Shown here: positions 1 to 33,286 of the stretch, one piece after another
Position numbering within the stretch: the stretch's first letter is position 1
Layout of the letters: the number at the start of each line of letters is the position of its first letter
IMG/VR virus record: IMGVR_UViG_3300031886_000019
Location: 1-33,286 of that record
Origin: a virus
Length of the DNA: 33,286 nucleotides
Reading direction: 5' to 3' (one strand)
The notes under the pieces: model-generated
Told to the model about the DNA's origin: nothing
The model's database searches: none
Seen by the model: the letters and a program-made list of their open reading frames with translations, nothing else
Made by a program: the position numbers and the translations under genes

Positions 1-2
1 TA

Positions 3-2828
3 CATACAGTAGGGGATACTCACAGTAAGTTATTTGGGCATAAGCTAGATCCAAAAGCAGAACTTACTGATCCTATTAATGGTAAGAAAGTAGATATGAG
101 TGTACTAAACCAAGTACACGATGATATAGAAAGGGCTGCTGGTGGCAGACGAGGTATACAAGATACATCTTCTCTATTACTTGGGTTCTCTTTTAAACCG
201 GGACGTGAATATACTATGGATCCTTCGACTGGTAAGAAAGTCTTTGCTGCAGATATTATGAATAACTATTATGATATTGTACGGAGTAGATCGCTAACTG
301 CAGCACAAAAGAGTAAGAAATATGCGGAGTTCTTTGATGGAACACCATGGGCAAGAAATTGGTTGAATAATAAAAAACTTGAACATGACTCAATTAATCG
401 TGCACAAGCTTCAAGTATGTACTATCAGATTGCGGAAGATATAAACAATGAATATGACGCAGGTATAGCGGCAATTCCCGGCGAGCGTCCTGCAATACCT
501 AGTGGAAGAAGTGAGGATAGACCAAATCTAAGTGAGTTTGGTCTTGAAATACAAGACTCTCCTGCAATGGATGAGACATTCTTTAAAGACTTAGAGACAG
601 TTAATAACCGAAAGAACGCACAACTTAAAGAAGCTAAGTTACGTATATTTGAAACAACAGGTATAAACGTAGGTCTATCTCCTGAAGAGGTCGGTGGTGT
701 GCCTATTGACCCAAACCATATTATGGATAAAACTTCGTTCGGTTCTACACAGTTATGGAGGCAGTTGACACGCGATAAGCTTATTAAAGATGAATGGTTC
801 ATGACATTGTTTGCGGATGATCCTATGGCAGGGGTACAAAAAGTTGAAGAAGTAATGGATACCTTGTTCGTTGATGGTGAATACCGTGAGATAAAACGAG
901 AAGATGTTGAACAGGTTCTACAAGACATGTCTGATTGGAAGTTTGAAAAAACTGGAGTTAGATATGACCCAAGGTTTATTAGTGTAGATATGTTTAATGC
1001 GTGGCAGCTTGAGAACTTTGTTGAGCTTATGAGAGAAGATAAGCGTAAGACAGCTCCTACATTATTTTCAGAAGAGTTTACTGCTAGAAAAGATGAGTTC
1101 TCTTTGGTAGCTAAAGACGGTAGAACTACTAACATTGTTAACTGGGGACAATACCTTAAAGAAGTAGACGAGTGGGAAGCTACAATGAAAGCTAAAGATC
1201 CTGAGCAGTTCCGTTTATATAAAATAGTAGAAGCTTCATCAGCAAGTATGCCACAAATAGTAGATAAAGCTATTGAATCTGTCATGCGTGAGATGCAAGA
1301 AGACCTTAATGAGATATATGAAGGGGAACTTGGGGACGCTGCTTCTATAGCAAATGCAGTACAAACTCGTATAGATATGTGGGTACCACCTACGGTTGAC
1401 GGTGTTCTAGACTGGTTAGAAACCAATGAGTATGGTAAAGTCTGGATGGAACGTAATGAGTATTCACAATCTGACCTTGTAAAACATGTAACAGAAAGAC
1501 TTGGTGATGTAAAGAATATCTCATTTCAGGATATGAAGAACGGCGCGTGGGACGAAAAAGTGACTCGTTTGCAGACTGATTTCAATCAAGCTGCTCCATG
1601 GGATGAACAGTACCACTTCTTATCTCCAAACCAAGAGCTTGGAATCTATGATGCTGAAACTCTTGATGAGTTTAAGAAAGCTTTAGAAGTAAAAGAACTT
1701 ATGAAGTTTGTATCACTTTATGATATTTATAATAGACTTGATCCGACTTTGGACGAACATAAGTTGTACATTAAATACTTTAAAAAGGACGCAGATAGAA
1801 TTATTGCAGAAGCTTTAACAATCAAAGCATTGGAAGATGATGGTAAGTGGGAAGAAGCAGAGCAGTTAAAACAACTGTATGCTGAGAGAGATAAATCTGG
1901 ATCACCAGTAGGTCCTGTAGCTGCTGCTGAAGAAAATATGGACTTGCCTGACTTCGATGATGTAGTAGGCATACCAGAAGATATCAGAGGGAAGCCACAA
2001 AGTGGGTATCCTTCAGTAAGTAACATTGCTAGAAACATTGGTAGAAAGTATCAGCTGTATGACTTAGCGCAACATCCTAGACTTTCTGAAGAAGCCCAAA
2101 ATATTAAAGCATCTATCGCCTCACGGTATTATAGGCAGACACAGAACCTTATGCCGGGTGATTTCATCTTTGAAACATTTGCAAGAAATGGTGTATCAGA
2201 TATTGAAGACATTAAAGATATGTGGGAAAGTATGTTCCCCCAGATTAGTATGATGTATGGTGACTTATCAAACATTAGAGAAGTAGCTACCTTACTACGG
2301 CTAACTGGTTCAAGTGGAGTAGCCGATGAAAATGCTAAGATTGCTTCTTTCCAATATATAGATGCTCTTTCAGCTATAGTAGGAATAGCCACTGGACGTA
2401 AGAGAAATGAAAAAACACCTACTAAGATAGCATTGCCGAGTCGCAAATGGTCAAAACCTGCTGCAAGTGGAAGGCAAGCCTCACCAACAACTTCTGGGGT
2501 GGGCGGTTTACCTGAGTGGAGTGAAGTGTCTAAGCATATCAATATGGTATTTCATGACCCTTCATTTGAAGACGCACTTACTAACTTCTTTTTAAATCCT
2601 AGTCAGAAGTTAACTCGTAACCATGAACGTATGTTACGGGCTATGTTTAGGACGTTCCCTGTAGGCACAAGTTATTCATTTGAACAGTGGGTACAGGCAT
2701 TAAAATTGATCTATCAAACTAAGGAAATGCTCGGGTTGGGAGGTAGAAGTAGCTTTACACCATATGGTCGCTCTCCTACATTCTCATATCCATCTGATAC
2801 TCCAAGGTTTGCAAGATATAGAGATTAA
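3..2828 (+). CDS. large virion-associated protein, 5' end outside the window
   Basis: The reading frame is open to the left edge, so the ATG at 96 is probably internal and the protein exceeds 940 residues. I do not recognise the family. Near the visible N-terminus a motif occurs twice about 49 residues apart: a Gly-x-x-x-x-x-Pro stretch followed by T-D-P-x-x-G-K-K-V and an Asp-Ile pair about 12 residues later (around bases 36-130 and 183-280). The rest is hydrophilic, charged and largely helical-looking, with no signal peptide or membrane segment. The protein sits directly before the scaffold and capsid genes, where a portal-associated or internal/ejection protein would fit. That role comes from position only. 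More copies of the repeat may lie upstream. The frame itself is certain, the function is not. Confidence 0.8.
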   Translation, partial: HTVGDTHSKLFGHKLDPKAELTDPINGKKVDMSVLNQVHDDIERAAGGRRGIQDTSSLLLGFSFKPGREYTMDPSTGKKVFAADIMNNYYDIVRSRSLTAAQKSKKYAEFFDGTPWARNWLNNKKLEHDSINRAQASSMYYQIAEDINNEYDAGIAAIPGERPAIPSGRSEDRPNLSEFGLEIQDSPAMDETFFKDLETVNNRKNAQLKEAKLRIFETTGINVGLSPEEVGGVPIDPNHIMDKTSFGSTQLWRQLTRDKLIKDEWFMTLFADDPMAGVQKVEEVMDTLFVDGEYREIKREDVEQVLQDMSDWKFEKTGVRYDPRFISVDMFNAWQLENFVELMREDKRKTAPTLFSEEFTARKDEFSLVAKDGRTTNIVNWGQYLKEVDEWEATMKAKDPEQFRLYKIVEASSASMPQIVDKAIESVMREMQEDLNEIYEGELGDAASIANAVQTRIDMWVPPTVDGVLDWLETNEYGKVWMERNEYSQSDLVKHVTERLGDVKNISFQDMKNGAWDEKVTRLQTDFNQAAPWDEQYHFLSPNQELGIYDAETLDEFKKALEVKELMKFVSLYDIYNRLDPTLDEHKLYIKYFKKDADRIIAEALTIKALEDDGKWEEAEQLKQLYAERDKSGSPVGPVAAAEENMDLPDFDDVVGIPEDIRGKPQSGYPSVSNIARNIGRKYQLYDLAQHPRLSEEAQNIKASIASRYYRQTQNLMPGDFIFETFARNGVSDIEDIKDMWESMFPQISMMYGDLSNIREVATLLRLTGSSGVADENAKIASFQYIDALSAIVGIATGRKRNEKTPTKIALPSRKWSKPAASGRQASPTTSGVGGLPEWSEVSKHINMVFHDPSFEDALTNFFLNPSQKLTRNHERMLRAMFRTFPVGTSYSFEQWVQALKLIYQTKEMLGLGGRSSFTPYGRSPTFSYPSDTPRFARYRD

Positions 2829-2860
2829 CACTTGTCAAAACTTGACAAAAGTGTTATAAT
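2828..2860 (+). promoter_or_regulatory. sigma70 promoter with operator-like dyad before the scaffold/capsid genes
   Basis: A -35 box TTGTCA (2832-2837, one mismatch to consensus) and a perfect -10 TATAAT (2855-2860) are separated by exactly 17 bp. The -35 lies in a dyad, TTGTCAA (2832-2838), AAC, TTGACAA (2842-2848). It is flanked by ACAC on the left and GTGT on the right, the latter after two extra A residues. Transcription would start near 2867, just before the GGAGG at 2871-2875 that serves the gene at 2882. The dyad over the -35 would suit repressor or activator control of the structural genes. Confidence 0.75.
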
Positions 2861-2881
2861 AAATATGAATGGAGGATTAGT

Positions 2882-3694
2882 ATGACTAACGAAACAGAGG
2901 ATATTACAGAGCAGTCTACGGACTCACTCGAAAATACTCCCAATCTGTCATCAGACGACATGCAAGCCAAAATCGTAGAACTAGAGTCGGATAAAAAAGA
3001 CTTGAATTCAAGAGTTGGTGATATGGCCCGTAAAATGGGAGAACAAGAACGTGACCTTGAAGGTAAATACCAAGAATGGTACACGGGATTACAATCTTAT
3101 TATGACGAGCAGATAAAAACTAAAGATGTTGCTATCAACACTCTTGAGCAACGGTTAATTGAAACCGACGACGCAGATGGAGCCAAATTGGTTCTTGAAG
3201 AAAGACAACAACGTGAACAAGCAACTCAGCAAGCTGAACAAGAACGTAGGGAACAATCGGCTAACCGCCAACGAATTCTTACACAAACTATTCAGCAAGC
3301 TGTGGGCTCGTTTCCTGATGTTGATCCTAGTGCGTTACAATCTGCATCAACACCGCAAGAGGTGTGGAAAATGGCTGGAGATTTAAGTGCAAAAGCACAA
3401 GAATCTAAACTTGATGATAAAATGAACGCTTTAAAAGAAGAGTTACTAGCCGCAGTTAAACCTGCAAGAGATGCCGAAGTACCTGCACAAGAAGAAGCTT
3501 CCCGTACACCGGGAACATCGCGTGGATCTGAAACTGCCTCAACGAGTAGGCGCGACGGCACTAATGCTGCCAACGCAGGGCTAATTGAGCTGGAGGATAG
3601 ATATGAACTCGCCCGAAAGGGACGGAAACTCGCAGTGGCTGTTGCACTTCAAGGGGAAATAATTTCTTACAAGAGACAACACGGACTCCAATAA
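2882..3694 (+). CDS. scaffold-like capsid assembly protein
   Basis: This 270-residue protein is acidic at the N-terminus, then a long Glu/Gln/Arg/Lys-rich coiled coil from about residue 30 to 130. A Pro/Ala/Ser-rich linker follows near 195-225, and a basic helical tail ends in KRQHGLQ. Acidic start, coiled coil and basic C-terminal segment are typical of phage scaffold proteins, which line the inside of the procapsid and bind the capsid protein through the basic tail. The gene lies immediately upstream of the major capsid protein, the usual position. The start has GGAGG 6 nt upstream. No protease motif was seen. The call rests on composition and position rather than a recognised sequence signature. 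Confidence 0.72.
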   Translation: MTNETEDITEQSTDSLENTPNLSSDDMQAKIVELESDKKDLNSRVGDMARKMGEQERDLEGKYQEWYTGLQSYYDEQIKTKDVAINTLEQRLIETDDADGAKLVLEERQQREQATQQAEQERREQSANRQRILTQTIQQAVGSFPDVDPSALQSASTPQEVWKMAGDLSAKAQESKLDDKMNALKEELLAAVKPARDAEVPAQEEASRTPGTSRGSETASTSRRDGTNAANAGLIELEDRYELARKGRKLAVAVALQGEIISYKRQHGLQ

Positions 3695-3718
3695 AAACAA
3701 ATTTGGAGGATTACCTAA

Positions 3719-4969
3719 ATGGTATCAATAAACAGAGCCGATGATGGTGGCGTTGGTGGGATGAGGACTATCTTTGATAGTGCTTATACTCAGAAGCAAA
3801 ACGTATCAGAATTCATCGACGCAATCGATCCAAGGGATATTCCACTACTCTCTATGTTGGGAATGGGGGCAGAGGCGGGCAGTGCTTCAGCAGGTGCTGA
3901 TTCAATGGCATTTCCGTGTCTTAACACAACTCATACATGGCAGAGTGATGAACTTATCCCTTCAAAAGCAACACTTACCGATTCAGATGGTTCCGGTGGT
4001 GAAACAGTAACAGTAGGTACGACAGCTATTAACTATTTCAACTTGAATGATATAGTTACACTTAATAACGTAGCTCGTACTTACGGTATTGTTACAGCAA
4101 TAAACACATCTGGTGGTAGTATGACAATTGCCGCAGCAGATGAATCAGAAACGGGTGCACACGGATTAGGTGTCAACGTAACTGGTCAAATCGTATACAA
4201 CCTTGGTAATCTAAGGACAGACGGTTCGGCCTTTACAACTACTTACTCTTCAACTGACCTTGGAACTGACTTTAACTATACTCAGATTTTCCATGACGCA
4301 GTATCAGTTTCTGGTACTTCAGAGTCAATTGAGAAGTTTGGAGTAACTAACGAGTTCGACCGTGAGTTTGCTAAGAAGTTCCAAGAGCTAGTAATTAAGC
4401 TTGAACGAACTGCACACTACGGACTACTTAATAGTTTACCAGCTGACAATACATCAGCACTTACAGCCAGACGAATGGGTGGTCTCTACTCTTTCATTAA
4501 GGCTAGAACTGGTGCAAACTCAACAGATGCTTCAGATGCCAAACTGACTGAGAAGCTTCTTGTAGATGAACTACAAAATATCTGGAATGATGGTGGAAAG
4601 CCAGACACGATTCTAGTAAACGCAACACAGAAACGACAACTCTCTTCTTTCGCTAGCCCGTATGTACGGACTGGACGAGATGAAGGTGCACTCGGTGTAA
4701 TTGTTGGTACTTACGAATCAGAGTTTGGTGATTTAGATATCGTTCTTGATCGCTACGTTCAATCAGATGATTTGATTATTCTGACAAAAGAATACGTAGG
4801 TATTGGTGCACTTAAGGGTAACGGCAACGACCGTTCATTCTTTACTACACCAGTTCCAGTTGACGGCGACCGACAAATCGCTACGATTACTGGAGAGTAC
4901 ACAATGGAAGTACGAAACGCGACTAAGGCTCACGGCTGGATTCACGGTTTAAGTACTACCTTAAGTTAA
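3719..4969 (+). CDS. major capsid protein, SU10/DUF5309-like
   Basis: This 416-residue protein forms the icosahedral shell. The N-terminal region contains FIDAIDPRDIPLLSMLG, matching the 'dp.dtPflsmig' start of the SU10/DUF5309 capsid family (HK97 fold). It is followed by an H-x-W-x-x-D-E-L segment near residue 72, typical of the same family. The central VSGTSESIEKFGV and the helix with REFAKKFQELVIKLERTAHYG correspond to the spine-helix region. GGLYSFI and the later ILVNATQKRQLSSF segment also fit. GGAGG lies 9 nt before the ATG. It follows the scaffold gene by 24 bp and precedes small head proteins. The family call is from recognition of these motifs, not a search. Confidence 0.85.
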   Translation: MVSINRADDGGVGGMRTIFDSAYTQKQNVSEFIDAIDPRDIPLLSMLGMGAEAGSASAGADSMAFPCLNTTHTWQSDELIPSKATLTDSDGSGGETVTVGTTAINYFNLNDIVTLNNVARTYGIVTAINTSGGSMTIAAADESETGAHGLGVNVTGQIVYNLGNLRTDGSAFTTTYSSTDLGTDFNYTQIFHDAVSVSGTSESIEKFGVTNEFDREFAKKFQELVIKLERTAHYGLLNSLPADNTSALTARRMGGLYSFIKARTGANSTDASDAKLTEKLLVDELQNIWNDGGKPDTILVNATQKRQLSSFASPYVRTGRDEGALGVIVGTYESEFGDLDIVLDRYVQSDDLIILTKEYVGIGALKGNGNDRSFFTTPVPVDGDRQIATITGEYTMEVRNATKAHGWIHGLSTTLS

Positions 4970-4970
4970 A

Positions 4971-4982
4971 GGAGGAGGTGAT
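4971..4982 (+). promoter_or_regulatory. unusually strong ribosome binding site
   Basis: AGGAGGTGAT (4973-4982) is complementary over ten bases to the canonical 16S rRNA 3' end, preceded by a second GGAGG register. It lies 4 nt before the ATG at 4987, right after the capsid gene stop. This predicts very high translation of the next gene, as for a decoration protein needed in many copies. Confidence 0.8.
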
Positions 4983-4986
4983 ATAA

Positions 4987-5412
4987 ATGGGTAACACTGC
5001 AGAATCATTTCGGTTCTTTGGTCATACTATGCCCAAAGTTGATGATCACTTTCGATTACCGATAACAGTACACATTCCTGGAAACTTAGCAGAAGATGAA
5101 GGTTATAGTGACACCACCGCTGGTGTGGTCGCTGCCTTCTCTGCTCCTGCTTCTGGGTATATAGATATGTATGACTGGTACGTTGGAACCCAAGACGGGG
5201 GAACGGATACAGTAATACGACTTACTAACGCGACCACTGCTGCATACTCAACGCTAACACTAGCGGCTGGAGTAGATGGAGCTTTTGGTACGGCAATTGC
5301 ATCCTCTGATGAAACTTATTTCACAAAGGGTGAAGTTGTTCAAGTCGATGTGCAGTCCTCACACGGGACTCACGCTGTTGACACAACGATGATCTTTCAT
5401 ATGAGAGTTTAG
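4987..5412 (+). CDS. small head protein, possible capsid decoration protein
   Basis: This 141-residue protein has a beta-rich, Thr/Ala/Gly-rich composition and no cysteine, signal peptide or membrane segment. I do not recognise the family. The middle part (about residues 45-110) alternates short hydrophobic strands with Gly/Asp turns and includes an ASGYIDMYDWYVG stretch. It follows the capsid gene by 17 bp behind the strongest ribosome binding site in the window, and a strong hairpin follows its stop. Position, size and expected high expression suggest a decoration or head-completion protein. This is inference. Confidence 0.65.
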   Translation: MGNTAESFRFFGHTMPKVDDHFRLPITVHIPGNLAEDEGYSDTTAGVVAAFSAPASGYIDMYDWYVGTQDGGTDTVIRLTNATTAAYSTLTLAAGVDGAFGTAIASSDETYFTKGEVVQVDVQSSHGTHAVDTTMIFHMRV

Positions 5413-5423
5413 TATAGCTAGTT

Positions 5424-5446
5424 AGGGGGGATTAAGTTCCCCCCTT
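5424..5446 (+). terminator. strong hairpin after the capsid genes, possible terminator or attenuator
   Basis: A perfect 8-bp stem AGGGGGGA / TCCCCCCT (5424-5431 with 5438-5445) encloses a 6-nt loop TTAAGT. The bases after it (TCTACTATAAA) are only moderately U-rich, so this may be a partial terminator that reduces transcription past the capsid genes, or an mRNA-stabilising 3' hairpin. Confidence 0.6.
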
Positions 5447-5467
5447 CTACTATAAAGGAAGTGGAAA

Positions 5468-5938
5468 ATGTCAGGTGGAGTATCTTATGGGCACAATTTA
5501 CAAAATTCTATGCCCTATATGGACAACTTAACTTTAGTATCGTCTGCTGCACGAACTGCTAGTGATACAACAACTGTGAAAGGACTTGCTCCATATACGA
5601 GTGCTTATTTCATGCTTGATGTTACAGCCGCAGCCACAGAAGCAGGTGACAAACTTGCTGTATTTATTCAGCGAGAGATGCCTAATGGTGACTGGATGGA
5701 TATTATATCCTTCACAGAAGTCTTAGGTAACGGGGGTGCAAAGAAGTATCGTGCTGATGTATATCCCGGAGCTACAGGCGGTGAAACGTCTGGAACAATT
5801 AATGATGGGGCGCTGACGGCTGGTTCAGTTGCTGACCTTGCATGGGGTGATGCACTCCGATTCAAGTGGACAGTGACAGATGCTAGTACAGATAACGCTT
5901 CATTTACTTTTTCAGTAACAGGAACATTTAGAGTATAA
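5468..5938 (+). CDS. virion structural protein of unknown function
   Basis: This 156-residue beta-rich protein is built of Ala/Thr/Ser/Gly/Asp strands and ends in SFTFSVTGTFRV, like the beta-sandwich subunits in phage heads and necks. I do not recognise it. It has no membrane segment. It begins after the hairpin with AAGGAAGTGG upstream and ends in TAATG, overlapping the next start by one base, so the two are translationally coupled. A virion role is inferred from its place in the structural operon. Confidence 0.65.
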   Translation: MSGGVSYGHNLQNSMPYMDNLTLVSSAARTASDTTTVKGLAPYTSAYFMLDVTAAATEAGDKLAVFIQREMPNGDWMDIISFTEVLGNGGAKKYRADVYPGATGGETSGTINDGALTAGSVADLAWGDALRFKWTVTDASTDNASFTFSVTGTFRV

Positions 5939-6141
5939 TGGCTGATTTGACTACTAGTGCGGGTAACGTTGTATCGGGTGTAGGACTCGGTAGCGGTAAC
6001 GTAGGTAGTGCGCCAGATGCTGGACAAGAAGGAAGTCTGGAAAAGTATGGAGGATTTCAAAACGAGTATGGACGCTTTAGATACTCTGCTGTAGAAATTC
6101 AAACATTTTATACAAGAGTAAGAAGAAGGCGATTAGCCTAG
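5938..6141 (+). CDS. small protein with Gly-rich N-terminus and basic C-terminus
   Basis: A 67-residue protein with a Gly/Ser/Val-rich first half and a C-terminal half with aromatic residues ending in TRVRRRRLA. The start overlaps the previous stop (TAATG). It is probably a minor virion component from context. No family is recognised. Confidence 0.55.
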   Translation: MADLTTSAGNVVSGVGLGSGNVGSAPDAGQEGSLEKYGGFQNEYGRFRYSAVEIQTFYTRVRRRRLA

Positions 6142-6151
6142 AGGAGAAGGA

Positions 6152-6988
6152 ATGGCAGGAACAACAGCATACCCAGCCGCGTTAGATGATAATACTAACC
6201 TGAATGAGAACCTTGCTGACAACGTAGATACCGTTTCGGCTGCTCATCAAAACAACCAGAACGCTGCAATTAAAGCAACACAGGCCAAAGTAGGTATTGG
6301 TGCAGATACGGCTACTAATACACAAATACTTGTAGGTGGTTCTTCAGCAGGATCTAGTGCATGGGTAACTATGTCTGGTAACGCAACGATAACAAACGCA
6401 GGTGTAGTAAGCGTAACTGGGGGAACATTTGCTTCCACCCTGTATGTAAACGAAACTGCAAACGGTAGTATGACGCTCGGTATGACAATTAACCAAGGCG
6501 CAAATGACAATGAAATACTTGCATTTAAGTCAAGTGATATTGGACACGGATATACTACAGGTGGTGAAACAGACACCTATGCGGCAATGCAAAAGGCAAG
6601 TGCTACACTAGGTGGTTTACAAATAACCTCTATTGCAGAAGATGATGCTTTAACTACCGCAACAGTAATAAAATCTATTGGTGGTACTGCTAATACAACT
6701 AAGACTACATCTGGTGTAGGTTTGGTTGACATCTATGTATCTGAGCATGATGGCTCTAACGCACTAGCAAATATTACAGCTGACGGAAACGTCTTCTCTG
6801 TACGTGCTCGTGTTGGTGCTGCAGATGTTACACGATTTATGGTAGATGAAGATGGTGATGCGTACATATTCGGTGCTGCAACTGTTACTGGTACAGTTAC
6901 CGCTGGTGGTACAGTCTTAACTGGAGCAGCTGCTGCAGTTAATTATGGTGACGAGAGTATCGTACTACACGGAAGAGTATTTTCCTAG
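6152..6988 (+). CDS. tail-fibre-like structural protein
   Basis: This 278-residue protein opens with AYPAALDDNTNLNENL and an H-x-N-x-x-N-A-A-I-K-A-x-Q-A-K-V-G-I-G segment. That pattern (a YPxxLD start, then a short helix ending in 'AK(V/I)G') is common at the N-terminus of phage fibre and appendage proteins. The remainder is a repetitive beta-structure rich in Thr, Gly, Ala and Asn, ending in ESIVLHGRVFS. It would act outside the cell as part of a fibre or head/tail appendage. GAGGAGAAGGA lies just before the ATG. The general class is likely; the exact part of the particle is unknown. Confidence 0.65.
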   Translation: MAGTTAYPAALDDNTNLNENLADNVDTVSAAHQNNQNAAIKATQAKVGIGADTATNTQILVGGSSAGSSAWVTMSGNATITNAGVVSVTGGTFASTLYVNETANGSMTLGMTINQGANDNEILAFKSSDIGHGYTTGGETDTYAAMQKASATLGGLQITSIAEDDALTTATVIKSIGGTANTTKTTSGVGLVDIYVSEHDGSNALANITADGNVFSVRARVGAADVTRFMVDEDGDAYIFGAATVTGTVTAGGTVLTGAAAAVNYGDESIVLHGRVFS

Positions 6989-6998
6989 GAGGAAATAA

Positions 6999-7352
6999 AT
7001 GGCAACTATAACAAAGGACGACTTATCAGGCAGCACTACCGGTCAAATGATCGCAGTAGCGGCCACATCCTCCGCAGGAACTACCATTCACACAGCAGTG
7101 GCTGGTACAACTAACTGGGATGAAGTATGGATCTATGCGAATAACATAGATGGAACAGACAGAAAACTCACTATTGAGTGGGGAAACACTACAGCTATTG
7201 GTGGTCATATTGAATACACCGTAGTAGCTGAGTCAGGATTAGCTCTTATAATTCCCGGACTTATTCTTCAGAATGGTCTTGTAGTTAAAGCGTTTTGTGG
7301 AACTACAAACGTGATTATGATTTCGGGATACGTTAATAAAATAACTGCCTAG
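6999..7352 (+). CDS. small beta-rich virion protein
   Basis: A 117-residue protein with hydrophobic beta-strands and Gly/Thr turns, including a DEVWIYANNIDGTDRKLTIEW core and a hydrophobic ALIIPGLILQNGLVV stretch that looks like a buried strand pair rather than a transmembrane helix. It starts behind AGGAGG between the fibre-like and glycine-rich genes. No family is named. A fibre-associated or head-appendage subunit is plausible. Confidence 0.6.
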   Translation: MATITKDDLSGSTTGQMIAVAATSSAGTTIHTAVAGTTNWDEVWIYANNIDGTDRKLTIEWGNTTAIGGHIEYTVVAESGLALIIPGLILQNGLVVKAFCGTTNVIMISGYVNKITA

Positions 7353-7361
7353 GAGTGGTGA

Positions 7362-8666
7362 ATGACTAGAGTAAATCAACATAGGACAAATCCAAGCCAA
7401 GCTGTTTCCAACTTTAAAGGAAGGTGGGATACAGTTTTTGCTTGGCCTTCAACAGCTGTTTCCACATGGTTAAATGGTGGTTTGTTTGGTGGAGCATCAT
7501 GGGCTGCCATAGATGGTGGAACAGAAGTTCTTTACACTGGTTACCACGCTGAGAAATTCACTTCTTCTGGCACACTAGTTGTTTCGGCAGCGGGCTATGC
7601 AGAATGCTTAGTTGTCGGCGGTGGAGGAGGTGCGGCACAAATGACCCCCTCTAATGGAGGTGGCGGAGCCGGTGGCGGCGGTGCTGTCCGCGCACAATCT
7701 GCTGATTTAAATGAGGGAGCTGATGGAAATGCAGGTGTAACAGGATGGGTTTGGTTAGAAGCTGGTAGTTATACTGTTTCAGTCGGAGCTGGTGGTGCTA
7801 GTGGCAGTGGAAGTTCCACTCACTACGGCGCTATGGGAACTCAAAGTTACATAGAAGCCCCTAGTGGAACTCCATTTAACGACGGGACTTCTGCTACAGC
7901 CTTTATGAGGGCTGGTCCGGGAGGAGGCGGTGGCGGTGGAACAGGTGCCGGTAGAAACTGGAATCAGGGTTCCCCTACTGGTATAGTAAACGCAACTGGT
8001 GGATCAGGTGGCGGAGGTGGACAAGGAAGCCTTGGTTGGATTGGTTCTAGTGGTGGAGCTGGCGGAACTGGCGGCAGTGGAGATATGGGAAATAATGGTG
8101 GCCCAGGTGGTTACGTAGGAATAGCCCATGGTGCTAATCCCGCAGGGGGCGGCGGTGGAGCTGGTAGTGTTGCAGGTGGAGGTTCTTCCTATAACGCTCA
8201 GGGAGGTGATCCAACACAAGCTTACACTACAACACAATGGACCGGAGGTACTGAATGGTACGGTGGTGGTGGCGGTGGTCACATGTACCAGTTTAATGGT
8301 ACTACTTATGCATGGGGAAGTGCTGCAGCTGGTGGTCAATCTACCACAGGATATATTGGATATGGACCGGATACTGATATAGCTGGCTCAGGATCTTTAG
8401 CAGGAACAGACGGAACGATGTTTTCAGACGAGGGTAGTGCCTCCTATAATAACACAGGTTCTGGTGGATGGGGCAGAGGATACGTTGGCCTTATAGGAAG
8501 TGGACAATACAGCACCCAGACAACATCCTACTCCCCAGCTCATACGATGAATGCTAGAGCCAACTCTGGCGGTGGCGGTGGAGGTGATGGAAAAGGACAT
8601 TATGCTACTGCAAACAATTGTGGCAATGGTGGTTCTGGAGTAGTAATAGTTAGAGTGGCGGTGTAA
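7362..8666 (+). CDS. glycine-rich tail or appendage protein
   Basis: This 434-residue protein has a short non-repetitive N-terminus (about 1-60), then an EKFTSSGTLVVSAAGYAECLVVGGGGG segment leading into a long region of poly-Gly runs with Ser, Ala and Asn. It ends in the NNCGNGGSGVVIVRVAV block typical of phage glycine-rich domains. In other phages such domains form polyglycine-II bundles in fibre tips or receptor-binding adaptors. The DNA is GGTGG-repetitive as a result. AGGAG precedes the start. The domain class is clear, the receptor unknown. Short gly-rich frames on the other strand here are by-products of composition. Confidence 0.75.
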   Translation: MTRVNQHRTNPSQAVSNFKGRWDTVFAWPSTAVSTWLNGGLFGGASWAAIDGGTEVLYTGYHAEKFTSSGTLVVSAAGYAECLVVGGGGGAAQMTPSNGGGGAGGGGAVRAQSADLNEGADGNAGVTGWVWLEAGSYTVSVGAGGASGSGSSTHYGAMGTQSYIEAPSGTPFNDGTSATAFMRAGPGGGGGGGTGAGRNWNQGSPTGIVNATGGSGGGGGQGSLGWIGSSGGAGGTGGSGDMGNNGGPGGYVGIAHGANPAGGGGGAGSVAGGGSSYNAQGGDPTQAYTTTQWTGGTEWYGGGGGGHMYQFNGTTYAWGSAAAGGQSTTGYIGYGPDTDIAGSGSLAGTDGTMFSDEGSASYNNTGSGGWGRGYVGLIGSGQYSTQTTSYSPAHTMNARANSGGGGGGDGKGHYATANNCGNGGSGVVIVRVAV

Positions 8667-8668
8667 CA

Positions 8669-9112
8669 ATGGCTCATTTTGCAAAACTAAACGATAGTAA
8701 CGAGGTTTTAGAAGTAGTTGTTATTGCTGATAGTAATGCTCCAAATGAGGCTGCTGGAATTGCTTTCTGTAAATCTTTATACGGTGATGATACAACTTGG
8801 AAACAAACTTCCTATAATACTCACGGTAATGTACATAATGAAGGAGGCACTCCTTTTAGAAAAAACTTTGCTGCAATAGACAATACTGTATATGACCCAA
8901 CATTAGATGCATTTATCTTAAAAAGACCAATAGATGACGATGGGGATTCTTGTACTTCTTGGACTCTTAATACTACTACAGGATTATGGGGTCCTCCATT
9001 GGATGATCCAGATGACGGGAAGATTTACAAGTGGGATGAATCAGTGCACCAAGCAGATAACTCATTAGGATGGGTAAAACTTTATGATGGAGTCGCATCA
9101 TCTGGAGAGTAA
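8669..9112 (+). CDS. tail protein of the cyanophage/pelagiphage 'MAHFAKL' type
   Basis: This 147-residue protein starts MAHFAKLNDSNEVLEVVVI, followed by an SLYGDDTTWKQTSYNTHGNVH segment and FRKNFAAID...YDPTLDAFI, then SWTLNTTTGLWGPP. I know this arrangement from small tail proteins common in marine cyanophages and pelagiphages, where it is usually annotated only as a structural or tail protein. It supports an aquatic origin. It has no membrane segment. It ends directly at the ATG of the next gene (TAA then ATG). There is only a weak purine run before its start, so translation is probably coupled to the gene upstream. Confidence 0.75.
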   Translation: MAHFAKLNDSNEVLEVVVIADSNAPNEAAGIAFCKSLYGDDTTWKQTSYNTHGNVHNEGGTPFRKNFAAIDNTVYDPTLDAFILKRPIDDDGDSCTSWTLNTTTGLWGPPLDDPDDGKIYKWDESVHQADNSLGWVKLYDGVASSGE

Positions 9113-9319
9113 ATGTCTACACAGCGTGAAGCTATCGCACGTATTGAAGAACAGTTATCGGATGTGATAGAACACGTCCATAGAATAGAAAAGAATACTG
9201 CTATCACTAACGGCAGAATAAGTAAGTTAGAACAATGGAGAGCTGGTATCGTAGGCGGGGGAACCTTACTTACAGTATTAGCCGGAAGCAGTGCCGTATG
9301 GGTACTGGTAGGAGCTTAG
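9113..9319 (+). CDS. XhlA-like membrane peptide, possible holin accessory
   Basis: This 68-residue protein has an amphipathic, coiled-coil-prone N-terminal half (about residues 5-45), then a single hydrophobic segment GGGTLLTVLAGSSAVWVLV at the C-terminus. Coiled coil plus one C-terminal transmembrane helix is the architecture of XhlA/haemolysin-type phage membrane proteins, which act with a holin at lysis. It begins on the base after the previous stop. It is far from the endolysin at 14252 and a second membrane protein at 16037, so it could alternatively anchor a virion part in the membrane. Confidence 0.6.
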   Translation: MSTQREAIARIEEQLSDVIEHVHRIEKNTAITNGRISKLEQWRAGIVGGGTLLTVLAGSSAVWVLVGA

Positions 9320-9322
9320 CTA

Positions 9323-9421
9323 ATGCCAAAGCTAGACGGAAAGAAGTTTGCGTATACTAAGGCTGGAAAGGCTCAGTACTTAAAGGCAAAGAAGAAGAAA
9401 GAGATTAAGCGTAAGAAGTAG
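9323..9421 (+). CDS. lysine-rich mini-protein (32 aa)
   Basis: A 32-codon frame starts at ATG 9323, with GGAGC 8 nt upstream. It encodes a peptide beginning MPKLDGKKFAYTKAGKAQYL and ending in a Lys/Arg-rich tail, about half basic. Very similar tiny 'MPK.dGKKf.YT.kGka' peptides occur among structural genes of marine phages, which supports a real gene. It could bind packaged DNA or capsid lining. The next gene is also strongly basic. Confidence 0.6.
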   Translation: MPKLDGKKFAYTKAGKAQYLKAKKKKEIKRKK

Positions 9422-9439
9422 TACTAATAGGAGCTATTA

Positions 9440-9718
9440 ATGGCAGCCACAAGAGGACCAAAACTAAAAGTGTCGAAGATGACACCTAAGCCAGCTAAAA
9501 ATAGAAGGAAAGGTATGCGGGGTAAACCTAAAGGTGCTAGCAATAGATTACCAACAGGACTAAATCGAAATACATCTGGTATGCGTAGTACACCTGAAAC
9601 ACAGTTTGAAACTCAGTCATCTCCGGATACGTTTGGTGGAAAACTTCCAAAGAACCCATTTAAGCAAGGTAGAACAATGCCAAAGAACCCATTCTATAAA
9701 AAATTAAAACGTAGATAG
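9440..9718 (+). CDS. basic Pro/Lys-rich protein
   Basis: This 92-residue, strongly basic and probably disordered protein contains a short duplicated unit, PKNPFK and PKNPFY, near the C-terminus. The DNA carries a matching 14-base direct repeat (9647-9660 and 9680-9693). GGAGC lies upstream of the start. No catalytic motif is visible. Together with the 32-residue basic peptide just upstream it suggests a DNA-binding or particle-internal role. That is inference from composition and place. Confidence 0.6.
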   Translation: MAATRGPKLKVSKMTPKPAKNRRKGMRGKPKGASNRLPTGLNRNTSGMRSTPETQFETQSSPDTFGGKLPKNPFKQGRTMPKNPFYKKLKRR

Positions 9719-9727
9719 TAGGAGGCC

Positions 9728-10024
9728 ATGACAGAAGATAAGAAACCCCGTGGATGGTACGGACAGCGCGTAAAAGAACTGGACGTAGAGTTCAAAAAAA
9801 TTAGAGAAGATCTAGAGCAATTGTTGCGAAACTCCCCTGAAATAATAGGCTTGCTCAATCATCCGATCATTCACGAGTATGAACACTGGGAAAAAAGAGT
9901 ACGGCGGATAGAGCAATCGCAACAGTCGTTAATTCATACACAACAGCAATTGGATTCACTAGTAAGACGAGCTGAAATTGCTGCAAAATCATTAGAGAGA
10001 AATCAGGGGAGAGGAGCGCGTTAA
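9728..10024 (+). CDS. coiled-coil protein in the structural operon
   Basis: A 98-residue helical, charged protein. Heptad-like Leu/Ile spacing runs through residues 15-45 and 55-90, and it ends in a basic tail. AGGAGG lies 2 nt before the ATG, a tight spacing. The stop overlaps the next ATG (TAATG). It is not recognised. Its place just before the adaptor-like gene suggests a small particle-assembly or virion protein. Confidence 0.6.
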   Translation: MTEDKKPRGWYGQRVKELDVEFKKIREDLEQLLRNSPEIIGLLNHPIIHEYEHWEKRVRRIEQSQQSLIHTQQQLDSLVRRAEIAAKSLERNQGRGAR

Positions 10025-10884
10025 TGAGTAGGCACCATTCCCTTGCGGATTTGAGGTCAGATATAACTACTGAGCTTAGAAATCCAACTACCGCATCTCG
10101 GTATACTAATGCAGAAATAGACCTTGCTATCCGTAGAGCAACTAACTATCTATCTGAATACTTCTGGTTTGAAGATAAAGATACAAGTAAAACCTTTACA
10201 TCTGGTACGTTTCAGTACACTTATAATGACCCAATAAAAGATATATACCGCGTAGACTTTGTGGATTCAGCTTCGAGTCCACCACAAATTGCTGTCGATT
10301 GGTATGAAGAAAAGAACATGGCTGGAACAGAGCTTTACTTTTTAGACAGCCACACAGCAAGCTCAACTATACACGTATGGTATGAGCGCCACCCCACAGC
10401 GTTCCCCTCTGACTTGACGATGAACGGAAATATTAATGCTGCTGTGACAGAGATTCCTATTTCATCAGGTACAAATACAATTGACTGGCCCGCTACGGGG
10501 TATTTAAAAATTGATAACGAAGTCATGTCGTATAGTGTTATTACACGTACTGTATCTCCTGAGACATTAACAGTAGCTAGAGGAAAAATAGATACAGCTG
10601 CACAGAGTCATACTACAGCATCTCTTCTTTCTTTTGTTAACTTAGTTGAGAAAGAAATATTCTTTGATGGTGTCCGGGATATTGCAATAGCATATTTAAA
10701 CCGTATGCGTATTGTAGATGCACCCTCCGGTGACATAGGGGGGAACATTACTGTTATGAGAGAGATAATGGAATCCTTACGACCGTGGATACGAGAGCAT
10801 CGTATGCGTTCTAAGCGTCCTGCCAAGCCAAAGAGTACTAGATCTAAACCCATGCGTTACAGGAAACGAGGCGTAAGGGGGTAG
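10024..10884 (+). CDS. head-tail adaptor/connector-like protein
   Basis: This 286-residue protein starts with a helical region like the helical bundle of head-tail adaptors: SLADLRSDITTELRN, then RYTNAEIDLAIRRATNYLSEYFWF. A beta domain follows, with a DIYRVDFVD strand. An inserted segment (about 130-200) has the 'W-P-x-x-G-Y-L-K-I-D-N-E-V-M-S-Y ... LTVARGKIDT.A..H' pattern common in phage structural proteins that carry a small beta insertion. The C-terminus is very basic (RSKRPAKPKSTRSKPMRYRK), fitting contact with DNA or the portal. It would sit below the portal ring. Recognition is by architecture and position, before the large tail protein. Confidence 0.6.
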   Translation: MSRHHSLADLRSDITTELRNPTTASRYTNAEIDLAIRRATNYLSEYFWFEDKDTSKTFTSGTFQYTYNDPIKDIYRVDFVDSASSPPQIAVDWYEEKNMAGTELYFLDSHTASSTIHVWYERHPTAFPSDLTMNGNINAAVTEIPISSGTNTIDWPATGYLKIDNEVMSYSVITRTVSPETLTVARGKIDTAAQSHTTASLLSFVNLVEKEIFFDGVRDIAIAYLNRMRIVDAPSGDIGGNITVMREIMESLRPWIREHRMRSKRPAKPKSTRSKPMRYRKRGVRG

Positions 10885-10887
10885 TAA

Positions 10888-13734
10888 ATGTCTATATTCG
10901 GTGAAATCCTATATGGTGCAGCTTCAGTCACATACACTTCTCCTATTGGCACGAATGACCAAGCAGGAGTTACACATAACATAGTTATGGACAACGTAGG
11001 GCTTATGACTGCGGGTGTTCCAACTCGTTCAGACATTACTTCTGCAATACCACGTATTTCCATCGGTTCTGAACAACGACAGCATACAGATTTCTCTGAG
11101 CGAGATACATTTGGACAGAAGTCATATCATCATGGGTTTGGGGAGTTAAACTTCGCGGATCGTGCAAAGTTCTTTTCATCAGAAGGTGTATGGACTCTAG
11201 TTCCAGACCAAGTAACACTTGCTCCGTACTGGAGTTCACATTCGTTTAGTGCTAACGCTGATGGTAGTAGTGCATATACAGATGTAAATGGGGTTATACG
11301 CGCTCAAGCTGAGTTTGGAACTAATACGTATATATTAGTAGCTGGTGATTCTGGTGCAAATAATAAATTATTTTATTGGTCTGAGACACATGATAAGTGG
11401 CTTAAATCTGCTGCCACAGCTGGAATGAGTACATCAGGTTCTAGTATTCCTCTAGACTTGCAAGCATTTGGTGTTGGAAGCAATAATAACTTGTATATTA
11501 CACAAGGCGAAGCAGTTAATATGGTGCGATTTAACTCCAACTTAAGCACAGTAGCGGACAATGGTGTACCTGCTAAATTTCTAGAATCATTTGCTGGTAA
11601 ATTATGGAGAGCTGATAACTTAAATGAGATTTATCATTCAGTAGATCCACATAGTGATGGTAGTGCTACATGGACAGCACCTACTGGTATGAACGATGGT
11701 ACTGTTGGAGATTCTACGTATGTTATACGGGGTATGTGTGTACATGATAGAGCCTTATGGATTGGTAAAGATGATGGTATCTACCGAATATACAATTCAT
11801 CTACCTCTGCTACAGAGATTTGGACGTGTGAAAAAGTAATTGATTTATCACATGTTATTAGTCAGTTTAATGGACAAGCTATGATGAGCTTTGGTGGAAA
11901 TCTATACTTTACTGTAGATCGTGGTATGGGTAAGTATGATGGTGCTACCATACAATATATGGGACCAGACAAAGGTTCTAATCCTACAGAGAACAGTATG
12001 CAATTACAATCTGTGTTTAATACTGCATTACCACAAGATATAAATACAGAAGCAGCCTCACTTAACTCTGGTACAATGGGTACTATACGTTCTATGACAC
12101 ATGACGGCACAAATATCTATGTTGCAGTTGATTCTGGTGGAAGCGCTACAGGAGGCTCTGGTCTTGAGTCTCGTGTAATGGCTTTTGGAAGTTCTGGTTG
12201 GCATCAAGTATATTCTACGAATGAATGGGAGACTGTAGCGCATGAGCCGGGAGACTACCGTACACAGTATGTTGGCTTTATACCTAGAAAAGGAAACGCT
12301 GGGTATGAAAATTATCCACGTATCATTATAGGTAATGAGGCTGTAACAAATGAAGAAGAAGATACTGTTGAAAAAGAAGATAGGGTACTAATGGCTTTCC
12401 TTCCTAGATGGGGACAGAATTTATTAGATGATCTTGTGACCGGACAAGACTACGCGCTAGCCTTCCAAGATTCTGGTTACTTAATTACTTCATGGTTTGA
12501 TGGAGGTCTGCCGGATGTTGAAAAAACTTTCTTTGATGTCGTAGTTGCAGCACAAAACATAGGATTAGGTACTGCCAATAATCATATAAAGGTCGAGTAT
12601 CAAGTAGATGACATAGATATATGGAATGAACTTCATCAAAAGACGAGTGTTTCAGATAGTGATGTTGATTTAGTTGTTTCAAGTCCATTACAAAAACTTA
12701 CCTTTCCAGATAACGGAAATCTTGATAAGTCTATTTATGCTAAGAAAATTAGGTTGAAGTTTACACTTAATCGTGCAACAACTGGCGATTATGCTTATTA
12801 TACTACACCAGTCCTTAAATCATGGGCTTACCATTTTGTTGTTCGTCCTGAGTCTCGATACGGTTGGAATCTTACTATTAAATGTTATGATAACCTTATA
12901 GACTTACAGCGTAGACAGGTAAGCAGACCGGCAGATGAGCTTCGACAGTACCTGTACTCACTTCGTGACCAGAAGATACCTATCATTTTCCACGATGGTA
13001 CTGAGCTACACCAGATTAAAAACAAAGTGACTAATCCATCTATGGAGTATCTAACTGGTGCTGAAAGCTCTGCTCCTAACGGGTATACCGCATCGAGTTC
13101 TGTTATATCAACTACCGCACAGTATAGATCACATGGTTTTAGATCAATGAAAGTAACTCCGGATGCTGCAACAGGGGACGCTTCTGTTACGATAGGTACA
13201 TTTGACTTACTTAAATATGATAACGTATTTGCTGCAGCAACTATCTGGGTACCAGAAGGTACAGATAATGTGTACTTACAAGTAATAAAGACTTCAGATA
13301 GTTCTATATTAGCAGAAATAGAGTACACTCCAATGACTGCTTCGGGTGAGTTTGGGGATATTTACTTAGCAAATCATACTAGGTGGGTAAGGAAAACATT
13401 GTTTGCTGAGACTATTCCTGCGGCAGCTAACTACACATTCAGAGTTATACGTAAGTCGGCAGATGCTGATACGGTTGCACCCTTCTATGTTGATACAGTA
13501 GAGCTCTCTAACAACGGACCTAACAACTTAAAGCAAACAAATTATGACTATGTTGATGGAGACCAACTACGATGTAGATGGTTAGGTACACCACATAACT
13601 CTGAGAGTGTACGTCAATCTGGGTATCAAGTATATATTACAGGTATGACAGAATCTCTTAGATACCCAGAAGTCAGACAGAGTAACACAAGTTTTGATAG
13701 TGAGATTACGATCTCTCTAAGAGAAGTATCTTAA
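10888..13734 (+). CDS. large tail protein with C-terminal carbohydrate-binding-like region
   Basis: This 948-residue beta-rich protein is the largest complete virion gene here. Residues about 100-480 carry repeated blade-like strands (for example GKDDGIYRIYN, GGNLYFTVDRGMGKYDG and MTHDGTNIYVAVDSGG), suggesting a beta-propeller as in podovirus tail-hub or nozzle proteins. Around residues 690-885 a KVTNPSMEYLTG...NGYTASS...YRSHGFRSMKVT region, ending before YVDTVELSN, resembles a CBM-like jelly roll. A GDQLRCRWLGTPHNSESVR motif follows, seen in tail proteins before a final beta domain. It may contact cell-surface glycans. It overlaps the nuclease gene by one base (TAATG). Domain calls are by eye. 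Confidence 0.7.
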   Translation: MSIFGEILYGAASVTYTSPIGTNDQAGVTHNIVMDNVGLMTAGVPTRSDITSAIPRISIGSEQRQHTDFSERDTFGQKSYHHGFGELNFADRAKFFSSEGVWTLVPDQVTLAPYWSSHSFSANADGSSAYTDVNGVIRAQAEFGTNTYILVAGDSGANNKLFYWSETHDKWLKSAATAGMSTSGSSIPLDLQAFGVGSNNNLYITQGEAVNMVRFNSNLSTVADNGVPAKFLESFAGKLWRADNLNEIYHSVDPHSDGSATWTAPTGMNDGTVGDSTYVIRGMCVHDRALWIGKDDGIYRIYNSSTSATEIWTCEKVIDLSHVISQFNGQAMMSFGGNLYFTVDRGMGKYDGATIQYMGPDKGSNPTENSMQLQSVFNTALPQDINTEAASLNSGTMGTIRSMTHDGTNIYVAVDSGGSATGGSGLESRVMAFGSSGWHQVYSTNEWETVAHEPGDYRTQYVGFIPRKGNAGYENYPRIIIGNEAVTNEEEDTVEKEDRVLMAFLPRWGQNLLDDLVTGQDYALAFQDSGYLITSWFDGGLPDVEKTFFDVVVAAQNIGLGTANNHIKVEYQVDDIDIWNELHQKTSVSDSDVDLVVSSPLQKLTFPDNGNLDKSIYAKKIRLKFTLNRATTGDYAYYTTPVLKSWAYHFVVRPESRYGWNLTIKCYDNLIDLQRRQVSRPADELRQYLYSLRDQKIPIIFHDGTELHQIKNKVTNPSMEYLTGAESSAPNGYTASSSVISTTAQYRSHGFRSMKVTPDAATGDASVTIGTFDLLKYDNVFAAATIWVPEGTDNVYLQVIKTSDSSILAEIEYTPMTASGEFGDIYLANHTRWVRKTLFAETIPAAANYTFRVIRKSADADTVAPFYVDTVELSNNGPNNLKQTNYDYVDGDQLRCRWLGTPHNSESVRQSGYQVYITGMTESLRYPEVRQSNTSFDSEITISLREVS

Positions 13735-14243
13735 TGGATAGTATTAAGAAAATTAGTAACTTAAGAGGGGCTAGACAAGCATCTCAGATGCCTAAATTTC
13801 CTAGAACATATATAAAGAATAATACAGATACAGTTCTTAGAGACCGTCGTAGATCTAAACCTGTATTCGGACCGGAAGAATTAGAATCGAGAGCAGCACA
13901 GGGTTTTTATGGTACATTACCTGAACGAATTATGCATAAAAAGCTCAGTCAAATGATGCAGGGTACTCATAATTTTATATTTCAAAGAACAGAAGGTGGA
14001 GGACGAAACTATATTGGTGGATTTGTTCTTGACTTTTTAATAACAGATAAGCTTCCTTACTTAGTAATTGAAATACTAGGAAACTATTGGCATCAGGCTT
14101 ATGAACAGGCTGCGGACTTAGAACGTGCGATGGCCGTTAAACGTGAAGGCTACATATACCATGAAATTTGGGAAAGTGAAATATATATTAGTGATGAGTA
14201 TCTAGAAAACAAATTAAATGTTATACTAGAAGGAAGACTTTAG
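13734..14243 (+). CDS. Vsr/DUF559-like PD-(D/E)xK-fold nuclease
   Basis: This 169-residue protein matches the Vsr/DUF559 pattern: TLPERIMHKKL (E64) starts the fold, then GGFVLDFLI (D100), YLVIEILGNYWH (E113, H120), a helix with D128 and R131, and GYIYHEIWESEIY (E148) closing it. These are the catalytic or fold-defining residues of very-short-patch repair and DUF559 endonucleases. The lysine of classic PD-(D/E)xK is absent, as in DUF559. The N-terminal 55 residues are basic and may bind DNA. It is encoded inside the virion/lysis operon, so it could act in genome packaging or resolution, host DNA attack, or as a free-standing homing-type enzyme. Function is not established. Confidence 0.7.
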   Translation: MDSIKKISNLRGARQASQMPKFPRTYIKNNTDTVLRDRRRSKPVFGPEELESRAAQGFYGTLPERIMHKKLSQMMQGTHNFIFQRTEGGGRNYIGGFVLDFLITDKLPYLVIEILGNYWHQAYEQAADLERAMAVKREGYIYHEIWESEIYISDEYLENKLNVILEGRL

Positions 14244-14251
14244 GAGGAATT

Positions 14252-14941
14252 ATGTTAAATCAATACGGTCATGCTCGCGGTTGGATGCCGGATGTAAACC
14301 ACATAGGCACAACTCAATACGGGTACGCTGATGTTCCCCCCAACACTATGAAACCAATAGCTGTGATTAACCACATTATGCAAGGCTATGCTAGAACCAT
14401 GGTTGAGTGGGCTGAGACTAATAGTGTACAGAAGTCAGCACACTTTATTGTAGACAGAGAAGGTAACATCACTCAGACAGTAAGTATATACTCCCCTGCG
14501 TGGCATGCTGGCCGTACTGCTAAAGAATCATGGAAGTCTTTTCCCGGAGGTAATCCGAATAAGTATACTGTGGGTATAGAGCATGAAGGATTCAGTGTAG
14601 ATCCCGGCTATGGTTATGATTTTATATATGAAGATGAGTGGCCGGAAGCTATGATGCAAGCCTCAGCTAAGATACATCAGTGGGTACTGGGGGAACTAGG
14701 GCTTGAAGCTAATGACCAGACGGTCATAGGTCACTATGAAACGGATGCTGTTAGTCGTGCTAATGATCCAGGTCCTGCATGGAGTAAAGATACTCTGCTT
14801 AGTCTGATTGCGGGAGAGTCCAGTCATTCAGAAACTGATCAATCAGTTTGTAATTGCGATGAGAGATTAGCCACCATAGAACAGCGGCTAGACAAACTAG
14901 AAGCATGGGCAAGAAAAGAAGACGATAATTCATTCGACTAG
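14252..14941 (+). CDS. N-acetylmuramoyl-L-alanine amidase (endolysin)
   Basis: This enzyme cleaves the bond between N-acetylmuramic acid and L-alanine in peptidoglycan. The 229-residue protein has an Amidase_2 domain at about 30-185: VINHIMQG (H41, zinc), SAHFIVDREGNITQ, WHAGR, YTVGIEHEG (E110), VIGHYETD (H161, zinc) and NDPGPAW (D172, third ligand). The tail (about 200-229) has a C-N-C then a short coiled coil, perhaps for oligomerisation. There is no signal peptide, so release would need a holin; a candidate lies at 16037. AGGAGG precedes the start. Its TAG overlaps the stop of the inverted gene. Alternatively it could be a virion-associated lysin. Confidence 0.9.
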   Translation: MLNQYGHARGWMPDVNHIGTTQYGYADVPPNTMKPIAVINHIMQGYARTMVEWAETNSVQKSAHFIVDREGNITQTVSIYSPAWHAGRTAKESWKSFPGGNPNKYTVGIEHEGFSVDPGYGYDFIYEDEWPEAMMQASAKIHQWVLGELGLEANDQTVIGHYETDAVSRANDPGPAWSKDTLLSLIAGESSHSETDQSVCNCDERLATIEQRLDKLEAWARKEDDNSFD

Positions 14942-15195
14942 TCGTCTTTAATCGAGCCGAGTTCCACCTTATTATCTTGGTTAATAAACGATTCATAATG
15001 TGACCCCATCCAATCTACAGGTACCTTGTCGTTATCAGATAGTTTTACAAATAAATCCATGCAATCTTCACTACAAATCGCAGTGGCTTGCTCATCATCA
15101 TGGCCTTTTGAGATTCTAATAGAGGTCTCTTCAGGTAATGTTCCACAAAAAACACAGGGTCCTTCTACTGTATCTAGGAATTCAACCTTTAACAT
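14938..15195 (-). CDS. small zinc-binding protein, inverted inside the late operon
   Basis: An 85-residue acidic protein with CVFCG (residues 14-18) and C-S-E-D-C further on, a plausible four-cysteine zinc site. The ATG at 15195 has GGAG 4 nt upstream and is preferred to the in-frame TTG one codon earlier. It is the only leftward gene in the left arm. Its stop and the amidase stop share the palindrome CTAG (14938-14941). It has its own extended -10 promoter. It looks like the small cysteine proteins of the early arm. Function unknown. Confidence 0.7.
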   Translation of the reverse strand: MLKVEFLDTVEGPCVFCGTLPEETSIRISKGHDDEQATAICSEDCMDLFVKLSDNDKVPVDWMGSHYESFINQDNKVELGSIKDD

Positions 15196-15203
15196 CAAGC
15201 TCC

Positions 15204-15259
15204 TTGAAAAAGTTTTTTATATATGGTATAATTATAGCATGAAACTAGTCACATTGAAA
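15204..15259. promoter_or_regulatory. bidirectional promoter with palindromic -10
   Basis: On the + strand TTGAAA (15204-15209), 17 bp, TATAAT (15227-15232), with the start expected near 15239. On the - strand TATAAT (15236-15231) is preceded by TG one base away (extended -10) and TTTCAA at 15259-15254 with a 17-bp spacer. The two -10 boxes form the perfect palindrome TATAATTATA (15227-15236). It serves the phosphoesterase rightward and the zinc-protein gene leftward. Confidence 0.7.
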
Positions 15260-16027
15260 GCTGAAAAAGATATTCAGCTATTTCCCATAGGGGATGTACA
15301 ATATGGGCCACCTGCATGTGATATCAATGGATTCCAGCGTTGGGTAGACTATGCGATGTCGCATAAAAATCCGATGTTTATAGGTACTGGGGATTATATT
15401 GATTTAGGTAGCCCATCAAACAGGAACAGTATCATTGCTGACATAAAGAAAGGAAATCTATATGACACTATCCAGGAAGCCTTGGATACAAAGTCAAGAG
15501 AGTTCTTAGAAGTTGTAAAAGATATACTGAAACCGACAAGAGGTAAATGGTTAGGGCTTGTAGAAGGACATCATTATTGGGAGTACGCAGATGGTACGAC
15601 AACAGATAAGGAACTTGCAGAATATCTAGGATGTGAATTCCTAGGCACTTCAGGTATCGTTACCATGAAACTACCCAAAAAACAAAAGTGTTCTATATGG
15701 CTACACCACGGTAAGGGCGGTGGCTCTGCGATAGGTGGTCCACTTACACAATTAGAAAAGATGCTACACTCTTTTGATGCAGATATATATTTAATCGGAC
15801 ATCACCACAAAAAAGTAGCAACCAAAGTACAAAAGTTATATGCCAATAATCAAAAGCTATCTCATAAAGATGTGATACTTGCGTGTACTGGCAGCTGGCT
15901 GAAGGGTTATATGCAGGACTCTGATACATATGTAGAGAAAGGTATGATGACCCCCGCCGCACTAGGCGGAATAAAGATAGATATCAAGACGGAGAATTCG
16001 TCTGTAGATATGCAAATAGTACTGTAG
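15239..16027 (+). CDS. calcineurin-like metallophosphoesterase
   Basis: This 262-residue metal-dependent phosphoesterase has the family motifs in order: IGDVQYG (D19; Gln where the classical motif has His), GTGDYID (D52), VEGHHYWE (in place of GNHE), LHHGKGG (H156/H157) and IGHHHKK (GHxH). Substrates of phage members include nucleotides, RNA or DNA ends, and phosphoproteins, so none can be assigned. I chose ATG 15239 although the frame is open from 15026: the sequence before it contains a promoter and the inverted zinc gene. The promoter puts the transcript start at or beside the ATG, and no Shine-Dalgarno is present, so the mRNA is probably leaderless. The holin-like gene follows. Confidence 0.85.
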   Translation: MKLVTLKAEKDIQLFPIGDVQYGPPACDINGFQRWVDYAMSHKNPMFIGTGDYIDLGSPSNRNSIIADIKKGNLYDTIQEALDTKSREFLEVVKDILKPTRGKWLGLVEGHHYWEYADGTTTDKELAEYLGCEFLGTSGIVTMKLPKKQKCSIWLHHGKGGGSAIGGPLTQLEKMLHSFDADIYLIGHHHKKVATKVQKLYANNQKLSHKDVILACTGSWLKGYMQDSDTYVEKGMMTPAALGGIKIDIKTENSSVDMQIVL

Positions 16028-16036
16028 GAGGTACAA

Positions 16037-16252
16037 ATGTTTAAGGAAGCGAATTTGAAGGATTTGGGGGAACGCTGTGCGATGACATTTATCCAAGCAT
16101 TTTTGGGTATTGTTGCAGCGGGACCATTAGTAGGTATGGATGTTGAGCCTATGAAAGCAGGGGCAGCAGCTGGTGTTGCAGCCGTACTGTCAGTCGTAAA
16201 GACTTATGTAGCACAACATTCTGGTGACAAGTCAGGAAGTATAATTTCCTAA
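16037..16252 (+). CDS. holin-like membrane protein (r1t-type)
   Basis: This 71-residue protein begins with LKDLGERCAMTFIQAFLGIVAAG, a charged start leading into a first hydrophobic helix. A second, Ala/Gly-rich helix follows (AGAAAGVAAVLSVVKTYV), then a polar tail. This 'DL.ER...TF.QAFL.....' form with two helices is typical of r1t-type phage holins, which permeabilise the membrane so that the endolysin reaches the wall. AGGAGG lies 6 nt before the ATG. It is two genes downstream of the amidase, a normal lysis arrangement interrupted by the inverted zinc gene and the phosphoesterase. Confidence 0.75.
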   Translation: MFKEANLKDLGERCAMTFIQAFLGIVAAGPLVGMDVEPMKAGAAAGVAAVLSVVKTYVAQHSGDKSGSIIS

Positions 16253-16253
16253 T

Positions 16254-16439
16254 ATGGAACAGACAGAAATTTCACCGGATGAATTAATCTTAGCTTATGG
16301 TGAAGTTAACATACAAAATCGTATGTTAGAAAAAGCTCTACGTGTAAAGGATCAAAAGATTCTACAGTTAGAAGAGCAGCTAAAATTTTATGATGATAAG
16401 CTATGGGAAGAGTCTGTTACTCCATTGGATACAGACTAA
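16254..16439 (+). CDS. short coiled-coil protein ending the rightward arm
   Basis: A 61-residue acidic protein with heptad-like leucines from about residue 20 to 50. It starts one base after the holin stop, so it is probably co-translated; such partners can be spanin-like or holin regulators, but this one has no signal peptide or membrane helix. Only 7 bp separate its stop from the convergent glycosylase stop, leaving no room for a terminator. Confidence 0.55.
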   Translation: MEQTEISPDELILAYGEVNIQNRMLEKALRVKDQKILQLEEQLKFYDDKLWEESVTPLDTD

Positions 16440-16446
16440 TCGAGCC

Positions 16447-17046
16447 TTACCATATTAAATCATCTATGAGTTCTCGGAACTTTACTAAGTGCGAAGTAGT
16501 GTTTGGTATTTCATCACGGGAACGAGCTAAATAAGCAGGATGATATAGGGGCATTATATATGTTGGATGTGTGGAGTCCCACCAAGCCCGACGTATGTGT
16601 CCCTGTATCTGTCCTATTCCACCTTTGTTTGGAAACTCTATAAACTTATTGGTAGAGAACCTACCGAAAGTAATAACACCCTTTGGTTTTATAAGTTGTA
16701 ATTGTTGATCGAGCCATGGTGCACACGATTCTATCTCGTGCTGTTTAGGGTCAGGGTTTCCATCACCTACCCAACACTTAACCATATTAGTTATATATGT
16801 GTCGGCTCGTGAGTACCCTGCGTTTTGTAGTAGCTGTGTCAGGAGTTGCCCAGAGTAACCAATAAAGGGTTTACCTGTGCGATTCTCTTGATCTCCCGGA
16901 GCTTCTCCTATCACAACAATGTCAGCGTTTACTGGACCTTCCCCTGCTACACCAAACGTTCTATTGTTATGTAGTCCACACTGGCGACAGGCTTTAATCC
17001 TATTCTCTATATCAGATAATTGGGTAGATGGATCCTTTACGTTCAT
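16447..17046 (-). CDS. uracil-DNA glycosylase, family 4 (Fe-S)
   Basis: Removes uracil from DNA, starting base-excision repair. The 199-residue protein has the family 4 layout: ACRQCGLH (C20, C23), then GEAPGDQENRTGKPFIGYSG (residues 47-66, the water-activating motif), YITNMVKC (C91), ESCAPWL (C108) and LYHPAYLARS (H169, uracil-binding loop). The four cysteines fit a [4Fe-4S] cluster. Length is normal. It lies at the end of the leftward operon after ribonucleotide reductase, a pairing that keeps uracil out of newly made phage DNA. The start has only a weak purine run and overlaps the end of the preceding mini-ORF. Confidence 0.9.
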   Translation of the reverse strand: MNVKDPSTQLSDIENRIKACRQCGLHNNRTFGVAGEGPVNADIVVIGEAPGDQENRTGKPFIGYSGQLLTQLLQNAGYSRADTYITNMVKCWVGDGNPDPKQHEIESCAPWLDQQLQLIKPKGVITFGRFSTNKFIEFPNKGGIGQIQGHIRRAWWDSTHPTYIMPLYHPAYLARSRDEIPNTTSHLVKFRELIDDLIW

Positions 17047-17149
17047 ACAACGCCTTTCTGTTCATTCGTGATATCCATGCTCCGAAGTGCATGTCCCTTG
17101 GTTTACCTGCCAAGAGTTTTTGGTATTCTTCTATACTTATTTCAAACAT
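17012..17149 (-). CDS. mini-ORF between ribonucleotide reductase and glycosylase (45 aa)
   Basis: A 45-residue frame starts at ATG 17149, with GGGAGGGG about 12 nt upstream, and ends inside the first codons of the glycosylase (35 bp overlap). It encodes MFEISIEEYQKLLAG, then a basic helical part and a WISRMNRKALYE stretch. It fills an otherwise empty 123-bp gap in the operon. No family is recognised. The long overlap and loose spacing leave some doubt. Confidence 0.5.
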   Translation of the reverse strand: MFEISIEEYQKLLAGKPRDMHFGAWISRMNRKALYERKGSIYPII

Positions 17150-17169
17150 TAGATAATTGGATCCCCTCC

Positions 17170-19149
17170 CTATATTGCACAAGCGTCACCATCACAGTAC
17201 AGGTCAGCTTGTTTATCGCCATCACCAATAACAGATAGTGCCAGTGGTTGTAGGTTTTGTTTCTTAGCGTTGTATACCTCTTCGGTAATGCCTTCATAGG
17301 GAGCTTGTTGGTATGTACCACTAGGACTGAGGGGTAGGAACGCTATATCCTTTACCTTATCCTTACTCCAGTTAATCATATCGGCCAGTTGTTCTGGTCC
17401 GTATTCTTCTTTATCAAACTTAACAGTAGCACTTACGGCGTTGTCTGCCCAGAATCTAGCTACGTCAGCTATCAACCCTAGGTGTTCCATAGGCTCTACG
17501 TCTGATTCAGAACGCACACCTACACCTGCATCTACAGGGAACTCAACCACTACAGAGTTAGTAGGGTCAATGGCAGCAGGTTCTACATGATATCCTGCCG
17601 ATTGTAATCTATCTACAAGAGGGCTATTGTCAGCTAGTGTGACACGTCTAATATGGAATCGTCCTTCGACATTGTAATGTATCCCGGGGGTTACACCGGC
17701 TACTAGAGACACCGTACCACTAGGCTTTACTGAGGTCCTACGGACGCTGGTGGGTACGTTGAACCACTGTGAGTATATTCTGTCATAGTCACCACTCCAA
17801 TGGTAGCCATGGTCCATCCAATCCTTAAGTACTTCTCTACCATGTTCCCCCACAAATTGTGTGATACCTGTAAGTGATAGGCCAATACGTCGATTATCCC
17901 CCATGATTTCTCTAGAGGTTTCATCTTCTATATTGTTTGAGGCAAGGGTAACAGTCTTACCATATAGGTAGGCGAACTTGATAACTCTTCTGAACTCTTC
18001 CTTACTCTTAATATGAGGTAAGTAGATTTCAACGAGCGTACACATTTCTTTGTGTCCTAAAGGCTGCTCACCACATGGGTTAAAGCCTATCGCATGTTCA
18101 TCTGTTGTATCTATTATACCATTCATTCGACCATAGTTGTGTACATTATCTAACCAAGCAAATCCCGGCTCACCATTGTGCCATGTGCGCTCAGCTAATC
18201 TGCTAACGTCCGACTCAGGTGTTATGAACACACTGTTATTAGATGCCCAACCATAATCAATACGCTCAGGGTACTTGTTGTAATCCTTGAGGTCGATAAA
18301 GGTCTCATCGTCTTCTTGACCAAAGGCTATTTCAGCAGAGCGTCGAACATTACCTGCTATAACACAGCGTCCAATCATGTTTGCTAAGTCTACTATCTCT
18401 CTAGTACCTAGTTTTCTGCCAGAACATTTATCAAGCACTGCTCGAATAGATATGTGTAGCTGCCTAAGAGGGTCAGGTCCACTAGCAATCCCACCAAATC
18501 CATTGATAGGTTCCCCCTTTGCACGTATCTTACTGTAATCAAATTCAATTGTAGCCATACGTTCTGGTACGATATACGAATTAATTAATAACTCAACTGA
18601 TTTAACCCATCCCTCTCTTGTATCAGGTATCTCTATAACAGCTACAGGCTTTGAAGGTTTGATTACTTTTATAATATCTTTACCATCTGTATCAAAACCA
18701 ACACCTACCCCTAGCATACTCATGTGCATTATCCAAGAGAAGAATGAACCTTTTTCTTTATGGAGATACTTAGAAGAGATGAACGCACAGTTCTGTAGAC
18801 ACTCAGATACGCCTCTGTTCATTACAAAGTCAGTACCCATCATCCATAAGCCACGCCCGGGAGGTGACCACTTCATCCTAAACATTAAATCAAACGCTTC
18901 TTGTGCTGAACGCTGTGCTTTATCAGAGTTCCATGACTGAGAGGGCATATGATCTTGTTGTACTTGGTACATACCATTGATAACACGCTCACATACATCG
19001 TGCCATTTCTCCATACCATTTGTTTTAGGGTTATCAGAACGTGAATATGTCCTAAAAAAGACTACTTCACCTAGTCCACTCCACCCAAAATCAGGTTGTA
19101 ATTCTTTATATGTGTCTAAAAATGTTTGATTTAGGACAAAGGTAGCCAT
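17170..19149 (-). CDS. nrdJ: adenosylcobalamin-dependent (class II) ribonucleoside-triphosphate reductase
   Basis: Reduces ribonucleotides to deoxyribonucleotides with a B12 radical, without oxygen dependence. The 659-residue protein resembles the monomeric RTPR type (Lactobacillus leichmannii, 739 residues). Key features are C121 in LQNCAFIS (redox cysteine), GVGVGFDTDG, NVRRSAEIAFG, the N-P-C-G-E motif at 357-361 with thiyl C359, the VKPSGTVSLVAGVTPGIHY phosphate loop, and a C-terminal C-D-G-D-A-C pair (C652, C657) for re-reduction. AGGAGG lies 5 nt before the ATG. A promoter with a large dyad lies upstream. It indicates a host that makes or imports cobalamin. Confidence 0.93.
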   Translation of the reverse strand: MATFVLNQTFLDTYKELQPDFGWSGLGEVVFFRTYSRSDNPKTNGMEKWHDVCERVINGMYQVQQDHMPSQSWNSDKAQRSAQEAFDLMFRMKWSPPGRGLWMMGTDFVMNRGVSECLQNCAFISSKYLHKEKGSFFSWIMHMSMLGVGVGFDTDGKDIIKVIKPSKPVAVIEIPDTREGWVKSVELLINSYIVPERMATIEFDYSKIRAKGEPINGFGGIASGPDPLRQLHISIRAVLDKCSGRKLGTREIVDLANMIGRCVIAGNVRRSAEIAFGQEDDETFIDLKDYNKYPERIDYGWASNNSVFITPESDVSRLAERTWHNGEPGFAWLDNVHNYGRMNGIIDTTDEHAIGFNPCGEQPLGHKEMCTLVEIYLPHIKSKEEFRRVIKFAYLYGKTVTLASNNIEDETSREIMGDNRRIGLSLTGITQFVGEHGREVLKDWMDHGYHWSGDYDRIYSQWFNVPTSVRRTSVKPSGTVSLVAGVTPGIHYNVEGRFHIRRVTLADNSPLVDRLQSAGYHVEPAAIDPTNSVVVEFPVDAGVGVRSESDVEPMEHLGLIADVARFWADNAVSATVKFDKEEYGPEQLADMINWSKDKVKDIAFLPLSPSGTYQQAPYEGITEEVYNAKKQNLQPLALSVIGDGDKQADLYCDGDACAI

Positions 19150-19198
19150 TGCATCCTCCTTGGATGTAAAAATTTTGCTAGGGATTCAGTGGAAAAGT

Positions 19199-19256
19199 AC
19201 TGATATACTTATTATATCAGTTAATTGTTTCCATTATGTTTCGGGAATGTTTCGGG
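19199..19256 (-). promoter_or_regulatory. extended -10 promoter, dyad and direct repeats before ribonucleotide reductase
   Basis: On the - strand TG-A-TATAAT (19219-19211) is a perfect extended -10 with no good -35. It lies inside a perfect dyad on the + strand, ACTGATATA (19199-19207), CTTAT, TATATCAGT (19213-19221). Upstream are two copies of ATGTTTCGGG (+ strand 19236-19245 and 19247-19256) repeating every 11 bp, one helical turn. Transcription would begin near 19204, leaving a leader of about 55 nt. The layout suggests an operator over the -10 and an activator bound at the repeats. No NrdR box was seen. Confidence 0.6.
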
Positions 19257-19265
19257 TATGTTATA

Positions 19266-19667
19266 TTAGTAGAATTTACTCAACGCTTTTTCATGTACGG
19301 ACATAAAACTTTCTAAGTAGAGGTTAGTTACTTCACTTACACATTTTTCTATTACATTAATAGCTTCATTACGTCGTGATGACGGGGTTTGTTCAATGAT
19401 CCAATCATGTATATCTGCCATACGTACATGGAATAGCTCATGTATTATTGTTCTAGTGTACCGTTCTCTATCTGTAACTAGGCTTGGTTTAATAATGATA
19501 GTAGCGTCACGGTAGTGGGGTATCCAGGAAGTAGTAGCTTCTATTCTCTTGTCTCTCTCTTGCTTGGTAGGTAGCACCACACTGATAGACCACTGAGGTT
19601 CTAGTCCCATTGCATCTGCAATATAGTCTGTAAGGTCTTGAAACTTTTTCCAATCTTCTTTACTAAT
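19266..19667 (-). CDS. SprT/IrrE-like zinc metallopeptidase domain protein, probable AUU start
   Basis: A protein of 133 residues if read from AUU at 19667. It carries TRTIIHELFHVRM, an HExxH zinc site, and helices after it, like small SprT or IrrE-type peptidase domains in phages. Substrate unknown. The first ATG (19610) has no Shine-Dalgarno, and the 19 codons before it encode a convincing N-terminus beginning SKEDWKKFQDLTDYIADA. No ATG, GTG or TTG occurs in that stretch. ATT at 19667 comes 3 nt after the TAG of the preceding gene, suggesting coupled initiation at a rare start. With ATG 19610 the protein would be 114 residues. Confidence 0.75.
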   Translation of the reverse strand: MSKEDWKKFQDLTDYIADAMGLEPQWSISVVLPTKQERDKRIEATTSWIPHYRDATIIIKPSLVTDRERYTRTIIHELFHVRMADIHDWIIEQTPSSRRNEAINVIEKCVSEVTNLYLESFMSVHEKALSKFY

Positions 19668-19669
19668 TT

Positions 19670-20242
19670 CTAGTTTATCAAGTCTTGCAGATTCAGTTGG
19701 TTTGGACCCTCTGGAGGATCTCCATAAAACTTGGTTGTCGATATTAAAAATTGTATATCTCCTTCGATATTAAATACTGGTTCATTGTCTAAGTATAATT
19801 CTGTAAGCCCACCTCTTTTAAGTACCTCAACCTTTTGTTCAAATAGAGCTTGAAGTTCTATTAGATCACTTGCCGGTTCCATAGGGTGACAGTTACCTAA
19901 GTCTTGATTAGGACTAAATGCAATCATATACTTATAATCATTTTTAGTTGCGTAATCGTGTATTCTAGCATATGTAGCTGATACGTGCATCATAAGATGG
20001 GGAGTTTCTGCAAGAGTTTTAAGTAGAAATAACATAAAAGGTTCTATTTCTACAGCTTCGATAGAAAAATCAACCTCTCCTGATTCTACAAATACAATAG
20101 AGATTATCCCATCATGGGGTTCGATATCATTTGCTATCTGTACATTAAGTAGGGGTGGATGGTTGTATGTTTCCTTCGACCCGTCCTTCCACATGAAGGA
20201 GGAACTGGGAAGGAAGTCGTCTCTTGTTATTTTCTTTACCAT
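19670..20242 (-). CDS. hypothetical protein in the recombination/reductase operon
   Basis: A 190-residue acidic, soluble protein with no cysteine pair or nucleotide motif I can recognise. It has a mixed alpha/beta composition, with a hydrophobic IEPFMLFLLKTL helix near residue 70 and an N-Q-D-L-G-N-C-H-P stretch in the second half. Its first 33 codons overlap the end of the preceding gene in another frame (98 bp). The ATG has no Shine-Dalgarno, only an A-rich tract, so initiation is probably coupled. The frame is intact and protein-like throughout. Confidence 0.65.
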   Translation of the reverse strand: MVKKITRDDFLPSSSFMWKDGSKETYNHPPLLNVQIANDIEPHDGIISIVFVESGEVDFSIEAVEIEPFMLFLLKTLAETPHLMMHVSATYARIHDYATKNDYKYMIAFSPNQDLGNCHPMEPASDLIELQALFEQKVEVLKRGGLTELYLDNEPVFNIEGDIQFLISTTKFYGDPPEGPNQLNLQDLIN

Positions 20243-20486
20243 TTTTTAATAAGTAATTATATACATGAGTCTTAATTACCTCTCCTATCTTATCATCATT
20301 AAGTACATCTTTCTGATCAAGCAAGGCTGTATTTATTGTAGGGCTTTCAAACCCATCAACAAGTAATGACCTTGGTACTTTGATAAGACTGTCTGGTAGT
20401 TTGGATAGTGATTCATACATAGAATCTGTTGGATCAATTACCCATCTTTGTTCTGTTTCGTCTTCTACTATTAATTGAGATACCAT
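20145..20486 (-). CDS. hypothetical protein overlapping its downstream neighbour by 98 bp
   Basis: A 113-residue protein whose N-terminal two thirds (VSQLIVEDETEQRWVIDPTD, then LPDSLIKVPRSLLVDGF) are clearly protein-like and cover 244 bp not used by any other gene. The last third overlaps the next gene in another frame and is basic and low in order, so a shorter functional core is possible. The start overlaps the end of the ERCC4-type nuclease by 16 bp. No family recognised. Confidence 0.6.
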   Translation of the reverse strand: MVSQLIVEDETEQRWVIDPTDSMYESLSKLPDSLIKVPRSLLVDGFESPTINTALLDQKDVLNDDKIGEVIKTHVYNYLLKNGKENNKRRLPSQFLLHVEGRVEGNIQPSTPT

Positions 20487-21172
20487 AATATTTCTTCTGC
20501 CGTCTTTTCTCCCACGCCTTTAACTGCCATGAGTTTTCCTTTATCGGAATTCGCTAACTTCTTTATACTACCAAACTCAGTGAGAAGTTGTTGAGCCATC
20601 TTAGGACCTACCCCTCTCATACCCATAAGAACTGTCCACTTAGATTGTGATCTAGGGGGAACAGCAAACGGCTTTGGAGACAAGGCCAAAGTATTATGCT
20701 CACTTCTACTTTCATACTTATACAAACTTAGTAGATGAAAGGGGAGGTACCAATCACTAGGATTGTACTCTACTCTAATTGCATGTGACTGTATCGTTCT
20801 GAGCTTAGATACAAACGCATCCGGTGAGTGTTGTAGATTAATCTTCTTAGTCTTAATCTTACCACCCTTCATCCACTGATAGTAACCATCCATCAACAAC
20901 ACTACTACGTCAGCATCCGTGTCAAGACAGCCATTCAATTGACGGGCTATCTTACTACCGGGATCTCTCATAGTAGGATTCGTTGAAGAGATGAAGTCTG
21001 TAGGAGTTTTTCTTTCTATTAGTACGGTACGAGATGTACCATCATCCTGAGTTATATCCATGCGATAGTCACCATAGTCTAGTTTTTCAACTGAGACAGG
21101 AATCTTAGAAGCCTTGAAAGCTTCTTGAACAAGTTGTATAGATCCCTGTTCTCGTGAGTCTATGGTTAGCAT
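20471..21172 (-). CDS. ERCC4/XPF-type structure-specific nuclease with HhH domain
   Basis: This 233-residue protein has the ERCC4 nuclease signature: TIDSREQ (D5, R7, E8), DYGDYRM (D35), LIERKTPTDF (E53-R54-K55, D59) and a following helix with a RQLNGCL segment. The C-terminal part (about 185-233) is a tandem helix-hairpin-helix: GMRGVGPKMAQQLL and AVKGVGEKTAEEIL. XPF/Mus81 relatives cut branched DNA such as flaps and forks. The phage version is a single-chain nuclease plus HhH2. It starts 3 nt after the ATPase stop, with no Shine-Dalgarno, so it is coupled. It likely resolves recombination or replication intermediates with the Sak4-like ATPase and the Cas4-like nuclease. Confidence 0.88.
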   Translation of the reverse strand: MLTIDSREQGSIQLVQEAFKASKIPVSVEKLDYGDYRMDITQDDGTSRTVLIERKTPTDFISSTNPTMRDPGSKIARQLNGCLDTDADVVVLLMDGYYQWMKGGKIKTKKINLQHSPDAFVSKLRTIQSHAIRVEYNPSDWYLPFHLLSLYKYESRSEHNTLALSPKPFAVPPRSQSKWTVLMGMRGVGPKMAQQLLTEFGSIKKLANSDKGKLMAVKGVGEKTAEEILWYLN

Positions 21173-21175
21173 TGA

Positions 21176-21964
21176 CTATGCGGGTAGTATAACTCGCCCT
21201 CCGTTTTCTTTCTCTGTTTCACAAGCATCGACGTATGTATTCCATAGGCCGTTCTCTATATCAAACTTAGTCCAAAGACTTGATTTATTATTACCAAGGT
21301 ATGGACGTACCTTATCTTTCATTGTGGCTATCTGGTAACTAACCGGAGCCATCTTAAGATTGAGTGCGAACACAGTATCAAAGCGTTGAGTATTACGTTT
21401 CTCACCGCCGGGTTTAAAGCCAGCCTGTTGCCACATAGCTGTAGTTTCTTGCACTGTTATATCTTTATCTTGACCGACACCTTCTATGCTTACAGGGTGT
21501 GCCCATGCTGTAGCTGCTACATGAAATGGTGCACGACCAGTAGCTACATCTAAGAAATCTTTGTTGTGCTTAGTCTTACACCAACCCCACTTGTCAATCC
21601 CGGGTGCTGAGGTGCCAAGGCGTAGTTCTTCTACTCTATTAGAGAGTGTAATACCATTGACCTTCATCTCATAATCAGCCTGTACTAAGTCCCAAGCTTT
21701 ATCTAACCCATCAATCATGAGCCAGTCACCGGCCTTAAGTACTTGCTTTGCTTTGTTAAACGAGTCAGCTAACTGATCCCAATTCAAACAACCCTCTACC
21801 TCTATCTCAAGGTCAGGGAACAAACCATCTAACAGTTTGCCAAGTTTATTTTCTAGGTCAATCATGAAGACCTTAGAACCGGGATGCTTATCTGCTATAT
21901 CTAACAGAGATGAGGATTTACCAGAGCTATCTGGACCTACTATTAATATTGTTTCTTTATACAT
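21176..21964 (-). CDS. Sak4-like RecA-family P-loop ATPase
   Basis: This 262-residue protein has a Walker A at the very N-terminus, VGPDSSGKSS (about 9-18), a VFMIDLENK strand, and a Walker B WLMIDGLDKAW (about 81-91). Short, Walker-A-first RecA-core proteins of this type are the phage Sak4 recombinases, which anneal or exchange ssDNA with help from an SSB. A putative ssDNA-binding protein lies just upstream in the operon (22993). No recA-type C-terminal domain is present. It overlaps the end of the Cas4-like gene by 8 bp. A DNA-repair role is likely; strand-exchange ability is inferred. Confidence 0.8.
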   Translation of the reverse strand: MYKETILIVGPDSSGKSSSLLDIADKHPGSKVFMIDLENKLGKLLDGLFPDLEIEVEGCLNWDQLADSFNKAKQVLKAGDWLMIDGLDKAWDLVQADYEMKVNGITLSNRVEELRLGTSAPGIDKWGWCKTKHNKDFLDVATGRAPFHVAATAWAHPVSIEGVGQDKDITVQETTAMWQQAGFKPGGEKRNTQRFDTVFALNLKMAPVSYQIATMKDKVRPYLGNNKSSLWTKFDIENGLWNTYVDACETEKENGGRVILPA

Positions 21965-22751
21965 AACTCAAACTTTCTACATTGACGGACACATTAGGTA
22001 ATGCATCACAGGGTAAGGAGCAGTTAGTACACCACCATCCAGGGGTAGGTGGAGTAATATCAGCTTCTAGAGAACGGATCACTGGTGGAATCATATCATT
22101 TAATAACCAATCAGTATGCCTCCTATCTCTAGTTGTGCTGCCCCACTCAATACGTGGAGCCTTTGTTTTTAAATATATAAACTGTACGAAGTGGACGTTT
22201 ACTTTATCCCATCCGCTTAGTGCAGCATACACAGTAGCCTGTAAATCTTGTTCAAGCCACCTAGTATTCATTGGACTGGTCTTAGTCTTCCAGTCTATTA
22301 TTGTATTAGGTTCCCCTATGTAGTCGATGTATCCATGCAGTGTGTACTTATCATCAATCGGATGTTCAATATGTTTCTCAGTTGCAATTGGATTAGTAAG
22401 GTAGGGGAACAGTTCATCGTACATGATTGGTACGAGAGAGACAGAATCTTCCATAGACTTTTCTATAAAATCATTCTGCCATGTACAACTATCTAATACG
22501 TTAGTACCATTCTCATCAAAGCCATTGTTCCATAGGTTTTCCATGTGTTCAATAGCAGTATGCGTATCAGGCCATTCACCTGATTCGATTTGTATATTGA
22601 TAATGTCTTCCATGAATTTGTGAACGATAGTTCCACGCACAGTATACTGTGTAGCTTCTCTCTCAAGTATTAGATTAGATAGCTTCTCTCGCTTAAATCT
22701 TTCCGGACACTCAGAGAATAATGATAACCCACTGTAAGATAATGTTGTCAT
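21957..22751 (-). CDS. Cas4/RecB-like PD-(D/E)xK exonuclease, possible Fe-S cluster
   Basis: This 264-residue nuclease starts LSYSGLSLFSECPERF (C15), then RGTIVHKFME (H44), LHGYIDYIG (D143), IIDWKTK (D153, K155), QATVYA (Q171, Y175) and a C-terminal WWCTNCSLPC (C241, C244, C248). H, D, DxK and QxxxY are the RecB/Cas4 catalytic set, and one N-terminal plus three C-terminal cysteines match the Fe-S arrangement of Cas4 and AddB. Such phage enzymes resect DNA ends for recombination. No Cas1/Cas2 or CRISPR is present. There is no Shine-Dalgarno before the ATG; a long structured leader ends 9 nt upstream instead, so translation may be controlled by that RNA. Confidence 0.85.
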   Translation of the reverse strand: MTTLSYSGLSLFSECPERFKREKLSNLILEREATQYTVRGTIVHKFMEDIINIQIESGEWPDTHTAIEHMENLWNNGFDENGTNVLDSCTWQNDFIEKSMEDSVSLVPIMYDELFPYLTNPIATEKHIEHPIDDKYTLHGYIDYIGEPNTIIDWKTKTSPMNTRWLEQDLQATVYAALSGWDKVNVHFVQFIYLKTKAPRIEWGSTTRDRRHTDWLLNDMIPPVIRSLEADITPPTPGWWCTNCSLPCDALPNVSVNVESLSYV

Positions 22752-22927
22752 AAATTTTTAATTGGTAGGCTCTTTAGAAATTACCAAGGATATGATTGCT
22801 CACATAAGGACTTATTCAGCGAGTTCCCCCTTCGCGTCACCTTAAACTTTGTCTCATATGATTGGGTATCATGTAAGTATGAGAGTTAGTAATCCTTGAT
22901 AATCTCTAAAGAGGCTACCAATCCTAT
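22752..22927 (-). ncRNA. candidate structured leader RNA with a 31-bp closing stem
   Basis: Read leftward, a 31-nt arm (22922-22892) pairs with another (22791-22761): 28 Watson-Crick pairs, two G-U wobbles and one C-C mismatch. Both wobbles pair only in the leftward transcript, which favours RNA function on this strand. The 100-nt interior has two more hairpins: UCUCAUA/UAUGAGA (22884-22878 with 22858-22852) enclosing UGAU/AUCA with a 6-nt bulge, and UAAGG/CCUUA (22844-22840 with 22809-22805) enclosing GCGA/UCGC around a purine-rich loop AGGGGGAAC. The RNA would start about 5 nt before the closing stem and end 9 nt before the nuclease ATG. It matches no riboswitch or ribozyme core I know. Confidence 0.65.
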
Positions 22928-22933
22928 ACATAT

Positions 22934-22962
22934 ATTGTAACACATATGCTGTAGATTGGCAA
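22934..22962 (-). promoter_or_regulatory. sigma70 promoter for the structured leader and recombination genes
   Basis: On the - strand TTGCCA (22962-22957), a 17-bp spacer and TACAAT (22939-22934) make a good sigma70 promoter. The start is expected near 22927, right before the long stem. It gives the nuclease, ATPase and ERCC4 genes their own transcript, separate from the helicase/SSB transcript upstream. Confidence 0.7.
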
Positions 22963-22992
22963 CCCCTTTGTCAGAGGAGTTTTACTAGTTAC

Positions 22993-23541
22993 CTAGTAAG
23001 CTGCAGATACCTGCTGCTTGGATGCAAGAGCTTCGTCTTGAACAATAGCTACGCCACGCTCAAGGTCAAAGTCCTCAACATCACCTACTGTTGCCAGTAT
23101 ATCATACTTGCGCTCAGTTCGTCCACGGAATTCCTCCGTGAAAGAAGCGACCACAACAACCTTACCAACAAGATCGGAACTGCCGGGGTTCGGTAGTCCA
23201 GCGTCTGAACACTGTCGGGTTAGCCGACCAAGATCAGTCTTAGCATGCATAGATGGAGACTTACCGGACTCCAGAGCTTCTGCTTGTGCTCGACTGATGT
23301 TGATGAATAAGTCACGAGAACCTGCAGACGTTTCAGGATGTATCTGCTTGATTGTCCATTTTAATTCCACTTTAGGGAATGAACGCTCTTCGCCAGTTTC
23401 CTTGTCGTTGTAGGTAATCGTTCGTTTCTGAAACACAGGTTCCCCTGCAATTTCAGCTAAGATGACCGTTCGGTCAGAGACGTTGTTTGCGTCAAGAAGA
23501 TCTTCACCCAATTCCAACACCTCAATTTCTTCAGTTGCCAT
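22993..23541 (-). CDS. putative single-stranded DNA-binding protein
   Basis: A 182-residue acidic protein. Its central part (about 25-160) alternates beta-strands and short helices: EPVFQKRTITYND, VELKWTIKQIHPETS, then DLVGKVVVVASFTEEFRGR and ERKYDILATVG. The 'GKxVxVxxFxExFRGRxxxKYD' strand pair fits an OB-fold ssDNA-binding protein. It lies between the helicase and the Cas4/Sak4/ERCC4 genes, the place where phage SSBs are found with Sak4-type recombinases. It lacks the long disordered Gly-rich tail of bacterial SSB. AAGGAAA lies about 12 nt before the ATG. Function is inferred from fold impression and context. Confidence 0.55.
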   Translation of the reverse strand: MATEEIEVLELGEDLLDANNVSDRTVILAEIAGEPVFQKRTITYNDKETGEERSFPKVELKWTIKQIHPETSAGSRDLFINISRAQAEALESGKSPSMHAKTDLGRLTRQCSDAGLPNPGSSDLVGKVVVVASFTEEFRGRTERKYDILATVGDVEDFDLERGVAIVQDEALASKQQVSAAY

Positions 23542-23568
23542 TTATATATTTTCCTTATACTATTACTA

Positions 23569-25143
23569 TTATATTTCTAGGTACTTGATGGCTGCTTTGA
23601 ACCACTCTGGAATGTCATCACTATGTTTTCTAGCTATCTCCTCAAACATTGCGTCGAGTATATAGATAGAGCAAAAGTCTTTTTCATTCCGCATACCTCT
23701 TCCTGAGCCTTGAATGATATCGGAAACTGCTTTCCATGTATACCAGTTAGGGTCTTCAGAGAGCCGTTCACGTACTACTTTATCCCCAAGAGATAGGTAA
23801 GGTACCTTGGGCATAATGACGTAACGACATTGATCATGTGGAAAATCTTCTCCCTCCAAAATAGATGGAGAGATAAGTATACTAGCCTCCTCTGACTCTT
23901 TGAATTTCCTTATGACCTCATTCTTATCACTCGCACCGTGTGTCATCATGAGCCGTTTATATTTAGAAGAGTTCTTAATAATCTCAGCTCGCTTATAACT
24001 CACAGTGTGAATAATACCTTTGTGTTGCTTAGCCATATGTGCACCTATGATAGTATCAATTTCATCTACCATAGATGGCATTAAGCTAGGCTCAGACGCA
24101 GCAGACATACGGCCTACTGGTCTGTAGTAAACAGGTCTACGTTTAGGTTCGTACACACTGTCAACTTCTATTATATCATAATCGGTGATACCAAGTCTAT
24201 CGACATCATCACGATTCATGGTGGCAGTCATTAAGACTACCTTGTCTACATCTCCGAAGAGATACTTTGTATAGTCTGCTACAAATACAGGCCGTACTTT
24301 ATATACGGAACCTATCTTATCAAACACCCATGGCTTACCTTGTTCAGTATCTAACCCGGCCCTTTGCATAAGAGTAAGGTTACGTGCCAGCCTTTGATAC
24401 TTACCGTACCTAGACATAGCTCGCTTATAATCCTTAGTGCTTCCTTTGATACGGTCACCTGAGTTCCCCCCTGTGATACCATACACCCATAGCCTAGCAC
24501 GTTGTAGTTCTTCTTCAACTTCAACCATGTTATCAGCAGCCCAGTCAGCCATACCTTCTACAGTAAGATCACGGGGTCTGCGCCATGACATAGAACCGAT
24601 ATCTCTATCTGATATCTCAGCAGACACATGCTTTTCTAATTCAAGGTGAGCTAGATGTGATTCATCACAGAATAAAATGTCCGGTCTCTTAAAGGTTGTG
24701 GAGAACTCAGAGGTATACATATACAAAGGGTAATTAAAGATTGCAAAGTCAGAAACGTATGCACTCTCCCTATCCACGAAGTAATCACAAGAAGATTTAA
24801 CAGCACATTGAAACCCCACTTGACATGGAGCCTGTGTTACTGATACATCTGCTATAAGACATTCGTAATTATCTCTACCTTTTAGTACAGGTGCAAAGGC
24901 AAACGAAGATTGTAATTGATCTTGTAACCTAAGTGTAGATACTACAACGTGAGTACGTTTCTGCAACGCTCGTTGTGTTACAACTGATAGTAGAGATTTA
25001 CCAGTGCCTGTAGGTGCAACAAGGACAAGGAATCGTTTGTCAGTATCATACCAGTCCAATATCTTTTGAGCTAGTTCTTGCTGATTAGGATACCACTCAT
25101 CCTCATCTAACCCATATTCTTGTGGGCTTGATGCTACAAATAT
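23569..25143 (-). CDS. XPD/DinG-like DNA helicase, probable AUA start
   Basis: Superfamily 2 helicase of 524 residues. YPNQQELAQKILDW is a Q-motif-like start, LVAPTGTGKS is Walker A, four cysteines (about 95, 107, 113, 119) follow as in the Fe-S domain of XPD/DinG, CDESH is the DEAH box, VVLMTATM is motif III and IIQGSGRGMRNEKD is motif VI. The TTG at 25059 would delete the Q-motif. Upstream the frame is open back to the TAA of the preceding gene, with no ATG, GTG or TTG. ATA at 25143, directly after that TAA, has AGGAGG 8 nt upstream. The alternative is readthrough of the TAA to fuse both proteins, which share a frame. Confidence 0.85.
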   Translation of the reverse strand: MFVASSPQEYGLDEDEWYPNQQELAQKILDWYDTDKRFLVLVAPTGTGKSLLSVVTQRALQKRTHVVVSTLRLQDQLQSSFAFAPVLKGRDNYECLIADVSVTQAPCQVGFQCAVKSSCDYFVDRESAYVSDFAIFNYPLYMYTSEFSTTFKRPDILFCDESHLAHLELEKHVSAEISDRDIGSMSWRRPRDLTVEGMADWAADNMVEVEEELQRARLWVYGITGGNSGDRIKGSTKDYKRAMSRYGKYQRLARNLTLMQRAGLDTEQGKPWVFDKIGSVYKVRPVFVADYTKYLFGDVDKVVLMTATMNRDDVDRLGITDYDIIEVDSVYEPKRRPVYYRPVGRMSAASEPSLMPSMVDEIDTIIGAHMAKQHKGIIHTVSYKRAEIIKNSSKYKRLMMTHGASDKNEVIRKFKESEEASILISPSILEGEDFPHDQCRYVIMPKVPYLSLGDKVVRERLSEDPNWYTWKAVSDIIQGSGRGMRNEKDFCSIYILDAMFEEIARKHSDDIPEWFKAAIKYLEI

Positions 25144-25509
25144 TTATTGTTCCTCCTCCTCTTCATTCATAAGTTCATAAACAAACTCATTTGGATTTAG
25201 TATTGATCGTATAATTCTTTTGAGTTCTTTTTCATCTACTTTTAATATGTTTCCAAGACACTCAGTAATCATGTCCATAAAATGATCTGGTAAATCCATC
25301 TCTTTTGTATCATCAAATACTCTTAATAATAAAGGATGATCAGATGATGAGAAAAACACATGCTGAGTGTTCCCTTCATTATCTTCTTGAACCCTTACAA
25401 AGAGTTCAATCGCCATTAATCTAACTGCACATTTAATAAGTGTACCCTTGTCAAGAGCTTCAAACTTATCCTGTGCAACGCTTTCTATCTCTTCAAGAAT
25501 ATTACTCAA
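25144..25509 (-). CDS. acidic hypothetical protein upstream of the helicase
   Basis: A 121-residue helical, acidic protein ending in a Glu-rich tail (NEEEEEQ). I do not recognise it. The start is TTG at 25509, supported by AGGAG 8 nt upstream and by the TTGA overlap with the DUF932 stop. The Glu codons at the end (GAGGAGGAGGAA) double as the Shine-Dalgarno of the helicase. It shares the helicase's frame, separated only by one TAA, so it could be a helicase partner or, by readthrough, an N-terminal domain. Confidence 0.65.
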   Translation of the reverse strand: MSNILEEIESVAQDKFEALDKGTLIKCAVRLMAIELFVRVQEDNEGNTQHVFFSSSDHPLLLRVFDDTKEMDLPDHFMDMITECLGNILKVDEKELKRIIRSILNPNEFVYELMNEEEEEQ

Positions 25510-26498
25510 CTACCAACTCCTAATGCGTCTAGTGCCGCAAATGTTTTTCTCTTTAGTAAATCTCCACGACCACCTACTAGTGATGATGCAAACCTACGTT
25601 CATCCTGACTTCTAACAGAGGCAGCCTCACGCTTATTGAATGGGATACCATGGTCAGCATAGCCGGAAGCAGCTTGTAAGAATGAGTATGAAGTCTCTCC
25701 ATTACGATCATATTCCTCATCAAGGAATGTAGTAACAAAGTTATTACGTTGATTCTTTTGCCAGTTAGTCATGTCTTCCTTTTGTGGGTCACCAAACAAG
25801 TGGTCAAGAATATCTTTCTCTCTTGACTCAGGGAGGTGAGTGACTAGAGCTTTCTCTAACCAATCTTTCATACGTCTGTTTGCTGCAGTAGTAATCTGTA
25901 CTGATTCTCGTGCAATCTCAAGGTTGGTACGCATGTTAGTGTTATGTCGTACCTTAAATGTAGCGTTACTCTTGTTCCAAGATGTGCCTTGTGTTGCAGC
26001 GGTAAGTGTATTATAACACACTACACGAACATTTGTTGGAAGTAGGTGGATAGCATACTTACCATCATGTCCTGTTGAGATAAGAAAGTACTGCCAGTAA
26101 TCTTCATCACCAACTCGCATATCTTCCTCAAGCTTCATAAGCCCTGCAAACTTCTTACCACCATCAAGAACCATCATTGATTCCCAATGTGCAACACCAT
26201 CTTGCAGTAGGTTATCCGCCCACTGTATTGCCTCTATGTTCTGAAATGGTTCGTACTTGTCAGATGTAATACCGAGAATCTGTTTTGTATCTTCTCGTAC
26301 AACTGCTACATGATTAGGTACTCTTACCTCACGCCATCCGTCTTTAATATGAAGCGGAGACTTGGATACTTTATAATCAAAGTTCCCTAATTCTAGTGCT
26401 TGTTCTGTGGTGAAGCTCTTAGGGACTGTCACCCCTACCCCATGCCATGCTGGTTTCTCTGCGTATACCGCAGAACCTTCTTCTACTAAGTGAGCCAT
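25506..26498 (-). CDS. DUF932 phage/plasmid-like protein
   Basis: A 330-residue protein with the DUF932 (TIGR03299) signature: KPAWHGVGV near residue 15-23, SDKYEPFQN near 77, a GLMKLEEDMRVGD...YFLISTGHDG block, and NVRVVCYNTLTAA near 155-170. The family is widespread in phages, plasmids and mobile elements, usually near replication genes. Its biochemical role is not established. Length is normal. AAAGGAAA precedes the ATG. It lies 12 bp after the polymerase gene within one operon. Confidence 0.88.
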   Translation of the reverse strand: MAHLVEEGSAVYAEKPAWHGVGVTVPKSFTTEQALELGNFDYKVSKSPLHIKDGWREVRVPNHVAVVREDTKQILGITSDKYEPFQNIEAIQWADNLLQDGVAHWESMMVLDGGKKFAGLMKLEEDMRVGDEDYWQYFLISTGHDGKYAIHLLPTNVRVVCYNTLTAATQGTSWNKSNATFKVRHNTNMRTNLEIARESVQITTAANRRMKDWLEKALVTHLPESREKDILDHLFGDPQKEDMTNWQKNQRNNFVTTFLDEEYDRNGETSYSFLQAASGYADHGIPFNKREAASVRSQDERRFASSLVGGRGDLLKRKTFAALDALGVGS

Positions 26499-26510
26499 AC
26501 TATTTCCTTT

Positions 26511-28751
26511 CTAGTGAATGTCGCCCCAACTTTTTCCTATCTCATACTCTGCTATCAGAGGTACACGTAGTTCCATTGCTTTCTCAAAAGCTCCTACGAT
26601 ATCAGCTGATATTGCTTTCAGTTCAGATTCATCTCCTTCCAATAAGACTTCATCATGTATTTGTTGAACCAACTTTATACCTGGATTAAATTTATCCGGG
26701 TATATTTTGTCAAGTAATTCTTGTATTGTGTTGGTTGCTATCTTTGTAATGTCACCACTTGCTGTGCCTTGGAACAGTGCATCAAACGCAGACCGTTCAG
26801 CACCTGCTCGTTCAGCAGAGTTATATGACTTGATACCATGTATGTAAGAGCGATGTCCTCCAAGTGATTCAACATACCCTAGCTTACGGGCAGCCTCAAT
26901 AACTTCTGTACGTAATCTCTCAATCTCTGGTATGTTAGCTGCAATCTTGCTAAGAACATGGGATGCATAGTCCACTGGTTTGTTTAACATGGTTGCAATC
27001 TTTATCGGGGAGGCCCCATAGATAACGGCGTATACAATATTTTTAGCTGCACTTCTTTGGTCTCCACTAATTTCGTCAGCAGGTATTTCAAAGATAAGCG
27101 CCGCCATTTCTCTGTGGATATCTCTTGAAGAGTCAGAGAAAGCGTCAATGAGCGCCCTGTTTCTAGAGTAATGTGCGAGAATCCTATACTCAAGTTGTGC
27201 CGCATCAGCTGACATGAGTACGTTCTCGTTCTGACCCTCAAAAAGTTTACGTATTGATTTTCCATTGTCCGTCCTTATCGGTATGTTCATTAGGTTAGGT
27301 TGCGTTGATGCAAGCCTACCTGTTATTACTCTGAATGGATTGAGTCGAGTATGTATCCTGTTGTCAGTACCAATGTACTCAGGGTATGCCTTAAGATACG
27401 TACTGATTAACTTTGCTAACTCTTTATACTCCATGATGTGCCCTACTACCTCATGTGTATTCTCAATCTTCTCAAGCTCTGCCTTAGATGTTGAGTACCC
27501 TGTCTTAGTACGTGCTGTAGTAGGTAGCCCAAGTCTTTTAAACAGTAGCTTACCTAATTGAGCAGGGCTGTTGACGTTCAATGGTTCCCCATTAAACATC
27601 TGTATCCTACTATTCAGTAGTTCAGCACGTCCTTCTAATTCATTTAGTAATGGTGCTAACTTTTCCATGTTAAGATACATACCATTGTAAGACATCCGAA
27701 TACAAGAGACTAAGAAAGGCATCTCTACTTCCATGTACCGGGTATGTTGTTCCTCAGTAAGTCGCTTACCAAGTACCTGCCCTAGTCTGAATGACTTGAC
27801 GGCATCATCAGCAGCGTAAGGAGCACCACGAGCAATATCAATGTTGTCAAAAGTATCCCCCTTCGTAACAGCACTGAACTCTTCCATCACATCACCAAGC
27901 ACATCAGCTGATAACGCCTTGAGTCCAAGCTTATTCGGTTGAGGTACATGCATGCCTAGCATATACGCAAATCCTTGTACGTCTAACAGATTAGTGGGGA
28001 ACCCTAGCCCATGCTCTGCCGCCATAAGTACATCGAATGACAGGTTCGCACCAACTAAAGTTTTCTTTGCTAACATAGGATGTAGCTTTTCTTTCACAGC
28101 ATCCCAACTTACGTTAGAGTATTCCCCTGAAACATTGTGTGCTACTGGTAGGTAGTACCCATGCTTCCCATCAAAACTAAATGACTCACCAACAATATGA
28201 TCGTGCTGCCAGCTTAGTCCAGTGGTTTCTGTATCCCACCCTACTATGTCAACCTTATCAAGCATAGCAAGGAACTTGGGTAAGTCTTGTATCACCTCAT
28301 AGTTAGAGAATGACTCACGCCCTACCTTTACGTGGATATTGTCAGCGATAGACTTCAATGTAATGTCTCCTATCTTAGGATTCTCCGCCCAATCCCATCG
28401 CTTCTTTCTTGTTTGTCCGGCCTTCATCTTAGCTGCCTTGTTCGGCTCACTGATACCTTGCTTGGCAAAGAATGATACATCTCTAGGGTCATACCCTAAG
28501 TCGAGCTTGACTCTATTAGGTTTGACCTCCTCTGGATTTAACCAATGCTTAGAGGGTCGGTAGCTTGTGGCACCATAGTAACTCAAAGCCAGCACTTCAG
28601 GATTAGCTGAGAATACTACAGTATCTTCAGGAGTTAGCCCTGCACGTTTGATACTGTTCAATACATCAGTAGTATAATGGCATCCTTGAAAAAATGTACC
28701 ACGATTGTCTTCAGTATTGAATACTACTATTGTATCAGGATAGTGCATCAT
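26511..28751 (-). CDS. polA: family A DNA polymerase with 3'-5' exonuclease
   Basis: Replicative PolA, 746 residues from ATG 28751. The exonuclease domain has WDTETTG near residue 172. The polymerase domain has RLASTQPNLMNIP, motif A SADAAQLEYRILAH, motif B QRSAAKNIVYAVIYGAS and motif C QQIHDEVLLEG. In motif B the residue equivalent to E. coli Phe762 is Tyr (I-V-Y-A for I-N-F-G), a state linked in virioplankton studies with virulent phages. No 5'-3' exonuclease is present, as usual in phages. An in-frame ATG at 28856 exists, but the 35 extra residues overlap the preceding gene and look like a shadow. ATG 28751 or 28748 gives a short overlap like its neighbours, without a clear Shine-Dalgarno. 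Confidence 0.92.
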   Translation of the reverse strand: MMHYPDTIVVFNTEDNRGTFFQGCHYTTDVLNSIKRAGLTPEDTVVFSANPEVLALSYYGATSYRPSKHWLNPEEVKPNRVKLDLGYDPRDVSFFAKQGISEPNKAAKMKAGQTRKKRWDWAENPKIGDITLKSIADNIHVKVGRESFSNYEVIQDLPKFLAMLDKVDIVGWDTETTGLSWQHDHIVGESFSFDGKHGYYLPVAHNVSGEYSNVSWDAVKEKLHPMLAKKTLVGANLSFDVLMAAEHGLGFPTNLLDVQGFAYMLGMHVPQPNKLGLKALSADVLGDVMEEFSAVTKGDTFDNIDIARGAPYAADDAVKSFRLGQVLGKRLTEEQHTRYMEVEMPFLVSCIRMSYNGMYLNMEKLAPLLNELEGRAELLNSRIQMFNGEPLNVNSPAQLGKLLFKRLGLPTTARTKTGYSTSKAELEKIENTHEVVGHIMEYKELAKLISTYLKAYPEYIGTDNRIHTRLNPFRVITGRLASTQPNLMNIPIRTDNGKSIRKLFEGQNENVLMSADAAQLEYRILAHYSRNRALIDAFSDSSRDIHREMAALIFEIPADEISGDQRSAAKNIVYAVIYGASPIKIATMLNKPVDYASHVLSKIAANIPEIERLRTEVIEAARKLGYVESLGGHRSYIHGIKSYNSAERAGAERSAFDALFQGTASGDITKIATNTIQELLDKIYPDKFNPGIKLVQQIHDEVLLEGDESELKAISADIVGAFEKAMELRVPLIAEYEIGKSWGDIH

Positions 28752-28908
28752 TTTCAACTTGTAACACTGTCTCAGTGCTATCAGGTTGATCAGTTTGTTG
28801 TCCAACATCGGACTCATTTTGTTTATTAAACTCGGTAGGTCGAAGAGTAACATCATCTTTAACTTCTACCTCCTCAAAGGGTATGTAGCTGTGGTATTTC
28901 TTATCCAT
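28735..28908 (-). CDS. short acidic protein before the polymerase
   Basis: A 57-residue hydrophilic protein, MDKKYHSYIPFEEVEV then a Gln/Asp/Thr-rich disordered tail. I choose ATG 28908 because the frame before it is occupied by the cysteine-rich gene, whose TAA it overlaps (ATGGATAA). It overlaps the polymerase start by 17 bp. No family is recognised. Confidence 0.55.
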   Translation of the reverse strand: MDKKYHSYIPFEEVEVKDDVTLRPTEFNKQNESDVGQQTDQPDSTETVLQVENDALS

Positions 28909-29062
28909 ATATCTGTCTCGCTGTCCATATGTCTGGACTTTCTGCTGCTGATTCCCAACAAAACTTATGAGCGTCATAGCCATCAGCCGTACACCATGTC
29001 TCATCACCTTTCTCTATGCCTTCTTCACAGAACCAGCACTCACTATCATAAACTATTGTCAT
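28901..29062 (-). CDS. cysteine-rich zinc-finger-like mini-protein (53 aa)
   Basis: A 53-residue frame from ATG 29062 with C-W-F-C early, a single C in ETWCTADG and another in HKFCWES: four cysteines spaced like a small zinc knuckle. It overlaps the preceding zinc-ribbon gene by 17 bp and the following short acidic gene by 8 bp, giving a coupled chain. It is probably a real gene because it tiles this interval exactly. Function unknown; DNA or protein binding would be typical. Confidence 0.65.
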   Translation of the reverse strand: MTIVYDSECWFCEEGIEKGDETWCTADGYDAHKFCWESAAESPDIWTARQIYG

Positions 29063-29252
29063 TCGCAACTCCTATCTCAGGGAAATTCTCCCTTTGTTTC
29101 TGGGAAGCCCTTAGCAAAACATCACCAGCAAAGGCTGTCAATACCTTCCTCATTATCTCTTTACTAAATGTAAGTAAGCCACACGTATTACACATCAATT
29201 CTCCTGGTACTTCTTCTCTAAAGGATGTACCATTACATTTTGTGCAGTTCAT
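29046..29252 (-). CDS. zinc-ribbon protein
   Basis: A 68-residue protein with MNCTKCNGTSF and ELMCNTCGLL: C-x2-C, 15 residues, C-x2-C, a TFIIB/TFIIS-like zinc ribbon. A helical basic tail follows. The ATG at 29252 has AGAGG 6 nt upstream and is preferred over the in-frame TTG at 29258. It overlaps the preceding gene by 20 bp. It may bind DNA, RNA polymerase or another protein. Confidence 0.7.
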   Translation of the reverse strand: MNCTKCNGTSFREEVPGELMCNTCGLLTFSKEIMRKVLTAFAGDVLLRASQKQRENFPEIGVANDNSL

Positions 29253-29772
29253 CTTCAACCTCTTTCATTAGCATGAATGTTTGTCTACCATGTACAAGTA
29301 TCTCGTTAACTTCTTTATTCTTCATCATGTCTTTCATCTGTGTCATGATAGTTGTTGGATTTAACTTGGTACGTTTATGTAATTCTGTTACAGTGATAGG
29401 TTCCATCACCTCCCAATTGTCCAGTACTTTACGACGTGACCTAAGAAATCTTATATCCCTATGTGCACTTACTCTATCTTCTGGTGCTATTACTGTACCA
29501 ACCTCATCATCGAAGAGGTTAGGCATCCAATCATGTTGACACTCACTACACATACCACAGATACGGTAACGTTCTAGGCGGTGAGGATGCATAGTTAGAT
29601 CTACTTTCTCGCTACAACCAACACACTCACCCTTTTCTACTGCATCTCTAGGTGTCCTACCAAAGAACTTAAGTGCAGTCTCATCAAGAATTTGTAACAT
29701 GCCATCTGTTAATACTTCTGATACTCTCATATACCTATTACCTTTACCTTCACCTGTTGGCATCCTTAACAT
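29233..29772 (-). CDS. zinc-binding winged-helix protein, possible transcription regulator
   Basis: A 179-residue protein. The middle has C-V-G-C (about 50-53) and C-G-M-C-S-E-C (about 72-78), a zinc module. The C-terminal part (about 120-179), VMEPITVTELHKRTKLNPTTIMTQMKDMMKNKEV then a beta-hairpin-like wing (EILVHGRQTFMLM), resembles a winged helix-turn-helix. A zinc module plus wHTH suggests DNA binding, perhaps control of phage genes. It is the only clear HTH candidate in the window. Its start overlaps the methyltransferase stop (ATGTTAA). The regulatory role is inference. Confidence 0.65.
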   Translation of the reverse strand: MLRMPTGEGKGNRYMRVSEVLTDGMLQILDETALKFFGRTPRDAVEKGECVGCSEKVDLTMHPHRLERYRICGMCSECQHDWMPNLFDDEVGTVIAPEDRVSAHRDIRFLRSRRKVLDNWEVMEPITVTELHKRTKLNPTTIMTQMKDMMKNKEVNEILVHGRQTFMLMKEVEDELHKM

Positions 29773-30527
29773 CCAATTCGTTGCAGTGCAGCATCATAAT
29801 AGTTCCTAACTAACTCACTACCTATAAAGTTTCTATTCAATCTCTTAGCAACAGCACCAGTAGTACCTGTACCCATGAATGGATCATAAATGGTATCATC
29901 TTCATCACTGAAGTTTAATAGTATTCTTTCTACTAATGCTTCAGGCATTTGTGCTGCATGTTTATCTACCTTCTCATGTGGTAGTGGCCTACCTATATCC
30001 CATACATCATCCAACGTACCTCTATCAAACGTACCCTTAAGCCTGAACTGTCTGCTAATAGGGTAGTCTTTCTCGAACACCAGTATAAGTTCAGACCGGC
30101 GATTCAATACTTGTTTCTGCATAGCGGGCTGTCCGTTCCCCTTATCCCATATAATAATTTCTTTAAGATTGTCGGAGAAGTTTCCAATTATATTAAACCA
30201 TGCACGTTTACTACCAGTAACAATGCCAACATTATAAAAGATTAGGTCAGAGATATTAAGCAGACCTTCAAGCACTGAGCTATGGAAATCTGTGTACTCA
30301 TCAATCGGCATGTTATCTGTGAAGCCATCATACTTATTACTAAACTCATCAGTAATCTGTCGGCTACGATACTTACCATTCATGATACGAAGATTCATAT
30401 TGTAAGGGGGTGATGTTACTACCAAATCGACAGGCTGCTTAGTCTTTTTATTATCTCGTACATGTTCCCATCTTAATTTATTGATAGTGTTCAAACAATC
30501 TTCGTTGAACAGTTTACTTTCTACCAT
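29766..30527 (-). CDS. beta-class DNA methyltransferase (N6-adenine or N4-cytosine)
   Basis: This 253-residue enzyme transfers a methyl group from S-adenosylmethionine to DNA. VVTSPPYNMNL (catalytic motif IV, about 34-44) comes before DPFMGTGTTGAVAKRLNRNFIGSEL (motif I region, about 216-240), the beta-class order. S-P-P-Y fits N4-cytosine or N6-adenine methylation. No restriction gene is adjacent, so it is an orphan enzyme. It likely protects phage DNA against host restriction or marks it for replication or packaging. AAAGGAA lies 7 nt before the ATG. Target sequence unknown. Confidence 0.9.
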   Translation of the reverse strand: MVESKLFNEDCLNTINKLRWEHVRDNKKTKQPVDLVVTSPPYNMNLRIMNGKYRSRQITDEFSNKYDGFTDNMPIDEYTDFHSSVLEGLLNISDLIFYNVGIVTGSKRAWFNIIGNFSDNLKEIIIWDKGNGQPAMQKQVLNRRSELILVFEKDYPISRQFRLKGTFDRGTLDDVWDIGRPLPHEKVDKHAAQMPEALVERILLNFSDEDDTIYDPFMGTGTTGAVAKRLNRNFIGSELVRNYYDAALQRIGC

Positions 30528-30544
30528 CTAAAATTCCTTTTATT

Positions 30545-30561
30545 ATTATGTATAACATAAT
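30545..30561. promoter_or_regulatory. perfect dyad upstream of the methyltransferase
   Basis: ATTATGT, ATA, ACATAAT on the + strand forms a perfect 7-bp dyad in the 60-bp gap before the leftward methyltransferase gene. On the - strand a TG-T-TATACA extended -10-like element lies inside it. It could be a promoter with operator. No convincing -35 is seen. Confidence 0.4.
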
Positions 30562-30587
30562 TGCAAACATCCCATAGTATACATCCG

Positions 30588-30872
30588 TTACAAAAGATTG
30601 CATATCTTATCCCACATCTTACTTAAACTTGACCTGGTATTTCTTTGATATACACGTATCCAATAGTTACATAGTTCATTAACCGTACCTGCTACCTCAT
30701 CTTTCTCTAGATTATTAGCACGTTCATACTTCTCAAGAGATAGTAGAACATCAGTTCGTATGTGTTGTAGTATAGCCAATGCTAACTCTCTATTGTCAAG
30801 GTGTCTCTCTCTATGTATCCAACCCATATCCATATCCTCCTGTAGTATTGCTTGATTCTTGTAGTAACCCAT
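30588..30872 (-). CDS. small hypothetical helical protein
   Basis: A 94-residue protein rich in charged helices (for example RELALAILQHIRTDVLLSLEKYERANNLE) with a single cysteine near the middle and one near the C-terminus. ATG 30872 has AGGAGG 4 nt upstream and overlaps the preceding TGA by one base. This supports it over the in-frame TTG one codon earlier. Unknown function. Confidence 0.6.
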   Translation of the reverse strand: MGYYKNQAILQEDMDMGWIHRERHLDNRELALAILQHIRTDVLLSLEKYERANNLEKDEVAGTVNELCNYWIRVYQRNTRSSLSKMWDKICNLL

Positions 30873-31138
30873 CAATCCTCCTGTGCTTGCTCATGATTAT
30901 GCTCATCAACTGCATCATTGTCATACCAATTTAATCCTTGGTCTAAGTAAGAGTCATAAGCCTCTGATTCTTTGGGGCCTAGTAAACGCCACTCACCATT
31001 AGTTAGTAGCGCATCATCATCTACTGTGTCTGTTACATACTTAGTAATAGCATCAGTGATAATGTTCTCAGGTAATTTTATAAGAGCTTGGTGCTCACCT
31101 GATATAAACTCTACATACATTGGTTGTTCTTTACTCAT
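30872..31138 (-). CDS. small acidic hypothetical protein
   Basis: An 88-residue, acidic protein: MSKEQPMYVEFISGEHQ then a C-terminal Asp/Glu/His-rich tail. I choose ATG 31138, which forms an ATGA overlap with the preceding stop; an in-frame ATG at 31150 would overlap more. Its final Glu-Asp codons supply the AGGAGG of the next gene. Unknown function. Confidence 0.6.
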   Translation of the reverse strand: MSKEQPMYVEFISGEHQALIKLPENIITDAITKYVTDTVDDDALLTNGEWRLLGPKESEAYDSYLDQGLNWYDNDAVDEHNHEQAQED

Positions 31139-31569
31139 TCTGGTAACCATCCTGATATTTGCATACCTTCTTCTTTATAGAACCATGAGAAGTTTAAGTC
31201 GGGATACTTTTCTACTAGCTTATTGTAGATACCTACTGGTGGCCCCCATGCTGTATCAAATACTAGGTGTGCCTCATCATCAAGGACATCTCCATCTTCC
31301 TCAGATGGCTGCCACTTAGTTCCCCAGTTATCTATGCACCAGTCATATCCAAAGTCGTTGTACCATTTCTGATATGGATGATTCATTCTTTCTTCCATAG
31401 TAGAGTCAAGTGTTATATCATCTCTTGATGGACACTCTGGAGGGTAGGGTATAACCTTTTCAAAGTCTAGCTTAAAATCCATGACGATACATTCATCTAC
31501 GAATTGCTTGAATTGTTTTACATTCTTATGTCCATATATATCTACTTCATTCGTGCACCAGTTAGGCAT
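31135..31569 (-). CDS. YubB/DUF1281-like ferredoxin-fold protein
   Basis: A 144-residue protein starting MPNWCTNEVDIYG, then F-E-K-V-I-P-Y-P-P, a Y-D-W-C-I-D-N-W-G-T-K-W segment, DTAWGPP and a C-terminal hydrophobic GWLPE. 'MPNWC.N.l...G', 'ivPyP' and 'W...nWGtKW....' are the hallmarks of the YubB/DUF1281 ferredoxin-like domain found in phages and plasmids. Its role is not established. It lies among small accessory genes. Confidence 0.82.
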   Translation of the reverse strand: MPNWCTNEVDIYGHKNVKQFKQFVDECIVMDFKLDFEKVIPYPPECPSRDDITLDSTMEERMNHPYQKWYNDFGYDWCIDNWGTKWQPSEEDGDVLDDEAHLVFDTAWGPPVGIYNKLVEKYPDLNFSWFYKEEGMQISGWLPE

Positions 31570-31810
31570 CGCTGTCCTCCCCTAAATCTTCTTCTAGTAT
31601 TTCTTTTATGATTGACTTTAATCTTTCCTCATCAACACGTATAGTTATGTCACAATCTGTATTGCTGTAGCCATCTCCTTCACCACTAACGTTTATCTCA
31701 TAGTCTATCTCACAGATACTACCGTGATCCTCAATGGCTGGTGCTAAGTGTCTACCTAGTGCCGCTGTTATACTCGCTATTGTTCCCTCTGTCAACGTTA
31801 TGTTAGACAT
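31562..31810 (-). CDS. small acidic hypothetical protein
   Basis: An 82-residue very acidic protein with a predicted N-terminal helix, a beta region around EIDYEINVSGEGD and DITIRVDEERLK, and a Glu/Asp-rich end. Two single cysteines are present. It overlaps the next gene by 8 bp. No family recognised; the acidic, small type is typical of early phage genes, some of which mimic DNA or bind host proteins. Confidence 0.6.
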   Translation of the reverse strand: MSNITLTEGTIASITAALGRHLAPAIEDHGSICEIDYEINVSGEGDGYSNTDCDITIRVDEERLKSIIKEILEEDLGEDSDA

Positions 31811-32258
31811 ATATATCTATCTCCTGTTCTTTCTGTATCTCATCTACCCAATTAAGCATGTCTCTAACAGCCCAAAAGGTTTCACTTGGTTCTTCATATC
31901 TATTTTCTAATAGCTGTAGCTGGTATTTAATATCTTCAACCTTACTCCTCACCAATCCATCTTGTAGTTCTAAGTAACATCTATCACACCCTGTCTGATA
32001 AGCGCAGAGTTCAATGTTGTTTGCTATCTTTACATACTGTCCACATATAGCACATGTAAGACAGTCACTATCTTCTAGCGTAGTACTATGCTCTACATAT
32101 GTAAAGTAATCAGGGTCAATCACTAGATTCTTAGTACCACTAGCCCAGTTAAAACAACCCTGACATAACCACGGGTAGTCTGAGTAAGCATCAGGGGGAA
32201 GACGCTCTTGATGAGGCCAGTACACTCGACCCTCTGTTCTTTTATATAATAGTGCCAT
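31803..32258 (-). CDS. multi-cysteine zinc-binding protein
   Basis: A 151-residue protein with several C-x2-C pairs: WLCQGCFNW, DCLTCAICGQY and GCDRCYLELQ. They form probably two zinc modules in the first 110 residues, followed by a helical C-terminus. Position in the chain of small overlapping genes suggests an early accessory protein. The number of cysteines makes metal binding likely. The partner is unknown. Confidence 0.65.
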   Translation of the reverse strand: MALLYKRTEGRVYWPHQERLPPDAYSDYPWLCQGCFNWASGTKNLVIDPDYFTYVEHSTTLEDSDCLTCAICGQYVKIANNIELCAYQTGCDRCYLELQDGLVRSKVEDIKYQLQLLENRYEEPSETFWAVRDMLNWVDEIQKEQEIDIYV

Positions 32259-32460
32259 TAGCTATCTCCTCAAAGGTTGGTCGTTCATCAGTAGCAGTAG
32301 CATCTACTGTAATCTGAAAGCTAAAAGATTGTAAAGAGATATCATCACCTAACCATTTTACAATGTGAGGGTGTAGTATCTCTGCAATATCTTCTGTATC
32401 ATGGTCAGTAAGCTGCCATTGTATGCCTGAGTTGTTGAATATTCGTTGGTAAATCACCAT
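32242..32460 (-). CDS. small hypothetical protein
   Basis: A 72-residue protein, MVIYQRIFNNSGIQWQLTD then an acidic helix (DTEDIAEILHPHIVKWLGDD) and beta segments. It overlaps both neighbours (7 and 17 bp), so it belongs to the coupled chain. Unknown function. Confidence 0.55.
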   Translation of the reverse strand: MVIYQRIFNNSGIQWQLTDHDTEDIAEILHPHIVKWLGDDISLQSFSFQITVDATATDERPTFEEIANGTII

Positions 32461-32795
32461 TGGCTCCTAAAGTAATATGTCTTGTCGTTGTATTCTATCT
32501 TTACAAAGTCGTCTATCAGTAGGTCATATGCTACATCTTCAAAGTTAATGGCAGCATATATGATAGGGTCTAAGTCCATCACAGTATTATCAGTCTCATA
32601 CATAGCTTGAGCAAACTGACCCGCACTCCAGTACTCCCCTACATATACATCTCTATCAGGAAAGTTTTCCTGGAAGTATAAGATGAACGCCCTGATTGCA
32701 TCAGCAGGTACATCAATGCCTCCATCAGCCCTCAAAATCAGCATGTCAGGGGTATTATCTAATTGTTCCTTAGTTATCCTAGTTGCTATTGTCAT
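32454..32795 (-). CDS. hypothetical protein with antirestriction-like composition
   Basis: A 113-residue acidic protein with a Y-V-G-E-Y segment and several W/Y residues, including DRDVYVGEYWSAGQFAQAMYETD. That segment is reminiscent of the 'DiYVaeYnaGn.a.g.w.d' strand of ArdA-type antirestriction (DNA-mimic) proteins, though the protein is shorter than full ArdA (about 165 residues). If related, it would mimic DNA and block type I restriction enzymes. The resemblance is by eye and tentative. Confidence 0.6.
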   Translation of the reverse strand: MTIATRITKEQLDNTPDMLILRADGGIDVPADAIRAFILYFQENFPDRDVYVGEYWSAGQFAQAMYETDNTVMDLDPIIYAAINFEDVAYDLLIDDFVKIEYNDKTYYFRSQW

Positions 32796-33007
32796 TAATC
32801 TATCCTTACTCTATGACTGAAGTCATACTCAGCATCATAGTTCTCATCTTGTCGTAAGTCTTGCCATATTGTGATAGCCATCATCTCTATATCACGCATC
32901 TCAACGCTACTTACATGTTCCCCTGAATCAGTGAAGCCATCCTCTACAGCCATCACCAATTCAATAAGGGTCATTTCATTATGTGCCTCAATCGTTAACA
33001 GTGGCAT
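32795..33007 (-). CDS. small acidic hypothetical protein
   Basis: A 70-residue acidic protein, MPLLTIEAHNEMTLIELV then EDGF and EMRDIEMMAITIWQDLRQDE. It overlaps the downstream gene by one base and the upstream one by 20 bp. No family recognised. Confidence 0.55.
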   Translation of the reverse strand: MPLLTIEAHNEMTLIELVMAVEDGFTDSGEHVSSVEMRDIEMMAITIWQDLRQDENYDAEYDFSHRVRID

Positions 33008-33212
33008 TTCCTACTCCCTTCCCTACCGTTATATAACTTTCTATCGCTTCCATTCTTACACAATCTCTTTGTACATCTACTAAAGCTTGTTCAATTTCAT
33101 CTAGTGAGTACCCTAACTCTAATCCAAAAGGATTCTCTCGTGCCTCACTTAGCCTGTCATTGACTATATCTACAATTATATTTAATGATGTATTCCATGA
33201 TGTCTTTGACAT
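32988..33212 (-). CDS. small hypothetical protein
   Basis: A 74-residue protein of mixed charge with helices around IIVDIVNDRLSEARENPFG and DEIEQALVDVQRDCVRMEAIESYI. AGAGGAGA lies before the ATG, and a 7-bp dyad lies 18 bp upstream of it. Unknown function. Confidence 0.55.
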   Translation of the reverse strand: MSKTSWNTSLNIIVDIVNDRLSEARENPFGLELGYSLDEIEQALVDVQRDCVRMEAIESYITVGKGVGNATVND

Positions 33213-33229
33213 ACAATCTCCTCTCTTAA

Positions 33230-33248
33230 GTATCTACCTGTTAGATAC
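33230..33248. promoter_or_regulatory. 7-bp dyad between genes at the right edge
   Basis: GTATCTA, CCTGT, TAGATAC is a perfect inverted repeat in the short gap before the leftward gene starting at 33212. It may be an operator or a weak hairpin; no U-run follows on either strand. Confidence 0.35.
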
Positions 33249-33285
33249 AAGTGGACTCAGTAGCAGCTTCAGCGCCCTTGGTGTG
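33241..33285 (-). CDS. possible C-terminus of a further leftward gene, truncated by the window
   Basis: A frame open from the right edge ends in TAA at 33243-33241, encoding HTKGAEAATESTCI. It matches the direction and spacing of the small-gene chain, but it is too short to be sure. Confidence 0.3.
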   Translation of the reverse strand, partial: HTKGAEAATESTCI

Positions 33286-33286
33286 C

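Follow-up and report, generated by a model that had tools for sequence, protein, structure and literature searches.

Comparison of related phage contigs indicates that the gap in front of an exonuclease gene for DNA repair or replication in an uncultivated tailed phage holds a genuine structured RNA that is under selection and belongs to no known family. The element combines strand-specific selection with a position in a compact replication and recombination operon. It is a candidate for a new family within a familiar category, that of structured leaders or small RNAs of phages. Beyond the cultured model systems, structured phage RNAs have been little explored. The reading that we favour, with a little less than even confidence, is that of a leader RNA module of the nuclease operon, in which a long closing stem (P1) serves as insulator and RNase III-type clamp around a docked two-hairpin core that is probably protein-binding.

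Source of the sequence and related phages

The window, which is the whole stretch of 33,286 bases analysed here, is a 33-kb fragment of a genome of ~60 kb; its first ORF is open at the 5′ end, and homologous contigs in IMG/VR measure 60.6 and 60.8 kb. The phage belongs to a rare group of bacterial viruses and is probably marine, judging from the relatives of its terminase and from the metagenome sources. The terminase and capsid proteins have only distant cultured relatives, with identities of at most ~33%. The structural genes are oriented rightward and the replication genes leftward. The RNA is flanked by the following genes:

22993–23541, − strand: upstream gene, 182-aa protein, predicted OB-fold-like (SSB-like)
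21957–22751, − strand: downstream gene, PD-(D/E)XK exonuclease (PF12705, E = 4e-19; PHROG exonuclease)
21176–21964, − strand: next gene, AAA_24/Sak4-like ATPase, overlapping the nuclease stop codon
20471–21172, − strand: next gene, ERCC4-type nuclease with HhH

The 182-aa protein has no Pfam or PHROG match. Its structure was predicted with a pLDDT of 72, and the Foldseek matches to RPA and other SSBs are weak, with a best E-value of 2.7e-3.

Relatives were sought with the nuclease, helicase, AAA_24 ATPase and DNA polymerase, and with two RNA patterns (core and P2), and the searches converged on the same seven IMG/VR contigs. The RNA element is located at the identical place in all seven related contigs that span the locus. 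Clade 1 comprises the window and four close contigs, the nucleases of which are 95–99% identical. Clade 2 comprises three distant contigs with nucleases 75–77% identical (about 76% between the clades) and RNAs identical to each other. Each of the four homologous records searched whole contains a single copy of the RNA, which was not found in L036, a 6-kb fragment matched by the ATPase search. The polymerase search also gave a distant polymerase (L043). Among the pattern matches, L009 (core, IMG/VR) arose by chance within coding sequence of an unrelated phage, and L056–L059 (P2) are chance matches in unrelated phages. The core pattern matched nothing in 85,462 bacterial and archaeal GTDB genomes, nor did an AAA_24 protein search of GTDB genomes; cultured phages gave short chance matches or none, and no plasmid matched the RNA.

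The preliminary description, made from the window alone, had left the RNA unassigned, and the Rfam search agrees with this. The covariance models of Rfam 15 gave no matches over the window at gathering, and at E ≤ 10 the best match was a plant miRNA with 14.4 of 65 bits. No self-cleaving ribozyme or self-splicing intron was matched in Rfam, even at E ≤ 10.

Closing stem P1

The RNA is delimited by two arms and a short spacer:

22892–22922, − strand: 5′ arm of P1, 30 of 31 positions paired in every sequence
22761–22791, − strand: 3′ arm of P1, pairing with 22922–22892
22752–22760, − strand: 9-nt spacer from P1 to the ATG, without a Shine-Dalgarno sequence

As first described, the arms pair at 30 of 31 positions, with 28 Watson-Crick pairs, two G-U pairs and one C.C mismatch, and the stem ends 9 nt before the nuclease ATG at 22751. 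P1 encloses ~100 nt, and no other inverted repeat of 20 bp or more within 400 nt occurs anywhere in the window. The leftward RNA folds with an energy of −59.2 kcal/mol, compared with −36.7 ± 4.3 kcal/mol for shuffled sequences (z = −5.26; none of 200 shuffles as good), and the rightward (+) strand reaches a z of −4.24. The surrounding gap of 241 nt (22752–22992) is the longest between the genes as annotated here; its earlier characterization as the longest non-coding stretch of an otherwise gapless genome is too strong, since the window is a 33-kb fragment of a genome of ~60 kb.

Selection on the leftward RNA

Eleven of the 31 P1 pairs vary, and 30 pairs form in every sequence despite 14 substitutions between the clades. 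There are three compensatory double changes (A-U to G-C, G-C to A-U and A-U to G-C), which, with two clades only, come from essentially one deep comparison. The six one-sided changes are all exchanges between Watson-Crick and G-U pairs in the leftward RNA. At pair 9 a mismatch (C.C or C.U) is replaced by C-G in clade 2, and pair 10 changes from C-G to C.A, so that every sequence has exactly one mismatch at this point. When the 14 substitutions were reshuffled over the arms, 25.8 pairs formed on average, and the probability of 30 or more was 0.002. When the partner was slid by one to three columns, pairing across the entire structure fell from 98% to no more than 44%. Unpaired positions account for 6 of the 186 P1 cells in the leftward RNA, as against 22 in the rightward RNA. 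In these alignments, the signal of selection on P1 is clearly strand-specific. Two wobbles specific to the leftward strand had suggested selection on that RNA from the start; both are present, and the double changes, the G-U exchanges and the 6 versus 22 unpaired cells argue in the same direction. The related loci carry both the arms and the compensatory changes, the absence of which had been named at the outset as grounds for refuting the RNA.

Long inverted repeats at the ends of a short non-coding core could also be the remnant of a mobile element with MITE-like termini, or another repeat acting at the DNA level. However, the element occurs as a single copy in the records checked and at the same site in both clades, its sequence has no clear target duplication, and the compensatory changes in the arms preserve RNA pairing, which makes this origin of the repeats extremely improbable. 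An origin of replication, at which the transcript would prime DNA synthesis or the hairpin would act as single-stranded DNA, has slightly more in its favour and is nevertheless improbable. The element lies within the replication and recombination cluster, and no primase or replicative DnaB-type helicase was recognised by Pfam among the sampled proteins of the homologous clade-2 genome (L053–L055), nor was an RNA polymerase among the proteins scanned. Yet the one-sided changes keep the G-U pairs of the leftward strand, which fits an RNA better than DNA, where G-T pairs are weaker, there is no change of GC skew at 22.8 kb, and no initiator-binding repeats were seen.

Inner core

Within P1, two hairpins and their complementary segments were delineated:

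22852–22884, − strand: P2 hairpin, UCUCAU/AUGAGA with inner AUGAU/AUCAU, a 6-nt bulge ACUUAC and a C-rich loop; stem invariant
22874–22878, − strand: P2 bulge segment ACUUA, complementary to UAAGU at 22814–22810; candidate contact, invariant and without covariation support
22863–22867, − strand: P2 loop segment ACCCA, complementary to GGGG of the P3 loop; CCCCA in L002 and UCCCCA in clade 2
22805–22844, − strand: P3 hairpin, UAAGG/CCUUA and GCGA/UCGC, with internal loop UGAC/UGAAUAAGU and loop AGGGGGAAC (22831–22823); invariant in eight contigs

The inner core of ~85 nt is almost invariant, with variation restricted to the first loop, the junctions and the edges beside P1, and the eight contigs, including the window, show no difference over the 42 nt of the P3 region. 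The local identity is 93% over 22900–22801, compared with 66–87% per 100 nt in the nuclease gene. However, stretches of 94–97% also occur in coding regions, and since the SSB-like gene contains an 85-nt stretch with 84 identical positions, the invariance of the core alone is not proof.

Because the core hardly varies, it displays no covariation in P2, P3 or the docking contacts, and we treat its fold as a hypothesis. The two inner hairpins of the preliminary description stand in part: the lowest-energy fold of the clade-2 core includes P2, but in the isolated clade-1 core lower-energy folds other than the combination of P2 and P3 prevail. An alternative helix, CAUAUGAGAC/GUCCUUAUGUG, is the best in most of clade 1, is broken by an A-C mismatch in clade 2, and was rejected.

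The complementarities between the P2 bulge and the P3 internal loop (ACUUA/UAAGU) and between the two terminal loops (CCC(C)/GGGG) are collinear and are separated by 5 and 4 bp, which would allow a possible side-by-side docking of P2 and P3. Compared with shuffled loops, the three sequence types give joint probabilities of 0.009, 0.004 and 0.002 for the double contact, in a test devised after the sequence had been seen.

Two other uses of the sequence were discarded. Clade 2 has an open frame, MIPQSYETTFKVTRRGNSLNKSLRA, the ATG frame of which is removed in clade 1 by a one-nucleotide difference in the loop, which leaves no conserved coding. Shared complementary 9–12-mers, such as 12 nt inside the gene at 5468–5938, are about as frequent as expected by chance for antisense targets.

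Promoter and predicted 5′ end

Two features precede P1 on the leftward strand:

22934–22962, − strand: sigma-70-type promoter TTGCCA-17-TACAAT with TG before the −10 box; place and hexamers kept in clade 2
22923–22929, − strand: predicted transcription start and 5′ single-stranded tail, placed from the position of the −10 box

The promoter had been recognised in the preliminary description and is present at 22962–22934. The string alone means little, since similar strings are common by chance: the window contains 44 promoter-like strings, and 48.5 are expected. In clade 2, however, a promoter occupies the identical place, its −10 box is a perfect TATAAT, and the promoter-to-P1 spacing is conserved between the clades. 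This conservation supports the proposal that the RNA starts at its own promoter, with P1 beginning within about 7 nt of it.

A short inverted repeat, AACTCCTC..AGGGGTT (22957–22985, − strand), lies in the interval from the stop codon of the SSB-like gene to the −35 box, and a corresponding repeat exists in clade 2. It may act as an operator or weakly end a transcript.

Translation start of the nuclease operon

The nuclease gene had been described as lacking a Shine-Dalgarno sequence. The site is indeed weak (−2.1 kcal/mol), but this is common to the next five genes, and the spacer of clade 2 differs and contains AGGA. The six consecutive genes at 19266–22751 (− strand), which encode the nuclease, the Sak4-like ATPase, the ERCC4-type nuclease and three small proteins, have weak or no Shine-Dalgarno sequences (−2.8 to +1.0 kcal/mol), compared with −5 to −13 kcal/mol for most genes around them. 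With the leader folded, opening the start region costs 3.8 and 3.3 kcal/mol, which puts it on a par with the more accessible genes in the window (median 5.5). Because this region is open and 30 bp lie between the core and the start, the core is no obvious lock on translation.

For the same reasons, a riboswitch that operates by exchange of P1 is unlikely. A riboswitch-like element was one of the possibilities raised initially, and a metabolite riboswitch would fit a 5′ leader with a compact, nearly invariant core of two hairpins that may be docked. Purine-type riboswitches also have a three-way junction with a closing stem, two parallel hairpins and loop-loop complementarity (kissing loops). 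In contrast to them, the element described here has no ligand-core sequence and no expression platform, and its P1 has 30 bp, which could not plausibly be exchanged. Neither a terminator or antiterminator nor a sequestered ribosome site is present, Rfam gave no match, and the core pattern was not found in the 85,462 bacterial and archaeal genomes, where riboswitches normally occur. We consider this type of control very improbable.

A leader that acts purely in cis is almost as probable as the processed module that we favour. It would stay on the mRNA and control how stable the message of the nuclease-Sak4-ERCC4 operon is or how it is translated, for instance as a stabilising stem at the 5′ terminus or as an operator to which a phage replication protein binds. 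P1 starts a few nucleotides from the predicted 5′ end and stops 9 nt short of the ATG, and the weak Shine-Dalgarno sites together with the closely packed or overlapping genes suggest that the operon may depend on initiation at the nuclease. The operator of T4 gp32 (SSB) is likewise a structured leader among phage replication and recombination genes, with a UUAAA-type sequence at the start site (PMC535899), and clade 1 has UUAAA at this position in AAUUAAAAAUUUAUG. However, the T4 operator is a pseudoknot of ~28 nt that adjoins the ssb start site itself (PMC535899), whereas here a 30-bp stem intervenes and a nuclease is downstream; with the SSB-like gene upstream of the RNA, the element is no ssb operator. 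The stem also places the core far from an open ribosome site, the clade-2 spacer has AGGA and no UUAAA, and a simple stabiliser would need no invariant core.

Proposed processing of the leader and comparison with known RNAs

In the favoured reading, a host-type promoter of its own would drive leftward transcription of an RNA of ~165–175 nt, with which the nuclease-operon transcript would begin. The 30-bp P1 would insulate the core, enabling it to fold independently of its neighbours, and would act as a putative processing clamp for a double-strand-specific enzyme of the RNase III type. Cleavage would free the core from the mRNA, which would then begin just before the nuclease ATG. P2 and P3 would lie adjacent to each other, docked through ACUUA/UAAGU and CCC(C)/GGGG, and the core may be a binding platform whose partner evolves slowly and is most likely a phage replication or recombination protein or a host protein. 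We prefer this reading because an extended stem that closes an invariant core at a predicted 5′ end, with no terminator, most resembles a processing clamp. No leftward terminator was found after P1, and a free RNA would therefore depend on the putative processing.

RNase III processing stems surround pre-rRNAs. Like these stems in pre-16S and pre-23S rRNA and the sites in T7 early mRNA such as R1.1, P1 is a duplex with one internal mismatch, positioned between genes of a polycistronic phage transcript. It differs from them in enclosing an almost invariant, structured core of ~100 nt at a predicted 5′ end, and its cleavage is putative. A duplex of ~20 bp or more in a transcript is expected of an RNase III processing element; P1 has 30 pairs over 31 positions in both clades, in a transcript that is itself predicted. 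T7 R1.1 demonstrates that a phage stem can serve as an RNase III processing site (PMC8708148). Of the three functions suggested initially, a processed leader is the best.

The remaining suggestion, a 6S-like decoy, is not supported by the models. The element resembles 6S RNA (RF00013) in its long closing stem and stand-alone size, but it lacks a central bubble in one continuous hairpin, has a multibranch core instead, and gave no Rfam 6S match. The pRNA of phi29, another phage RNA of ~170 nt, likewise has a closing stem, and its two hairpins carry loops that are complementary. Unlike pRNA, the element is located in a replication cluster between an SSB-like gene and a nuclease and has no Rfam match. 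Along the contig of the clade-2 genome, more than 35 kb separate the terminase from the RNA, and the element is next to neither the packaging genes nor a genome end.

A bolder version of the processed module, to which we assign a rather low probability, is a new class of trans-acting phage RNAs. Here a core of ~100 nt with hairpins docked at two points would be cut from a replication and recombination leader through the 30-bp clamp and would bind a conserved host or phage protein. The element bears on the question of whether structured RNAs are set free from the leaders of phage operons, and on what their binding partners would be.

Additional features of the phage genomes

The clade-2 genome contains, at 31833–43109 (− strand; L054/L055), a giant 3758-aa ORF, adjoining one of 1007 aa, for which Pfam and solved structures gave no match and PHROG no convincing one. 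A virion RNA polymerase was considered for the giant ORF and dropped, as no match was found. The first ORF of the window appears to form the end of the equivalent region. A class II (B12-dependent-type) ribonucleotide reductase of 659 aa is encoded at 17170–19149 (− strand). The small gene at 25144–25509 (− strand) has ~50–58% DNA identity between the clades, compared with 80–95% for its neighbours, and is either fast-evolving or replaced. A strong conserved hairpin, GGGGGGATTAAGTTCCCCCC, is located at 5425–5447 (+ strand) in the gap before the gene at 5468 and is nearly identical in both clades.
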